Part shown: positions 1-64,000 of the stretch, in pieces
Layout: each line of letters begins with the position of its first letter
Numbering within the stretch: the first letter of the stretch is position 1
Assembly (NCBI GenBank): GCA_015075745.1
Contig: JABTTW010000001.1
Location: 2,976,001-3,040,000 of the forward strand
From: Planctomycetia bacterium
GTDB lineage: Bacteria; Planctomycetota; Phycisphaerae; UBA1845; UTPLA1
Length of the DNA stretch: 64,000 nucleotides
Direction of reading: 5' to 3'
Program-made: the position numbers and the translations under genes
Notes under the pieces: generated by a model
What the model was told of the DNA's origin: nothing
What the model saw: the letters and a program-made list of their open reading frames with translations, nothing else
Databases searched by the model: none

Positions 1-133
1 GCCCCGAGCGCGTGAAGACATGAACTTCGTGCCCATTCGCGGCCAGCGCGTCGGCCAGTTCGCTCACATGTGCAGCCACTCCACCGACCGCGATGGAGCG
101 GAGCGACTCCCACGACAACATAGCAATACGCAT
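1..133 (-). CDS. Glycosyltransferase family 4-like protein, N-terminal fragment
   Basis: Only the first 44 codons lie in the window; the gene runs off the left edge. Read from position 133 on the minus strand, the protein starts MRIAMLSWESLRSIAVGG and continues VAAHVSELADALAANGHEV. This is the typical opening of GT-B fold glycosyltransferases (glycogen-synthase-like GT4/GT5 proteins): a first beta strand, a Gly-Gly turn that contacts the sugar nucleotide, then a helix leading to a GHEVHVFTR strand. A GAGAGG Shine-Dalgarno-like stretch lies just upstream of the ATG. The donor and acceptor cannot be told from this piece. Family placement is fairly sure; function within the family is not. Confidence 0.75.
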   Translation of the reverse strand, partial: MRIAMLSWESLRSIAVGGVAAHVSELADALAANGHEVHVFTRSG

Positions 134-241
134 GGCGCGATCCTCTCTCGCATGCATTCATGACATCCGTGTCGTGGTTCATGAGGTGACCGACCAATTA
201 CGAAGCGGCATATCCGTCGGCCGCCATCGTGTTGGAAACGC

Positions 242-670
242 TCAACAGTTGCGAAGCTCACGCTCAGCTTGTATCCAGTCTGAAACAGGATCCTCTGGGG
301 CCCCGTCACGTTGCTGAATAATCCGAAACACTCGTGCGCTGATCGCCTCGTCTGCCGGTTCGACGCCCGTCGATGCTGATGCCGGGTACATCGTCTCTTC
401 ATGTACCAAAGTCCAACCGGACGTTGGAGCAGGAACCTCCGTTTTTCCCTCGGCAGAGGCGGTGGAAGCTAAGGGCCGCGCAGTGGCGTGGTGTGCCGTG
501 GCAGGCGTCTCCTCCGTGCATCGCATGGTCTGATTCAGCTCCGCCGATTGCGTGTCCTCGGCCGAACCGCGCAGGCTCCCCGTCGAGTCAGCCAACCCGG
601 ACCGCTGAGTTTCGCTCGGCGTATTCTTCATCCGATTTGTTGTCGCATGGGTGCGCGTGAGTTTTTCCAT
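242..670 (-). CDS. DUF2934 domain protein
   Basis: A 142-aa protein. The start at 670 is preferred over the longer open frame because AAGGAG (minus strand, about 682-687) sits 11 nt upstream. The first 100 residues are low complexity, rich in Ser, Thr, Ala and Glu, and probably disordered. The last 35 residues (AISARVFRIIQQRDG, then DWIQAERELR) match the DUF2934 motif, a short helical module with a conserved W.QAE.EL ending that is common in Planctomycetes and Proteobacteria and has no known function. There is no signal peptide or membrane segment. It lies between the flavoprotein reductase and the glycosyltransferase, on the same strand as both. Confidence 0.6.
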   Translation of the reverse strand: MEKLTRTHATTNRMKNTPSETQRSGLADSTGSLRGSAEDTQSAELNQTMRCTEETPATAHHATARPLASTASAEGKTEVPAPTSGWTLVHEETMYPASASTGVEPADEAISARVFRIIQQRDGAPEDPVSDWIQAERELRNC

Positions 671-752
671 TGTCGTGTTCTCCTTATTGCGGCGGACCGT
701 CGAAGCACGGGGCACCAAAATGCGATTGCGCGATACACATGCTGCACAGCGT

Positions 753-2351
753 TTACCGCGTCCAGGCCAGCCACTTGTTGAAGAGCCGCTTCACGAATGG
801 CGTCACGCGCGTGCGACTGTATTGATCGCCGAGGTTGCGAATCGCGTCGGCCAGTGTTGGATAAGGGTGGATCGTGCTGCCGATCTTGCTCAAGCCCAAT
901 CCGTGCGTCATTGCCAGCGTGATCTCGGAGATCAGGTCACCAGCATGACTCGCAACGATCGTTGCTCCGATGATCTTGTCGGTGCCCTTCTTGACGTGGA
1001 CTTTCACGAAGCCTTCGTCTTCTCCGTCCAGAATCGCCCGGTCCACGTCGCGAAACTCCCGCACGAACGTGTCGACTTCGATGCCCTTCTCCCTGGCCTG
1101 CCCTTCGTACAGTCCAACGTGGGCAATCTCCGGGGTTGTATATGTACACCACGGAATCACCAGCGACGACGACTTCCTGCGGCCCATGAACAGCGCGTTC
1201 TGAATCAAGATGCGCGCCGTGAAATCGGCCATATGCGTAAACTGGTACGGCGAACAAATGTCGCCCGCGGCGTAGATCATGGGGTTCGTCGTCTGCATGC
1301 GTTCGTTGACCGTCACCCCCTTCTTGTCGTAATTCACACCAACGGCGTCCAGATTCAGATTCTCGACGTTTGGCGCTCGGCCGACCGAGACCAATAGTTT
1401 GTCGACCGGCTCGTCATACCCAGTGCCGTGCGATTCGACCGTGAGTTGGATTCCCGCGCCATTCTTGATCTCCAGGCTCTTGCCGCAACAAAGCAGCTTG
1501 ACGCCGGATCGCAAAATCGCCCGTTGCACGATCGCCGCCGCGTCACGGTCTTCGCGCGGCAGGATGTCGTGTTCGGCCTCAACCAGAAACACGTCGGCCC
1601 CGAGTTGGGCAAACGCCTGCGCCATCTCACAACCGATCGGGCCGGCGCCAATGACGCCGAGTCGTTGCGGCAATTCGGTCAATGAAAAGAGTGTTTCATA
1701 AGTCAGATACTCGACGGAACTCAAACCAGGAATCGCCGGCGCCGCGGCCCGCGCTCCGGTCGCGATTACCGCCCGCTTGAAGTTAAGCTTCGCGCCGTTC
1801 ACGCCGACCGTGTTCGAATCCACAAACGTCGCCTGCCCGAAAAAGACGTCGATGCCCAGGTCACGGAACCGCTGTGCTGAATCGTTCGGGCTGATGTGGG
1901 CGCGCAGCCGTCGCATCCGCTGCATCGCCGCCGCGAAGTCTGCGTTCACATCGTCTGGAACTTCCACCCCGAACTCACGCGCATTTCGCACGCCGGCCGC
2001 CACACGGGCCGCGCTGATGACTCCTTTCGAAGGCACGCAGCCAACATTCAGGCAGTCGCCGCCCATCAGATGTCGTTCGATCAACGCCACTTTGGCGCCC
2101 AGCCCCGCGGCTCCGGCGGCCGTTACAAGGCCCGCTGTGCCGGCTCCGATCACGACGAGATTGTATCGGCCGCTCGGTTTCGGGTTCACCCAATCCACAG
2201 GATGAACGTTGCGAACCAGCTCCCGATTGAACTCGTCCGCCGGACTGATCTGCGGCAATCGCTCGATCAACGGCTGATCGACCATTCTCGTGTTTTCTTC
2301 CCGCGGCACGGGGTCCTCCATCCTCTTCTTATCGAGACTGCTTGTCGACAT
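753..2351 (-). CDS. Dihydrolipoamide dehydrogenase / mercuric reductase-like flavoprotein
   Basis: A 532-aa class I pyridine nucleotide-disulfide oxidoreductase. After a 60-residue N-terminal extension comes the FAD-binding GAGTAG (about 69-74), then the redox motif GGDCLNVGCVPSK with cysteines at about 100 and 105. A second Rossmann motif, GVIGAGPIGCEMAQ, binds NAD(P)H. The C-terminal interface domain ends with a HPYPT motif carrying the catalytic His. It lacks the N-terminal metal-binding domain and the C-terminal Cys pair of true mercuric reductases, so Hg(II) reduction is not supported. The extension before the FAD motif resembles a group of soluble reductases often labelled mercuric reductase in planctomycetes; their substrate is unknown. 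Internal ATGs at 2321 and 2285 are alternative starts. No lipoate-enzyme genes are nearby. Confidence 0.8.
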   Translation of the reverse strand: MSTSSLDKKRMEDPVPREENTRMVDQPLIERLPQISPADEFNRELVRNVHPVDWVNPKPSGRYNLVVIGAGTAGLVTAAGAAGLGAKVALIERHLMGGDCLNVGCVPSKGVISAARVAAGVRNAREFGVEVPDDVNADFAAAMQRMRRLRAHISPNDSAQRFRDLGIDVFFGQATFVDSNTVGVNGAKLNFKRAVIATGARAAAPAIPGLSSVEYLTYETLFSLTELPQRLGVIGAGPIGCEMAQAFAQLGADVFLVEAEHDILPREDRDAAAIVQRAILRSGVKLLCCGKSLEIKNGAGIQLTVESHGTGYDEPVDKLLVSVGRAPNVENLNLDAVGVNYDKKGVTVNERMQTTNPMIYAAGDICSPYQFTHMADFTARILIQNALFMGRRKSSSLVIPWCTYTTPEIAHVGLYEGQAREKGIEVDTFVREFRDVDRAILDGEDEGFVKVHVKKGTDKIIGATIVASHAGDLISEITLAMTHGLGLSKIGSTIHPYPTLADAIRNLGDQYSRTRVTPFVKRLFNKWLAWTR

Positions 2352-3205
2352 GACTGCTCAATCTCCAGTCGTATGCAAGCCACTCAATCGACGAGCCGGC
2401 GCCGCTTTCCATGGCCTGTCTCAATTCTGGCGAGTATCACGCGCCGGATTTTGCCGTACTGCTCGCGAATTGCACGAAGTCGTTGCGGCACCAGTCATGG
2501 AGTGTCGTGAGACGGAGCACGTTTACCCATCACCGCCAGCTTTGGCCCGGCCGCGGCGTGTTCACATGTGCTGCTACATCCGCGACTCCGCCCGTGCCAA
2601 CTGCCATGCCTGATGCCTCTTAGGTCTTCATGCACGACCCCGTTTCACACGAAAGCGAATGCGACTGTTTACGTGCATCGCGGCCTGCACCGGCCGCTTC
2701 GCCCATGAACGCGCACAAAAAAAGCCGGCGCGGTTAAACACCGTGAAGGTGCTGAACCACGTCGGCCTACGCAGAAACGAGCCACCCGGCATGCCCGGAG
2801 TGCCCTTTTGTTCGTCATCCGATCCGAGCGATCGAAATCGACGCGAAACGCGTCGGGATTTCCCTCGCTACCATCATGGTAGGGCATGTGGAATAAGAGT
2901 CAAGCGCGGGAGAATTCTCTTCGATGCGTACCGATCATGCGTATTCATCGGTATGTAAATCGGACGAATCGCCCCGCGGCATCCCGGCCAGCGAGGTCAA
3001 TTCAGCGACTGGCTTGACAACTTCGTTAGCAGGACCATCGCCAAACTGGCAAGCGCAAGCTCGCGACGCTGTGCTTCTTGTGCCATGCCTGATTCCAAAT
3101 CGTAGAAGGAGCGGCGACAAGGAGAGCGAATCCTGGTGCCTTGCTCTACTCAAGCCCGAGCGTTGCAGACGTGTAAGTCTGGTGGTTTAAGACGATTGCG
3201 ATCAA
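2352..3205. other. Gene-poor stretch, no supported gene
   Basis: About 850 bases with only short overlapping frames on both strands, none with a recognisable domain or a good ribosome site. It separates the reductase gene from the tRNA/integrase scar at 3206-3708 and may be eroded accessory DNA. Confidence 0.4.
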
Positions 3206-3285
3206 GTAGCGGCGTAATTCGGTGGTGAAACACCATCTTCCCAAGCTTAACGTCGCGGGTGCGAATCCCATCGACCTCCTCCACA
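3206..3285 (+). pseudogene. Decayed tRNA-Gly(CCC)-like sequence
   Basis: The stretch aligns by eye with bacterial tRNA-Gly. It has a D-arm-like GGTGG, the anticodon loop CTTCCCAAG (anticodon CCC), a T-arm-like GCGGGTGCGAATCCCA and a terminal TCCA. The acceptor arms no longer pair and the T stem is imperfect, so it is unlikely to fold as a working tRNA. It lies shortly before an integrase remnant, so it may be a tRNA fragment carried on an old integrated element. Confidence 0.4.
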
Positions 3286-3360
3286 TTCGAGAAAGCACTA
3301 CCTCCGGGTTCGGCAATTGACGGGTTCGGTACTTGACTCGAATAGAAGTTGAAGGCTATT

Positions 3361-3634
3361 TGCCGAAACGCCGCGCACGCTTGCGTATTTTAGGTTGGCC
3401 CGACGATCCGCGATCACCAATTGGTCAAACGTAGTGAACCCGCGGACCACTCAAACTCTGGCCGGACATGTGGACATCAAGACCACGATGCAGTTCTGCG
3501 CTCAGGCGACGGACGGTCAGTTGGAGAAAGTGAGAGAAGCAAGGATCGCGAAAACGAGTGAGGTCAAATCGACATCGGCTGACCCCAAAGGGAGCCCAAG
3601 GGTGGCAAAGGCGGGCAAAAAACCCGCTTTTTGA
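3361..3634 (+). pseudogene. Tyrosine recombinase (integrase) C-terminal remnant
   Basis: The frame encodes a piece resembling the end of phage-type integrases: RRSAITNWSN, then NPRTTQTLAGHVDIKTTM, then QFCAQATDGQLEKVREARI. In the family the LAGH motif carries a catalytic His and the segment after TTM should carry the nucleophilic Tyr; here that segment reads QFCA, so the Tyr appears lost. The N-terminal core-binding domain and the first catalytic Arg are absent upstream. It stops at the terminator just before tRNA-Phe, the usual position of an element integrated at a tRNA 3' end. I read it as a dead integrase fragment. Confidence 0.6.
3611..3632 (+). terminator. Rho-independent terminator after the integrase remnant
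   Basis: GCGGG, a CAAAAAA loop and CCCGC are followed by TTTTT on the plus strand. It separates the integrase remnant from the convergent tRNA-Phe gene. Confidence 0.6.
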
Positions 3635-3635
3635 C

Positions 3636-3708
<73 letters not shown>

Positions 3709-3888
3709 GATGCGTCTCGCGGATATCCGCGAGTCCTCGACCAAGCGAGGGCCCGGCATTATCCGAGAGGGTGAAGGGCGATGCAAGGCCCCTTGCCGCG
3801 GACGAGGACGATGCTCGGAACCAATGGGGATCGGCTGCCATGCCACCATCATATTCAGTACAGATTCTTCGACCGAAAGGACCGGCAT

Positions 3889-5595
3889 TTAGGACCGGGC
3901 GAATTTGGAAGGATCCAACGAGCCCAAACCCTGATCCCACTCGATCGTGATGCCGCCGCGCCGTGAGGCCTGCTTGGCACGCTTCTTGGCCTGCTCTTTC
4001 TCGGCGGCTGCGCGCCGGGCAGCGATCTCGGCGAGTTCCTCGGGGGTCGGCTCGCGCGGGGGCGTCTTCATCGAGAGCGAAATCTTCTTGTTCACCGTGT
4101 CGACCGCCAGCACACGTACATCTACCTCGTCGCCGGGCTTGACCTTGTCGGTGACGGCCTTGACGTGCGTGTCGGCCAGCTCGGAGATGTGAATGAGGCC
4201 GTCGATGCCCTCTTCCAACTCGACGAAAGCGCCGAAATCAGCGGTGCGGGCGACCTTGCCCTTGATCTTCGCACCGGCGGGAAAGCGCTCGGCGACCGAT
4301 GCCCACGGATCGTCCTTTACGGCCTTTAAGCTCAGTGAGATGCGCTGCTTACCCTGATCGACGCTGAGGATCGAAACCTCCACGACGTCGCCATCCTTGA
4401 CAATCTCCGATGGATGGCGAACGCGCCGGGTCCACGACAGCTCGCTGATGGGAAGCAGGGCCTCGACGCCGGGTTCAAGCTCGACGAATGCGCCGAAGTT
4501 CTGCATGCGGACGACTCGCCCGTTGACTTTTGCGCCGGGGATGTATCGATCCGCGACGTTGGTCCACGGATTGGGCTTCACTTCCTTGAGGCTCAGAGAG
4601 ACCTTTTCTTTGTCTCGCTGGAGCTTGATGACCTTGACCTCGACCTCGTCGCCGACCTTGACGACTTCCTCCGGCTTGTTGATGCGGCCCCAGCTCATGT
4701 CGCTGACGTGCAGCAGGCCGTCCACGCCTCCCAGATCGATAAAGGCACCGTAGTCGGTCAGGCTCTTGACGGTTCCCTTTCGAATCTGTCCGAGAACCAG
4801 CTCGCCGAAGACCTTGTGCTTCTCCTGCTCGGCCTCGACCAGCAGCACCTTGCGGCGCGACAGGACGATGTTCTGCTCGTTCGCTTCAAACTTGGTAACT
4901 TCGGCGCGGATGGTCTGTCCCAGGAGCGCCGAAATGTCCTTGAGGAAATGCACATCGACCTGGCTGGCGGGAATGAAGCCGCGAAGGCCTTCGATATCCA
5001 CCTCGAGGCCGCCCTTGTTCATGCCGCTGACGACACCGGAGACGATGGTGCCGGGCTGCATGGTGGCGAGCGCTTGAAGCTCGCGGGCCTTCTTTCGTGA
5101 GACGATGAGCAGACCGAGTCGCTCGTCCTTTCCGACCACGGAGACTTCAATCGGATCACCAACGGCGTACTTCTCATCCCTGCCGAATTCGGCATGCGGC
5201 ATACTGCCGAGGCTCTTGCCATCGAAGTCGATCAGAACATCCTGCGAACCGATATTGGCGACGCGGCCCTTGATCAGTTGGGCCTCCTCGGGCTCCTGAA
5301 CCTTTGGCGCCGCGTCGGCCGCGGCGGCCATTTCCTCGGCGGTCATTCCACCCATCATCGTGTTCAACTCGCGTTCCACCGAATCCTGCTCGCCGTCCGT
5401 CATCGCCGCGACAAGATCGGCCGGGCTCTTTGGCGCCGGGGCACTCGGTCGATGCGGCTTGTTCGCGGGTGGCGCGTCAGGCGTTGGTGCTTGCGGTTGT
5501 GAATTTGTATCGGACACAGGCGGAGTGTGATGGGTTGGTTCCATGGAACGCTCTTCGTGGGACGAGGATGAGGGTTGTGGTGATTGATCCGTCAT
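3889..5595 (-). CDS. rpsA: Ribosomal protein S1 (multi-S1-domain RNA-binding protein)
   Basis: A 568-aa protein with about 100 low-complexity N-terminal residues (Pro/Ser/Ala rich) followed by about five S1 OB-fold repeats at roughly 105-170, 180-250, 270-335, 355-422 and 440-508. Repeats 3-5 carry the clearest motifs (YGAFIDLGGVDGLLHVSDMS; FGAFVELEPGVEALLPISEL; FGAFVELEEGIDGLIHISEL). The tail is basic (KKRAKQASRRGG). S1 holds mRNA on the 30S subunit during initiation. Bacterial S1 has four to six repeats, so length and repeat number fit, although the acidic Pro-rich N-terminus is unusual and a related S1-type protein cannot be excluded. A second ATG at 5544 could be the start; neither has a strong Shine-Dalgarno. 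The gene lies downstream of rpoD on the same strand, beyond a terminator. Confidence 0.85.
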   Translation of the reverse strand: MTDQSPQPSSSSHEERSMEPTHHTPPVSDTNSQPQAPTPDAPPANKPHRPSAPAPKSPADLVAAMTDGEQDSVERELNTMMGGMTAEEMAAAADAAPKVQEPEEAQLIKGRVANIGSQDVLIDFDGKSLGSMPHAEFGRDEKYAVGDPIEVSVVGKDERLGLLIVSRKKARELQALATMQPGTIVSGVVSGMNKGGLEVDIEGLRGFIPASQVDVHFLKDISALLGQTIRAEVTKFEANEQNIVLSRRKVLLVEAEQEKHKVFGELVLGQIRKGTVKSLTDYGAFIDLGGVDGLLHVSDMSWGRINKPEEVVKVGDEVEVKVIKLQRDKEKVSLSLKEVKPNPWTNVADRYIPGAKVNGRVVRMQNFGAFVELEPGVEALLPISELSWTRRVRHPSEIVKDGDVVEVSILSVDQGKQRISLSLKAVKDDPWASVAERFPAGAKIKGKVARTADFGAFVELEEGIDGLIHISELADTHVKAVTDKVKPGDEVDVRVLAVDTVNKKISLSMKTPPREPTPEELAEIAARRAAAEKEQAKKRAKQASRRGGITIEWDQGLGSLDPSKFARS

Positions 5596-5861
5596 GATCT
5601 CAGAGTCGCCGTCAGGAAGGCATCCTCACATCCATACGGCGGACAATTGAAAGGTCACGAGTATACGCTTTATCGAGACCATCAGCGCTGGAAGTAACCG
5701 TCCTTCCGGCGATGAAAACTTGTTTGCGACTCCGGGTTTCGCTAATCGTGTCCTTACTCGACGCGCCCCATCCAGAAAGCATGACGATTGGGGGGTCGAA
5801 CCCGTACTAGGCTAACAGAAACGCCAAGGCGAGTCGAGCCGGAACAAAAACCCTGTGAGCC

Positions 5862-5902
5862 AAAAAAAGGCGGTCCGTGAGACGATGTTCACGGACCGCC
5901 TT
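5862..5902 (-). terminator. Rho-independent terminator of rpoD
   Basis: On the minus strand AAGGCGGTCCGTGA and TCACGGACCGCCTT form a perfect 14-bp stem around an 8-nt loop, followed by a T run. It lies about 70 nt beyond the rpoD stop codon and marks the end of the dnaG-rpoD unit. Confidence 0.9.
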
Positions 5903-5969
5903 GGTGTTCCCTTATCAATTGCTTAACAATCCGCCCGGCCCCACGGAGGGGCCCGCTAACAGAGCGCTG

Positions 5970-7766
5970 CTACATCGGCTCTTCGTGATGCTGGATGTTG
6001 CCATCCTTGTCGAGGAAGCCTTCGAGCTTGCGGCAGCGCACCGGGTGCTGAAGCTTGCGAATGGCCTTGGCTTCGACCTGTCGCACGCGTTCGCGCGTGA
6101 CCTTAAAGATCTTGCCGACCTCTTCGAGGGTATATGTGTATCCGTCGCCGATTCCATACCGGAGCTTGATAATCTCCCGCTCTCGATAGGTCAGGCTCTT
6201 GAGAACCTGCTCGATGCGGTCCTTGAGCATCTCGTTGGTGGCCGTGCTGACCGGGCTTTCAGCGGAACCGTCCTCGATGAAGTCACCGAAGTAGGAATCT
6301 TCGCCTTCACCGACGGGCCTATCGAGCGAGATGGGGTGCCGGCTGATCTTCAGGACCCGGCGAACCTCGCTCAGCGGCATGCGTGCCTTCTTGGCGATTT
6401 CGTCGATCGTGGGCTCACGGCCGAGCTCCTGGAGCAGATCGCGCGAGATGTTGCGCAGGCGGCTCATCGTCTCGATCATGTGGACGGGAATGCGAATCGT
6501 GCGGGCATGGTCGGCGATGGCGCGGGTGATGGCCTGTCGAATCCACCATGTCGCGTAAGTGCTGAACTTATAGCCCCGACGATACTCATACTTATCGACG
6601 GCCCGCATCAGACCGGTATTGCCTTCCTGAATGATGTCGAGGAAGGACAGACCGCGGTTGCGGTACTTCTTGGCGATGGAGACGACCAGTCGGAGGTTTC
6701 CGCCGGAGAGCTTTCGCTTGGCGTCTTCATACTCGGCGAAGACGCGCTTCACATCGACGACGCGCTTGCACAGCATTTCCGGCGTCTCAAGGACAAGGTC
6801 CTGGAGGCCGGCGATTTCGTCGCGCATGGTCTCCTGGTCTTCTTCGGGAATGGCGGCGAGCTTCTTGGGATCGGCCAGTCGCCGCTCGATCTCGGTCATC
6901 TTCTCGGACAGGGCGAACAACTTGCGCATCATCGGCGTGACGCGGCTGGTTCGCAGAGCCAGCTCCTCGAAGAGGGTGACGGCTTTGCGACGGCGCTGAT
7001 GAATGCGACGCCAAATGGTCTTTTCGTTGGCTTCGGAATGACGGCCGTTGTGAAGCTCGGCCCAGTCTTCCTGATTGAGCTCCATCAGCTTTCGGACGGT
7101 GGCGAGATTGCCGGGGAGTCGCTGAAGAACGGTCTGCTTGGCCTGGTTCTCGCCGGTGGAAATCTTCATCGTGCGATCGAAGGGCAGTGAGCCTTCGTGA
7201 ACGCACTGGATCGTGTCGGCTGCGGCGGCGAGACTGCAATCCGACTCAAGCACCTTGCGCCGAAAGGCGGTGCGCGTCAGTTCGATCTTCTTGGCAAGGG
7301 CGATTTCCTGGGAGCGCGTCAACAGAGGAATCTCGCCCATCTGGGTGAGATACATGCGGACCGGATCGTCGATCCGGCGACTGGGCGCTTCGACGGGGAA
7401 CTCATCCTCGACGGCAACCGGCTCGGCCTGAGCAAACGGCTTTTTGACGGCGGTGGCATCTTCGCCGAATGCGGCCAGCTTCGTGGCTTCGGCCTCATCG
7501 ACCATGTCGATGCCGATTTCTTCGAGCTTCTGGAGAATGGCCTCAAGGCGATCAGGCAGAATGGCCTCATCGGGAAGGGCTTCGTTGAGCTCCTCCCATG
7601 TGAGATAACCGCGCTGCTTGCCCTTCTCCACCAATTCGCTCACGCTCAATTCGACCGGGTCGGCGCTTCGCGCGACGGCGGACGGCGTGGAATTCGCGGC
7701 GGCTGCCAAGACTGTTGCTGGAACGGGGGGTTCCTTCGTATGTTGTTTCGTCATCGCTCGCGTCAT
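5970..7766 (-). CDS. rpoD: RNA polymerase primary sigma factor (sigma-70)
   Basis: A 598-aa principal sigma factor. Region 1.1-like sequence occupies the first 150 residues. Region 1.2 begins [18 protein letters not shown]. Region 2 carries [19 protein letters not shown], the -10 recognition and melting helix ([19 protein letters not shown]) and region 3.0. Region 4 ends with the -35-binding helix-turn-helix [20 protein letters not shown]. The long non-conserved segment between 1.2 and 2 marks group 1 sigma factors. The open frame extends further upstream, but ATG at 7766 has GGAG 12 nt before it and matches the family N-terminus; ATG 7754 is the alternative. It follows dnaG on the same strand, as in the classical macromolecular synthesis operon, but without rpsU. 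A strong terminator follows. Confidence 0.95.
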
Positions 7767-7965
7767 ATTTCGTGCGGCTCCAATTCGATGCAGTTTTACG
7801 GGCGGCGGGGCGAGGATTCGACCCGCGAATGTTCGCTCTCTACTCCCGATTATCGCGACCGCGGCAACCGTGCGGCGGTCGGCTCTCTCTCCCACTGGTT
7901 CGGGCGTCGGTCTGCGCCGGAAAAATACATCCGGCAAAGACGCGATGGCTCAGAACCTCGCCGAT

Positions 7966-9882
7966 TTACTCGGCGCTGCGCGGCGACTCGAAACCGGCAC
8001 CCGCAGTCAATGGGGTCGCCAGGTGTTTGTGCGCCGCAAAATGACTCACCCGTCGGGCCACTTCAGTGACGGCTAGCCGGGCGGACCGATCATCGTCGGC
8101 CGCGCTGTCGGCATCGTTGCTCGTCCCGGTCGATTCGACCGGTATGGCCTTTCCTCTCAGCCCTGCCGTGATATGGGCGAGCTGATTGTGCTCCTTGATC
8201 TGCCTGAGCCGTTCGACGGCGCCGCGGAGCGTGGCTTCATAGTTTCCGCGGCACAGGCCGGCGGCCTGCAAATCCATGATCCTCGCGGCGATGTCGACCG
8301 ACTCAAACCGGCCGAGCAGTGCGGCGAGCGACTTCTCGCATTGTTCATCGCATGCCATCTCACGAACGGCATGCGCAATCTGGCGGAGCTGGACGTCGGC
8401 GGATATCTCCGGGTCGAACTCCGAGGCAATCTCTTCGTAGAACTGGGGCTCGTTCAGCAGGACGCCGAGCAGGTCCGTCATGGCCGCCGACCCGTCATCG
8501 CGGGAGGTTGCGGCTTGACGTTTGACACTCGGGGCTGCCGGGCCGACCGACGCGGAAGGGCCCGGTCGGCGCGCGAGAAGCCTCAGTTGGCGATTCACTT
8601 CATCCGCTGGGACTCCCAGCAACTTCCCTACCTGGTTAAGAATCAACCCCCGTTGGATCGGATCAAAGGCACCCAGGTCGGTAGACCTGACGATCAGGTT
8701 CAAGAACTCCTCGACCGCCCTCCGTCGGTCCAGGGGCGAGGCCACTGCCTGGCAACGCCGCACGACCTGTTTCCACTTGAATTCTAGCGCTCCGAGTGCC
8801 GAGGTCAAAACCGCATTAAACGCCTCGGAGCCTGCGGAAATAAGGAAATCGGCGGGGTCCTTGCCTTCTGGGACGTTGGTCAGGCGAACGTCCAGTCGCT
8901 CGGTCAGGAAAAGAGGCAAGCTACTATCCGCGGCGCGCTGACCGGCTTCATCGGAATCAAATACCAGGGTGACCGAATCGACATAGCGGCTCAGCAGTCG
9001 AATATGTTCGACGGTGAGGGCGGTGCCAAGCGTCGCCACGGCCTGGGTGAAGCCGTGCTGCTGGGCCATGATGCAGTCAATGTAGCCCTCGACCAGGATG
9101 GCGTTTCTTGACTCTCGGAAGGCGTCTTTGGCAGTGGCCAGGCCGTACAGGCAACGGCTCTTATCGAACAAAGCACTCTGCGGTGAGTTCAGGTATTTGG
9201 CGTCGTCATCGGCCAGCGTGCGACCACCAAAACCGACCGTCCGACCCATGGCATCCACGATGGGGAAGATCAGCCGGTCGCGGAAGGCGTCATAGAGCGA
9301 ACCGTCCTCCCGTGGTTTGGCCAGGCCGGCGGAAAGCAGTAGGGGCTGAGGAATATCGGCCTGTCGGGCGGCAGCGACCAGCACAGTCCAGCCACCCGGC
9401 GCAAAGCCAATAGCAAATCGTTCGGACGACTCCGGCGAGATCTTCCTCGCATCGATGTAATCCCGAGCAGCCTTGCCTTGCGCTGAAAGCAACTGGGAAC
9501 GAAACCACCGAGAGGCCCACTGATTGGCCCGTTCCAGGTCCAACTTACTCGAGCCTTCGCGCTCGCTGCCGCCGCTTGATCGCTCTTCGAGGTTGATGCC
9601 GGCCCGGTTGGCAAGAATGGCCCGAGCCTCAAGGAAATCGACCCCCTCGCGGAGCTGGACAAACTTAAAGACGTCGCCTCCCGCTCCACACCCGAAGCAC
9701 TTAAACGTCTGTTTATCGGGCGTAACGTTGAACGAGGGCGTTTTTTCGTTGTGAAATGGACAGAGTCCCTTGAAGTTTCGGCCTGCCCGCCGAAGGGTGA
9801 CATATGCCGAGACGACATCCATGATGTCGGAGGCCTGTCTGATGCGATCGGTTAGCTGGTGGGCGGTACTCTGACCGATCAC
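7966..9882 (-). CDS. dnaG: DNA primase
   Basis: A 638-aa primase that lays RNA primers at replication forks. The start is GTG at 9882, with GGGAG about 5 nt upstream; the longer open frame adds 55 non-conserved residues. The N-terminal CHC2 zinc finger is seen as CPFHNEKTPSF followed by FKCFGCGAGGD. The catalytic core follows, with the TOPRIM motifs ILVEGYIDCIMAQQHG and FDSDEAGQRAA. A C-terminal helicase-binding region completes the protein. Length is close to other bacterial DnaG proteins. The 199-nt gap to rpoD and shared strand suggest one transcription unit. Confidence 0.95.
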   Translation of the reverse strand: MIGQSTAHQLTDRIRQASDIMDVVSAYVTLRRAGRNFKGLCPFHNEKTPSFNVTPDKQTFKCFGCGAGGDVFKFVQLREGVDFLEARAILANRAGINLEERSSGGSEREGSSKLDLERANQWASRWFRSQLLSAQGKAARDYIDARKISPESSERFAIGFAPGGWTVLVAAARQADIPQPLLLSAGLAKPREDGSLYDAFRDRLIFPIVDAMGRTVGFGGRTLADDDAKYLNSPQSALFDKSRCLYGLATAKDAFRESRNAILVEGYIDCIMAQQHGFTQAVATLGTALTVEHIRLLSRYVDSVTLVFDSDEAGQRAADSSLPLFLTERLDVRLTNVPEGKDPADFLISAGSEAFNAVLTSALGALEFKWKQVVRRCQAVASPLDRRRAVEEFLNLIVRSTDLGAFDPIQRGLILNQVGKLLGVPADEVNRQLRLLARRPGPSASVGPAAPSVKRQAATSRDDGSAAMTDLLGVLLNEPQFYEEIASEFDPEISADVQLRQIAHAVREMACDEQCEKSLAALLGRFESVDIAARIMDLQAAGLCRGNYEATLRGAVERLRQIKEHNQLAHITAGLRGKAIPVESTGTSNDADSAADDDRSARLAVTEVARRVSHFAAHKHLATPLTAGAGFESPRSAE

Positions 9883-10282
9883 GTTAACTCCCAAGTGGTT
9901 CAATCGGCGGCGGTGCGGATAGAGATCGTTCCGTGACCTTAACCCTTGAATTGTCCAGCGTTTGTGACGACTCGGTACGCCCTGTTCCCCCAAAGAAGGG
10001 GCTTGAAAAAGACCAGTAATTATAACACCAATACTGGGACCGGGCAAATTATCGGCGAAGAAAAATAGCTATACGACGCAGCGGGCTTTCGTTTCCTTGA
10101 TATGGGACGAAGTGCCATTTGTCAGCTTTGTCGGTAGCTGCTCATTTAGGGAGCGATTCGTTTTCCCAGTGACGGTTCGAGCGTACTCGCCGCCGGATTG
10201 CTTCGACCGTAGGATGCCGCCGAATCGGTCGAAGTCCGCGTGGACGGCGAACCGTGAATTCTTTCGTCAAGGCATGTCTATC
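9883..10282. promoter_or_regulatory. Divergent promoter region between dnaG and the LolA-like gene
   Basis: Four hundred bases between divergently transcribed genes. Long frames cross it from both sides but show no conserved sequence. Promoters for both genes must lie here; I could not assign -35/-10 boxes with confidence. Confidence 0.4.
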
Positions 10283-11023
10283 ATGAAATCACAAGTTGCA
10301 AAGCCGTTGTGGACGATCGCGTTGGTGCTGTTTTGTGCCGGCCAGGTTCGGGCGGAAACGATTGAAGACGTGAAGCAGAAGATTCACGCGAAAGTCTCGT
10401 CATACAAAAGTCTTGAATATAGGGCGATCTTCACCATAGACGTCAACATGCCTCAGATGAGCATGAAGTCGACGACCGAGCAGACGGCGCAATACGTGAA
10501 CAATGGCGACAAAATCCTCGGACGGTTGGAGACCACCAGCAAGTCCGAGCAAAAGATGGGCGATCAGGCGAGCAAGACCGAATCCAAGACCGTCGACATC
10601 TCCGACGGCCAATTTGCGTATACGGTGTCCGAAACCGACGGGACAAAGTCGGCCTCGAAACGAAAGGCGGACCTCACCAAGGAGCTCAGCCCGTTCAACG
10701 CCCAGGCTTCGTTTAAGCTCATGGAAGAGCAATTTACAATCAAGCTGCTTCCGGACGAGACCGTTGACGGCAAGGCGGCCTGGGTGCTGGAGATGAAGGC
10801 CAAGGACCCGGCACAAAGCGCGTTGGTGGGAAGGACGCTTTCCTATTATGACAAGGAATCAGGAATCAGCGTCAAAAGCATGAGCTTCGACCCCAGCGGC
10901 AAGCCCACGACGACCTCCATGACGAAGGACATCAAAATCAACTCGACCATCAATCCTGACCGGTTTGTTTTCAAGGCGCCGCCGGGGGTGAATGTCGTGG
11001 ACACGACAGTTCCGGGGAAGTAA
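10283..11023 (+). CDS. Exported LolA-like (outer-membrane lipoprotein-sorting) protein
   Basis: A 246-aa protein with a clear signal peptide: MKSQVAKPLWT, then a hydrophobic core IALVLFCAG and the cleavage region QVRAET. The mature part begins TIEDVKQKIHAKVSSYKSLEY and is rich in alternating strands, with a segment near the C-terminus typical of LolA/LppX-fold proteins (sigma E regulator RseB-like). Such proteins bind acyl chains in the periplasm. No individual motif proves lipoprotein transport, so the fold is inferred and the role open. An ATG at 10274 is also possible; 10283 has AAGG at better spacing. The next gene is a lipid A-type acyltransferase, which suits an envelope role. Confidence 0.6.
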   Translation: MKSQVAKPLWTIALVLFCAGQVRAETIEDVKQKIHAKVSSYKSLEYRAIFTIDVNMPQMSMKSTTEQTAQYVNNGDKILGRLETTSKSEQKMGDQASKTESKTVDISDGQFAYTVSETDGTKSASKRKADLTKELSPFNAQASFKLMEEQFTIKLLPDETVDGKAAWVLEMKAKDPAQSALVGRTLSYYDKESGISVKSMSFDPSGKPTTTSMTKDIKINSTINPDRFVFKAPPGVNVVDTTVPGK

Positions 11024-11072
11024 GCGGTCCGTTTGGCCCGCGTGCGGATGCTCGGATATACTCCTGGATTCT

Positions 11073-12041
11073 ATGCCGAGTCAGAATCTCGCAGTTGAGC
11101 TTCCCGTGCAGGAATCCACCGGGGAGAGTTTGTCTAACGAGCGGCCGATTCCCTTGGGCACGCGCCTGCGAATCGGCTTCGTCCGGGGTTTTCTCGTTTT
11201 CTATGCCCGCTGTTTCGGGCTTTCCGGCCTCTATCGCCTCGGGCGGTTTTTCGGCATCCTCGAATACTCCTGCGACTATCGCCGACGGGGTCGGGTGCAT
11301 CGCAAGCTCCAGTCGCTCTTTGGCGATGAAATGTCGCCGGCGCGGCGGCGGCAGGTAACGCGCCGGTACTTCATGCGCGTCCGCTGCGACAAGATGTTCT
11401 ACACCATCATGGACCGCATCCCGCGCGGCAAACTGCTCAATCGAATCAAGATCAAGAATGTCTACAATGTCGACGATGGTTTGGCGCGCGGCAAGGGCCT
11501 TTACGTCGCACTCTGCCACTACGGCTCTCATCATGTCGCCGGTTTGATGATGGCCCTTCGCGGGTACAAGCTTGCCGGCGTGCGCGACCCCAAGGAGAGC
11601 CACGTCCGGCGCTACATTCAGCAGAGATATCGAGAGACATTTCCGGAAGTGGCGGCGATGAAGTTCGTCTATGCGAGTTCGTTTCCTCGCGTCATTTATC
11701 GGCACATGCAATCCAATGCCATCGTCGCAAGCCTGCTCGATGTGGATCGCAATCGGGGCGAGAACACAAAGACTTGCAAGGTCACCTTCTTCGGTCAGGA
11801 GCGGCAATGGCTTACCGGCCCGGTGCAGATGGCCGTGCGCTGCGGGGCGACCATCATTCAGGGGTTCGTCGTTTCGCGAAAGAACTTCTACTACCAGCTC
11901 ATCGCAACCCCGCCGCTGGTGGACCCGGCCGAGGCGGCCGCCGCCGACGAGGAATTGGTCGTTACCCAGATCGTGCAGCAATACGCGGCGGCTGTTGAGC
12001 AGTTCGTCCGCGAACATCCCGATCACGTCATGAACATCTGA
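11073..12041 (+). CDS. Lipid A biosynthesis-type acyltransferase (LpxL/HtrB family)
   Basis: A 322-aa member of the lysophospholipid acyltransferase family that transfers secondary acyl chains to lipid A in Gram-negative bacteria. Features that fit are the N-terminal hydrophobic stretch (GFLVFYARCFGLSGLYRLG), the GKGLYVALCHYGSHHVAG active-site block, the central LLDVDRN block and the FFGQERQWLTGPVQMAVR substrate segment. The C-terminus REHPDHVMNI resembles the usual EHPEQWLW end but lacks the Trp pair. In characterised enzymes the active site reads HX4(D/E); here the residue at the acidic position is His (H-YGSH-H), so activity or chemistry may differ. The open frame extends further upstream; ATG 11073 is chosen because conserved sequence starts after it. 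Confidence 0.75.
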   Translation: MPSQNLAVELPVQESTGESLSNERPIPLGTRLRIGFVRGFLVFYARCFGLSGLYRLGRFFGILEYSCDYRRRGRVHRKLQSLFGDEMSPARRRQVTRRYFMRVRCDKMFYTIMDRIPRGKLLNRIKIKNVYNVDDGLARGKGLYVALCHYGSHHVAGLMMALRGYKLAGVRDPKESHVRRYIQQRYRETFPEVAAMKFVYASSFPRVIYRHMQSNAIVASLLDVDRNRGENTKTCKVTFFGQERQWLTGPVQMAVRCGATIIQGFVVSRKNFYYQLIATPPLVDPAEAAAADEELVVTQIVQQYAAAVEQFVREHPDHVMNI

Positions 12042-12066
12042 CGTCGGCCATTTGTTGCGGCGGACT

Positions 12067-13755
12067 TCAGCACAGCTCCATCTCAGCCGCGTGGACCATC
12101 GGCTCCAAGGTGCCCGCCGAAAAATCGAACTGCACGCCGGCGGTGGCGAACAACTCCGGCAAGGGCCGCCTTCCTCCGAGAGACAGGGCTTTTCGATACG
12201 AGGCCACGGCCCCGGGGAAATCCTTTTTTGAATTCAGCCACACACCCAGCGCGCCTAATTGGGCAATGCCGTATTCCACATAGTAGAAAGGCACCGTGAA
12301 GGGATGGCCCTTGCGATGCCAGTTGTAAGCCAGGGCATCATCGTGGCCGGAGTAGTCGACCCAGTCGCCGAAGCGGCGATTGAGTGCCACCCATGCGGCC
12401 TTGCGCTCGTCGCGGCTGTGCGTCGGATGGGTGTAGGCCCAGTGCTGAAGCATGTCGATGGTGGACATGTAAGGGAAGAAACGCACGATGCCGTCGAGAT
12501 GATCCTGCCAGGCCCTTGCGGCATCAGCGACGTTGTAGAACTCGCCAAGATGCGGTCCGGCGATCAATTCCATTCCCATTGAGGCGACCTCTGCGAATTC
12601 GATCGGCGGATCGCGCAAGTCCGCCAGCGGTTCGTGAGCGGCGGCGAAGACGTGAAAGGCGTGGCCGCCCTCGTGGAGCAGGGTCTGCACGTCGTCGTGC
12701 GTGCCGACGGCGTTCATGAAGATGAACGGTTGCCGTCGCCCCTTGTATTCCATCATGTAACCGCCGGGGGCCTTGCCCTTGCGGCTCTCGAGGTCGAGCA
12801 GGTTTTCCTTTCGCATCGTGTCGAACTGGCCGGCGAAATCGGGGTGGACCTTGGCAAACATGGCGGCGCAGCCCTCAATCAACCGGGCCGCGCCTTCAAA
12901 GGGCCGAAGTGGATCGCGCCCCTGCGGATCCACCGCCATGTCCCACGGTCGTAGAGAATCAATTCCGAGTTGTGCCTTGCGTTTCTCTGCCAGCCGCCGG
13001 GCAGCGGGCACGACAATCTCGGCAATGGCGTCGGAAAACGTTTCGCAGTCGGCGGCGTTGTAGTCGAATCGCTCCAGTTCCTTGAAGGCGTAGTCCCGGT
13101 AATTTGCGAAGCCGGCATTCACGCCGATTTTGTGCCGCACGGCGACCATCTTGTCGAACTGCGCCTCAATCTCCTCACGGGCCTCGGCCCATTTGTCGGC
13201 CATTCGCTGCCACGCATCCTGCCGCGTGTGACGATCCGTGTTCTCCAGATAGCGACCCATCTGCTGTATGGTCTGTTCGCGGCCCTCGTACTGGACGGTC
13301 AGGCCGCCGGTCACTTTCTGGTATTGCTGACGGAGCTTCTCGTCCTCGGTCTGGAGCGGGACGTTCTCCTCGCGGAATATGGCGGCGCTGTTCTCGACCT
13401 GTCGAATGAAGACCTCGAAACGCTCGCGCGGCAGAGCCGACCGGTGATCGCAGGCGAGGAATTTTTTCTCAAGGCGATTGTTGCAGACACTGGCGAGCGG
13501 CTGGACATTCTCGACAAAATCCAGATAGCGCTTTTCGCGCGCGGCGTCGTCGGTCTGGCAGGTCATCTCGACGTAGCGGATTGAGCCCTCCTCGTCGAGC
13601 CACGCGTCCAGATCCGACCATTCGAGCAGCCATGCCTCCAGGGCAGCGGCGCTGCCCAGCGGTCGGGCTTCCAGATCGCGATAGAGGCCTTCGACGACAG
13701 CGGGCTTTCCGAGGTCGGCGTCCTTAGGAACGAAAGTGCGAGTGGGGCGTGGCAA
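12067..13755 (-). CDS. pepF: Oligoendopeptidase F-like M3 family metallopeptidase
   Basis: A 562-aa zinc peptidase that cleaves short peptides in the cytoplasm. The M3 signature is LLHEGGHAFH: two zinc His and the catalytic Glu, with the third ligand expected in the downstream EVASMGMELIAG. The fold is all-helical and the C-terminal block (FYYVEYGIAQLGALGVW) is typical of PepF. The start is inferred to be TTG at 13755, because GGGAGGA lies 7 nt upstream and the preceding frame has no conserved sequence. There is no signal peptide. It is convergent with the acyltransferase gene and lies downstream of serS on the same strand. Confidence 0.88.
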   Translation of the reverse strand: MPRPTRTFVPKDADLGKPAVVEGLYRDLEARPLGSAAALEAWLLEWSDLDAWLDEEGSIRYVEMTCQTDDAAREKRYLDFVENVQPLASVCNNRLEKKFLACDHRSALPRERFEVFIRQVENSAAIFREENVPLQTEDEKLRQQYQKVTGGLTVQYEGREQTIQQMGRYLENTDRHTRQDAWQRMADKWAEAREEIEAQFDKMVAVRHKIGVNAGFANYRDYAFKELERFDYNAADCETFSDAIAEIVVPAARRLAEKRKAQLGIDSLRPWDMAVDPQGRDPLRPFEGAARLIEGCAAMFAKVHPDFAGQFDTMRKENLLDLESRKGKAPGGYMMEYKGRRQPFIFMNAVGTHDDVQTLLHEGGHAFHVFAAAHEPLADLRDPPIEFAEVASMGMELIAGPHLGEFYNVADAARAWQDHLDGIVRFFPYMSTIDMLQHWAYTHPTHSRDERKAAWVALNRRFGDWVDYSGHDDALAYNWHRKGHPFTVPFYYVEYGIAQLGALGVWLNSKKDFPGAVASYRKALSLGGRRPLPELFATAGVQFDFSAGTLEPMVHAAEMELC

Positions 13756-14202
13756 TGGAGTCCTCCCTGACCGGCGAATGACAAATGGAAACGAATCAAG
13801 ACGCTTCGCCGAATGCGGATTGCACGATAACGGGAAATCGCGAGGAGTAAAAAAGGCGTGCGGCACCCCGTGGTTTTGGCGCGGTCAAAGGGTGCCGCAG
13901 CGAGTGGAAGACTGGCTTTTCCTGATTCCCATCGGCTCACAGGTAGCGAGCCGTTGAGTGCCGTTCGGACAATATCTTGAACCCCCAATCCGGCCTCTCG
14001 GATTGGGTGGAAATTCGTATCTACTCGGTGGCAAAGCCACTTAGGGAATCCTGCCGCCCCTCGATGGTAGGGTGAGCCTATTCGTCCACCCTACGCTAAC
14101 ATTATAATCCTGAGAATTTTAGCGGTCAAGCCCGGCCGGACACATTTCCCGATAATGTTCTGTGATGCGACCCGAATGTTCGGGCATTCCGACTCCGACG
14201 AG
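13756..14202 (-). other. serS-pepF intergenic region with two hairpins
   Basis: 447 bases without a supported gene. Two perfect 8-bp inverted repeats occur: CCCAATCC/GGATTGGG at 13984-14007 with an 8-nt loop, and GTAGGGTG/CACCCTAC at 14067-14094 with a 12-nt loop. Neither has a T run, so they are not typical terminators. They could be processing or attenuation structures in the pepF leader or remnants of small repeats. Confidence 0.4.
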
Positions 14203-15534
14203 TCAGTGCTTGGTGATCCGTTCACGTCCACCCATATAGGGTCGCAGCGCCGCGGGCACCGTCACGCTCCCATCGGCGTTCTGATACTGCTCCAGAATCG
14301 GAATCAGGATTCGCGGGCTCGCGATCACCGTGTTGTTCAGCGTATGGCAGAATCGGGTCTTCTTGTTCTCGCCCTTGTAGCGCAGATTCAGCCGCCGGGC
14401 CTGAAACTCCCCGAACCGCGACGCGCTGTGCGTCTCGCCGTAGCTCTTCCGGGAGGGCATCCAGGTCTCGATGTCGTACATCTCTACCTTGCCCTGGCCC
14501 ATATCCCCGGTACAAACCGCCATCACGCGATAGGGCAGTTCCAGCTTTTGCAGGACCGCCTCGGCATTGGCGATGATCTCGTGGTGGAACTTCTCACTCT
14601 CGGCCTCATCGGCCCGACACAGGACGACCTGCTCCACCTTGTCGAAAAAGTGAATGCGGTAGATGCCGTAGGTGTCCTTTCCCGCCGCGCCGGCTTCCCG
14701 CCGGAAGCACGTGGAGACGGCGGCCAGCTTCACCGGCAGCATCGACTCGTCGAGAATCTCGTCACCGTACATCGCCGTCAGCGAGACCTCCGCGGTACCG
14801 ACGAGGCTCTTTTCATCGCGTTCGCAGCGGTAGGCCTGCTCTTCGCCGCCGGGGTAATAGCCCGTTCCGTACATCATTTCGTCGCGGACGAGGATCGGCA
14901 CGGTGACCGGCTCAAATCCCCGCTCGATGATGACGTCCATGGCGAGACGCAGCACCGCATGATGCAGCAGGGACCCCGCTCCGCGCAGTAGATAGTTCCG
15001 CGAGCCCGCCAGCTTGACCCCTCGCTCGATATCGAGAATCCCCAGCGAAGCCCCCAGCTCGACGTGGTCCTTCGGCTCGAAGTCGAATTTCCGCGGCTCG
15101 CCCCATCGCCGAGCCTCCACGTTTTCATCTGCGTCCTTGCCGATCGGCGTCTTGGCGGACGGCACCTGCGGAACTGTGAGCATCAGCGCCTTGAAATCGG
15201 TCGCCGTGGTCCGCTCCTCGTCCTCCAGTTCCTTGATGCGCTGCTTGATGGCGGCGGACTCGGCCTGAAGCTTGTCGCCCTCAGCCTTGATCGTCTCGAC
15301 CGGCGTTCCCTTGGCGATGGCCTCCTGATACCACTTGCTCTTGGGGTTCTTATAGAGGCCGATCTGCGAAGAAAGCTCGTTGCTCTGGCCGCGCAGATTG
15401 TCGGCCTCCTGCTGAATCTGCCGACGTCGATCGTCGATCGCAAGCAGGTGGTCAAGGTCGCAGGTGACCCGCTTGTCCCGGATGGCAGCCCGGACGGCCT
15501 CGGTATTCTGTCGTATGAAGTTGATGTCGATCAT
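14203..15534 (-). CDS. serS: Seryl-tRNA synthetase
   Basis: A 443-aa class IIa synthetase charging tRNA-Ser. The N-terminal tRNA-binding coiled coil spans about residues 30-110 (MIDINFIRQNTEAVRAAIRD at the start). Class II motif 2 is seen as LAAVSTCFRREAGAAGKDT and motif 3 near the end as CHTLNNTVIASPRILIPILE. The C-terminus IPAALRPYMGG-type sequence is typical. The open frame runs 148 codons further upstream without similarity; ATG 15534, preceded by GGAG, gives the family length. It is upstream of pepF on the same strand with a long gap. Confidence 0.95.
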   Translation of the reverse strand: MIDINFIRQNTEAVRAAIRDKRVTCDLDHLLAIDDRRRQIQQEADNLRGQSNELSSQIGLYKNPKSKWYQEAIAKGTPVETIKAEGDKLQAESAAIKQRIKELEDEERTTATDFKALMLTVPQVPSAKTPIGKDADENVEARRWGEPRKFDFEPKDHVELGASLGILDIERGVKLAGSRNYLLRGAGSLLHHAVLRLAMDVIIERGFEPVTVPILVRDEMMYGTGYYPGGEEQAYRCERDEKSLVGTAEVSLTAMYGDEILDESMLPVKLAAVSTCFRREAGAAGKDTYGIYRIHFFDKVEQVVLCRADEAESEKFHHEIIANAEAVLQKLELPYRVMAVCTGDMGQGKVEMYDIETWMPSRKSYGETHSASRFGEFQARRLNLRYKGENKKTRFCHTLNNTVIASPRILIPILEQYQNADGSVTVPAALRPYMGGRERITKH

Positions 15535-15778
15535 GGCTTTCCAGGGCTCCGGCAGGGGGTTCTCACGGTGCTTGGCGGGCCCACTTTCCGGGCGGGTCCA
15601 TCGCCGAAGCGACGGACCGGCCGGTTCGGGACCGATTACGGGGCGGATGATAAGGGAATTCGCGGTCCTGCAAAGCGGCGCGGGCCGGACTGACGAGTAT
15701 ACATGGGTAGGCTCTTGAGCCTGGCGCGGGCTCTTTCCTCGCCTCCAAGAACATGATTTCGGCATAGGGTGTCTCTCA

Positions 15779-17014
15779 ATGCGACGATCCGCACTCAAGA
15801 TGATCTTCATGTCACTGGCATCCGCCCCGTTACTCGGCACGACGTGCCTGGGCGGCACGGGCGGAACCGGCTTTCCTCGAACGGCGAACTGGAACCGGGC
15901 CACCGTGAACACAGGCGCGGCTCTTCGTCCGACCGTTTCACTGACCGCCGACTTCGACGGCGATGGCAAGGTGGACATCCTCGTCGGCTACGCCGGCTCG
16001 GGGGCGTCGAACCCCGCTGTCGTCATCTTCTTCCAGGATACGACGACTACCTTTACCGCTGTTACGCTCGCCAGCAGCACCGACCTTGCCGGTATCGTCG
16101 GTCTGGCGATCGGCGATCTCGACGCGGATTCTCACCCCGACGTGGTTGCAGCATGTAACGCGCGGCTCGTTTATCTCCACAGCCCCGCCGCTCCGCGGAC
16201 CGGCGCCTGGACCCTCTCGACGCTCGACCAGTCCAACGACGCAGCGCTGGGACAATGGAACGACGTCGCCATCGGAAACATCGACAACGCCAACGGCCAG
16301 GACATCGTTGCCTGCAATGCCGGCACGCCGGGTCGCGTGAGCTGGTTCCGCAGCCCAGCGGCGAACATTGTGAACGGGACCGGTTGGACCCGCGTGGACA
16401 TCGACATGGCCTCGCGCACAAATGCCTCGTCGGTGGCACTAGCTGATTTCGACGCTGACAATCGAATCGATGTCATCTCAACAGCGCCCGGTGAGAGCAC
16501 CGCCCGTGTGGCGTGGTACAAGAATCCGGCCAATCCGCAGACCGACTTGTGGACCAAGTTCACCGTCGGGAATCTGGCCGCCGCGTCACGACTGGCCATC
16601 GCCGATTTGAACGTGGACGGCCGCTCCGACGTGATCTCGATCAACGGGCCCGGTCGGCAGGTCGGTTGGTACGTTCGGCCGGTGGACGCGACGCAGGCGT
16701 GGAGCGGGTTCCTGCTGACCATGTACACGACTGCGCAACCAGTGGACGTAAAGGCGGCGGACTTGAACGCGGACAATCAGGTGGACGTCGTGGTGGCGAC
16801 CAATACCGGCGGCACGCTCCGCTGGTTCATTCCCACGCCCGGCCAGACGCAGACGGCCCAGTGGCTGGAAAACAATGTTCGCGACGTGACGGAGACGATC
16901 CAGCGAATCGCGCTCGGCGACATAGATGCCGACGGCCGGCCCGACGTCATTGCCCCGCTTCAAGCCGCGTCATCCGCCGCCGACACCGTCGCTTGGTTCG
17001 AGAATCCCGAGTGA
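15779..17014 (+). CDS. Exported FG-GAP/VCBS repeat beta-propeller protein
   Basis: A 411-aa secreted protein. The N-terminus MRRSALKMIFMSLASAPLLG is a signal sequence; a Cys follows, but the surrounding residues do not form a good lipobox. About seven repeats follow of the form ADFDGDGKVDILVG, GDLDADSHPDVVAA, ADFDADNRIDVIST, ADLNVDGRSDVISI, ADLNADNQVDVVVA and GDIDADGRPDVIAP. Each has a DxDxDGxxD calcium-binding loop of the integrin-alpha FG-GAP type, so a seven-bladed beta-propeller is expected on the cell surface or in the medium. The ligand is unknown. It diverges from serS and has no operon partner. Confidence 0.85.
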   Translation: MRRSALKMIFMSLASAPLLGTTCLGGTGGTGFPRTANWNRATVNTGAALRPTVSLTADFDGDGKVDILVGYAGSGASNPAVVIFFQDTTTTFTAVTLASSTDLAGIVGLAIGDLDADSHPDVVAACNARLVYLHSPAAPRTGAWTLSTLDQSNDAALGQWNDVAIGNIDNANGQDIVACNAGTPGRVSWFRSPAANIVNGTGWTRVDIDMASRTNASSVALADFDADNRIDVISTAPGESTARVAWYKNPANPQTDLWTKFTVGNLAAASRLAIADLNVDGRSDVISINGPGRQVGWYVRPVDATQAWSGFLLTMYTTAQPVDVKAADLNADNQVDVVVATNTGGTLRWFIPTPGQTQTAQWLENNVRDVTETIQRIALGDIDADGRPDVIAPLQAASSAADTVAWFENPE

Positions 17015-17277
17015 AATCGCGGTTGTAGGGCCCCGATCGGTAACAACATTGTATCAGCGGGCCTCGAACAGCCCCTGCACCGAGATGCCCGTTTCAATCC
17101 TATCCTTTGTTGCCGGCTCAAGATAAGTCCGATTGCACATCACCATCACTTGTCTGTATGAGACGAGTCTTCCGTGAAAGCATGAACAGCGCGGCTACGT
17201 CTTGCATACATGGTTAGCAGTGATTCGCCGCGGAGCGTTTCCGAGGCAGTCACTCGGTCATGTAAAGGAGTCGTATC

Positions 17278-17898
17278 ATGTACAAGTCGAAGTGGTTTGT
17301 GGGTTCGGCCGTCCTTGCGGGTTGTCTCGCGATTGTCGGTCGCGTATCAACCGTCTCGGCAGCGGGCAACGATGCCCAGATTGCAAAACAACTGACTACT
17401 GACAAGATCACGCTCACCCGCGCCATTGAGGTGGCCCAGGAAGCCTCCAAAGGCAAGGCAGTCAGCGCCAGCGCGCGGATGATGGGGAGCGACTTGGAGA
17501 TTTATGTACATTGCCTGGCCGGGGACAGGTGCATGGAAGTGCCGGTCAACGCCAAGACTGGCAAGGCTGGAAAGCTGACCGAGACCAAGGCGATTGGAAA
17601 GCTCAATCCTCTGGCACAAGCCCGCGAGGTCGAAAAGCTGTTGACCGAGGACAAGATCACCCTTGCCTCAGCCATTCAGACCGCCCAGACCAACAGCAAG
17701 GGAGAGGCAATCTCCGCTCATTGTACGACCGCCGGCGCAAAGCTGACGATCGAAGTCCGCTGTGTCGCCGCGGAGAAGCCGCTTCAGGTGTTGGTGGACG
17801 GCAAGACCAACAAGGTCACCAGGACGGAACAGGTCGCGCAGGCCGGTGGACACCCCCGGCATCACGGCGGCAATCATTCCAACCCGCCCAAGAAGTGA
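17278..17898 (+). CDS. Exported protein with two PepSY-like repeats
   Basis: A 206-aa protein with AAGGAG 9 nt before the ATG. The N-terminal signal peptide (VGSAVLAGCLAIVGR..VSA) is followed by two similar units of about 70 residues. Each begins ..L.TD/EDKITL..AI..AQ. and ends with a strand containing the VD/NAKTGK/N turn (DKITLTRAIEVAQEASKGKA; DKITLASAIQTAQTNSKGEA). This order (helix, two to three strands, DxKTG end) is that of the PepSY module, a small extracytoplasmic domain thought to inhibit or modulate peptidases. The C-terminal GGHPRHHGGNH tail is His rich and might bind metal. PepSY identity is by pattern only. Confidence 0.65.
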   Translation: MYKSKWFVGSAVLAGCLAIVGRVSTVSAAGNDAQIAKQLTTDKITLTRAIEVAQEASKGKAVSASARMMGSDLEIYVHCLAGDRCMEVPVNAKTGKAGKLTETKAIGKLNPLAQAREVEKLLTEDKITLASAIQTAQTNSKGEAISAHCTTAGAKLTIEVRCVAAEKPLQVLVDGKTNKVTRTEQVAQAGGHPRHHGGNHSNPPKK

Positions 17899-18021
17899 TT
17901 GGTTCGTGCCCGCTCTCCCAGCCGCGACCACCGGCGAGTAGGTCGCGCGCTGGACATGCAGGGTCCGCCTTCCTGAATCTTCAAAAGGCGGACCCGATCA
18001 TTCTGAATCTCATGTCAGGTT

Positions 18022-18363
18022 TCAGGGTGGTGGCCCATCCGGTTGAGGTTGCTCCATCGAATAGAGCCACCACCGCCGCTTGGCCGATTCGCCGCGTTTG
18101 ACATGCCGAACGGCGTAGAGCGTCATCACCTCGCCGCTGTCCACGCGCACCTTCCAGAAATGTTTTCGGTAATAGGCCTCTCCCCTGCGATGAAACTCAC
18201 GCTCGCTCGCCTTCCATTGCGTGATTGTCTCAGCGATTACGTAGTGACGGTCTCGCCAGGTAAATCCCGTCGGTAGCCCGGGCTGGCCCGATGCCATCGC
18301 TGCGGCATCAAAGCTCGCCGCGTCGGGCACGATCGCCTCGGAAATGAATGTCTCATCCGCCAT
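18022..18363 (-). CDS. Small conserved protein, DUF6504-like
   Basis: A 113-aa soluble basic protein. A central GFTWRDRHYVIAETITQWK block and a following FWKVRVDSGEVMTLYAVR block resemble the short DUF6504 family, which has a W-R/D-R-xY start and an xLYxxR end and unknown function. The Pro-rich tail is not conserved in my reading. There is no signal peptide. It stands alone, convergent with the PepSY gene. Confidence 0.55.
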   Translation of the reverse strand: MADETFISEAIVPDAASFDAAAMASGQPGLPTGFTWRDRHYVIAETITQWKASEREFHRRGEAYYRKHFWKVRVDSGEVMTLYAVRHVKRGESAKRRWWLYSMEQPQPDGPPP

Positions 18364-18602
18364 CTGAGGAGTTCATCGTACCCGCCCTCTTGAGTTCTGC
18401 GATCTCGCAACCCGAAGGATGATTCACAGAATCGACCGATAGAATCCACACCAGCCGCCAAAAAACCGGTTTCATACGTCCGGCTCACTTCGATTTCTTC
18501 ATGGATCCCCGCGCCCGCTCGATATAGGAAGCGGCGGAATCCGGGGGCTTCGCGTGTGCGCGAGTCGCGAGCTCCGCCTGATCTTTGAAAGGGTCGATCG
18601 CT

Positions 18603-19607
18603 ATGAACGCCTCCGCTGCAACAGATGTCGTCCTGACGAAGCCGCCTCGCCGTGTGCCCGCGCCGGTTTGTGTCGGTGCGCTCCTCGGCGCCAAGCAACT
18701 GCAGTTCGGCTGCGGCATCATCCTCATCGCCATGACTGTGATATGGATTCTCCTGCGGGGCGAAGTATTCAGCCCGCTGACCGGACTCGCCCTGCTCGGG
18801 CCCACGACCCAGGTTCAGGGAGTTGTGCAGGAAGTGTTCGAAGGCGAGAAAGTGACGTACAAACCTTACGCAACCGATGGCTATGGGAATTCATATGGTT
18901 TGGAGCGCGTCACCATTACCGGCGTGCGCTATGGTTACACCGGGCCCGATGGCACGCCGCTCTCCGGGGTCGCTACGGGACTGCGGCAAAACCGAGACGA
19001 GGCAATCACCGACGTCGGGGCGTCCATCCCGGTTGAATATTCAAACTGGCATCCCGAACTCTCGCACGTCCCCGGCCTGAAGAGCGACGCTGAGGCCAAG
19101 ACGTACATTCTCACGGGCGCGTTTTGGCTGGCTGTTTTCTTCGCAGTGTTGGCGGGCTTTGGCATCCTCGATGCGATGTGGCACGGCGTCTCGCAGATTC
19201 GGCTGATGGGGCGGGGTATTCTCACCGAGGGCCGGCTGATCGACCTTCGGCAGTTGCCCGTGTTGGGGATGGTTAACCTGCGGCGAATGGTCTATTCCTT
19301 CTTCGACGGCCGGCAGCAGCGGCAGGCAAGCGTGGTAGGGACCGCCGATGACATGGCCACGGCAACCCCGCAGCCGGTCTTCTTCGACCCGTCGAACCCC
19401 GATTCGATTGCCCCGGCGAGCATGATCGCGGGACACTTCGAAATCGACGCGCAGGGCGATCTGACCGAGGGCGACTCAAACCCGTACAACTACATGTGGC
19501 TTCCGACGGCCTGCTGCCTCGCGGCGGCGTGGTTCACGCTGAACCTCTTCGACCTGGCCGAGACCCCGGAATTCCTGAAGACGGCGATCGCCTTCATGGA
19601 AATCTGA
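18603..19607 (+). CDS. DUF3592-like membrane protein
   Basis: A 334-aa protein with GAAAGG upstream of ATG 18603; an in-frame TTG at 18585 is less likely. There are three hydrophobic segments: about residues 32-55 (FGCGIILIAMTVIWILLRG), 160-185 (FWLAVFFAVLAGFGILDAM) and near 300 (WLPTACCLAAAWFTLNLF). Between them lie two soluble beta-rich parts, one of which reads SIPVEYSNWHPELSHVPG, the pattern of DUF3592 proteins where VxYxPxxPxxSxI occurs. A second copy of this pattern, VFFDPSNPDSIAPASM, follows. The function is unknown; an envelope location is inferred. Confidence 0.5.
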   Translation: MNASAATDVVLTKPPRRVPAPVCVGALLGAKQLQFGCGIILIAMTVIWILLRGEVFSPLTGLALLGPTTQVQGVVQEVFEGEKVTYKPYATDGYGNSYGLERVTITGVRYGYTGPDGTPLSGVATGLRQNRDEAITDVGASIPVEYSNWHPELSHVPGLKSDAEAKTYILTGAFWLAVFFAVLAGFGILDAMWHGVSQIRLMGRGILTEGRLIDLRQLPVLGMVNLRRMVYSFFDGRQQRQASVVGTADDMATATPQPVFFDPSNPDSIAPASMIAGHFEIDAQGDLTEGDSNPYNYMWLPTACCLAAAWFTLNLFDLAETPEFLKTAIAFMEI

Positions 19608-19747
19608 CCGGTTCGCGGTTCCAACTGCCCCGTCGTTCCTAAATGCCCGTCAAACCGGGGGCTTACATAGCGCCCTGATGACAATTCCAACGTCCGTCGA
19701 TACATTCTCTAAGTGACCGGGCCACTATGAAATGAAAGGACGCGGCC

Positions 19748-20491
19748 GTGAATAGTCCCATGCAAAATAATGAGTATCGATCGAGCGGATCATCGCAGTT
19801 TGAAGGCAGCATGAACATCTTCGCGCAGGGATTTGAAGGCGCGGCTGATCGCAGCACCTTCATCATGCGCACCTACATGCACCTGGTCGGCGCGGTGATG
19901 GCGTTTACCGCCATCGAAGTCGCCCTCTTCCAGAGCGGGCTCGCCGAGCGCATCGCGGTCGCGTTCATGAGCGTCAGTTGGTTGATCGTACTGGGCGGAT
20001 TTGTCGTGGTGAGTTGGTTTGCCACGCGCACGGCCCATGCGGCGGCGACCCTCCCGGCCCAGTATCTGGCGCTGGGCATCTTCGTCGTGGCTCAGGCGCT
20101 CATCTTTGTGCCGCTGCTCTACATCGCCAACTCGTTTGCGCCCGGCGCGATCGAAAGCGCCGCCGTCTGCACTCTCGTCGGCTTCGGTGGACTCACGTTC
20201 GTCGCATGGGGCACACGGAAGGACTTTTCATTTCTCCGCGGCATCCTCTGGTGGGCCGGCGTCTCGGCGATGGTCGCCATCGTCGCCAGCCTCATCTTCG
20301 GATTCACCCTCGGCACTCTCTTTTCGGTGGCGATGGTCGTCCTGGCCGGCACGTCGATTCTCTACGACACATCCAACATCATCCGCCACTACCCCGAAGA
20401 CCGCTACGTCGGGGCGGCGCTCCAGTTGTTCGCCTCCGTCGCGATGATGTTCTGGTACATCCTGCGGATATTCCTGAACGCGCGGCGGTAA
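19748..20491 (+). CDS. Bax inhibitor-1 / YccA family membrane protein
   Basis: A 247-aa integral membrane protein with seven hydrophobic segments after a 35-residue polar N-terminus. The start is GTG 19748, with GAAAGGA 7 nt upstream; ATG 19760 is the alternative. Family features are the early FIMRTYMHLVGAVMAFTAIE, the aromatic/Gly-rich helices and the near-terminal DTSNIIRHYP segment containing the conserved acidic residue, followed by a last helix FASVAMMFWYILRIFL. The family includes bacterial YccA, which interacts with the FtsH protease, and BsYetJ, a pH-sensitive calcium leak channel. Which role applies here is unknown. A terminator follows. Confidence 0.88.
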   Translation: MNSPMQNNEYRSSGSSQFEGSMNIFAQGFEGAADRSTFIMRTYMHLVGAVMAFTAIEVALFQSGLAERIAVAFMSVSWLIVLGGFVVVSWFATRTAHAAATLPAQYLALGIFVVAQALIFVPLLYIANSFAPGAIESAAVCTLVGFGGLTFVAWGTRKDFSFLRGILWWAGVSAMVAIVASLIFGFTLGTLFSVAMVVLAGTSILYDTSNIIRHYPEDRYVGAALQLFASVAMMFWYILRIFLNARR

Positions 20492-20525
20492 GACGTCTCC
20501 ACAGTAAGTTTCAAGACAAAAACAA

Positions 20526-20557
20526 GGGCTCACCCTTTCGGCGGTGAGCCCTTTTTT
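20526..20557. terminator. Bidirectional terminator between BI-1 gene and ligA
   Basis: GGGCTCACC and GGTGAGCCC form a 9-bp stem around an 8-nt loop. A T run follows on the plus strand, and on the minus strand the same stem is followed by TTGTTTTT. It lies between convergent genes and can serve both. Confidence 0.9.
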
Positions 20558-20574
20558 GTGTCACGGCTGTGGAA

Positions 20575-22701
<2,127 letters not shown>

Positions 22702-24756
22702 CTAGAGTTCGCTTTCCTCGCGCGGCGGGATGGACGTCGTCGTCTCGACGTAGAGCAGCCCCGAGTAGCCATCCTGCGTCTGCGCCCCTTCGCGAATTCG
22801 GGCGATGCACCGCAGACCCGTCGGCGGCTGGTCCGGCTGCATAGCCAGGCGGTAGGCCATCGACTGCGAGATCTCAGGCTTGTAGCGAAGCTCCCGATGA
22901 ATCAGGCCGAACTCGGCGATCGTCTCGATCGGCGGCTCGTAGGAACGAAGCTCGCCGTAGGCGATGAATTCGTAATTCATGAGTTGCTCGTGCGGTCGAA
23001 ACGGCACGACGACGTACCTGACGCCGAGCTTCTCAAGCTGCTGGACGGCGAGCAATTCGTCCCGCTCGGCATAGAACTGCGCCGCCGCGACGATGCCCTC
23101 CATCGCCCGGTGATAAGGCGCGGCGACGATCGGCAGCCGCGTGCGATAAAGCAGCATCGGTCCCTCGCCGTCTTCGCAGAGGATGGCCCGGCGAGTTTCC
23201 GGGGACGCCGCGCGCGATTCAAATTCGCTGATCCGCGCGGCGACATGCGCGGTTCGCAGGTTGGTCGGATGCGGTTTGGGGCTTTCAAACTTGAAAAGAA
23301 AATCGCTGCACGGCCAAATCAGCACGACGCACGTAGCTGTGAGGAGCCCCGCATCCATCCACGGCCGCGCTGGGGTTGATTTCAAGGCACGGCGGATCAA
23401 TTCGATGAGGCCGATGATTGCGACGGTCGTCATTGGCAGGAAGGCATGATCCAGCCATCGCCGCTGGATGATCGCCAGTGCCGCAAAGCCCACGGCCGAA
23501 AGGGCGAGCATCGCTCGAGGACCGACGGGCAGCATTCCGCCTCGCACAAAGAACCACAGCGCGATCGGCAGAACGTACGGCCAGAAGCCCAGCCACAGGT
23601 GCAATTGGGCGAGAGAGAATTGGCTCGCCGTGCGCGTCCAGAGCGGTTGAAGTTCCACAATGTGGGCCGACCAGCGGATGAATTCGGAGCCCATGACATC
23701 TCCGAAGATGTGGTCGCTCTGCACGAGTGCCCAAACGGCGAACACAGCCAGTCCCGTGGCCAGCGGCGTCCAGTGGCGCAGACCGTGAACAAACTTGCTG
23801 AGTATCCCCGCTCGTGCCGCGGTGACGGCCCCCGATGGAGCGAGAAACGCCAGCAGCGTTAGTGCGACGTGAAATACGCTGACCTTGTCTGCCGCGGCGG
23901 CGGAGACGGTCGGCCAGTTTTCAATCAGAAAGCCGGTTGCAACCACAAAGAAGACGACGCAGCCCCATTCAAAACGCCGTGTCGCCCACGTCACACGTTG
24001 CGCCTCCGGTGCGCGAAAGGTCGCAATTGTCGCGCCGCACAGAATCGCCAGCCACACCGCCATCGCCTGAGGAGCGACCCACAAGGCAAGGCCCGTCGCC
24101 GCCCCACTGAGAACGGCCGCCCGCTCGGATGGAACCGCGGGTGATCCATCCGGCGTACGCCTGGGAAGCCACAAGAGCGCGCCGACCATGAAGAGCAACT
24201 CGAGCAGACAGTGATGGTCCGGATGGCCCAGGGCAAACGGCCTGTGGAATGCGGGCGAAACAAGGACCACCAACGATATTGCCAATGCGATCGGCCAACC
24301 CGTGGCCCGTTGAAGCAGCAGAATCAACAGCGAAACATAGATCGCCCCGACGATGACCGGCAGCCAAGCCGCCGCACGGTCGAGCCGGGCCTGCGGATTA
24401 TCCGCCAGCAGCGGGCCGATGGATTTCGCCGCCGCGACGACGAGGTAGTCCATCGGCGCGGTCCAGTGCAATGTCGTGCCCACCGGCCAATTGATCTCCG
24501 GCATCTGCCTGACAAGCGATGTCCGGCCCTCAAGAATCTCGCGGGCCCGATACAGGCGCATGTAATCATCTGGGTCGGTGAAGAGGACGCCGCTATCGGT
24601 AAAGACAGCCGGAGCGCGGCGGGCTTCAACGGCCACGCCCAGGGCAACAATAATGAGGCCGATGATCGGTCCCGCCACGCGACGCACAAGCACCTCCAAA
24701 GGTCGGCGGCCTCCCCGCTCGACCGCGTAGAGCATAACGCATGTTCGCGGCTCCAT
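22702..24756 (-). CDS. Multi-pass GT-C glycosyltransferase, STT3/AglB-like
   Basis: A 684-aa membrane protein. Residues 25-45 form the first membrane helix, followed by an extracytoplasmic loop with TDPDDYMRLYRAREIL, which resembles the first acidic (DxD-like) motif of STT3-type oligosaccharyltransferases. A second loop has the FALGHPDHHCLLELL block, matching the DHH-type motif of that family. About ten more hydrophobic helices follow, then a soluble domain of about 200 residues. Family knowledge suggests transfer of a lipid-linked glycan to protein or another acceptor, but the WWDYG signature is not evident, so a polyprenyl-phosphate-sugar GT-C enzyme of another class is possible. The start at 24756 is uncertain; 24735 is an alternative. 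Confidence 0.6.
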   Translation of the reverse strand: MEPRTCVMLYAVERGGRRPLEVLVRRVAGPIIGLIIVALGVAVEARRAPAVFTDSGVLFTDPDDYMRLYRAREILEGRTSLVRQMPEINWPVGTTLHWTAPMDYLVVAAAKSIGPLLADNPQARLDRAAAWLPVIVGAIYVSLLILLLQRATGWPIALAISLVVLVSPAFHRPFALGHPDHHCLLELLFMVGALLWLPRRTPDGSPAVPSERAAVLSGAATGLALWVAPQAMAVWLAILCGATIATFRAPEAQRVTWATRRFEWGCVVFFVVATGFLIENWPTVSAAAADKVSVFHVALTLLAFLAPSGAVTAARAGILSKFVHGLRHWTPLATGLAVFAVWALVQSDHIFGDVMGSEFIRWSAHIVELQPLWTRTASQFSLAQLHLWLGFWPYVLPIALWFFVRGGMLPVGPRAMLALSAVGFAALAIIQRRWLDHAFLPMTTVAIIGLIELIRRALKSTPARPWMDAGLLTATCVVLIWPCSDFLFKFESPKPHPTNLRTAHVAARISEFESRAASPETRRAILCEDGEGPMLLYRTRLPIVAAPYHRAMEGIVAAAQFYAERDELLAVQQLEKLGVRYVVVPFRPHEQLMNYEFIAYGELRSYEPPIETIAEFGLIHRELRYKPEISQSMAYRLAMQPDQPPTGLRCIARIREGAQTQDGYSGLLYVETTTSIPPREESEL

Positions 24757-24818
24757 CAGCGGCGCTTGCCTTAACCATTGGAATCTCGGTCAAGGCACAC
24801 GGTCGGCCACGAGCGCGC

Positions 24819-24861
24819 AAAAAGAAAGCGTCAGGATTCACTGGGAATGCCCGACGCTTTC
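24819..24861 (-). terminator. Probable terminator downstream of the DinD-like gene
   Basis: On the minus strand GAAAGCGTC and GACGCTTTC form a 9-bp stem with a 20-nt loop, followed by TTTTT. It lies about 140 nt past the dinD-like stop codon and before the GT-C gene on the same strand. Confidence 0.5.
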
Positions 24862-24997
24862 CGGAGGGGAAAGAAGCCGATTGCCTCTGCCCGGCTCCTG
24901 ATAAATCATCGAGGGCGAACCCTCGAAGCATGAACGTCTTTTTTAGAGGTTCATTTTTATTATTTTTATTTCAGCGGCCGCAAGACGGTCGATGAAA

Positions 24998-25804
24998 TCA
25001 CTTATGAACTACTTTCTCAAGCTTTTTCTGCGTTTTCTTTAATCCACTTCGGACCTTTTTAATACTCTCTCTTGGTTTTAGGTCCTCTGGCGCGGCGCCG
25101 CTGATTTCAATCATCGTGTCCCTGACAATACCACCTACCTCACGAGCCGCGGTCTCCAGAGGGAGCTGCCCCATGATCTTGTCTCTACGGATTTTTTCTT
25201 CCGTCTGGGTTAAGCGAAATACATTTGCTGCAAGCTCAGTCCTACCCATGTGGTCAATCAAGGAATCCTTTTTTGATATGCCCTTGTGCTGCTTGATTTG
25301 CCACAGGCTCATGTTGTACATGCCTCTGTAGCCAGCATCCTGGAACCTCGCGTAATTTTCGATCTGTCCACGTCGCGCAACGCTACTGAGACTCTTTTCC
25401 CGTTCAGCAATATCGCGACGAAGGATTACGCGTTCAACATTCTCTGATTCCTCAGAAGCCTGCCGAACTGCTTCAGCGATAGAGATGAAGTACGCTTGGG
25501 CTTTGGCAACTGCGGGCTTCTTGACGTCGCCATTCATGACGGTCAAGTAGCATCCGAACCGTGAAAGCCAATAGTCGTTTCCGTCTGAACTACGTCGAAT
25601 TACTTCAAAATTGTCATGAACCGAGATGTTCAATGTTGCGCAAGCCGCGATCGCTCGATTGATGGCACCGTTAAATGAGACAGCATCCGAGTAGCCGAGT
25701 AGCTTCATTAGATCCGATGCCAGCCACCGGGATTTTTCTTCCTCGGGATTATCTACCCCGAGGCTTTCGAACTTTTGAATCTCAAATCCTTCGATAACTC
25801 TCAT
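24998..25804 (-). CDS. DinD-family (BRO-like) DNA-damage-inducible protein
   Basis: A 268-aa protein; GGGAG precedes ATG 25804. The N-terminal 110 residues form a BRO-type domain (WLASDLMKLLGYSDAVSF; WLSRFGCYLTVMNGD; AKAQAYFISIAEAVRQ). The C-terminal half matches E. coli DinD: YARFQDAGYRGMYNM, a KGISKKDSLIDHMGRTELAAN block and FRLTQTEEKIRRD. E. coli DinD is SOS-induced and has been reported to inhibit RecA filaments; this is family knowledge, not shown here. The gene is clearly richer in A+T than its neighbours, which suggests horizontal acquisition. Its promoter carries paired NrdR-like boxes like those of nrdJ. Family assignment is firm. Confidence 0.85.
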   Translation of the reverse strand: MRVIEGFEIQKFESLGVDNPEEEKSRWLASDLMKLLGYSDAVSFNGAINRAIAACATLNISVHDNFEVIRRSSDGNDYWLSRFGCYLTVMNGDVKKPAVAKAQAYFISIAEAVRQASEESENVERVILRRDIAEREKSLSSVARRGQIENYARFQDAGYRGMYNMSLWQIKQHKGISKKDSLIDHMGRTELAANVFRLTQTEEKIRRDKIMGQLPLETAAREVGGIVRDTMIEISGAAPEDLKPRESIKKVRSGLKKTQKKLEKVVHK

Positions 25805-25827
25805 AACGATGCCGCTCCCTTAGTAAG

Positions 25828-25875
25828 CAACTACATATTGTGGCCCATTCCTTGGGTGTCAACAATATTTTGTAG
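25828..25875 (-). promoter_or_regulatory. Paired NrdR-like operator boxes at the dinD-like promoter
   Basis: Two imperfect palindromes lie 24 nt upstream of the start codon: CAACTACATATTGTGG (25828-25843) and CAACAATATTTTGTAG (25860-25875). Their centres are 32 bp apart. Each matches about 10 of 16 positions of the NrdR consensus acaCwAtATatwGtgt. A TTGACA (minus strand, 25857-25862) overlaps the second box, and the first box covers the expected -10 region, so a bound repressor would block the promoter. The boxes closely resemble those of nrdJ. Confidence 0.6.
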
Positions 25876-25976
25876 TTTTTGCTTGACTTTCGGTTCTGCA
25901 AACCGATATAAGCACATCTCTGATATGGTCCACTCAACACTCAAACTATTTGAAGTCAACGCGATTAAAATATCGC

Positions 25977-26049
25977 AGGCCCCGGTGGGAATTGAACCCA
26001 CTAGTACGGCCATGCAACGGCCGCCGTCTAAGCATTTGACTTCGGGGCC
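25977..26049 (-). tRNA. tRNA-like cloverleaf, anticodon TGC (Ala-like), atypical D arm
   Basis: On the minus strand 73 nt fold with acceptor GGCCCCG/CGGGGCC (7 bp), anticodon arm CGGCC-GTTGCAT-GGCCG (anticodon TGC) and T arm GTGGG-TTCAATT-CCCAC. The D arm is only GTC/GAC with a loop lacking the usual GG, position 8 is A rather than T, and the G3:U70 pair that marks tRNA-Ala is absent (C:G here). The discriminator is T and no CCA is encoded. It may be a mobile-element tRNA, a decaying tRNA or a tRNA mimic. Confidence 0.45.
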
Positions 26050-26058
26050 CGCAATCCC

Positions 26059-26084
26059 GGCTGGGGGGCTTTCGCCCTCCAGCC
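26059..26084 (-). other. Strong hairpin between the 46-aa gene and the tRNA-like sequence
   Basis: GGCTGG-A-GGGC, a GAAA tetraloop, then GCCC-C-CCAGCC on the minus strand: 10 pairs with one mismatch. There is no T run, so it is not a standard terminator. A structured 3' UTR or a processing site are options. Confidence 0.55.
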
Positions 26085-26198
26085 CACTTATTCCTTCCCA
26101 GTCCGATTTGGACACGTCAGCTTCTCCGTTTCCGGAGAGCAGCAAACGCGCGCTTCAGGGGAAGCCGTAGTCGCTTCGTGGCTAGTAGATCAACCGGC

Positions 26199-26339
26199 CT
26201 AACGACTTTTCTTGCGGTCAGGAGCTTGGGTCAGCACTGACCCGGCAAGCTTTTTCGCCGCTTTCGAACTCGTCTTCCCTTTTAGCACTTTGCCAGCAAG
26301 TGATGCTAGCTTCTTTGAAGACTTCTCATTCTTAGCCAT
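26199..26339 (-). CDS. 46-aa basic small protein
   Basis: An uninterrupted frame with a near-perfect ribosome site, AAAGGAGGTGAGAGA, ending 1 nt before the ATG at 26339 (GGAGG about 8 nt upstream). The product starts MAKNEKSSKKLASLAGKVL, has a repeated S-S-K-K/A-LA pattern (SSKKLASLAGKVLKGK; SSKAAKKLAGSVL) and ends TQAPDRKKSR. It is strongly basic, probably helical, without Cys or a membrane segment. I recall similar short proteins ending in an ALTQAP-type motif in other bacteria but know no function. It lies 56 nt downstream of nrdJ on the same strand and may be co-transcribed with it. Confidence 0.7.
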   Translation of the reverse strand: MAKNEKSSKKLASLAGKVLKGKTSSKAAKKLAGSVLTQAPDRKKSR

Positions 26340-26395
26340 ATTCTCTCACCTCCTTTCGCTCATTCAAAGTAGGTTTAGAGGTCAACTGCTAACAG

Positions 26396-29068
26396 TTAGC
26401 AGTGCGAGTACCCGCATCCGTGGCACTTAGTGCATCCCTCACCGAAATCGAGCACCCCGCCGCACTCCGGACATTTCAACTTGTAATCGTTGCGATGCGA
26501 GGCCACCTGAACAGCCGGCTCAGCGAGTCGCCCGGCGGTAATGGTCACATCGGCGTCGTGTTTGTCGCCGCCGTTGCCGTTTCCGTTCTTCGGCGATGCG
26601 CCGGCATCCGCATTTGAAGGATCGACTTCGCCCAGGAGCAGGGCCCGCAGGCCGAATCGCTCCTTGGCCTTGGTGTACTTCTTGAGCCCTTGGGCCAGGC
26701 CGTCGCCGAGCGACATGATCCGGCCATCGCGCGTCGGGATCTGCATCGACGAGCCGATGCCCGATAGCTGCTTAATGACGTAAGACAATCGCCCACCGGC
26801 ACGCAGCCACAGGCTGATCATCCGGCAGATGGCCTCCAGATCGCTGGTGGCGATGTCGCCGCCCTTGCCAAGCTGAGCAAAAACTTCCAACTCACGCTCG
26901 GCCTGCGGGTCCACGGTGATCTGAATGTGCATGTTGCCGAACGGCGTCTGCTGTCGAACGCGAATGCCGCTGGTGATGGAGGGCAGCTCGCGCGGCTCAA
27001 GCGAGGGCGAGGTCTTCTTAACCTCGGTGATTCGCTCGCCGAAGAGATTCCGCTCGGTGGTGATTCGCATTCGCTCGCCCTCGGCCTTGCGCTCGATGAC
27101 TTCACGATCCAGGCTCGGCGCGACGGCAGCCGAAGGGCTCCCGGCGGCCTTGGCCTTCATCTCCTCATGCTTCTTCTCCGAGTCGGCCAGCGCCATCGGC
27201 TGACTGGAGCGGCATCCATCTCGATACACGGTGACCCCCTTGCATCTCAGGCTGTAGGCCATCCTGTAAATCCCGTCCACGTCGGCCGGGCCGGCTTCGC
27301 TCGGGAAGTTGATGGTCTTGCTGATCGAGGAGTCGCAGTGCTTCTGGAAAGCTGCCTGCATCTTAATATGCCATTCCGGCGAGATGTCGTGGGCGCACAC
27401 GAAGACGGCTCGTACGTCCTCCGGAATGTCATCAATATGAGCGAGGGTGCCTTCCTTGGCGATCTGTTCCATCAGTCCCTCGCTGTAGAATCCCCGCTCT
27501 CGAGCCACGTGAACAAACGTCTCGTTGCTCTCGATCATCGGGGTCTTGCCTTCTTCCTGCCCCTTTAAGACGTTGCGGAAGAAGGCAAGGCTGAACATCG
27601 GCTCCACGCCGCCGGAACAATCCGCGATAATGCTGATGGTTCCGGTCGGAGCGACCGTTGTCGCACAACTGTTGCGCATCGGGCGATGATGCTGCGTGTC
27701 CCACGCGCTGTTGGTCCAGTTCGGGAAGCTGCCGCGCTCCAGGGCCAGCTTCTCCGAGTAATTGTGGGATTCATCATTGAGAAACTTCATGAAGCGCTCG
27801 CCCCATGACACGCCGGCGTCGGAGTTATAAGGCACGCCGAGCTTATAGAGCGCATCGGCGAAGCCCATGACGCCCAGGCCGATCTTGCGATTGGCCTTAC
27901 AGACGTCGTCGATCTGCGGCAGCGGGTAGTTATTGGCGTCGATCACGTTATCAAGAAAACGAACCGACTCGTGAATCGCCGTCCGCAAGGCGTCCCAGTC
28001 AACTTCCGCGTCCGCCGTACAGGCATCCTTCACGAACAAGCCGAGATTGATACTGCCGAGGTTGCACGCTTCGTAGGGAAGCAGCGGCTGCTCGCCGCAG
28101 GGGTTCGTCGCTTCCATCCGGCCGACGTGCGGCGTCGGATTCGCCTCGTTGATGCGGTCCATGAAAACCACGCCCGGCTCGCCCGTCTGCCACGCGTGTT
28201 TGATGATGATGTCCCAGATATCCTGCCGCGTGTAAACCGGCGTCAGGCCGTCGTATTTCTCCGTCGGAATCAGATCCTTGACCGAATAGTCCGCGATGCG
28301 CACGGACTTGGGGACGTAAAACTCGAGATTGTTGCGGGGGTTTCGAGTGAGGTGCGGTGAATGGGGGTCCTTCAGGAAGGCGTCCATCCATTCGTCGGTC
28401 ATCTTCACCGAGATGTTGTAATTCGTGAACTGGGTTAGGTCCTGCTTGGCGTGCAGGAACTTGATGATGTCCGGGTGGTGGACGTACATCATGCCCATGT
28501 TCGCGCCCCGGCGAAACGCGCCCTGTTGAATCGCGTTCGTCGCCTCGCTGAAGGCTCGCCAGAAGGAGATCGGCCCGCTGGTCGTGCCGCCGCTTGACTT
28601 GATGTAGTCGCCCGTGGGACGAAGGGCGTCAAAGGCGAAGCCCGTTCCGCCGCCCGCCTTCTGAATCAATGCCGTATGCTTGATCGAATCAAAGATCCCG
28701 TCGATTGAATCGGGAACCGGCAGGACAAAGCATGCGCTCAACATGCCCATCGAGCGGCCCGCATTCATCAGGGTCGGGCTGTTGGGCATGAACTTGCGTG
28801 ACGCCATGAGATTCTTGAATCGCGCCTTCCACTCGCTGCGACAAGACTCGTTACCGCCGTAAGTCAGTTCGACGTCGGCCATGACCCGCGCGACCCGCTC
28901 AAAGAGGTCGTCCGGCTGCTCCGTGCATTCCCCGGACTCGTTCTTCTCCAGATAGCGCGCGCGCAAAACCCGCAGGGCATTTTCGGTCAGGCCGAACTCA
29001 CCATAGCGAGCCGAGGGTGCGACATCCTTGTCGCCGACCTTCATTCGATCCGTCGAAAGATTCACCAT
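26396..29068 (-). CDS. nrdJ: Adenosylcobalamin-dependent ribonucleotide reductase (class II)
   Basis: An 890-aa enzyme reducing ribonucleotides to deoxyribonucleotides without oxygen dependence. ATG 29068 is chosen (GGGTGA just upstream); the open frame goes 31 codons further, into the leader. It begins with a short N-terminal region, then the barrel with SPTLMNAGRSMGMLSACF (first active-site Cys), GGGTGFAFDALRPTGD, and NPCGEQPLLPYEACNLGS (radical Cys within the Glu-containing motif). The substrate-phosphate block is PTGTISIIADCSGGVEPMF. The C-terminus is a Cys-rich tail (CPECGGVLDFGEG..CHGCGYSHC) that probably passes reducing equivalents to the active site. Control by NrdR is predicted from boxes at 29325-29371. 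No class I or III genes are in the window. Confidence 0.95.
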   Translation of the reverse strand: MVNLSTDRMKVGDKDVAPSARYGEFGLTENALRVLRARYLEKNESGECTEQPDDLFERVARVMADVELTYGGNESCRSEWKARFKNLMASRKFMPNSPTLMNAGRSMGMLSACFVLPVPDSIDGIFDSIKHTALIQKAGGGTGFAFDALRPTGDYIKSSGGTTSGPISFWRAFSEATNAIQQGAFRRGANMGMMYVHHPDIIKFLHAKQDLTQFTNYNISVKMTDEWMDAFLKDPHSPHLTRNPRNNLEFYVPKSVRIADYSVKDLIPTEKYDGLTPVYTRQDIWDIIIKHAWQTGEPGVVFMDRINEANPTPHVGRMEATNPCGEQPLLPYEACNLGSINLGLFVKDACTADAEVDWDALRTAIHESVRFLDNVIDANNYPLPQIDDVCKANRKIGLGVMGFADALYKLGVPYNSDAGVSWGERFMKFLNDESHNYSEKLALERGSFPNWTNSAWDTQHHRPMRNSCATTVAPTGTISIIADCSGGVEPMFSLAFFRNVLKGQEEGKTPMIESNETFVHVARERGFYSEGLMEQIAKEGTLAHIDDIPEDVRAVFVCAHDISPEWHIKMQAAFQKHCDSSISKTINFPSEAGPADVDGIYRMAYSLRCKGVTVYRDGCRSSQPMALADSEKKHEEMKAKAAGSPSAAVAPSLDREVIERKAEGERMRITTERNLFGERITEVKKTSPSLEPRELPSITSGIRVRQQTPFGNMHIQITVDPQAERELEVFAQLGKGGDIATSDLEAICRMISLWLRAGGRLSYVIKQLSGIGSSMQIPTRDGRIMSLGDGLAQGLKKYTKAKERFGLRALLLGEVDPSNADAGASPKNGNGNGGDKHDADVTITAGRLAEPAVQVASHRNDYKLKCPECGGVLDFGEGCTKCHGCGYSHC

Positions 29069-29206
29069 ACTTGTCACCCGGTTCCCGATATGGGCCGCGG
29101 CTTTCCGCCGCCGGCCGCGCCTGATCAATCGATTGCGACCGTCGCCACGAACGGCCGCCACCGATTGAGTTTGATTCCATCTGACCGAGGTCGAACTCCA
29201 ACGAGA

Positions 29207-29265
29207 GCAACGCGAAGCGGCGGGCTCCCCTACGGGTAGGCCACATCTGGTCCCGCTTCGCTGCA
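29207..29265 (-). promoter_or_regulatory. Structured RNA leader of nrdJ
   Basis: Between the predicted promoter and the nrdJ start lies a 240-nt leader. GCGAAGCGG (29212-29220) pairs perfectly with CCGCTTCGC (29253-29261), enclosing a smaller CCTAC/GTAGG hairpin. I see no cobalamin-riboswitch B12 box. An attenuator or an RNA element like the described nrdJ motif is possible. Confidence 0.4.
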
Positions 29266-29318
29266 GGCTCGATAATCAACTTCGGATTGCCCTCTACGAT
29301 TGCTTGAGGACAATCCGT

Positions 29319-29371
29319 TTAATACCCCAATATGTAGGGGGTGTCAACGAAATCTTATCAAAATATTGTAG
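29319..29371 (-). promoter_or_regulatory. nrdJ promoter with paired NrdR boxes
   Basis: On the minus strand TTGACA (29347-29342), a 17-nt spacer and TATTAA (29324-29319) form a near-consensus sigma-70 promoter. The spacer is almost wholly the palindrome CCCCTACATATTGGGG (29325-29340). A second box, CTACAATATTTTGATA (29356-29371), lies upstream with its centre 31 bp away, three helical turns. Tandem boxes with 31-32 bp spacing are the hallmark of NrdR operators, and the cores match the consensus. Confidence 0.8.
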
Positions 29372-30120
29372 TATTCCTAAGGTTTGAAGGCATTTCGGTT
29401 TATGGAGTGAATCTGCAAACTGCCCATATTATTGACCACTTCGATTACAACTTGTCGCTCCTACGCGGACTTAGAGTCGCACCCCACTCGACAGGTCCGA
29501 AAAAACCTCCCTACCAGTTTACTTAACCCAACAATTCACTGGCGGATTCGTCGCCCCCAGGTAGCGCGCGAATGCCTTGACCGTTCGCGACTGGATTCAC
29601 TCGTGGGCCGATTGGGCCGTCAGAATGGCGCCCGTCAGCCCTCGCGCTAACCCGGGAAGCCGCGATTTCACCGCGCAAACGGTCGCCATTTCACGGCTAA
29701 GACCCAGGCGTCCCGCCGCTAAGCCAACGAAGATTTAGGGACTTGCAATTAAATCGGTCGGGCTGATTTCGTAACATCGAAGCAACTGGTTTTCGGAAGG
29801 GAATACTCCCTAAACTGGGTAACCCGCTTCGCATCAGTGAGATCCAAACCTTTCCGAACTGGAGAATACCCGCCTCCTCGTCAGTTCTCGCGGCGTTAAC
29901 CTCGAAAACATCGACGGCTTTGAGAATCCGCCGGTCTTCCGCGGTTCGCCGGCGTTGGTCAATCTCCAGCTCACCGCGCCCTACGGCCGCAGCGGAGAGC
30001 TCACATCACTCCGTGCGTTTTCCACCGGCGCCGCCTTGCAGCACATGCCCAGGACGCTCGTCCGCAATACTGACCCATCGGCCGGGCCGCATGAGTCGTT
30101 TGATTCCTGACGTGAGCTGG
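29372..30120. other. Intergenic region upstream of nrdJ, no gene seen
   Basis: About 750 bases with only short frames lacking known motifs. The part nearest nrdJ is AT-richer. Beyond the nrdJ operators I see nothing I can name. Confidence 0.4.
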
Positions 30121-31575
30121 TTATCCAATCAGGCCGGACTTGCATTGATTGCGCCCGCAGCGCTTGGCTTCATAGAGGAGCTTGTCGGATTGCGCAATCA
30201 GCGTTTCTGCGGTCAGCGTTTCCGTCGGCATGGACGTAGCAGCCAGGCCGATGCTCACCGTCGGCGAATACGATCCTGAGGCGACGCTGATTGAGATTCC
30301 GCTGATCGCGATGCGGAGCCGTTCCGCCAGAGACGCGGCTGCCGGCAGTTCGCTCTCCGCGGCGATCACGGCGAATTCCTCACCGCCATATCGAGCTGCG
30401 TAGTCACACTTTCGGACCGTCTCCTTCAAAACCCGGCCCACCTGCTTCAGGACTTCGTCTCCGATCTGGTGCCCGTACCCGTCATTCACCTGTTTGAAGT
30501 GATCCAGGTCGAGCATCAGCAGCGCGAGCGGGCGGCCGTGCCGGCGCGATCGCTCCACTTCCGCGGCGAGCCTCGCGTCGAACCCTTTTCGATTGGTCAA
30601 TCCGGTCAGGCCGTCGGTGATCGCCTGGCTTTCCAGTTTCTTCGCTTGCTTGACCAATTCCTGACGCTCCAGACCGCCGGCCACGTTCAACTGCTCCGCG
30701 AGATCGCGCGCCTGATCCTCGATCACCTCTGGATCGGGCAGTTCATCCAGCGAGATACCCAACATGCCGGCAGTTTGCCGAAATTGATCTTCAATCACGG
30801 AAATCTCAATCACTTGCTGCGGCCGATTACCCTCGAAGCCCTTCGACAATCCGCAGAGTACGTCCGCGATCTTCTTGGCGTGGAGAACGGCTTCGGCGAT
30901 CTGCCTGGCCTCGGCGGTCGGGGCTGCCGCCGGATTCAACTGATACCGCACGGAATCTACAAGCAGGGCAGGCAACTTCCACTGGCCCAGAAGCTCTGCG
31001 CCGATCTCAATGTGAGATTCCCCGAGGACCGCCTTCTCCTCGTCGATCCCATCCGCCATGAGATTGGGCAGTCTTGCCAGAACGCCGTCATACTCCTCGG
31101 GCATCGCCGTCACAAACGCGAGCCTGCCGATTCGCGCAAGCAACCCGGCGGTAAACGCCTCATCCGCCCGCGCCGGACAGCCGACCGCCATGATCCCGCG
31201 GGCAGCCGTGGCGATGGCCGTCGCATGCGCCCAGAAGACGTCATAATTAAAGTGAGGGCATTTGGGCTGGTGGCTCTTTCGTACAAGTGAGAATCCCAGC
31301 GCCGTCACTTTGACGCTGCGGATACCCAGCATCGTGACCGCCTGCTGAACGCTGGTGATTTCACTCCGCGGACCCACCATGGGAGAGTTGGCGTACTTGA
31401 GCAGGCGCGCCGACATGGCCGGATCCGTCAGAATTAAATCCGAGATTTGTTTGACGGTGACATCCGGCGACTCGGCCAGCTCAAGTATCTTCAGTGCCGT
31501 GGTCGACGGGCTCGGCAGACGTTGAGTCCGGGCAAGTTGAGCGTACAACGAAGATTTCAAGAAAGGAGCCTCCAT
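30121..31575 (-). CDS. HDOD-GGDEF signalling protein (probable diguanylate cyclase)
   Basis: A 484-aa cytoplasmic protein. Residues about 10-215 form an HDOD domain (RLPSPSTTALKILELAE; NSPMVGPRSEITSVQQAVTM), an HD-fold module that has lost its catalytic pair and acts in signalling scaffolds. A short coiled segment (about 285-320) leads to a GGDEF domain with TDGLTGLTNRKGFDARL, LDLDHFKQVNDGYGH and the active-site motif YGGEEF, so synthesis of cyclic di-GMP is expected. The usual inhibitory RxxD is not obvious before the active site. There is no membrane segment. It stands alone on the minus strand; the signal is unknown. Confidence 0.9.
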   Translation of the reverse strand: MEAPFLKSSLYAQLARTQRLPSPSTTALKILELAESPDVTVKQISDLILTDPAMSARLLKYANSPMVGPRSEITSVQQAVTMLGIRSVKVTALGFSLVRKSHQPKCPHFNYDVFWAHATAIATAARGIMAVGCPARADEAFTAGLLARIGRLAFVTAMPEEYDGVLARLPNLMADGIDEEKAVLGESHIEIGAELLGQWKLPALLVDSVRYQLNPAAAPTAEARQIAEAVLHAKKIADVLCGLSKGFEGNRPQQVIEISVIEDQFRQTAGMLGISLDELPDPEVIEDQARDLAEQLNVAGGLERQELVKQAKKLESQAITDGLTGLTNRKGFDARLAAEVERSRRHGRPLALLMLDLDHFKQVNDGYGHQIGDEVLKQVGRVLKETVRKCDYAARYGGEEFAVIAAESELPAAASLAERLRIAISGISISVASGSYSPTVSIGLAATSMPTETLTAETLIAQSDKLLYEAKRCGRNQCKSGLIG

Positions 31576-31917
31576 CTCATCGCGGCGGCTCCGCTATGAG
31601 GGAAGGCACAACCGTCGATGGCTCTAAACAAGCTTGGCGCGAGACCCTGTCGTGACCAACACCGGATTAAAGACCCGGCTTGTCACGAATTTGGGATTTA
31701 TCTAGAAAGTATCGGCACCATCAGCGGCGTTGTAAATGAGATTTGGAACCAATTGAGCGAAAATGAGAGTGGCGATTTTTTCCTCACTCGAACGACTGAT
31801 TCTTCCGAGTGAGGCTGTCCCTTGAGCGCAATTTGCGCAGGTATCGTAATGTCGCAATTTGAGATCAATCCACGGTGTAAGACGGCCTTTTCGTGCTTGC
31901 ATGGTCGTCGACGTTGA
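31576..31917. other. Intergenic region between the HDOD-GGDEF gene and nuoA
   Basis: 342 bases; only short frames with no recognisable product. It presumably holds the HDOD-GGDEF promoter. No terminator-like hairpin was found after nuoA. Confidence 0.35.
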
Positions 31918-32334
31918 CTAATCGAATTCGAGGACGCCCTTGCCGAGGTCGTAAATCAGCCCGACCAGCAGCAGTCCGAAAAAGATTGCCATCTCGACAA
32001 AGAGAAAGTTCAGAAGCGGAAGGTCACCGGCCGAGTGGGCGCTCATGAAGTTCACCGCCCACGGATACAGAAAAATAAGCTCCACGTCGAACAGCAGAAA
32101 CAGCATCGCGACGAGGTAGAACCGAACGTTGAACCTCCGTCGCGCATCGCCGACGGTCGGCATGCCCGATTCGTACGTCGCGTCCTTCCTGTCGCCGGTG
32201 CGCTTGGCCTTCGGGATCAGGTGAGTCAGCAACATGATCACGGTCGAGACGACCATCGTGAAAACGACCAGCACCACGATCGGGCCATAGCCGAGATCGG
32301 ACGCAGCCATCATCAAATCACAGTTTCCAGCCAT
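31918..32334 (-). CDS. nuoA: NADH-quinone oxidoreductase subunit A
   Basis: A 138-aa protein with three membrane helices: GPIVVLVVFTMVVSTVIMLL, the helix around FYLVAMLFLLFDVELIFLYP and FVEMAIFFGLLLVGLIYDLG. The conserved complex I subunit A signature YESGMPTVGDARRRFNVRFY is present, as is the FDVE segment with its membrane acidic residue. In complex I this subunit lies at the junction of the membrane arm and the quinone site. nuoA normally heads an operon with nuoB; here no other nuo gene follows or precedes, so the rest must be elsewhere. ATG 32334 is used; ATG at 32313 is possible. Confidence 0.93.
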   Translation of the reverse strand: MAGNCDLMMAASDLGYGPIVVLVVFTMVVSTVIMLLTHLIPKAKRTGDRKDATYESGMPTVGDARRRFNVRFYLVAMLFLLFDVELIFLYPWAVNFMSAHSAGDLPLLNFLFVEMAIFFGLLLVGLIYDLGKGVLEFD

Positions 32335-32562
32335 AACGGCATCCTAATCAGGATTCGATGGATGAGGAAGGGCGCCGTGACCGCCCGGCCCGGCCGCCGC
32401 TTCCGCCTGATCGGTGGCCCCTGCCTTTGACAACGAAGCCACCCACTGGGATGCTGTTGGGCGTTGTGGACTGCGTCCGCACACTTGGGGTATCGGCCCG
32501 ATGCTTGGTCGTGACATTCCGATTGTTCGGGGGCTTTCCGCGATAGACGCTGGGATGATGCG

Positions 32563-33297
32563 TTGAGCAAGCGGCGCCCATTTTCGATCCTGCCTCAACC
32601 GGACGGCACCACATGCGGACCGACCTGTCTGCACGCCGTCTACCAACATTACGGTGACAGGCTCTCCCTTGACCGCGTCATCCGCGAGGTGCCCGCGCTG
32701 AAGCAGGGCGGCACGCTGGCTGTCTTCCTCGCCTGCCACGCGCTTCGGCGTGGATATCACGCCAGGATTTACACATTTAACCTGAAAGTGTTCGATCCGT
32801 CGTGGTTCGACGGACGTCAGCGCGTCGATCTCCGCGCCAAGCTGGTCGCCCAGGCGAAGCAGAAACACTCACCCAAGCTTCGCAGGGCGACGAAGGGGTA
32901 TCTCGAATTCCTGGATCTCGGCGGCGAAATCCACTTCGAAGACATCAGCAGGTCGCTGATTCGCGATGCGCTGGTCCATGACCGACCAATCCTGACCGGG
33001 CTCAGTGCCACCTATCTCTATCGCATGCCCCGCGAGCACGGAGAGACAGGGCGGGAGGACGATATTCGCGGTGTGCCCTGCGGGCACTTTGTCGTCTTAT
33101 GCAGCTACAACCGCAAGAAGCGGGAAGTTTTGGTGGCCGACCCGCTCGATCCGAATCCGCTGGCCAAAGGCCACGTTTATTCAATCGGGGTTGACCGCGC
33201 GATCGGGGCGATCCTGCTCGGCGTGCTCACCTATGATGCAAACATGTTGATCATTGAACCGCGAAAGATCGTTCGGGGTCGCAAGGCGGCGAAATAA
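32563..33297 (+). CDS. C39-like (papain-fold) peptidase, first gene of a ligase operon
   Basis: A 244-aa protein. The N-terminal PQPDGTTCGPTCLHAVYQHY carries the C39-type Gln and nucleophilic Cys (about 12 and 18). His 175 in PCGHFVVLCSY and Asp 193 in VADPLDPN complete a triad, so an active cysteine peptidase or transferase is likely. There is no membrane or ABC domain as in bacteriocin exporters, and no signal peptide. The start is probably TTG 32563; no in-frame ATG fits. Its stop overlaps the first base of the ATP-grasp gene, so the two are translationally coupled. In this context it may cleave or condense a peptide-like product. Confidence 0.75.
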   Translation: MSKRRPFSILPQPDGTTCGPTCLHAVYQHYGDRLSLDRVIREVPALKQGGTLAVFLACHALRRGYHARIYTFNLKVFDPSWFDGRQRVDLRAKLVAQAKQKHSPKLRRATKGYLEFLDLGGEIHFEDISRSLIRDALVHDRPILTGLSATYLYRMPREHGETGREDDIRGVPCGHFVVLCSYNRKKREVLVADPLDPNPLAKGHVYSIGVDRAIGAILLGVLTYDANMLIIEPRKIVRGRKAAK

Positions 33298-34772
33298 TGG
33301 CGCACGTCATTGTCGTTGAGAATCCGAAGCGCTGGCCGCTGCACGTCCCGGGCGCGCCGGTTGTTGCCGCCAAGTCGTACTTGACCGACATGCACTACAG
33401 CGACATTCGGAATCTGAAGGTCTACAACCTGTGTCGATCCTATCGATACCAGAGTGTCGGCTACTACGTTTCGCTCCTGGCGATGGCCCGGGGCCACAAG
33501 CCGCTGCCCAGCATCACCACCATTCAGGACATGAAGACCCTGACGATCACGCGCATCGTCGCCGAAGACCTTGAGGCCATGATTCGTAAGAGTCTGCGGT
33601 CGATCAAGTCCGCGACGTTCACGCTCAGCATCTACTTCGGTCGAAACACCGCAAAGACCTATGACGAGCTGAGCCAGCGCCTCTTTCGATTGTTCGAAGC
33701 CCCGCTCCTCCGCGCCGAGTTCCGGCATGAGGACGATCAGTGGGCCCTGCACTCCATCCGCCCGATCGCCGCCAGCGACATCCCCGAGTCGCACCAGCCG
33801 TTCGCCGTCGAGGCCGCGACGGAATACTTCGCGCGGAGTCGCTCGCCCGCGCGACGGCGTCAGCCGACGCTTTACGATCTGGCCATTCTTCACGACCCCG
33901 CCGAGCAGCATCAGCCCTCGAATCGGGGCGCGCTTCGCAAGTTCTACGCGGCGGCGCGGCGACTGCGCATGGGCGTGGAGTTCATCGACCGCGACGACTA
34001 CGGACGCATCGCCGAGTTCAACGCCCTTTTCATTCGCGAAACCACCGCCGTCAATCACCATACTTATCGCTTCGCCCGTCGGGCCATTGCTGAAGGACTG
34101 GTGGTGATCGACGACCCGGAGTCGATCGCCAAGTGCAGCAACAAGGTGTACCTCGCCGAGTTGATGAATCGATACGACGTGCCGATTCCCAAGACCCTCA
34201 TCATCCATCGCGACAATCGGGAGCTGATCCGCGTGGCCATGCGTCTGCCCTGCATCCTCAAGCAGCCCGACAGCTCGTTCTCGCAGGGCGTCATGAAGGC
34301 AGAGACCGAGGCTGAAGTCGAGGAGATCGTCGATCGCCTCCTGGAGAAGTCCGACCTCATCATTGCACAGGAATTCCTCAAGACCGACATGGACTGGCGC
34401 ATCGGCGTGCTGGATCGCAAGCCGCTCTTCGCCTGCAAATACTTCATGGTCAAAGAGCACTGGCAAATCGCCCAGACCCAGGGCGCCGAGACGCGCTTTG
34501 GAAGCGTCGAGGCCGTGCCGCTCGAAGACGTGCCGCCCGCCGTCGTTGACACGGCCCTTCGCGCCGCCCGGCCGATCGGCGACGGGCTGTACGGCGTCGA
34601 TCTCAAGGTGGTCGGCAACCGCGTGTTTGTCATGGAGGTCAACGACAACCCCAACATCGACGCGGGCCAGGAGGACAAGTATCTCGGCAACGAGTTGTAC
34701 GACCGGGTCATGGGTTCCATTCTGGCGCGGCTCAAGGCCAAGACCAACGGCGAGGGCCGCAAGTCGTCATGA
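33297..34772 (+). CDS. RimK-like ATP-grasp amide ligase with RLAN domain
   Basis: A 491-aa protein. The first 200 residues (VPGAPVVAAKSYLTDMHY; YQSVGYYVSLLAMARGHKPLP) correspond to the RLAN domain that precedes RimK-type ATP-grasp ligases. The ATP-grasp part runs from about residue 270 to 480, with the nucleotide-binding CILKQPDSSFSQGVMK, a LIIAQEFLKTDMDWRIGVL block and the metal site FVMEVNDNPNIDAG. Such enzymes form an amide bond between a carboxylate, activated as acyl phosphate, and an amine, often adding an amino acid to a peptide or metabolite. Neighbouring GCS2 ligase and peptidase genes are coupled to it. Substrates are unknown. Confidence 0.88.
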   Translation: MAHVIVVENPKRWPLHVPGAPVVAAKSYLTDMHYSDIRNLKVYNLCRSYRYQSVGYYVSLLAMARGHKPLPSITTIQDMKTLTITRIVAEDLEAMIRKSLRSIKSATFTLSIYFGRNTAKTYDELSQRLFRLFEAPLLRAEFRHEDDQWALHSIRPIAASDIPESHQPFAVEAATEYFARSRSPARRRQPTLYDLAILHDPAEQHQPSNRGALRKFYAAARRLRMGVEFIDRDDYGRIAEFNALFIRETTAVNHHTYRFARRAIAEGLVVIDDPESIAKCSNKVYLAELMNRYDVPIPKTLIIHRDNRELIRVAMRLPCILKQPDSSFSQGVMKAETEAEVEEIVDRLLEKSDLIIAQEFLKTDMDWRIGVLDRKPLFACKYFMVKEHWQIAQTQGAETRFGSVEAVPLEDVPPAVVDTALRAARPIGDGLYGVDLKVVGNRVFVMEVNDNPNIDAGQEDKYLGNELYDRVMGSILARLKAKTNGEGRKSS

Positions 34773-36004
34773 GCGGGCCCCATCACCTGTTTCAGCGCTT
34801 CGGCGTCGAGCTGGAGTACATGATCGTCGATCAGGCGAGCCTCGACGTTCGTCCGATCAGCGACAAAGTGCTGGCGGCGCAGGCGGGGGAGATCACCGGC
34901 GATGTCGACTTCGGCGACTTGAGCTGGTCCAACGAGCTTGTCCTGCATGTCATCGAGCTGAAGACCGGAGAGCCGGTTTCGTCTTTCGATCGGCTGGCGG
35001 ATTCGTTTCAGTCGGGCGTGGGACGGATCAACGACATACTTGCGCCGATGGGTGGGCGGCTGATGCCCACGTCGATGCATCCGTGGATGGACCCCCATAA
35101 GGAGATGCGCCTCTGGCCGCACGACTACGGCGAGGTGTACGCGGCGTTCGATCGCATCTTCGATTGTCGCGGACATGGGTGGGCGAATCTTCAGTCGGTG
35201 CACCTGAATCTGCCGTTTTGCGGGGACGAGGAATTTGGCAGGTTGCACGCGGCGATTCGATTGCTGCTGCCAATCCTCCCGGCGCTGGCGGCGAGTTCTC
35301 CGTTTATGGATGGAATGCCCGGCGGTTTCGCCGATGCGCGGCTCAACACCTACAAGTCGAACTGCAAGCGAATACCGTCCATCACCGGCCGGGTGATTCC
35401 GGAACCCGTATTCACGATGCAGGCTTATCGGGATCAGATTCTGCAACGAATCTATCGCGACCTCGCGCCGCACGACGCGGAGGGGCTGCTTCAGGATGAA
35501 TGGGCCAACGCACGCGGGGCGATTCCGCGTTTTGACCGCGACACGATCGAGATTCGCGTGCTGGACATTCAGGAGTGTCCAGCCGCCGACATCGCCGTGC
35601 TGAGTCTGATCTGCTCGGCGCTGGAGGCGTTGGCGGGCGAGCGATGGTCGGACGTCGGGCATCAACAGTCTTTCTCGGTCGATGCCCTGGAGCCGATTCT
35701 GACGGCGACCATCCGCGAGGGCGATCGGGCCGCCATCACCGACGGCGAATATCTGCGATCGCTCGGCATGGGCGACCAGTCCGTCACGGCCCGCGAGGTC
35801 TGGTGTCACTTGCGCGAAGCCTGTTTGCCGCACACGGGGCAAATCGCGGGTGCGACAGCGCCGCTCGATGTGATTCTCGGCGAGGGCAATCTGTCGAGCC
35901 GGATCGTTCGGGCGGTCGGCGGCGACTTTCGCCGGCAGCGGCTGGCCGAGGTGTATGCGGAGCTTTGCGACTGCCTGGCGAAGGGCCGGATGCTGCGTGC
36001 GTAA
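34769..36004 (+). CDS. GCS2-family carboxylate-amine ligase
   Basis: A 411-aa member of the glutamate-cysteine ligase family 2 (YbdK/EgtA-like fold). Its ATG overlaps the previous stop by 4 nt. The N-terminal FQRFGVELEYMIVD holds the first metal-binding Glu residues. SWSNELVLHVIELKT and the later WANLQSVHLNLPFCGDEEF are the second and third active-site strands, and DTIEIRVLDIQECPAADIAV is the typical C-terminal RxxD/E block. The family joins Glu or a related amino acid to an amine at the expense of ATP. It is not a clear glutathione enzyme: no gshB is nearby. Next to an ATP-grasp ligase it probably makes a two-step amide product. Confidence 0.88.
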   Translation: MSGPHHLFQRFGVELEYMIVDQASLDVRPISDKVLAAQAGEITGDVDFGDLSWSNELVLHVIELKTGEPVSSFDRLADSFQSGVGRINDILAPMGGRLMPTSMHPWMDPHKEMRLWPHDYGEVYAAFDRIFDCRGHGWANLQSVHLNLPFCGDEEFGRLHAAIRLLLPILPALAASSPFMDGMPGGFADARLNTYKSNCKRIPSITGRVIPEPVFTMQAYRDQILQRIYRDLAPHDAEGLLQDEWANARGAIPRFDRDTIEIRVLDIQECPAADIAVLSLICSALEALAGERWSDVGHQQSFSVDALEPILTATIREGDRAAITDGEYLRSLGMGDQSVTAREVWCHLREACLPHTGQIAGATAPLDVILGEGNLSSRIVRAVGGDFRRQRLAEVYAELCDCLAKGRMLRA

Positions 36005-36713
36005 GTTTGACTGCATCATCTTTACCTGCGAGCACGGCGGCCATCGCGTGCCGGCGGCGTATCAGTCTCTCTTCGCCGGGCGGGGGCGGCTCTTGCAATC
36101 GCACCGGGGATACGATCCCGGCGCGCTTGAACTTGCGCGAGGGCTTTCTCGAAACGTTCGTGCGCCGCTGATTTTCTCCGATGTGACGCGGCTTTTGGTT
36201 GAGTTGAATCGCTCCCCGGACAGCGACGATTTTTTTTCGGCCATCACCCGATCCGCCTCGCAAGCGCAGAAGGGTCGCATCGTCAGCGACCACTACCTTC
36301 CCTACCGGAGAAAAGTCGAGCGACGCATCGCAGGCTGGCTTGATGGCGGCCGGCGCGTGCTTCACCTTTCGATCCACTCCTTCACGCCGGTCTTTCGCGG
36401 GCGACGGCGAGACCTCGACATCGGTCTGCTCTACGACCCCGCCCGAAAGTTGGAGGCGGCGTTCTGCAGGGCCTGGCGCAAGGGCCTCGTGAAGTGTGAC
36501 CCGTCGCTCACTGTCCGGGCGAACCAACCCTATCGCGGCACCGCCGATGGATTCACGACGTACCTGCGCACGCTCTCCGGGGCGGCCGCGCGTTATGCCG
36601 GCATCGAATTGGAGGTCAACCAGCGATTCTGCCGGGGCAGCGCAAAGCGATGGCGGACCCTTCAATCGAATATCGCCCAAGGATTGGCGCAGGCACTTGT
36701 GGCGGTTTCGTGA
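35997..36713 (+). CDS. N-formylglutamate amidohydrolase family protein
   Basis: A 238-aa protein. The start is inferred as GTG 35997, overlapping the GCS2 stop by 8 nt, because conserved sequence starts at once (IIFTCEHGGHRVPAAY). The metal-binding His/Glu region at the N-terminus, a GYDPGALELARGL block, LVELNRS, and the HLSIHSFTPVF block with two His residues match the FGase family. Family members hydrolyse N-formyl-glutamate and related N-acyl amino acids. In this operon it could trim or recycle the amide product of the two ligases. No other histidine-degradation gene is present, so a role in histidine catabolism is unlikely. Confidence 0.85.
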   Translation: MRKFDCIIFTCEHGGHRVPAAYQSLFAGRGRLLQSHRGYDPGALELARGLSRNVRAPLIFSDVTRLLVELNRSPDSDDFFSAITRSASQAQKGRIVSDHYLPYRRKVERRIAGWLDGGRRVLHLSIHSFTPVFRGRRRDLDIGLLYDPARKLEAAFCRAWRKGLVKCDPSLTVRANQPYRGTADGFTTYLRTLSGAAARYAGIELEVNQRFCRGSAKRWRTLQSNIAQGLAQALVAVS

Positions 36714-36818
36714 TCGCATTCGAGATTTCACGCGGAGTTCAGTTAAGATATTCGCTGGTTCGGGAGAAAGGCCCGAGACGGCTCGCGGGCATTGTCTAAA
36801 ATCTGAAGGAGACAGCAG

Positions 36819-37433
36819 ATGCTTCTTGGCTCTCGTGTTGCCGCATTGAGGCTGCGGCTTGTCGCCATTCTCGCCGCGGCGGTTTGTTTGACCGGCTGCG
36901 ACGTCCTCAATCTCATCAGCTTTTCCAACTCGCCGCCGGGCACCACGACGACCCTTGTCCTGGTGCGCCATGCCGAGCGCGATCCCGGTCTCGACCCGCC
37001 CTTGAACGCCGAAGGCCAGAACCGCGCCCAGGTCCTGAAGGACGTTCTCTCGGAGCGCGGGGTCAACGCCATCTTCGCCCCGGAGCTCATCCGCAACATG
37101 CAGACCGCCGAGCCACTGGCCCAGACGCTGGGCATCACCGTCAAGCCCTGGATCGTCGCCAACTACGTCAACACCGCCGCCTTCGCCGACGCCGTGGTCG
37201 ACGACATACTCGCGAATCACGCCGGGCAGACAGTTCTCTTCGTCGGGAACATCGGCTCGACCAGCCTCGGGACGACCGGCATCAACGAGGAGCTTTACAA
37301 GCGCCTGGGCGGGACGGGCCGGCCGCCGAATCGCTATCAGGACATGTACATCGCCGTCATTCCGGATTCGGGAGAGGTTCGCTGGATCAAGACGATTTAC
37401 GGTTCAGAGAGCAGCCTCGACACGCCGCTGTAG
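36819..37433 (+). CDS. Histidine-phosphatase-fold lipoprotein lacking the second His
   Basis: A 204-aa protein. GAAGGAG lies before ATG 36819. The signal peptide ends in a lipobox LTGC (about 23-26), so it is probably a lipoprotein. The phosphatase fold is shown by LVLVRHAERDP (phospho-acceptor His), the LNAEGQNRAQVLKDVL helix and IFAPELIRNMQTAEPLA. The second catalytic block, which normally reads VGHSNT, here is FVGNIGSTS; the His is missing. The protein is likely catalytically weak or a binding protein. It stands 105 nt after the ligase operon on the same strand and could belong to it. Confidence 0.75.
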   Translation: MLLGSRVAALRLRLVAILAAAVCLTGCDVLNLISFSNSPPGTTTTLVLVRHAERDPGLDPPLNAEGQNRAQVLKDVLSERGVNAIFAPELIRNMQTAEPLAQTLGITVKPWIVANYVNTAAFADAVVDDILANHAGQTVLFVGNIGSTSLGTTGINEELYKRLGGTGRPPNRYQDMYIAVIPDSGEVRWIKTIYGSESSLDTPL

Positions 37434-37531
37434 CGCGGACCAGTGGTTTGAAGTGCGGCATCGCGGGCCGACAAATCCATCCGCGCGCCCTTGTTTTGAA
37501 TGGGCCAGGGGCCGCAAAGGGCTCAATTTCG

Positions 37532-37620
37532 AAGGTGACATAAGGTGACACAGCCGAATTTTTTCGCTTGCAACTCTCGTGGCGGGCATGGGTTGGGGCG
37601 GTTCGTGTTTTGGGCGGTTT
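37532..37620 (+). repeat. Dispersed repeat, copy A
   Basis: It begins AAGGTGACATAAGGTGACAC, a head-to-tail doublet of the 10-mer AAGGTGACA(T/C), and continues into GTGGCGGGCATGGGTTGGGG and a GGGCGGTTT end. It is the most divergent of three copies seen in the window. Confidence 0.8.
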
Positions 37621-37840
37621 GGGGGGAAACGTCGAAAAGTCGAAACGTCGAAATTTTGAGCGGCGGCGGGGTTGCGTGGGGGCATTCGAGAGGGTCCAGG
37701 TGAATGCAGAAGCGGCGGTACTGATTGCGTCGGCGATGGGTGTTGATTGCGTTTGGGAGTCCGGATTTTCTGGTACCGCTTGCTGACGCGCGCGGCTCGG
37801 ATCGGGGGGCGGCGGCGTTCGCGTAAGTCGTGCAAAAGCG

Positions 37841-37930
37841 AAGGTGACATAAGGTGACACAAGGGCTTTGGGAATTGTGCCAACGCTTGTGGCGGGCGTG
37901 GGTTGGGGCAGTGCGCGTTTCAGGTGGTTT
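37841..37930 (+). repeat. Dispersed repeat, copy B
   Basis: The same doublet start as copy A, then GGGAATTGTGCCAACGCTTG, TGGCGGGCGTGGGTTGGGGC and a GGTGGTTTTT end. It is 309 bp from copy A in the same orientation and closest to copy C. Confidence 0.85.
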
Positions 37931-38186
37931 TTGGTGAAACACCGGTCCGGCGGCGTGACAGTCAGAACTCCCGGTGGGCCGAGGAGCGAGCCGGCGGCGA
38001 TCGGTTGCGGGATACACGGGATGAATCGTGCGCAGAGCATTTCATTGTTAATACCTGCTCAGCGCTCGCGCGGATTTGGGAGGGATTCCGGTATGTCGGC
38101 CGATGCGCAAGGCGACACTTGCACTGGTCCGAGCAACTGGGATGAAGGGCTGTGCCTGGTCGGAGGCACGCGGGAGATTCAGTGCC

Positions 38187-40064
38187 TTACGGCCCCAGCA
38201 GGTCGGCGGTGAAGGGGGCGATGTCGAGGGCGTCGATGGCGAGGTCGGCGTTGACGTCGGCGCGTTCCAGCCGGCAGGAGTCGACGGACTGATCGAGGAG
38301 GATCGCCACCAGGGCGTTGATGTCGTCGAGATTGGCGAGGCCGTCGCCGTCGATGTCGGCGGGGAGGGGCGAATCCTGATCGTTGGGGCAGCCGGGGGTT
38401 CCGCCGACGAGGCCGCTGGCTTCCCAATTCGTCGAAAGGTTGCCGACCCAGGTCGAGTCGATGCGCTCCAGCGAGAAGCCATCGCCGTCAGGCGAGGTCG
38501 GCCACGCGCCGCTGTCGGAATACTCCACATCATCGACGAGGATGTACGGCACGAACAGCTCCGGCGGAGACTGCGGCGTGTCGGGCTTGAGCAATTGCAC
38601 GCGCTCGCCGCCGTTACTGAGCTGGCCCGAGTAGGGGCCGATGACCTGGACGTCGTCGGCAAGGCCGTAGGTGGCGCGGAAGTCGACGAGCTTGGCCGGC
38701 TCAGCGATGGGATCAAAGCTGACCACGAGGAGGTATCCCTTGGGGGCGATCGACACGGCGAGTGAGAAAACGTGGCTGATGCCGCCGGTGAGCTGCCAGG
38801 GGTGTGTCACGCCGGGGCTTGGAAAGAAGGTCGAAAGGGCGAGCGGGGCGTTGGTGATGTTGCGCAGCTCGACGTATTCGTGGTCGGTGTTGTCGATGTT
38901 GCCGGGCAGGTCGGGCGGGTGGTACATCAGCTCGTTGAGGACGATCGGTCCGACGAGGGGCAGGGAGTTCGCCTCGCCGGGGGTGCGCGAGACCATCGCA
39001 TAGAGGGGGCCGGTTCCGTCGGGGTAGCGGCCGATGGAGACGCCGTTTTCGGCGGGACCGAAGGTGATATAGTCGCGGCCGCCGGTCATGACGCCGAGGC
39101 CGTCAGCCTGTGACAGGACGACGTCATCGCCCTGGGAGGAGTTGAGGCCGAAGCCGAACTGGGTCTGGTAAAGGACGAGGTAGCCGTTGGCGGGGATCGT
39201 GGTCAAATCGGGGATCTGATACTGGGTGAGGTCGTTGAGCGAGTCGGAGAGGTACCACTTGCTGATGTCGATGGGGCTGCCGGTGGTGTTGTGCAGCTCG
39301 ATGTAATCCTCAAGCGGGGGGTCGGTGTGGGTGAGGACTTCGTTGATGCGGACGGAGGTGAGCGGGGAGTACGGCAGGACGCTGCGCAGGGCGGAGAAGC
39401 TCTGCACGCTCGCGCCGCTGTTCCAGAGATTCGGGGCGCCGAAGGAACTGCTGCCGCCGTCGTTGTAGGCGGAGAGCGGCGTGATGGCGGCGGAGGGATT
39501 GGCCTCCAGCTTGCAGACTTCGTTGTTGCCGACGCCGCTGGGGGGGGCGATGCCTTCGCCGGCGGGGCCGAACTTCACCGCGTTGAGGCTGTCGCGAATG
39601 GTGAGTTGCCAGTTGTCATTGTTGACGCGGAAGTTGGAGTTGGTGATGTAGCTGCCGTTGGTATCGTCGGCGGCCTTGACGTTCAGCCACCACTTGCCGA
39701 GGGCGGGCTGATAGTCGTCGACGTTGTTACCGAGCTCCTCCGAGACGGTGATGATGGTGCCGCTTCGCAGGTCGGACCAGACGTTGTCATTGGTGAGGGT
39801 CAGGGTTTGCGGGCCGGCCAGGCTGCTGTCGTTGAGGGTCAAAGTCCATCCGCGCATGTCCAGATGGTCGGTGATGACGACCAGCTCAAACCAGTCGCCG
39901 CCGTTGCCCAGAACGGTGCCCCAGTAAGTGTCGGCCGAACCGTTGGCGAGAAACTGGGTGTCGCCGACGGCGTTGTATTCGTTGAGGATGACATCGGCCG
40001 CCCGCGCGGTCGCGGCGGCGCTTAGAAGAATCATAGCCGTCGCAACGGTCGTGATGAGTCGCAT
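38187..40064 (-). CDS. Exported lamin-tail domain protein with dockerin-like C-terminus
   Basis: A 625-aa protein. GGAGGAGA lies before ATG 40064 and the signal peptide is MRLITTVATAMILLSAAATARA. At least three lamin-tail-like (LTD) beta-sandwich segments follow: ADVILNEYNAVG, SVRINEVLTHTDPPLEDYIE and PIVLNELMYHPPDLPGNIDN, each with the ExNEx...D.ExxEL pattern. The last 60 residues (ADIDGDGLANLDDINALVAI; ADVNADLAIDALDIAPFTAD) form two calcium-binding loops like a type I dockerin. It is the last gene of the VTC operon; CotH-type proteins with LTD domains are known companions of VTC and DUF4956 genes. No CotH kinase domain is visible. Confidence 0.85.
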   Translation of the reverse strand: MRLITTVATAMILLSAAATARAADVILNEYNAVGDTQFLANGSADTYWGTVLGNGGDWFELVVITDHLDMRGWTLTLNDSSLAGPQTLTLTNDNVWSDLRSGTIITVSEELGNNVDDYQPALGKWWLNVKAADDTNGSYITNSNFRVNNDNWQLTIRDSLNAVKFGPAGEGIAPPSGVGNNEVCKLEANPSAAITPLSAYNDGGSSSFGAPNLWNSGASVQSFSALRSVLPYSPLTSVRINEVLTHTDPPLEDYIELHNTTGSPIDISKWYLSDSLNDLTQYQIPDLTTIPANGYLVLYQTQFGFGLNSSQGDDVVLSQADGLGVMTGGRDYITFGPAENGVSIGRYPDGTGPLYAMVSRTPGEANSLPLVGPIVLNELMYHPPDLPGNIDNTDHEYVELRNITNAPLALSTFFPSPGVTHPWQLTGGISHVFSLAVSIAPKGYLLVVSFDPIAEPAKLVDFRATYGLADDVQVIGPYSGQLSNGGERVQLLKPDTPQSPPELFVPYILVDDVEYSDSGAWPTSPDGDGFSLERIDSTWVGNLSTNWEASGLVGGTPGCPNDQDSPLPADIDGDGLANLDDINALVAILLDQSVDSCRLERADVNADLAIDALDIAPFTADLLGP

Positions 40065-40124
40065 CTTTCTCTCCTCCGCCGGATGGCACGGCATGTTGAA
40101 GCCGCCGAATCGGGCGCATCTTGT

Positions 40125-41297
40125 TTATTCTTCGAATCTGAGCGTCACCGCTTCGCCGGGCATGAGGGTGGCGTCGTTCGACAGGGTGACGATGACCTCT
40201 CGACCCCAGATGGGCCAGGAGGGCATTTTTCGGAAACGAATCGGCGCCTCGGTAATGGCGTCGGCCACGCTCAGGACGGCGCCCTGCACCTGACGACTTT
40301 GTTCGTTGGTTGCGGCAACGGGAAAAACGCGAACCGGCTCGCCGAGGTAAACAAACTTCGAACGTTCCGGCGGGAGAAACGCGACGACGCGATTGGTGGC
40401 TGTGGGGGAGATATTGACCAGGGGTTCGCCGGCCAGCACGCGGTCGCCCGGCTCGACATAAATCGCCGTGATCTGGCCACGCGCCGGGGAACGAATGACG
40501 TACTGGTCGATCCGAAAGACGAGTTCGCGAATCTCCCTTTCGCGAACGTCGGCGGCAAGGCGGATCGGCGTGAGAACGGATTCGTAGTCGACAGGATCCT
40601 GCTGTGCGTCGGTAAAGGCGAACCAGCGCTCGTCGGCTTCCTTGAAGGCCTTCTTCATGCGCTCCAGCGCCTCGTCGGCCGTCTTGACGCGAGCCCGCAG
40701 GGCGTCGACCTGCGTCTTCATCAGGTTCAGCTCGCGGAAGTTCGCCTGATCCTCTTCATACAGGCGCTTCATGATGTTGTATTCGACCAGGGTTCCGTCG
40801 AGGGTGGCCTGATCACCGGCCCTTTCGATGATCTGGACCATGTGTTGAATGTGGGCGGATTCGCGATCGACCAGGAGCCGGCGTGCCAGGTCCCGGGCGT
40901 CGAGATCTGCGCTGGCCTGAGCCATCTCTATCTGGCTTCGCTCGGCCTCGACCTCGTATTTCAGCCGTTCCAAATCCTTGGAGATGGTCGAAAGGCGAAG
41001 CCGATCGGCGCGATCGTCCATCTTCGCCAGGAGCTCGCCCGGCTCGACGATCTGGTGAAGCTCGACCCGCAGTTCACGCACCATGCCGGGTTCGAGGTGG
41101 GCGATGGTTATGGAACGTTCCTCGCCATAGGCCACAACGCTGCCGGTGTTCGAACGTCGCGAGTAAAGCACCAACACGGCCGCGAGGGCCAGGAGCCAGA
41201 CCGCGATGGGCCCGTAAGTCTCAAGCATTTTGCGGAGCAGGCGCTTTAGCCAGCGCGCCAGCCGGGACGAAACCGTTGATGATGCGGGCGGAACCAT
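40125..41297 (-). CDS. HlyD-family membrane fusion / adaptor protein
   Basis: A 390-aa protein with one N-terminal membrane helix (IAVWLLALAAVLVLYSR, about 31-47). Then comes a biotinyl-lipoyl-like half (ITIAHLEPGMVRELRVEL), a long coiled-coil hairpin (about 100-230), the second lipoyl half (RSPARGQITAIYVEPGDRVL) and a beta-barrel region to the end. This is the layout of periplasmic adaptors of ABC or RND exporters. No transporter gene lies alongside, so it may act with a partner encoded elsewhere or as a structural part of this locus. The start is 6 nt past the DUF4956 stop; GGAGG is within its end. It is the third gene of the operon. Confidence 0.85.
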   Translation of the reverse strand: MVPPASSTVSSRLARWLKRLLRKMLETYGPIAVWLLALAAVLVLYSRRSNTGSVVAYGEERSITIAHLEPGMVRELRVELHQIVEPGELLAKMDDRADRLRLSTISKDLERLKYEVEAERSQIEMAQASADLDARDLARRLLVDRESAHIQHMVQIIERAGDQATLDGTLVEYNIMKRLYEEDQANFRELNLMKTQVDALRARVKTADEALERMKKAFKEADERWFAFTDAQQDPVDYESVLTPIRLAADVREREIRELVFRIDQYVIRSPARGQITAIYVEPGDRVLAGEPLVNISPTATNRVVAFLPPERSKFVYLGEPVRVFPVAATNEQSRQVQGAVLSVADAITEAPIRFRKMPSWPIWGREVIVTLSNDATLMPGEAVTLRFEE

Positions 41298-41303
41298 GTT
41301 GGT

Positions 41304-42017
41304 CTACGCCACCTCCTCGTGCTCCGGATCGACCAGCAGGTTGACGAACCGGATCGGTTTGGCGCCACGAAGCGTTGAGAGAAGGTCCGGGGCGGTCTCG
41401 GGGTCGCGGAGTCGGACACGGTAGACGCATTGATAGACGTTGCCGGCGCCGCTTTCCATGGCGGGGCCCTCGTCGATGGAGACGAGCGTATGTCGTTTGC
41501 AGTAACGAGCGAAGACGGCTTTAAGGTCGGACTCGTCGTATTCGCCGACGCTGATTTGAAAGCGAAGCACGCTTTCGAGTGAACGCCAGCCGCCGAAGCC
41601 GGTCATGTGAAGATACCAGGCGATCAGATTCGCCCCGAGAGCCCCGATCGCGGCGATTTGAATGAACCCCAGGCCCATCGCCATGCCGCAGACGAGGCAC
41701 AGGAGAACATAAACATTGTCGCGCGCGTCGCGGACGATCGTACGGAAGCGAATGATCGCCAGGCCGCCGAGCAGACCGAAGGCCGCCAGCGGCGCCGAGG
41801 CGATGAGCATCATGCTCAAGGAGGCGATCATGGTGATGAGGACGAGCGACTGGGTGAAACCGCGGGAATAGGAAACGCCGCGGTGTGTCCACTTATAGAA
41901 CCATGCATTAAGCTGACCGATGAGAAAGGCGGAGAGCAGGGTCAGCACCAGCGACCCGGCGCTTGACACCGTGGGCTCCTGAAGGGAGTACATGATTTCG
42001 TCCATGAAGCTGTTCAT
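41304..42017 (-). CDS. DUF4956 membrane protein
   Basis: A 237-aa protein. Three to four membrane helices lie in the first 130 residues (VLTLLSAFLIGQLNAWFY; LVLITMIASLSMMLIASAPL; LLGGLAIIRFRTIVRDARD; VYVLLCLVCGMAMGLGFIQIA). A cytoplasmic alpha/beta domain follows. The IRFRTIVRDARDNVYV block is the DUF4956 hallmark. The family has no known biochemical role but commonly sits next to VTC-domain polyphosphate polymerases and CotH proteins. Here its start overlaps the VTC stop by 4 nt, so the two are coupled. A link between polyphosphate or matrix synthesis and the membrane is inferred. Confidence 0.88.
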   Translation of the reverse strand: MNSFMDEIMYSLQEPTVSSAGSLVLTLLSAFLIGQLNAWFYKWTHRGVSYSRGFTQSLVLITMIASLSMMLIASAPLAAFGLLGGLAIIRFRTIVRDARDNVYVLLCLVCGMAMGLGFIQIAAIGALGANLIAWYLHMTGFGGWRSLESVLRFQISVGEYDESDLKAVFARYCKRHTLVSIDEGPAMESGAGNVYQCVYRVRLRDPETAPDLLSTLRGAKPIRFVNLLVDPEHEEVA

Positions 42018-42793
42018 GCGATTCGAGTCTCCTTCATGTCCAGCGACACGCCCCGGGCGGCCTGCAGGCAGAGCGTGTACTTGCAGACGCCGCGACGAAC
42101 GAGATCGCTCGATGCGAGCAGGTTCTTCAGCCAGACGGGGTATGTGTCGGTGAATTTGACTTCAAAAATCACGCCGCGAATCGGTACCGGCCACCAGGCG
42201 CCCGGGTCCGAGACCTGATTGGAGTCGACCGGCTGAAAGGAAAGCCGGCGATCAAAGCTGAGCCGGACGCCTTTGCCCGCATCCTGTTCGTAGGCCTCCC
42301 GCGTATAGAAGACCGCCACCTTCGGCGTCGCCCGAAGCTGATACCGAAGCCACTGAAACTTCGCCAGCTTATCGTTCGCTTCGGTTTCCGTAACTGTGCC
42401 TGGACAATGGGAGTTCGCGCCGTTTCGCAGCAGCCGGACGGCATCGGCGCGATCGACGATCGAGCGTTGTTTGTAGATGATGCCCATGACCTTGCGCTTG
42501 ATTTCGAAGAAAGCGGGAAGGCCCTGGTCGGCCTGAAGGGCGTGACGATAAGTGCGAACCCGGAGCTTGAAGCGGTCCGGCTCGCCCGCTTCGACATTGC
42601 GCGCCAGTTGAAGGTCCGGAGAGTCGAGATAGACGGAGTGGATCGGGTACTGGCGATCGGCGAAGGGCTGGCAATTTCGGTCAAGTCGCAGGTTTTGGAC
42701 GCAATACCTGCGGATGCGAAGCGCGAGCGCTTCGTCAATGAAGTACTTCACCTCGTGGCGCTGCCAAGATGTCCGAATCGAAGGATTCGTCAT
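42014..42793 (-). CDS. VTC-domain polyphosphate polymerase-like protein
   Basis: A 259-aa soluble protein; GGGGAG precedes ATG 42793. The VTC tunnel-fold features are: RHEVKYFIDEALALRIR at the start, YPIHSVYLDSPDL, RFKLRVRTYRH, FFEIKRKVMGIIYKQRS (basic tunnel lining) and, near the end, GVIFEVKFTDTYPVWLKNL. Yeast Vtc4 uses this fold to polymerise the gamma-phosphate of ATP into polyphosphate; bacterial homologues are presumed to do so but this is not proven here. First gene of the operon with DUF4956, HlyD and lamin-tail genes. An IS element has landed about 340 bp upstream, which may affect its promoter. Confidence 0.88.
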   Translation of the reverse strand: MTNPSIRTSWQRHEVKYFIDEALALRIRRYCVQNLRLDRNCQPFADRQYPIHSVYLDSPDLQLARNVEAGEPDRFKLRVRTYRHALQADQGLPAFFEIKRKVMGIIYKQRSIVDRADAVRLLRNGANSHCPGTVTETEANDKLAKFQWLRYQLRATPKVAVFYTREAYEQDAGKGVRLSFDRRLSFQPVDSNQVSDPGAWWPVPIRGVIFEVKFTDTYPVWLKNLLASSDLVRRGVCKYTLCLQAARGVSLDMKETRIA

Positions 42794-43129
42794 CGAACTC
42801 CCCGCTCAAATAACAATCGACCCTATTACAATGCTTAAAATGCGCCGGAGGTGAAATGGTCGAGCGTTGCACAACCCGCATTCTGCATTTCGACCGCTTC
42901 ATACTGCAGAAATGCGAAGTCGAACTCAGCAGCACTGAGTGCATACCCAACCGATTACCTTGGCTTCTTATTCCGGCTGACCCTGGTTCGCTATCTTAGC
43001 GAATCCTTAACGCGAAGTGCAATCTCTTTCAAAAAAAGGTCGAACAGGGCAATTTAGGGATTTAAGGCTTGTTTAGGAATCCGAAATTGAATCGCCCCTT
43101 TTTAGCGAACTCCCCATGTGATCGCCTCA
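42794..43129 (-). promoter_or_regulatory. Upstream region of the VTC operon
   Basis: 336 bases between the VTC start and the IS target site. It is AT-richer than the genes. No convincing promoter boxes or genes were seen. The IS insertion separates it from mnmA. Confidence 0.35.
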
Positions 43130-43133
43130 GTAG

Positions 43134-44724
43134 CCCGCATATTTCATCAGTGATCTTCGAATGGTGATGGACGGAGTTTTTCGGCTTTGTGCGTGAGCGG
43201 AGGGATGAAGGTGGAGGTTGGGGCGCGCAGGGCCCCCTTACCCCCAAGCGGTGATCAGGTTGTTTTTCGGGTCATGATGGGGCGGGCGGGATCAGGCGGA
43301 GTCGTGGAACCAGGGATCGCCACAGGTCCTGCAGGGGGCAGCTGCTCGACAGTCGCAGTACGACGCGGCGCACGGAGACGACCACCCGCGCGGCGACCTT
43401 GAGGAGTTTCAGGCGAATGGTGTTCACCTGGGCCTCGGCCAGTTCGGTGCCGGCCAGGGCCGTGCGGCGCAGCGTTTCCACCAGGACGTAGGCCGCCGAG
43501 GACAACAGCAGCCGGAACTGATTGGCCAGGAAGGCGTGGCAACTGGTGCGATCGGCGAAGAGCCCGAGCTGCTGCTCCTTGATGCGGTTCTCCATGTCGC
43601 CGCGGGCCGTGTACAGACCGTCGTAGATATCGTTCGGCGTGCGGTCGGTCAGGTTGGTCACCACGAATCGAACGTTGGGCCCCTGAACCAGCCGCTCGGC
43701 CTTGACGATCACGCGGCGCGGGCGATCCCAGGTCTGCGCCGCGTACTCGATCTCGTGGAAGTTCCGCACCTTCTGCTGCGTGGTGGCGAACTGGGCCTCG
43801 GCCGCCTGCATGAAGGACTCGGCCGCTTTCTCCAGGACGGTGTTGCGGGCCAGGCCCAGCACGTACTTGACGCCGTGCCGGTCGCACCATTTCATCATTC
43901 GCCGGCGGCAGAAGCCGGAATCCCCGCGGACGATGATCCGCACCCCGGGCCACGCCTGTCGCAAGCGCTGCACCAGCAGCTTCAGGATGGGCCAGGCGTG
44001 ATGGGCCCCGTCGATGTTGCTGGGCCGCAGGTAGGAGACCAGCAGCCGCGAGCCGCAGAACACATACAGCGGTAGGAAGCAGTGGTGGTCGTAATAGCCG
44101 TGGAAGAAGCGGCCTTCCTGGTTGCCGTGGATCGGATCGTCGGTCGCGTCGAAGTCGAGGATCAATTCCTCCGGCGGCGATTCATAGGACGCGATGAACT
44201 GCTCCACCAGCACACGCGACATTCGTGCCAGGTCGCCGCGCGTGACGCGGTTCTCCAGCCGGCACAAGGTCGGACTGCTGGCCAGCGGCTCATCCGCGCT
44301 CGGCGGCCGCCCGGTCAGGACCGCCAGCACGGGATCGCTCCGCAGGGCTTGATGGTCGTTGAGATCTTCGTAGCCCATCGCAATGGCAAAGATGCGCTGG
44401 GCCAGCATGACCCGCTGGTCATGTTGAATTCGGGCCGGATCACGCGGGTCGTTGATGACCCCGGCCAGTTGATCGACCAGGCCCAGACGCCGCTCGACCT
44501 CCCGAAGCAGCAGACCCCCGGCGTCTGAGGTGAGCGTTCCGCCTGTGAAATCGGCCACGATTTTCTTGCGGCCGAGACTGGAAAAGAACATCGGTTTGCT
44601 GTTACAGTCTGTCACGAAAAAGCCTCCCTGCCTATGGACCGGAATGTTCTTAAGAAACCCCAGTCTACAAGGCTTCGAGGCTTTTTCTATTCCTATTCAA
44701 CGCCGACCTGATGAAATATTCGGG
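43134..44724 (-). mobile_element. IS1380-family insertion sequence, complete
   Basis: A 1591-bp element. The ends are inverted repeats: left CCCGCATATTTCATCAG and, read inwards, right CCCGAATATTTCATCAG (16 of 17 match). It is flanked by a perfect GTAG duplication (43130-43133 and 44725-44728). The single transposase gene is intact. Both the intact ends and the intact gene suggest fairly recent insertion. Confidence 0.88.
43272..44615 (-). CDS. IS1380-family transposase
   Basis: A 447-aa DDE transposase. The start is GTG 44615 with GGGAGG 9 nt upstream. The N-terminus (FTGGTLTSDAGGLLLREVER) is the usual IS1380 start. The acidic triad is visible as LILDFDATDDPIHG, IIVRGDSGFCRRRMMKW and YTARGDMENRIKEQ. 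The C-terminal RLLLSSAAYVLVETLRR helix block is also typical. No frameshift or stop interrupts it, so it should be active in principle. It moves the surrounding element by cut-and-paste, inferred from the family. Confidence 0.93.
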   Translation of the reverse strand: MTDCNSKPMFFSSLGRKKIVADFTGGTLTSDAGGLLLREVERRLGLVDQLAGVINDPRDPARIQHDQRVMLAQRIFAIAMGYEDLNDHQALRSDPVLAVLTGRPPSADEPLASSPTLCRLENRVTRGDLARMSRVLVEQFIASYESPPEELILDFDATDDPIHGNQEGRFFHGYYDHHCFLPLYVFCGSRLLVSYLRPSNIDGAHHAWPILKLLVQRLRQAWPGVRIIVRGDSGFCRRRMMKWCDRHGVKYVLGLARNTVLEKAAESFMQAAEAQFATTQQKVRNFHEIEYAAQTWDRPRRVIVKAERLVQGPNVRFVVTNLTDRTPNDIYDGLYTARGDMENRIKEQQLGLFADRTSCHAFLANQFRLLLSSAAYVLVETLRRTALAGTELAEAQVNTIRLKLLKVAARVVVSVRRVVLRLSSSCPLQDLWRSLVPRLRLIPPAPS

Positions 44725-44924
44725 GTAGCCCCCACGTGGCAACCGGAGGTCTCACGACTTGCCTGCGAGCGTCGTGCGGGCAGCTTGAGGCTTTTGCGGG
44801 GGGTGAGAGTGGGATATAGGCCGGCTTTATGCCCTGGGTGCCGGGTAATGGCAGATTGCGCGTCGCGGGGCCGCCTGGCGGGCTGGGTTTGCTGCCTCAT
44901 TTCGCGATCCCTAAACTGGTATGC

Positions 44925-46064
44925 ATGAGTGTGAAGCCGAAAGTGCTGGTCGCCATGAGCGGCGGAGTAGACAGCAGCGTCGCGGCCTGCCTCCTTCACG
45001 AGCAGGGTTACGACGTGGTCGGCGTCTTTATGCGCCTCGGCGCCGCCGATCCCGAGCCGGTCGGGGCCTGCAAGACAGGCGGTTCGACCGAGAGCACATT
45101 CTCTCTGCCGATTCGCTCGACGACGCCGGTCGAGCCGCGACATCGAGGCTGCTGCTCGGCGGCGGATGCGACCGATGCGCGCGTCGTGGCCGGAGAACTG
45201 GGCATTCCCTTTTATGCCCTGAACTTCGAGGAAGACTTCAGCCGCCTCAAGCAGTACTTCGCGGATGAGTATGCCGCCGCGCGGACGCCGAATCCCTGCG
45301 TCATGTGCAATCAGTGGCTCAAGTTCGGAAGGCTGATCGATTATGCGAACGCCATCGACGCCGATCTGATCGCCACCGGCCATTTTGCCCGAGTGGATAA
45401 CTCCGGCGATCGGCCGCGACTTCTGCGCGCCCGGGACAGCGCGAAGGATCAGTCCTACGTCCTCTTCGGCGTTTCGTCGGAAATTCTCCGGCGAACGCTC
45501 TTCCCGCTCGGCGATCTGACCAAGGCGGAAGTCCGGGCACATGCCCGCAGGCTTGGCCTGGCCGTTCACGACAAGGCGGAATCGCAGGACATCTGCTTCG
45601 TGCCGGATCGAGACTATGCCCGCGTGGTTCGAGAGCGCCGACCCGATGCATTCATCGAGGGCGAGATTCGTCACGTTGATGGCCGCGTGCTCGGGCGACA
45701 TGCCGGCCTGCCGAATTTCACCATCGGCCAGCGACGCGGGCTGCGCATCGCCACGGGCTCTCCCGTTTATGTCTCGCGGATCGACCCGGAGAGTCAGACG
45801 GTGACCATCGGCCCGGCGGAGTCGATTTCCCAGGCAACGACGCTTGCTTCGCGGATGCAGTGGATCGGCGAAAGGCCCACCGCGCCCTTCCAGGCGAGCG
45901 CGCGCATCCGCTACAACCACGAGGCCGCGTCGGCGACGATTGAGCCGCTTACAGGCGATCGCGTGCAGGTCTCGTTCGATGAGCCGCAGTGGGCGGTCAC
46001 GCCGGGGCAGGCGCTGGTGATTTATCACGATGAAGAAGTGCTCGGCGGCGGCTGGATCGACTGA
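44925..46064 (+). CDS. mnmA: tRNA-specific 2-thiouridylase
   Basis: A 379-aa enzyme that thiolates U34 of Lys, Glu and Gln tRNAs. The PP-loop SGGVDSSVAACLLHEQG is at residues about 13-30. The two catalytic Cys lie in ARTPNPCVMCNQWLKFG and KAESQDICFVPDRDY. The tRNA-binding central domain (FTIGQRRGLRIATG) and the C-terminal beta-barrel follow. Compared with E. coli the segment after residue 40 is longer and Cys-containing (GACKTGG.. HRGCCSAADA). ATG 44925 is chosen from conserved sequence; the ribosome site is weak. It is downstream of the IS and may have lost part of its original promoter. Confidence 0.93.
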   Translation: MSVKPKVLVAMSGGVDSSVAACLLHEQGYDVVGVFMRLGAADPEPVGACKTGGSTESTFSLPIRSTTPVEPRHRGCCSAADATDARVVAGELGIPFYALNFEEDFSRLKQYFADEYAAARTPNPCVMCNQWLKFGRLIDYANAIDADLIATGHFARVDNSGDRPRLLRARDSAKDQSYVLFGVSSEILRRTLFPLGDLTKAEVRAHARRLGLAVHDKAESQDICFVPDRDYARVVRERRPDAFIEGEIRHVDGRVLGRHAGLPNFTIGQRRGLRIATGSPVYVSRIDPESQTVTIGPAESISQATTLASRMQWIGERPTAPFQASARIRYNHEAASATIEPLTGDRVQVSFDEPQWAVTPGQALVIYHDEEVLGGGWID

Positions 46065-46073
46065 CGCCGCGCG

Positions 46074-46589
46074 CTACTTGTGGGGGTTGTCTTTGCGGGC
46101 CATCTCGACGATCGACTGCGCCTCTTCGTCCGACAGCCAGTCCACGCGCATCCCTTCGAGCGTGTTGAAGAGCACGTGCCTTCCGCGCGTGAACAGGTCC
46201 AGATGCGCGTCGGCGCATACGGCGAGCGGTACCTTCTCACCGGCGGCGGGGATCACCGCCCAGTTTCGGGCGATCAGGTCATAATGGCGCGGCGAACTGC
46301 CCTTGGACGGAATGTCAAACATCTGCCACTGCTGCTCGAGGATGCTCACGTGTTCGTGGGCGAGGTCCACCTTCTTCGCCAGTTCCGCGTTGTAAAGCAG
46401 CGTGTCGCGGCACTCCCGGCGCCGTGTCTCATATCGATTCCACACCACGGTAAGCAGGATGGCCGCGGCGCCGAGGATCATCCACACCACGCGACGCCAG
46501 AAGACAACCTTCCGACGAAGGGCGATGGCGTCGTTCGCTATTTCTCGCTGGCTGGAATCCACTCGACACCTTGCTCCCGTCTTTTCCAT
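46074..46589 (-). CDS. Small single-pass membrane protein, unrecognised
   Basis: A 171-aa protein if ATG 46589 is used; GTG 46619 would add ten residues. One membrane helix (VVWMILGAAAILLTVVW, about 35-50) is followed by a likely short coiled coil (ECRDTLLYNAELAKKVDLAH, EHVSILEQQWQ) and a globular tail. The layout recalls FtsB/DivIC-type septal proteins, but no diagnostic motif is present and no division genes are near. The gene is convergent with mnmA and divergent from the radical SAM gene. Function unknown. Confidence 0.5.
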   Translation of the reverse strand: MEKTGARCRVDSSQREIANDAIALRRKVVFWRRVVWMILGAAAILLTVVWNRYETRRRECRDTLLYNAELAKKVDLAHEHVSILEQQWQMFDIPSKGSSPRHYDLIARNWAVIPAAGEKVPLAVCADAHLDLFTRGRHVLFNTLEGMRVDWLSDEEAQSIVEMARKDNPHK

Positions 46590-46766
46590 CGGCCGGATGG
46601 CGCCTTCTCCATCCAACACCGAGTTTTATCCCTTGATCCGTCTAGAGACAATCCGCGTTTGGGCCACCCCACAGGATTCGCGTTTCTGAGAGTCCCTGCC
46701 GCATCCTTTGAAAAAACAGCGGTTTATATTGCAAACCCCCACATTCGAGGCTATCTTCCTCAACTT

Positions 46767-48653
46767 ATGGAACTACCGAAACGCCCTCTGGGCGACGAGT
46801 ACATCAGGCCGGGGGGGTATCGGGAACTCAGCCAGCGGCTCGCCGCCAATCCTAAGATGCGCGGATTGACCGCGCTGATCATGTACGCCTTCGATAACCG
46901 GACGCGCCTCCTGCCGTTCCTCTTTGCCGACTGGCGGATCATTCCCGCGGGCGTCCGGGCCGTGGCCGACTCCCTCGACGGCGCCGGCCTCACCAAGGCG
47001 CGCGTCGTCTTCCAGCTCTGGTCGCCGAATGTCAGGCCCTCCCATGCCCTCATGGAGAATCGGCCGCCGGATATCCTCCTCGTCAGCAGCATGCAGATTC
47101 ACGCCCAGCGCGCCTACGACCTCGTGGCCGACGCCTGCTCCATTCCCGAAGACAAGCGGCCGCTCATTCTGTGCGGCGGCCCCAAGTCCATCTATGAGCC
47201 GTGGGACTACTTCGGCCGCGGCGAAGGCGGCAAGATCAACGCCGACTGCTGCGTCACCGGCGAATCCTATGTGATGCTCCAATTGATCGAGACGATCCTC
47301 GCCCACATGGGCACCGGGGATTCGGCGCGGCAGGCCTTCATCCGCGCCCGTGAGAGCGGAGCCCTGGAGAACGTGCCGGGCCTGGTCTATCGCATCGACC
47401 CGCCGGGCGGGCGCGAGGCGCACCTCGTTGACACCGGCGTTCAGCGGCTCGTTCAGTATCTCGACGAGTTGCCTCTGCCGCTGGCGGCCTATTCGCGGGT
47501 CGAGCCGCCGCACAAAAAGAAGACGCTCGCCCCGGCGCCGCTGTCGCGCGAGCAGATCACCAAGCGCGCCCGGATCAACTCGCTCATCATGACCCAGGGG
47601 TGCAAGTTCCGGTGCAGCTACTGCCCGATCCCCGCCTACAACCAGAACACCTTCCGCTTCAAGAGCCCCGAGCGTCTCGGCGACGAGATGACCCTGCTCA
47701 ATCAGCAGTACGGCCTGCGCAACTTCTTCGGCACCGATGACAACTTCCTCAACCGCCGCGAGACCGTTGAGGAGATCGTCAATCACCTCGCCACGCGCCG
47801 CATCGACGGCCTGCGCTTCCACAAGAAGGTCCGCTGGGCCACCGAGGCCACCATTCACGACGCCTACAAGTGCATCGACCTCATGCCCAAGATGCGCCAG
47901 TCGGGCCTGCGGGCCCTGTGGTTCGGCGTCGAAGACCTCACCGGCACCATGGTCAAGAAGGGACAGGCCGGCACCAAGACCGCAGAGGTCTTCGCCGAGA
48001 TGAACGCCAACGGCCTGTGCCCCATGCCGATGATGATGCACCACGACGGCCAGCCGCTCTACACGCCGGGCAAGCTCTACGGCCTCTACAACCAGGTGCG
48101 CTACCTGCGCAAGCACGGCGCCATCAGCATTCAGATCACCGTGCTGACGCCCGCCGTCGGCACCAACTACTTCGACACGCCCTACAAAGAGAAGATGGTC
48201 TTCAGCGAGGTCGCCGGCCATCGCGTCGATGAGGCCCGCTTCGACGGCAATCACGTCGTCGCCACCAGCGAGGGCAAGCCCTGGCGCAAGCAGGCCAACC
48301 TCATCCTCGGCTACGGCGCTTTCTACAACCCGATCAGCCTGCTGGGGGCGATGATTCGGCCCAAGCAGCGCCTCGCCGGCGCGGACATCGGCATGCAGAT
48401 CATCGGCATGACCGCCCTGGCCAAGACGACGCTCGACTCTCTCATCTGGGGCTGGCGGCTGTGGCGCGGCCCGGTGAAGCGCTGCCAGGAAGTGCCCGGC
48501 TCGAAGCTGCCGATGGTCAAGGCCCGGCCCGACGAGATCGAGACCAAGCGCCCGACGGCCATCCCGCCGGACTCGATGGAGGCCTACGGCATGCACGTCG
48601 GAGACGACGGGGCGAAGAAAGGGTTCGCCCTGCCGATCCTCGCGGCGGGGTGA
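46767..48653 (+). CDS. Radical SAM protein, B12-binding-like N-terminus
   Basis: A 628-aa protein. ATG 46767 is preferred; a longer open frame runs backwards over the antisense gene but has no conserved sequence. Residues about 60-180 resemble a cobalamin-binding Rossmann domain (PPDILLVSSMQIHAQRAYDL; LILCGGPKSIYEPWD), although the DxHxxG motif is not seen. The radical SAM cluster motif is GCKFRCSYCPI (CX3CX2C) at about residue 285. The SPASM-like end is absent. Such enzymes often methylate or rearrange unactivated carbons. Neighbours give no clue to substrate. Confidence 0.8.
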   Translation: MELPKRPLGDEYIRPGGYRELSQRLAANPKMRGLTALIMYAFDNRTRLLPFLFADWRIIPAGVRAVADSLDGAGLTKARVVFQLWSPNVRPSHALMENRPPDILLVSSMQIHAQRAYDLVADACSIPEDKRPLILCGGPKSIYEPWDYFGRGEGGKINADCCVTGESYVMLQLIETILAHMGTGDSARQAFIRARESGALENVPGLVYRIDPPGGREAHLVDTGVQRLVQYLDELPLPLAAYSRVEPPHKKKTLAPAPLSREQITKRARINSLIMTQGCKFRCSYCPIPAYNQNTFRFKSPERLGDEMTLLNQQYGLRNFFGTDDNFLNRRETVEEIVNHLATRRIDGLRFHKKVRWATEATIHDAYKCIDLMPKMRQSGLRALWFGVEDLTGTMVKKGQAGTKTAEVFAEMNANGLCPMPMMMHHDGQPLYTPGKLYGLYNQVRYLRKHGAISIQITVLTPAVGTNYFDTPYKEKMVFSEVAGHRVDEARFDGNHVVATSEGKPWRKQANLILGYGAFYNPISLLGAMIRPKQRLAGADIGMQIIGMTALAKTTLDSLIWGWRLWRGPVKRCQEVPGSKLPMVKARPDEIETKRPTAIPPDSMEAYGMHVGDDGAKKGFALPILAAG

Positions 48654-48668
48654 TTTCGATTCAATTGC

Positions 48669-48929
48669 TCATTTTCGCCGCTTCTTAGGCCGCGTACGAG
48701 GGCGGGCAGCAGCCGCTTCCTCAATGCGTTTCTTTACGCGAGCCATGAACCTCTCACCATCAACAAGCTCGCCGCGCCGGGCTTCGTCCAAGCCTTCATC
48801 TATCTTTGCTTTCAAAATGTCGAGTTGCGAGTTCATTTGACGTTCAATGATCACCGATTCCACGTTGGTGCGAGGTAGGAATCTCGCTTTTGCCATGTCT
48901 AGAAGTGTCCATGATTGCTTTGTTTTCAT
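48669..48929 (-). CDS. Small protein, possible ParD-like antitoxin
   Basis: An 86-aa protein. The middle (LDILKAKIDEGLDEARRGE, then LVDGERFMARVKKRIEEA) resembles the C-terminal half of ParD/CC2985-type antitoxins, where an AxxxGLxxxxxGE..DGExF helix pair wraps the toxin. The N-terminal ribbon-helix-helix is not convincing, and no ParE-like toxin gene is adjacent. The tail is very basic (RPRTRPKKRRK). It may be an orphan antitoxin or unrelated. No promoter was assigned. Confidence 0.4.
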   Translation of the reverse strand: MKTKQSWTLLDMAKARFLPRTNVESVIIERQMNSQLDILKAKIDEGLDEARRGELVDGERFMARVKKRIEEAAAARPRTRPKKRRK

Positions 48930-49181
48930 AATCAGAGTTATTCCGCCTTATATGGTTTGTCGGTCTCGTCTCAGGTGAATGACCAATTAGTGCCATTGGG
49001 CGGGACAAGGAACCATGTCAAATTGGCATCGTAGCTTTCGCCAGACTACCCATTGAAGGTAGCGATCGTGAGGGCTATTCTACTGTCACTCGCATCGCCA
49101 ATGCGCGTGCCCTAGCCTGCGGACGCAACTGGAATGGGAGCGGTCGTTCCTGAGGCCAGCAAGTCGAGTTAGTAGTCCAAC

Positions 49182-49895
49182 ATGATTGATCGCCCTTGTG
49201 ATACATGGAAGACCTTCGAGTTACGGCTCGACGGATTTTTTGAGAAGAGGCCGATCGACCGTGATCGGTTTGTGTTTCGAGGCCATGCGAATGCGGAGTG
49301 GCTGCTCACGACGACACTTGATCGGTACCTCGAGAAATACGGTTTGAAGGACCGATAGCGAGCGCGGCTACTCTTGCTACAGACTTTTGGAGAGCAGGCT
49401 TCCGCACTTGGCGGCATTCCCAGTGAACCGGGAGAGGAAGCTATACCCCTTTCCGCCCGCCATCATGGCCTGCCGTCGACGATCATGGACTGGACACGAT
49501 CGCCGTACGTTGCAGCTTTTTTTGCATTACGCGACGAGATACACGATTCTCCGGAACCGCCTAGCAATGTTGCGGTGTGGTGCCTTGATCTTCAAGAGGC
49601 CATTGGTCCATTTGGCGACGATGTGGAAATCATTGACGACCACCGTGCAATTCGATTGATTCCTCGCGCTATCGAGCAACGCTCCGTGTTTATTGACGTC
49701 CGGTATCCCTTCGACATGCTGACCCTCCCAGACGAAACGATTCGAAAGTTCATTCTTCCTGCGAAGGAGCGGAAGACGGTTTTGGCCCGGCTGGAAGGCA
49801 TGGGACTCAATGAGCGAAGCCTTTTTCGGAGCTTAGAAGGGGCTGCAAACGTTGCCTCCTGGCGGGCCCGTGCTATGCTTATGGAGGAGTCATGA
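49182..49895 (+). pseudogene. FRG-domain protein gene interrupted by an in-frame TAG
   Basis: From ATG 49182 the frame encodes an FRG-domain start (RFVFRGHANAEWLLTTTLDR, with the F-RG motif) but stops at TAG 49356-49358. The same frame continues without another stop to 49895: ARHHGLPSTIMDWTRSPYVA and AAFFALRDEIHD are the remaining FRG motifs. A single-base change in the codon would restore a 237-aa protein of normal family size. FRG proteins occur in defence and mobile contexts with unknown chemistry. It is either a recent pseudogene or, less likely, translated by readthrough or restart. Confidence 0.8.
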
Positions 49896-50176
49896 GCACA
49901 CAACCTTTAGATTTCGACGAGCAAGGTGATTTGGGGAGGCTGGACCAACTCCTGATCGCCCTCTATGTGCAACACGCAACGACCGTGGATGCGCTGGCGT
50001 ATTCCGAGACATTCGATCAGATATACGACGAGTTGCTGAAAGCGGGAGAAAAGCGATCAAAGGGCGAGGTCTTTCGAAGGATGCTTATGCTCCGCAAGTC
50101 CGGCCGTTTACCCAGGCTTGATCTCGACTTTGGTGGTCCAAACGAATCATTAAGTCAGGAACGGCGAGCAGGCTAA
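49892..50176 (+). CDS. Small protein coupled to the FRG gene
   Basis: A 94-aa acidic protein. Its ATG overlaps the FRG stop by 4 nt, so the two form a pair. It begins MSTQPLDFDEQGDLGRLDQL and has a helical centre (ALAYSETFDQIYDELL; KRSKGEVFRRMLMLRKSG). I do not recognise the family. If the pair acts as a module, this could be a partner or antitoxin of the FRG protein; loss of the latter would leave it without use. Confidence 0.55.
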   Translation: MSTQPLDFDEQGDLGRLDQLLIALYVQHATTVDALAYSETFDQIYDELLKAGEKRSKGEVFRRMLMLRKSGRLPRLDLDFGGPNESLSQERRAG

Positions 50177-50750
50177 CAGCAACTTGCGCAGATCAAGTCC
50201 TTGCTAGTGCGCGATTCTTTGCTCGCACCGTTTACCTTGGAATTCTCTTCCCTTCTTCTAATCAAGATTTCGGCGTCGCCGCGTCCCTAATTTCACTCTC
50301 AAAGGCGCGGGCGCTGAGCAAGAATTCACATATAGAGCCCAATTCACTTGCACCCCGCGAGGAAATGCTCGATGCCACTGGCCTGCCCAGACCAATTCTC
50401 AAGCCCCGGGCCTCAAACCTCAGGCCCGATTTCCAGCCTTCGACCCCGCCGCGCCGCAGGCCCCAGGCCTCAAGTCTCAGGCCTTTTTCTCAAAAAACCG
50501 CCGGAAAATCGAAGCGCCCCAACCCTTGCCCGCCACAAGTGTTGGCACAATTCCCGCGAGGCTTGTGTCACCTTATGTCACCTTGGATTTGCGCCCGCCC
50601 GAATCCCGATTCCGGCCCCGGCATCGCCGCCATGCCAACGACCCGACACCGGCCCCGCACTCACCCTGCTCTCCTGCTCTCCTGTTCTACTCCTACTCTC
50701 TGCCTGCTTGCAGGCCCCCCCGACTGGGAGAATCCCCAATGCCCCAGCCC
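50177..50750. other. Gene-free region with dispersed repeat and short inverted repeats
   Basis: 574 bases. It holds copy C of the dispersed repeat. Just before it are two look-alike inverted repeats, GGGCCTcaaacctcAGGCCC near 50407 and AGGCCTcaagtctcAGGCCT at 50465-50484, the second followed by a T run like a weak terminator. No gene supported. Confidence 0.55.
50491..50584 (-). repeat. Dispersed repeat, copy C (inverted)
   Basis: Read on the minus strand it begins AAGGTGACATAAGGTGACAC, continues GGGAATTGTGCCAACACTTG and TGGCGGGCAAGGGTTGGGGC, and ends GGCGGTTTTTTG. It is about 13 kb from copies A and B. Confidence 0.85.
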
Positions 50751-52043
50751 CTAATACAGCGGGTTCACCACCATCCCCGTCGCGAGCTTGGGATAAAAAT
50801 ACGTCGACTTCTGCGGCATAAGTTCGCCGGCCGTGCAGATGTCGCGGAGTTGCTGCATGGTCGTCGCCGGCATGAGGCAGGCGATGCCGGACGAGACGGT
50901 CGCGTCGTTGACCGCCTCCATCATGGTCTTGTGATAGTGGATCGCCGGGGCCGTGCCGCCGCAGAGCTTCGGCGTGATGATTTCGTCGATGATCAGCCGG
51001 TGCAGGACGCTGTACGGCAGGGTTCGCCAGGCCGCCTTGCGCTTCGGTTCGAGCTCGGCGAGCAGGTCGGCCTTCGTCGGCGCGATCGTCGCGCAGACGT
51101 CGCCGGTGCCGATGTAAAGCGCCATCGAACCGGGCCCGGCTGAGGTCAGCAATGTTGCGAGGGCGTCTTCGTCCTTGGGCCGCTTGACGACCTCCCAGTT
51201 GAAGAAGCCGGCCAGCGCCTGCCGCAGCGCATCCGGCGTGATCTTTGGCACGCCGGTGATGGTGCGGAAGTAGGGCATGATCGTCGCGCCGGGGTCCTCC
51301 ATGCCGCCGAGGACGGCGAGGACGTAATTGACCGGGTCGCTCTCGGGCGGCTCGCCGGACTCGGCCACCTGCTGCGCGCGATACATCAGCGCCGTGCCGT
51401 AGCGGTGGTGCCCGTCGGCGATGAAGACGGGCTTGTCGGCCATCTTGGCCATGACCTCTTCGATGATCGCGCGATCAGTCACGGCCCAGAGGACGTTCTG
51501 AATGCCGTCGAGAATGCCCGCCTGATCCGGCTCGCGATGGTCGATGGCCTCGCCGAGCAGAGCGGCGACCTCGTTGGCGGGATCGGGATAGAGACCGAAG
51601 ATGGGGCTGACGTTGCAGCGCGTCGCGGCCGTGAGCTTGAGCCGGTCTTCCTTCGGCCCGCCGAAAGTCTGCTCGTGGGCGAAGACCTGCCCGCGACCGA
51701 ACTCCTCGAGGCGGAGTCGGGCGAAGAACTTTTTGCGGGTGAGGGTCTTCTTGCCGAGTTTGTAAGACTGATGGTAGACGTAGAGGCCGGGCAGCTCATC
51801 ACGAGCGAGGCAGCGAATGTCGAGCCAGCTCGTCATCTCGCCGGCGGCGCGCTGATAGACTTCGTCCGGCCCGGCGGTCTTCGGCGGCACATGGGGCAGG
51901 TCGATGGCGACGATGTTATGGTCGTCCTTTCGGAGCAGGGCGGCCTTGTCGGTGTCGTCGAGGATGTCATAGGGCGGGGCGATCAGGTTGCTGACGTCGC
52001 GTTCGGTGAATCGCAGCGCGGTGAAGGGTTCGATGTGTGCCAT
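50751..52043 (-). CDS. DUF1015 family protein
   Basis: A 430-aa soluble protein. Family hallmarks: AHIEPFTALRFTERDVSNLI at the start, APPYDILDDTDK, YVYHQSYKLGKKTLTRKKFF, FAHEQTFGGPKEDRLKL and FIADGHHRYGTALMYR. The family is widespread in bacteria (one clade sits beside serine/phosphoglycerate genes) but its reaction is unknown; the conserved ADGHHRY suggests a metal or phosphate site. Length is typical (about 410-430). It is divergent from the class II aldolase gene, with about 150 nt between starts. Confidence 0.92.
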   Translation of the reverse strand: MAHIEPFTALRFTERDVSNLIAPPYDILDDTDKAALLRKDDHNIVAIDLPHVPPKTAGPDEVYQRAAGEMTSWLDIRCLARDELPGLYVYHQSYKLGKKTLTRKKFFARLRLEEFGRGQVFAHEQTFGGPKEDRLKLTAATRCNVSPIFGLYPDPANEVAALLGEAIDHREPDQAGILDGIQNVLWAVTDRAIIEEVMAKMADKPVFIADGHHRYGTALMYRAQQVAESGEPPESDPVNYVLAVLGGMEDPGATIMPYFRTITGVPKITPDALRQALAGFFNWEVVKRPKDEDALATLLTSAGPGSMALYIGTGDVCATIAPTKADLLAELEPKRKAAWRTLPYSVLHRLIIDEIITPKLCGGTAPAIHYHKTMMEAVNDATVSSGIACLMPATTMQQLRDICTAGELMPQKSTYFYPKLATGMVVNPLY

Positions 52044-52195
52044 GGCGGACCTCGGGTGGATGGGCGTGTCTCTTTATGGACTCATGATCCGACGAATGAC
52101 CGGCCGTGTCCAGCGATCACCCTTGCAGCGGGGGGAGGCGTCGGCTTTCGAGTCCACGGACGATGCGGTATCGTGCCCGGTTTGCGAGAAGGCGG

Positions 52196-52918
52196 ATGAG
52201 CAGCGACTGGACAATTCGGCGCGAGATGTGCGAGGTCGCGCGGCGGGTCTACGACAAAGGGCTCGTCGGCGGCACCGACGGAAACATCTCCGCGCGCATG
52301 ACCGGCGACCGGCTGCTGATCTCGCCGAGCGGCTCGTGCCTGGGACTTTTGGAGCCGGCCGATCTTGTGCTGATCGATCATTCCGGAAATGTCATCCTCG
52401 GGCGCGGCCGCCCATCGAGCGAGCGATGGATGCACATCGAGGCGTATCGCGAGCGCCCCGACGCCCAGGCCGTCATCCACGCGCACCCGCCGGCGACCGT
52501 CGCGTTCACCGTCGCGGGGATTGAGATGGACCCGTGCGCGCTGCCGGAGGTGATTCTGGCGTTCGGCCGGGTGCCGGTCACGCAGTACGCGACGCCTGCC
52601 ACGACGGAGGGGGCGGTGGTGGTGCGCGAACTCATCCGGCAATACGACGCGCTGGTGCTCGATCGACACGGGTCGATTACCGTCGGGAAGTCGCTGAACG
52701 ACGCCTTCTTCAAGCTGGAGAAGCTGGAGCACGGGGCCTATACGATGGTGCTGGCTCACCAGCTCGGCAGTGCCCGGCGACTGCCGCCGGAGGAAGTGGC
52801 GAAATTGGCGGCGCTGCGCGAGTCGATGGGGATCGGCCGAGCGAGCGATGTGCCGCCCAGTTGCACGCCGGGGGTTTCGATTCCGTCGATCAAGCCGAAG
52901 AGCAACGAGCGGTACTAG
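52196..52918 (+). CDS. Class II aldolase/adducin-family protein
   Basis: A 240-aa protein. ATG 52196 is chosen over the longer frame. Signature parts are GLVGGTDGNISARMTGDRLLISPSG, the acidic SSERWMHIEAYRERPD, the zinc pair in AVIHAHPPATVAF and the third His in LVLDRHGSITVG. Enzymes of this family (fuculose-, rhamnulose- and ribulose-phosphate aldolases or epimerases) use zinc to break or move C-C bonds of sugar phosphates. The catalytic Glu corresponds to the E after SS. The exact substrate cannot be read. Its 3' end faces asnB convergently. Confidence 0.88.
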   Translation: MSSDWTIRREMCEVARRVYDKGLVGGTDGNISARMTGDRLLISPSGSCLGLLEPADLVLIDHSGNVILGRGRPSSERWMHIEAYRERPDAQAVIHAHPPATVAFTVAGIEMDPCALPEVILAFGRVPVTQYATPATTEGAVVVRELIRQYDALVLDRHGSITVGKSLNDAFFKLEKLEHGAYTMVLAHQLGSARRLPPEEVAKLAALRESMGIGRASDVPPSCTPGVSIPSIKPKSNERY

Positions 52919-52944
52919 TGCCGTATCGTTGGCACTCTCCGCCG

Positions 52945-54885
52945 TTACTCGCCCGACGCGACTTCGATGCCCGCCGCGTGATGCTGCTGCCACGCCAATA
53001 GCGAGACCAACGCCCACAGACAGAAATTGTGATCGGCCCGGCCGGAGGAATGCTCGTTCAATGTGGCCATCGCGCCCTCGCGCGACAGGAGTGGCCCGAA
53101 GAAGCACTTGTCATCCGCGATGAGTTGTCGGGCGAAGTCATTCAGCGGGCCGCGCAGCCAGACGCCGACCGGCACCTCGAAGCCCTTCTTCGGCCGATCG
53201 TGCAAAAGCGGCGGCAGCATGTCCCTGAAGGCCTCGATGAGCAGGTGCTTCTTCTTCCAGCCGGCCAGCTTCCACTGCCAGGGCATGGCGAAGACGCTTT
53301 GCACGAGGCGATAGTCGAGGAATGGGGATCGCACCTCGAGGCCATGGGCCATTGAGGCGAGATCGACCTTGGTGAGCATGTCGTCGGGGAGCGACGTTTG
53401 CCATTCAACGGCGAGATGGGCATTCAGGTCGCCGTCGCCAGAGCCGGGCGGTCGATAGTGCCAGAGTAACTGCACGACGGCCTCAATGAGCTCCGGGGCG
53501 GTCGATTGGTCGGCGAGCAGACGCGTGAGGGTGCGGTCGTCGCTGGTGCGCATCCAATTCGCCTGGCGATGCGCCGGGCCCGGGTCCATGGAGCGGATGG
53601 CCCGCTTGGCCTGGGAGAAGATGCCTCCCCATTTCGTCTCTCGCCGCGAGGGCAAGCGCTCAATGAGGCTTCGCAGCGGGGCATAGAGGGGCGTTCGAGC
53701 GAGCCACCCGATGCGCTGATTCAGGGTGGCCGAGGCGTAGCGGTTGTAGCCCGCGAAGAGTTCGTCGGCGCCGTCACCGCTGAGGGCCACGGTGACATGC
53801 TCGCGCGTGAGGCGGGAGAGCAGATAGGTCGGCAGGACGGAGCTGTCGGCGAACGGCTCACCTACATGATGCTGGACGGTGGGGATGATGTTCTGCACGT
53901 CGGACAGTGACAACGGCAGCACAGTGTGATCGGTGTCGTGCATGTCGGCGACGGCCTTTGCGTAGCGGCTCTCGTCGTAGAAGGGATTGTCGGGGAACGA
54001 CACGGAGAAGGTGCGTACGCGACGGTCGGAGGTTTTGGCCGCGACGGCGGTCACGATCGCCGAGTCGATCCCGCCGGAGAGGAAGACGCCGACGGGGACA
54101 TCGGCGAGAAGCCGCTGACTAACGGCGTTGGAGAAAGTGGAGCGAATCTGAGCGCAGGCTTCTCGGAAGGATGAAGCGGCGTCGGGTGCGGCGGACCTTG
54201 CAGGCGAGATCGGCGGCGCCCAAGCGCGAATCTCAATTCTGCCGGATTGGTATCGCAACGAGTGGCCGGGTCGCAGCTTTTGAACGCCGGTGAAGATGGT
54301 GCGCGGGGCGGCGATGAAGCCGAGCGTCAGCAGTTGGACGACAGCCGTGGGGTCCATTACCAGATTATTCGTGGCCGGGCGAAGTGCGTGCAATTCCGAT
54401 GCGAAGGCGATGCCTCCGCCGGGCAGCTCGGCGTGCAGAAGCGGCTTGACGCCTGTTCGATCGCGGACCAGGGTGAGCGTTTTGTCGTCGCTGCGCCAGA
54501 GGGCGAAGGCGAACATGCCGTTGAGATTGGGGAGGAATGACAGTTCCGGGTCGCGGCGGCACAGCTCCAGCAGGACCTCGGTGTCGCCGGTCGATTTGAA
54601 AAAGGCGCCGGCGGCGCGGAGCTCGTCGCGCAGTTCGCGGAAGTTGTAGATCTCGCCGTTATAGACCAGCGTGACTTTGCCATCGGCGCTGGTCATCGGT
54701 TGATCGGCGGCCGGGGTCAGGTCCTGGACCTTGAGCCGCGTATGGGCGAGGCCGAGACCGGCTGCGCGATTGACCCAGATGTCGTCGCCATCGGGTCCCC
54801 GGTGCCGAAGTCTTGCGCACATCTCGCGCAGCATCGCTTCGTCCGGCGCGGCGTCTGGTCGAAGGTATCCGGCGATTCCGCACAT
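52945..54885 (-). CDS. asnB: Asparagine synthase (glutamine-hydrolysing)
   Basis: A 646-aa protein. ATG 54885 places Cys2 (MCGIAGYLRP) at the N-terminus as the glutaminase nucleophile; the upstream frame is not conserved. The glutaminase domain shows RHRGPDGDDIW and VYNGEIYNFRELRDEL. The synthetase domain has the PP-loop VGVFLSGGIDSAIVTAVAA and ALSGDGADELFAGYNRY. It makes Asn from Asp or, in polysaccharide loci, amidates sugars. Divergence from a GT4 gene (116 nt apart) hints at the latter, as in exosortase-linked polysaccharide clusters, but the window does not show a full cluster. Confidence 0.93.
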   Translation of the reverse strand: MCGIAGYLRPDAAPDEAMLREMCARLRHRGPDGDDIWVNRAAGLGLAHTRLKVQDLTPAADQPMTSADGKVTLVYNGEIYNFRELRDELRAAGAFFKSTGDTEVLLELCRRDPELSFLPNLNGMFAFALWRSDDKTLTLVRDRTGVKPLLHAELPGGGIAFASELHALRPATNNLVMDPTAVVQLLTLGFIAAPRTIFTGVQKLRPGHSLRYQSGRIEIRAWAPPISPARSAAPDAASSFREACAQIRSTFSNAVSQRLLADVPVGVFLSGGIDSAIVTAVAAKTSDRRVRTFSVSFPDNPFYDESRYAKAVADMHDTDHTVLPLSLSDVQNIIPTVQHHVGEPFADSSVLPTYLLSRLTREHVTVALSGDGADELFAGYNRYASATLNQRIGWLARTPLYAPLRSLIERLPSRRETKWGGIFSQAKRAIRSMDPGPAHRQANWMRTSDDRTLTRLLADQSTAPELIEAVVQLLWHYRPPGSGDGDLNAHLAVEWQTSLPDDMLTKVDLASMAHGLEVRSPFLDYRLVQSVFAMPWQWKLAGWKKKHLLIEAFRDMLPPLLHDRPKKGFEVPVGVWLRGPLNDFARQLIADDKCFFGPLLSREGAMATLNEHSSGRADHNFCLWALVSLLAWQQHHAAGIEVASGE

Positions 54886-55001
54886 AGGGCGCAGAGGAAC
54901 GGCAAATGCCACAAATGTCAAAACGACTTTCGATCCCGGCTGGGCGGCCACCGCGTGCGCTTGCTTTCACGATCCGGTGTCCTGAGCTACGCTAGCGAGC
55001 G

Positions 55002-56144
55002 ATGAAGATTCTGCATGTGGTTCAATCGCTCGATCCGGCCTGGGGAGGCATCGCGCGGGTGCTGCCGATGCTCGCCGCCGAACTGGCGAAGGCGGGGCAG
55101 ACTTGCCGCATCGCGACACTCGCGGGCGGGCGCTACGGCGCACCCCCAGAAGTCAAAGGCGTGGAAGTCCTACGGTTTGCCTCGCTGGACGGTTCGCGAT
55201 TTGGAAAGTCGGCGGACTTTTCGGCACGGGTCGGCGAGCTCATCCAAAGCGCGGACGTGGTTCACCTGCACGGCCTGTGGACCGGTCAGAACTGGGCGGC
55301 GGGGAAGGCGGCTCGCAAGATCGGGAAGCCTTACATCATGACGCCTCACAGCATGATGATGCCGTGGGCGTGGCGCCGCAGCCGTTGGAAGAAGCTTCCC
55401 GCGGGCTGGCTTTTTGAGCATGCCAACCTGCGCGGGGCCAAGTTTCTGCACGCGTTGGCAGACGGGGAGGCGCGGGCCATGCGGGAGCTTGGCTTCAACG
55501 AGCGTATTGAGGTCATTCCCAACGGGCTGAATGTTGCGGAGTTCGAGCAACTGCCGTCGGCTGAGGCGATTGAGTCCCGATTCCCGGAGCTTTCGGGGCG
55601 CAACCTGCTGGTCTTCATCGGGCGGATTCATCCTCAGAAGGGTATCGTTCAGGCGCTTCAGGGGGCATTCGACACGTTTGCGGCGGCGAAGGATTGGCAC
55701 TTTGTCATTGCTGGGCCGGACGAGGTGGGGATGCAGCGGATGCTCGGGGCCGCCGTTGCCCGGAAGAAGATGACGGATCGCGTCACGTTCACGGGTCTGC
55801 TCTCACGGGAGGAGGTTCGGTCGCTGCTCGGCCGGGCGGGCGTGCTTTTGCAGCCGAGCATGAGCGAGGGGCTCTCGATGTCGATCGTTGAGGCGCTGGC
55901 GGCGGGGGTGCCGGTGGTCATCTCGGAGGCTTGTAACATGCCGGAAGTGGAAGCGGGCGGGGCCGGCCGGATTGTCGAGGCGGATCGGGGTGCCATTTCT
56001 TCGGCACTTAAGCCCATTGTTGCATCGGAAGACGCCCGGCGGGAGATGTCGCGTCGCGCTCGGGAATTGGCCCGGGAGCGATACGATTGGCGGGGATTGA
56101 TTCCGCGGTATGTCAAACTCTACGAGCGGGCGATCCGTGAATAA
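55002..56144 (+). CDS. Glycosyltransferase family 4 protein
   Basis: A 380-aa GT-B enzyme. The N-terminal domain has KILHVVQSLDPAWGGIARV (Gly-rich sugar-nucleotide turn) and ADVVHLHGLW. The C-terminal domain has NLLVFIGRIHPQKGI and the donor-binding LLQPSMSEGLSMSIVEALA with the EX7E motif (E in SEG and E in VEA). It is retaining by family rule. The acceptor is unknown; an exopolysaccharide or LPS sugar is likely. It diverges from asnB and has no gene close downstream. Confidence 0.92.
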   Translation: MKILHVVQSLDPAWGGIARVLPMLAAELAKAGQTCRIATLAGGRYGAPPEVKGVEVLRFASLDGSRFGKSADFSARVGELIQSADVVHLHGLWTGQNWAAGKAARKIGKPYIMTPHSMMMPWAWRRSRWKKLPAGWLFEHANLRGAKFLHALADGEARAMRELGFNERIEVIPNGLNVAEFEQLPSAEAIESRFPELSGRNLLVFIGRIHPQKGIVQALQGAFDTFAAAKDWHFVIAGPDEVGMQRMLGAAVARKKMTDRVTFTGLLSREEVRSLLGRAGVLLQPSMSEGLSMSIVEALAAGVPVVISEACNMPEVEAGGAGRIVEADRGAISSALKPIVASEDARREMSRRARELARERYDWRGLIPRYVKLYERAIRE

Positions 56145-56550
56145 GTATTAGTACTCATCTCGATCAATGTCGCGAACGGCCGCTTTGCGGCTTGGGTGCG
56201 GGTGATCCTCGTTTCAAGTTCAGCCGAAGCATTGCCGGGGACCGACGCGCTCGAGCGAGGGATTGGTTTATACTGAAAGACTTTGATCTCGACCTAACGC
56301 TTTTTCTCTTCTGCAATTAACGATTGATATGGACATGGCATGTCGCACTCAGGGCCGGCGCATGTCGATCGCGGCATAGGACATGCTAGGAAAGTGGCAC
56401 TGGCCGACCCCAAAAAAACCTTTGCTCGCGCCCACCGTGCGTAGGTACAATTGACGCGAGGCTCGATTCCCACTTCGGTCCCCATCGGGTCTGGGCATTT
56501 ATTTTCACGCGCCGGCAGCAATGTGCCGTTCGATCAAAGGGAGGAATACC
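56145..56550. other. Intergenic region before the repeat-protein gene
   Basis: 406 bases with no supported gene. It ends with the strong ribosome site AAAGGGAGGAATACC for the next gene. No clear promoter boxes were found. Confidence 0.4.
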
Positions 56551-59211
56551 ATGAGACAGAGCACAAGTTCGGTCGCAGTCTTTGTCTGCGCGGCATTGAG
56601 CATCCTGGCGACGTCCGGGCGCTTGATGGCTCAGTGCGAAGCAGAATGGAAGGGCACGCACATATTGGGTATCGATGGGGCCGTATACGCCCTTGCATCG
56701 TACGATCCAGATGGGCCCGGTCCTGAGTCTTCGCATTTGATCGTGGGCGGGCTGTTCAGCATGACAGATGAAGCCCCGGCATCAAATATTGCGATGTGGA
56801 ACGGGTCGCAATGGTTGCCGATCGGCGCACCCGGCGATCCTGATGGCACCAACGGCAAGGTCAACGTGATCTTAAGCGTCGACCTGGACGGCGCTGGGCC
56901 GAACAATCCGGTCCTTATCATCGGGGGCGAATTCACGTCTGTAGGCGGTGTGTGGGCGAATCATATCGCGATCTGGAATGGGACAGCATGGTCGTCTCTA
57001 CCACATGGTTCGGGGAACGGTGTGGACGGTGTCGTCAATGCATTGGCGATGTTTGATGACGACGATGCGGGCCCGAACCCTCCCGCGCTGTTCATCGGCG
57101 GGAGTTTTACGTCGGGAGGCGGCATCACTGCGAATAACATTGTGAAATGGGATGGCGTGAATTGGTCGGCTCTCGGCTCGCCGGAAGGCGTCAGCGGACA
57201 AGTCAACGCGTTGAAGGTTTTCGATGCGGACGGCATCGGTCCAGGATCACCCAAGTTGATCGCAGGAGGCGAGTTTGCCACCACCAGTGGCGGAACAACG
57301 GTGAATCGCATTGCCTCCTGGAATGGAGCGAGTTGGTCGGCACTTGGACAGGGAGTTAATAGCAGCGTTTACGCCATGGAGGTCATCGATCTGGACGGCG
57401 AAGGCCCGGAGCAGCCTGTGCTCATTGCGGCTGGATTGTTCACCAAGTCGGGCCTTTTCGTGAATGGCTCAGTCCTCAAATGGAATGGAGTAAACTGGAG
57501 CTCGATCGTGCCGGCGGGGGAGACTTCTCCTTTGGGTGTGCGGTCCTTTTTGTATGTTCCGCCTGATGGCGAGGGATCACCGCCGATTCTCTACGCAGCC
57601 GGGGACTTCGACCACATCGGCTCAACAGTCGTCAACTATTTTGCGAAGTGGACCGGGACGACGTGGACAGCGGTTCAAACACAGGGTCAGGTGGGTTTCT
57701 CGGGGCCCACTCGCGCCATGTTGATGCACGATGTGGACGAATCCGGTCCCGCCGGCCCGACGCTGGTATTTGGCGGCGCATTCGACCGCGCTGGTAGTGT
57801 GATCGCCCCCCATATCGCACAGCATGATGGCCAACTGTTTTGTCCGTGGCCGAATCCGTCCGGCAAGCTGGGCGGCGCCGGGGGCGATATCACCACCATG
57901 ACGTTGTACGATGACGAAGGCGGGAATTCCTACCCCGAACTGTACGTCGGCGGCACCTTTCACAATATCGGGGAAGCAAGCAGCTACAACGTCGCGAAAT
58001 GGGACGGGAGTAACTGGGTCAGCATCTCCACAGTCCCGCCGGGCGACTGCGTCCCTTACTCGATGGTGTCGATCGACATCGATGGACCCGGACCCGAGCC
58101 TCGTGTACTCGTTGTTGGAGGGTTCTTTACGAGGCTTGGTGGCGTCTCAGAGACCTCCGGCATTGTGAAATGGGACGGCGCTTCGTGGTCGGCGCTCAAT
58201 GGAGTGCCGTTTTTGGGTTCCGGCGCCGTCGACGCCATGGCTGCATTCGATGAGGACGGCGACGGGCCCGGTCACGAGAAGCTCTTCATCGAATGGGGTT
58301 GGACAGGGGGAATCGCGCGATGGAACGGGACAAGCCTAACCGCGATGGGAACGATTGCCGGCGCCGCCCCTCGTCGTGTGAATTGCATGATCACATGGGA
58401 TGACGACGGTCCGGGTCCGAACCCTGAGGCGCTGTACGTCGGCGGTAAGTTCGACAGCATCAGCGGCGTCCTCGTCGGCGGTATCGCGAAGTGGAACGGC
58501 ACGAATTGGTCCGGCCTGCTTGGACCCCTCGGGCTCGGCGTTACCGGTGAAGTGATGTCTCTCGCGGTGCATGACGAAGACGGCGACGGGCCGGGCCTCC
58601 CGGTACTATTTGTGGGCGGCAGTTTTGCGCAAGCCGGGGGAGTAACCGTGAACAACATCGCGCGGTGGAATGGGTCAGGGTGGTCAGCCGTGGCCGGCAC
58701 GAACGGGACCGGCGTGAACGATTTCGTCCGGGCCATGGCTTCGCTTGATGACGACGGGCCAGGTCCCAATCCGCCATCACTCCTGATGGGCGGTGGCATG
58801 TCGTTGGCGGGAACCGTACCGGCGTATGGCGCCTGCCGCTGGGATGGGCAGCGATGGTGGGCTCTCGAAGTACTTCCCGGTTATGGCGTCAATGCAATTC
58901 GCCAGGGCTGTCTCATTGCACACGATGACGACGGCCCGGGTCCGCGGCCGAAAGTCGCTTTTGCCGGCGGCTGGTTTTCGTCGGCGGGGGGGGTTACTGC
59001 ACTGCACATCGCCAAGTGGGGCCGAGATTACGCGTTGGGGGCCGGCAGCCTCGATGGTCAGATCAACGGATCTGAGATTCAGTCGTTTGTCGATGCGCTT
59101 CTATCCCCGCCCGCAACCGAGGCACAGCTTTGTATCTATGACTTCGACCTTGATAGCGAGGTGAACATCAGCGATGTTCCCTATTTTACATCCATTCTCG
59201 TCGGAGGGTGA
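56551..59211 (+). CDS. Long exported repeat protein with dockerin-like C-terminus
   Basis: An 886-aa protein. AAAGGGAGG lies 7 nt before ATG 56551. The signal peptide is SVAVFVCAALSILATSGRLMAQ. About 13-14 repeats of 50-60 residues fill most of the chain. Each has a D-x-D-GxGP loop, a P-x-L-x-x-GG-x-F strand and an NxIAxWNGxxWxxLG strand (for example NNIARWNGSGWSAV; NRIASWNGASWSAL). The pattern implies one or two beta-propellers with metal-binding D-rich loops. The last 60 residues (AGSLDGQINGSEIQSFVDAL; DFDLDSEVNISDVPYFTSIL) look like a dockerin pair. A surface or secreted binding protein is inferred. Ligand unknown. Confidence 0.82.
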   Translation: MRQSTSSVAVFVCAALSILATSGRLMAQCEAEWKGTHILGIDGAVYALASYDPDGPGPESSHLIVGGLFSMTDEAPASNIAMWNGSQWLPIGAPGDPDGTNGKVNVILSVDLDGAGPNNPVLIIGGEFTSVGGVWANHIAIWNGTAWSSLPHGSGNGVDGVVNALAMFDDDDAGPNPPALFIGGSFTSGGGITANNIVKWDGVNWSALGSPEGVSGQVNALKVFDADGIGPGSPKLIAGGEFATTSGGTTVNRIASWNGASWSALGQGVNSSVYAMEVIDLDGEGPEQPVLIAAGLFTKSGLFVNGSVLKWNGVNWSSIVPAGETSPLGVRSFLYVPPDGEGSPPILYAAGDFDHIGSTVVNYFAKWTGTTWTAVQTQGQVGFSGPTRAMLMHDVDESGPAGPTLVFGGAFDRAGSVIAPHIAQHDGQLFCPWPNPSGKLGGAGGDITTMTLYDDEGGNSYPELYVGGTFHNIGEASSYNVAKWDGSNWVSISTVPPGDCVPYSMVSIDIDGPGPEPRVLVVGGFFTRLGGVSETSGIVKWDGASWSALNGVPFLGSGAVDAMAAFDEDGDGPGHEKLFIEWGWTGGIARWNGTSLTAMGTIAGAAPRRVNCMITWDDDGPGPNPEALYVGGKFDSISGVLVGGIAKWNGTNWSGLLGPLGLGVTGEVMSLAVHDEDGDGPGLPVLFVGGSFAQAGGVTVNNIARWNGSGWSAVAGTNGTGVNDFVRAMASLDDDGPGPNPPSLLMGGGMSLAGTVPAYGACRWDGQRWWALEVLPGYGVNAIRQGCLIAHDDDGPGPRPKVAFAGGWFSSAGGVTALHIAKWGRDYALGAGSLDGQINGSEIQSFVDALLSPPATEAQLCIYDFDLDSEVNISDVPYFTSILVGG

Positions 59212-59499
59212 TCGAGGGGCGTATTGCCGAAGTTTGCTAGTCTGCCCGTCAGACATTCGACGGTTGCAATGGGTGCGTCCCACTGCTTAGCCTCAGGCCA
59301 GCTTGGTCGTCAGCTTCATAGGCATCGTCATCTCATGTGACGAAGTGCCACTCGTCTCTTTTACTTGTCAGGTGTAATGCCCAATAGGAAGGAATTTCCA
59401 TGCGCTGGCGGCGCGAACCAACTTTGCGGCGGGGCGTAGCAGGATGATCGGGCGAAGGAACGCCCGGCGCATTGGGGTCGGCGTCAGGGAGGAATCTCG

Positions 59500-60267
59500 G
59501 TGGAGTACAATCTTCGATTCAACTTTGCCATAACCGCGGCCGTGGTGGTGGTCGCCGGGATTTTGAGCGTGACCACCAGCGCGGTGATTGCCTCGCGGGC
59601 TTACGTGGAGCGCGGGGCGCAGGCGGTCAAGACAGAGCAGGTCATTTCGGTCAAAGGCTCGACTCGCAAGAGGATTCGTTCCGATCAGGCGGTGTGGCAC
59701 ATTGCCGTTCGCGGAGAACACAAGGACCTCAAGGAGGCGTTCGCCGTGCTGGACATGGGCGTCCGGGATGTGGCGGAGTTTCTTAGGGAGCAGGGGTTCT
59801 CTACTCAGCAGATCGTGCAGGACGCCATCAATACGGTTGAGCATCACGTGCGCGATGCAAAGGGAAACGAGACGCGGGAGATCAGCGCTTACTCGTTGTC
59901 GCGCGGTTTCACGATTACGACGCCGGACGTGGACCGCATCTTTCGCGCGGCCGGAGAGGTGACGCAGCTCATCGAAAAGGGGATACTCGTGATCTCATGT
60001 TCGCCGGAATATTACTACACGGACCTGGCGCCGCTGAAGGTCGGACTGATGGAGGAGGCCGCGAAAGACGCGAGGGCGCGGGCGGACAAGATCGCGGGGG
60101 CGGCGGGTTGCCGGGTGGCGGAGGTGATGTGGGCGAACATGGGCGTGCTGCAGGTGACACAGCCGCACTCGACCGACGTGAGCGACTACGGCGTCTATGA
60201 CACCGGGACGATCGACAAGGACGTTCAGGCGGTGGTGTCGGTGCGATTTCGGATTGAGGCGGATTAG
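59500..60267 (+). CDS. SIMPL-domain (DUF541) exported protein
   Basis: A 255-aa protein. The start is GTG 59500 after AGGGAGGA. One N-terminal helix (FAITAAVVVVAGILSVTTSAVI) anchors or exports it. The SIMPL domain begins ISVKGSTRKRIRSDQAVWHI and includes the typical pattern of a helix followed by AYSLSRGFTITTPDVDRI. The ending (AVVSVRFRIEAD) closes the beta sheet. SIMPL proteins are periplasmic or surface, sometimes linked to stress; the role here is unknown. It is convergent with the kinase gene. Confidence 0.88.
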   Translation: MEYNLRFNFAITAAVVVVAGILSVTTSAVIASRAYVERGAQAVKTEQVISVKGSTRKRIRSDQAVWHIAVRGEHKDLKEAFAVLDMGVRDVAEFLREQGFSTQQIVQDAINTVEHHVRDAKGNETREISAYSLSRGFTITTPDVDRIFRAAGEVTQLIEKGILVISCSPEYYYTDLAPLKVGLMEEAAKDARARADKIAGAAGCRVAEVMWANMGVLQVTQPHSTDVSDYGVYDTGTIDKDVQAVVSVRFRIEAD

Positions 60268-60300
60268 AGCTTCCTCGACATTTCCGGAGGATGTGTCGCG

Positions 60301-62571
60301 CTAGTTGGCGGCGGCGCGACTGGAGATGAGCGAGTCGAGGAATCGGCGTGACTCGGTCGTTTCGGCATGGGTGGGGCCGAGGAGTTTTTCGCGAAGGGCG
60401 AGGGCCTCCTCGCCGAAGGCCTGTGCCGCGGAGATGTCACCTCTTGCCAGTTTTACCTGAGCGATGCTGGAGAGGAGCCGGGCAATGTACTGATGATCCT
60501 CGCCGTAGCTGTGGTCACTGCGGAGGATGCGCAGGGCGGTCTGGAAGCACTGTTCGGCGGCGTCGAACTCGCCCTTGCTCTGAAAGAGCTTGCCGAGATT
60601 GTTGTGTACCTTGGCGACCTGAGGATGGACGGGGCCGAACGATTCCTGCTGGAGTCGCAGGGCTTCGCGATAGCTGCGCTCGGCGTCTGCGAACTCGTCG
60701 GGCGTGTGCCGGATGCGATAGAGGCCGCCCAGGATGCTCAGAGTCTGGGCGACGTCGTCGCGGGCCAGCCTGATCTCTCGTGAAGCGGCGGAGTCGGCCT
60801 GAACGGCGGCGAGGACATTGCGGCGGATGCGGAGGGCCTCCTCCAGGTTCGCCTTCGCTTCCTCGAATCGTTCGTCATCGTGGCTCTTGACGACGCCGAG
60901 ATGATTGAGCGTCTCCGCAACGTCGGGGTGGTCGGGACCGAGGACGTTTCGACGAACGGCGACCGCCGCCTGCCATAGATTCTCAGCCTGGTCGGGCTCT
61001 CCCTGGAGAAGGCGCAGCACGCCGAGGTCGTTCATGCTTTTCGCGGTTTCGATGTTGTCATCGCCGAGCAACTTGCGGCGCGTTTCCAGTGCGTAGGTCA
61101 GGTGAAGCGCCGCCGAAGGCAGGTCGCTGAGGCTGCGGTAGGTGTTTCCGATCGTGTTGCGAACTGCCGCGGCGACCAGAGGATCATCTTCCAGTTCCTG
61201 CGTGAGGGTCTTTGCCTTGGCATCGAGCGATTCGAGGACGGTGACGTCGCGCCGCCCTGAGCGCTCCGGGTCCGGCGCTTCGTAGAACGACTCAAGAATC
61301 GTTTGCACGCGCTGCCCTCTTGCCGCTTCGGTCGAGATGCGGCGGGCCTGCAGCAGCGTCGACACACCGGTTCCGACGAACGTGAGGAGCAGCGTCGCGG
61401 CGAACCCGACAGACAGGCGATGCCGGGCGACGAGCTTGCGAAGCTGGTAACTCGTGCTTCGCGAGCGGGCGAGAATGGGCATGCCTGACAGAAAGCGGTC
61501 GATGTCGTCGGCGAAGGCGGCAGCGCTTTGGTAACGGCGCTGCGGTTCGTTCTCCATCGCTTTGAGGATGATCGATGCCAATTCGCCGGGTACCGCGCGT
61601 TTGAGGCATTCAGGTTTTATTGCCGGGTGAGGGTGAGCAGCGCCGAAAGCTGATCGTCGCGAGTTGCGGCCGGCGTCATCGGGCAGAGAACCGGTCAGGA
61701 GTTCATAGAGGACGACCCCGAGCGAATAGATGTCGCTGCGAATGTCGATCTGATCCTGCTGCCCCTGGGAATGTTCGGGGCTCAGGTAGGGGATTGAGTC
61801 GAGGTAGCGGTCGTCTTCGGCGTGGGTAGGACGTGCGGCTTCGTCGCGCCCCAAGAGCCGGGCGTGTCCTATATCGATCAGCTTCGGAAAGGCGGGAAGA
61901 TCGTCGCCGTGCGAATGGCCGGCGGCCTGATCCGAGACGAGGACATTTGAGGGTCTGATGTCGCAATGGGTGACGCCGCGCTGGTGGGCGTAGCTGACGC
62001 CTTCGCAGACGCGACGGAAAAGGACAAGACGCTCGCGAAGAGTGAGCGGCTTTTCGTCGGGCCCTTCGAATCGTTGACCTTCGGCGAACTCTCGCAGGCC
62101 GACGCCGCGGACCAGCTCCATGGCGAAGAAGAGGCTTCCGTCGTCCAATCGACCCGCTTCCAGCATCGCCGCGATAGCCGGATGATTGAGGCGGGCAAGC
62201 GTCTGCACTTCCCGTTCGAAGAGGCGGAACTGAAAATCGCTGACGCGCGGGCCCGTGCCGATGACTTTCAGGGCGACCGGAGTTCGGGTATCGCGCTGCT
62301 CGGCCTGGTAGACGACGCTCGATCCGCCGCGGCCGATCTGCCTGATGATCTGGTAGTCGCCGATTACCCGCGGCGCTTCGGCGGTTGCGACCGGTGCGCA
62401 GCTAACGGCGACATTCTGCAATTCGCCGATCAGGTCGCGCATGTCGGAGACTTCGCTCTTGCAGGAGAGACAAACCTCCAGATGCTCGGAGATCTCCGCG
62501 CGCGAGGCTGCGTCGTCGTCTTCGCCCTGGACCCAGGTCCAGAGGCGATCTCGGGACATATCACAACTCAT
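60301..62571 (-). CDS. Ser/Thr protein kinase with N-terminal zinc-finger and C-terminal TPR
   Basis: A 756-aa protein; its ATG overlaps the sigma gene stop by 4 nt. Residues 25-45 contain HLEVCLSCKSE (H-x3-C-x2-C), a zinc-finger anti-sigma motif. The kinase domain (about 70-350) has IGRGGSSVVYQAEQ, the ATP-binding Lys in VALKVIG, the catalytic loop THCDIRPSNVLV and LIDIGHARLL in place of DFG. HRD is HCD here, and DFG is DIG. One membrane helix (SVGFAATLLLTFVGTGVS, about 395-412) follows, then about six tetratricopeptide repeats (ALETRRKLLGDDNIETAKSM; ALRIRRNVLAAVQ). The layout suggests membrane-bound control of the coupled ECF sigma factor by phosphorylation. Confidence 0.9.
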   Translation of the reverse strand: MSCDMSRDRLWTWVQGEDDDAASRAEISEHLEVCLSCKSEVSDMRDLIGELQNVAVSCAPVATAEAPRVIGDYQIIRQIGRGGSSVVYQAEQRDTRTPVALKVIGTGPRVSDFQFRLFEREVQTLARLNHPAIAAMLEAGRLDDGSLFFAMELVRGVGLREFAEGQRFEGPDEKPLTLRERLVLFRRVCEGVSYAHQRGVTHCDIRPSNVLVSDQAAGHSHGDDLPAFPKLIDIGHARLLGRDEAARPTHAEDDRYLDSIPYLSPEHSQGQQDQIDIRSDIYSLGVVLYELLTGSLPDDAGRNSRRSAFGAAHPHPAIKPECLKRAVPGELASIILKAMENEPQRRYQSAAAFADDIDRFLSGMPILARSRSTSYQLRKLVARHRLSVGFAATLLLTFVGTGVSTLLQARRISTEAARGQRVQTILESFYEAPDPERSGRRDVTVLESLDAKAKTLTQELEDDPLVAAAVRNTIGNTYRSLSDLPSAALHLTYALETRRKLLGDDNIETAKSMNDLGVLRLLQGEPDQAENLWQAAVAVRRNVLGPDHPDVAETLNHLGVVKSHDDERFEEAKANLEEALRIRRNVLAAVQADSAASREIRLARDDVAQTLSILGGLYRIRHTPDEFADAERSYREALRLQQESFGPVHPQVAKVHNNLGKLFQSKGEFDAAEQCFQTALRILRSDHSYGEDHQYIARLLSSIAQVKLARGDISAAQAFGEEALALREKLLGPTHAETTESRRFLDSLISSRAAAN

Positions 62572-63128
62572 GAGATGCTTCCGGATTGATTGCGGAGGGC
62601 CTCACGAAGGTGCTCGGAGGCGCGAACGAGCCTTCCCTTGATGGTGGGCTCACTGACCTCCAGCGCTTCGGCGATCTCCGCGCGCGATAATCCTTCAACG
62701 TGCTTCAACATCAGCACGCTGCGATATTCTTCGGGCATGTTGGACAGCACCTGTCGCATCAATTCCTGTCGTTCGTTATAAACAGCTCCGGTTGGCCGGC
62801 CTGCGCCGAGCCTCGCGGCGTCGGCGAAGCCGCTACGGCTTAGGCTCTGCTGCCGCCTGCGCATGATGTCGAGGCAATGGTTGCGGGCGACCTTGTAGAG
62901 CCAGGGGCGGAGGTCACCTGAGGGCAGCTCCCTGCCGTCGCTCAATCTGGCGAAGGTTTCGCGGGCGACTTCCTCAGCCAGGGCTTCATCGCCCAGGTAA
63001 CCCATGCAGAAACGATGCAGGGCTGCCTTGTACTTCTCAAAGATCGCATCGGGCGCGGCGACATGGTCTTCGCGCACGGTCCCGATGGGCCCGGAAACGG
63101 AGAGTGAGTTTTCAGATGTCAGGTCCAT
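62568..63128 (-). CDS. ECF-type RNA polymerase sigma factor
   Basis: A 186-aa sigma factor. Region 2 is seen as FEKYKAALHRFCMGYLGDEA, then ALAEEVARETFARLSDG and LRPWLYKVARNHCLDIMRRR. Region 4 has MPEEYRSVLMLKHVEGLSRA and EIAEALEVSEPTIKGRLVRA (helix-turn-helix). Regions 1 and 3 are missing, as in ECF factors. The next gene, coupled by an ATGA overlap, is a kinase with an anti-sigma-type zinc finger. Planctomycete ECF groups with such kinases are known. The target promoters cannot be read. Confidence 0.93.
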   Translation of the reverse strand: MDLTSENSLSVSGPIGTVREDHVAAPDAIFEKYKAALHRFCMGYLGDEALAEEVARETFARLSDGRELPSGDLRPWLYKVARNHCLDIMRRRQQSLSRSGFADAARLGAGRPTGAVYNERQELMRQVLSNMPEEYRSVLMLKHVEGLSRAEIAEALEVSEPTIKGRLVRASEHLREALRNQSGSIS

Positions 63129-63426
63129 ATTCCAATCGCCTTGCCGCGGGGACGTAATGGTCCCCGACTAATACTAAAATACGAACCTCCGAAACGTCAT
63201 GACGTAATTTAATTGCCTAAAGTGCCGGGTAAATGCCCGTACAGAGGCCTGTAAATCGGGTTGGAGAATTATGGGGAGTTGCCCGTGACCAGATATCGGT
63301 CCGGTTGGTTGAGGGTCGATATCATTGGGGTCGTGATTGCTGGATGTCGCCCGGGCGGGTAGACTTGTGGCGTTCCCGGCCAACCGGCGAAAGGAAAAGG
63401 GTCTCCGTACGTTTAGTGCTACGAGC

Positions 63427-63825
63427 ATGATTGATTTTAACAGGCAGTACAGCCGAGCAATTCGGCGAGTGATTCTGACGAGGGCCTATGCGGGCCTGTG
63501 TGCCTTCTTGCTTGTTGCGTCTCCCGCCATCATGCCTGGGAACGGGCCCTTCGGCTCCCGGGGCATCCCGGTCAACGAAGAAGAGAAGGGGGCTCCTGTC
63601 GAAAAGGGGGAGTGTCGGTCGGCATCGTCGGTCCTAGCCGCGGAGTCGTCCATTGCACACTCCGCAAGCAAGCGCCGCAGGGACCCACTTAACATTCTGA
63701 ATTGTCTGGTCGGCGGCATTCGACAGTCGTCGTCGGGCAGCGCCGAGCGACTTTCCAGGCGATTTTCAGCGGCGTCCCTTTCCGGCTATCCGGCCGACGC
63801 GCCCAACATCCCGCTGCGGACCTGA
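63427..63825 (+). CDS. Small exported protein, unrecognised
   Basis: A 132-aa protein starting at ATG 63427 within a longer open frame. A probable signal or membrane helix (AYAGLCAFLLVASPAIMPG, about 20-38) follows a basic N-terminus. The mature part is Ser/Arg rich, with a SKRRRDPLNILNCLVGGIRQ segment. No family recognised; the ribosome site is poor. It diverges from the ECF sigma gene. Moderate chance of being a real gene. Confidence 0.4.
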   Translation: MIDFNRQYSRAIRRVILTRAYAGLCAFLLVASPAIMPGNGPFGSRGIPVNEEEKGAPVEKGECRSASSVLAAESSIAHSASKRRRDPLNILNCLVGGIRQSSSGSAERLSRRFSAASLSGYPADAPNIPLRT

Positions 63826-63973
63826 TCCCCCGATCGAGAACACGTCACCCGCAAAGCATCGCATTGTCATCGAATGGCTAAACCAGAATTAAGCCGGCGA
63901 TTACCCAGGTTTCCGTGATAGGATACTTGGCCGTCCGGTCTGACCCGGCACATCGTGCCGCGAGGAGACTTCC

Positions 63974-64000
63974 GTGGAAAAGATCCGCAAAGGCGTCAGT
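63974..64000 (+). CDS. Start of a further gene (first nine codons)
   Basis: GTG 63974 follows GAGGAGA by 5 nt and opens a frame reading VEKIRKGVS to the window end. The strong Shine-Dalgarno makes it a likely gene start; nothing can be said of the product. Confidence 0.45.

Follow-up and report, generated by a model that had tools for sequence, protein, structure and literature searches.

A predicted NrdR operator in front of an acquired phage-type dinD-like gene in a Planctomycetia bacterium

Introduction

In Escherichia coli, dinD codes for the DNA damage-inducible protein D and belongs to the LexA regulon, and its product has been described as modulating RecA filaments.

NrdR controls the nrd operons of ribonucleotide reductase (RNR), and its nucleotide response is known in some detail: with dATP and ATP bound, the protein assembles into tetramers able to bind a pair of boxes spaced by about three turns, and ATP alone yields non-binding forms (PMC12051234, PMC9110341). 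The spacer between the two boxes is 15-16 bp in most bacteria (PMC12051234), and positions C4/G13 of the box are critical for the Streptomyces NrdR, their inversion weakening binding about 50-fold or more (PMC9110341). With regard to nrdR itself, NrdR is known to control the gene in other bacteria (PMC9110341), and in the Proteobacteria of PMC5343134 nrdR is not NrdR-controlled. The prevailing view of NrdR is that of a repressor specific to RNR genes; the non-RNR target that we found described is topA of Pseudomonas aeruginosa, a DNA-metabolism gene with a single box that is reported to be activated in exponential growth (PMC4409342).

The locus described here lies in a window of 64 kb, the whole stretch of DNA that was analysed, from a host genome (G000) of 5.01 Mb in four contigs. 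It resembles the known NrdR regulon in having a pair of 16-bp palindromes with a 15- or 16-bp spacer, the C/G positions, a position over a putative promoter and an NrdR protein in the same genome, but the gene that would be controlled is not an RNR gene but an acquired, phage-type one. This recalls topA, although the canonical pair suggests repression here. The gene shares with E. coli dinD its protein family and a connection to a DNA-stress regulator; unlike E. coli dinD, which is under LexA, it has NrdR boxes in front and no canonical LexA box. Profiles of phrog_8036 and of the PADLOC candidate PDC-S13 match nearly the whole protein, and the profile libraries record no link of either to NrdR. 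A literature search for DinD together with NrdR gave one paper that contains both words, on E. coli RpoD promoters.

Results

Two 16-bp near-palindromes resembling the nrdJ boxes of the lineage precede the dinD-like gene (Table 1), with starts 32 bp apart and a spacer of 16 bp, and 23 bp separate the proximal box from the ATG at 25804. The nrdJ pair measures 31 bp from start to start with a 15-bp spacer, so that both spacers fall within the 15-16 bp, or integer helical turns, expected of an NrdR operator, and C4/G13 are present in both boxes of each pair. An earlier note on this DNA had placed the dinD pair at 25828-25875 and had pointed to cores common to both operators; its positions and spacings are all borne out, and the exact strings were recovered, CTACATATTG and ACAATATTTTG each occurring by exact match in the 64-kb window only at the nrdJ and dinD pairs. 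Read towards the gene, the order is ACAATATTTTG...CTACATATTG at nrdJ and CAAAATATTGT...CAATATGTAG at dinD, each dinD box being the reverse complement of its nrdJ counterpart relative to its own gene. Because the boxes are palindromic, this orientation is irrelevant for binding. A perfect inverted repeat, CGGTT-CTGCA-AACCG, is found upstream of the dinD operator at 25893-25907.

Table 1. Coordinates of the genes and of the predicted regulatory features (positions in the window unless another reference is given)
Feature	Position	Strand	Remarks
Proximal putative NrdR box of dinD-like gene	25828..25843	-	CCACAATATGTAGTTG (gene strand); PWM 17.9
Distal putative NrdR box of dinD-like gene	25860..25875	-	CTACAAAATATTGTTG (gene strand); PWM 18.1
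Putative -35 TTGACA of dinD-like gene	25857..25862	-	inside TTGACACCC
Proximal putative NrdR box of nrdJ	29325..29340	-	CCCCTACATATTGGGG; PWM 18.6
Distal putative NrdR box of nrdJ	29356..29371	-	CTACAATATTTTGATA; PWM 14.0; conserved across family
nrdJ	26396..29161	-	B12-dependent (class II) ribonucleotide reductase; sole match of the protein in the genome
46-aa ORF	26199..26339	-	lysine-rich; phrog_5079; directly behind nrdJ
tRNA-Ala(UGC)-like gene	25975..26050	-	41.9 bits, weakest of the genome's 47 tRNA matches
dinD-like gene	24998..25804	-	268 aa; Bro-N; phrog_8036; PADLOC PDC-S13
Inserted segment, ~1.4 kb	24942..26382	.	46-aa ORF, tRNA-like gene, operator and dinD; 49% GC
Conserved nrdJ 3' element	24819..24880	-	invariant GGCTTCTTTCCCCTCCGGAAAGC and covarying terminator hairpin; separated from nrdJ by the insert
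nrdR	G000:C1:3366584-3367027		TIGR00244, 171 bits; sole copy in genome
Putative NrdR box pair before nrdR	L001:1974-2021 (G000:C1)		ACCCAATTTATAGAGT / ATACAAGATGTTGGGG; 32 bp; score 25.5

The 3' end of the distal box of dinD overlaps the putative -35, and the -10, weak in sequence (AATATG/TATGTA), would sit within the proximal box; a stricter promoter scan gave no consensus promoter upstream of dinD. At nrdJ the proximal box is located between a -35 TTGACA and a -10 TATTAA, and the 9-mer TTGACACCC occurs in the window only at the dinD and nrdJ promoters.

The strength of the site was measured with a symmetric position weight matrix (PWM) built from 32 boxes that precede nrdJ in family and order members other than the host. 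Ranked by this matrix, the dinD pair is the top site of the window with 36.0, followed by nrdJ with 32.6, and the next independent site reaches 4.7. The dinD score is comparable with the best among 29 nrdJ loci of relatives (37.4); 25 of these 29 score at least 20, a proportion that is not independent of the matrix, since many of them supplied training boxes. Simulated first-order Markov DNA (2 x 20 Mb) contained no pair of at least 20, the maxima being 19.9 in the 20 Mb with the composition of the insert and 19.6 in the 20 Mb with that of the window. The consensus pair CNANATNTNG-N21/22-CNANATNTNG is found in the 5.01-Mb genome only at nrdJ (N21) and dinD (N22), a strict pattern that misses the looser pair before nrdR. 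In 17 genomes of the family the same consensus pair stands before nrdJ in most and is rare otherwise, and its occurrences away from nrdJ, dinD aside, have PWM scores of at most 22.4.

NrdR is encoded in the host genome by a single gene, and the protein keeps the DNA-contact motifs DSR and RRRR in its zinc ribbon. The box pair in front of nrdR has TTGACACCC as its -35, and autoregulation of the host nrdR is probable from this arrangement. Since nrdR is preceded by a pair of its own, a functioning regulon is likely, and its predicted members in this genome are nrdJ, nrdR and dinD. The host also has lexA, and a search upstream of dinD for canonical LexA boxes of the gamma, alpha, Gram-positive and Verrucomicrobia types found none; boxes of these types are essentially missing before dinD homologues too, and no LexA motif emerged for the lineage itself, whose box may differ from these types.

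The best model for the protein is NCBIfam DinD NF008573, at 201.9 bits and under the cut-off of 242, and for this reason the gene is called dinD-like; the Bro-N domain PF02498 scores 28.4 bits, over its cut-off of 25.6. Along the minus strand, nrdJ is followed by the 46-aa ORF, the tRNA-Ala-like gene, the palindromes, the dinD-like gene, a STT3/AglB-like gene and ligA. The segment between nrdJ and the STT3/AglB-like gene bears the marks of an insertion: its GC content is 49% against 61% for the window, and GC3 is 0.52 in dinD against 0.75-0.81 in the neighbours. In a genome of the same genus (G016) and in G001, nrdJ, STT3 and ligA follow one another uninterrupted with a nrdJ-STT3 gap of ~250 bp, compared with ~1.6 kb in the host, and the other genome of the same genus (G015) has no insert directly after nrdJ. 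Direct repeats of 9 bp, TTTAGAGGT, flank the insert at 24942-24950 and 26374-26382, and are possibly a target duplication or possibly due to chance. Both the 46-aa ORF, which has a strong, near-perfect Shine-Dalgarno sequence (AAAGGAGGTGA), and dinD match phage protein families. The tRNA-Ala(UGC)-like gene has a D loop without GG, and a normal tRNA-Ala(UGC) stands beside tRNA-Ile(GAU) elsewhere in the genome (L318); the copy in the insert may have been brought by a phage or be in decay. Searches for the source of the insert gave no match in plasmid DNA, the 46-aa ORF had no match in plasmids or in the other loci analysed, and no second copy of the dinD promoter or of the tRNA-like gene was found in the genome. 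The STT3/AglB-like oligosaccharyl transferase (22702-24756, minus strand) matches TIGR04154 with 55.5 bits, far under its cut-off, and its location between nrdJ and ligA recurs in other genomes of the family.

The insert lies between nrdJ and a conserved 3' element of nrdJ. This element is order-wide, follows nrdJ also in loci L024-L052, and contains GGCTTCTTTCCCCTCCGGAAAGC unchanged in 24/24 aligned sequences. In its terminator hairpin 97% of cells are paired and double changes occupy 25 cells, compared with 8 after shuffling. The invariant part is predicted to be able to fold instead into a hairpin that has a loop of anti-Shine-Dalgarno type (CTTTCC-CCTCC-GGAAAG) and is incompatible with the terminator. 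Rfam had no match for the element, which may be a so far unrecognised attenuator of nrdJ or a small RNA from its 3' end. A second, partial copy was observed upstream of nrdJ in one genome (L041:375-472, G415), with a T run one base shorter and without the terminator. Because the insert precedes the terminator element, transcription running on from nrdJ may add to the expression of dinD.

Of the 16 further family genomes, 14 lack the dinD gene, both same-genus genomes among them, and the remaining two carry relatives that are only 29-30% identical. In the class, 56 of 397 genomes, counting the host, have a dinD relative, the others being at most 42% identical in full-length matches. Viral contigs supplied the closest relatives identified (58%), followed by assorted phyla (54%) and phages (51%), with plasmids also among the sources. 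The dinD-like gene is a horizontal, phage-type acquisition, and one that looks recent and private to the host genome.

The earlier note had proposed conservation of the box pair before dinD homologues in related genomes as a check, and the outcome went against a general DinD-NrdR link: no credible NrdR pair was found at ~220 homologues from the same class, the same phylum, 80 other bacterial loci and 80 viral loci. Upstream of the 160 homologues outside the group the maximum PWM score was 10.1, against 12.7 for ~800 pieces drawn at random from these loci, and 68 further loci or upstream pieces of the phylum and class sets yielded nothing credible. Two candidates were discarded. A pair of 20.9 in L285 is downstream of its dinD and off-spaced at 33 bp. 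The sole upstream candidate in whole loci, a weak pair scoring 20.0 in L148, precedes a dinD operon within a prophage-like region of a delta-proteobacterium; the same genome has a better pair (21.7) before an unrelated gene, so a score of 20 is at chance level there and the candidate was rejected. An nrdJ gene was seen next to a dinD homologue once, in the distant L104, which lacks a pair.

Discussion

Our results point to 25828-25875 as a genuine NrdR operator that puts an acquired, phage-type dinD-like gene under the dNTP-sensing repressor of the host, a reading to which we give a probability of about 0.7. In silico, dinD is well supported as a candidate NrdR target by the PWM score, the spacing, C4/G13, the intact NrdR of the host and the nearness of the boxes to the ATG. 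The poor -10 and the outcome of the stricter promoter scan weigh against this reading, as does the possible read-through from nrdJ. The conservation test does not reach this local claim, because the orthologue is absent from close relatives. By analogy with the published biochemistry of other NrdRs, from which the nucleotide mechanism is borrowed, NrdR would sit on the dinD pair when dATP is ample, covering TTGACA from the distal box and the -10 region from the proximal box, which would block RNA polymerase and keep dinD off. A drop in dATP would release NrdR from the DNA, and nrdJ, nrdR and dinD would then all be expressed. What we infer from this arrangement is that the host NrdR binds the pair and represses dinD, and that expressing DinD is beneficial during dNTP shortage.

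An explanation that we consider unlikely is that NrdR does bind the operator, which however came along with the insert only by chance, as the relic of a nrd-linked promoter of the donor, with dinD having no dNTP role or being transcribed mainly by read-through from nrdJ. A site private to one genome fits such an origin, as do the recent look and low GC of the insert, the lack of the gene in 14/16 other family genomes and the separation of nrdJ from its conserved terminator element. A decaying relic is expected to be weaker than the native nrdJ pair, however, and the dinD pair is stronger; its position is favourable too, since it overlaps the -35 element and lies 23 bp from the ATG.

How the operator arose is a separate matter, and import with the element, a rearranged duplication or selection in place are all possible. 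That the nrdJ promoter gave rise to the dinD operator locally, by being duplicated and rearranged, seems rather improbable to us. The confinement of TTGACACCC to the two promoters within the window speaks for it, and the best local alignment of the dinD and nrdJ upstream regions, which is in inverted orientation, beats 494 of 500 shuffles; yet box similarity alone could account for that alignment, and different parts are involved in the two orientations, TTGACACCC with its flank in the best same-orientation match and one box with its flank in the inverted one. The order and orientation of the boxes are inverted as well, which disfavours simple copying of the nrdJ promoter, and querying the genome at the DNA level with the dinD promoter does not recover nrdJ even at E<=10.

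There is little chance that the pair is a phage-type operator of some other repressor that merely looks like tandem NrdR boxes. The gene does come from a phage-rich family, and tandem operators are frequent on phage genes, but both boxes carry the full NrdR consensus at NrdR spacing, the same class of site occurs at nrdJ and nrdR, and the insert contains no repressor gene. That DinD-family genes in general are NrdR targets is refuted for the sets scanned, where against the single weak pair of L148, at chance level, stand ~220 homologues without a credible one.

The idea in the earlier note that a BRO/DinD protein is tied to the dNTP pool through NrdR is thus supported, on sequence grounds, for the host gene with its canonical operator and not for the BRO/DinD family at large: it is the strength of the site that carries the local claim, and the general claim fails. 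The best reading of these data is that dinD is a new, lineage-private candidate target of NrdR, which does not imply a general DinD-NrdR link. More tentatively, a mobile or phage-derived gene may have captured, or been captured by, the dNTP sensor of its host, so that it would be expressed exactly at dNTP shortage, as an alternative to LexA/SOS control. If the operator works as predicted, it would show that a canonical and very strong operator pair can couple a mobile gene to the dNTP pool, and dNTP shortage rather than DNA damage would become directly testable as the trigger of a DinD-type protein, in a lineage where LexA is present too.
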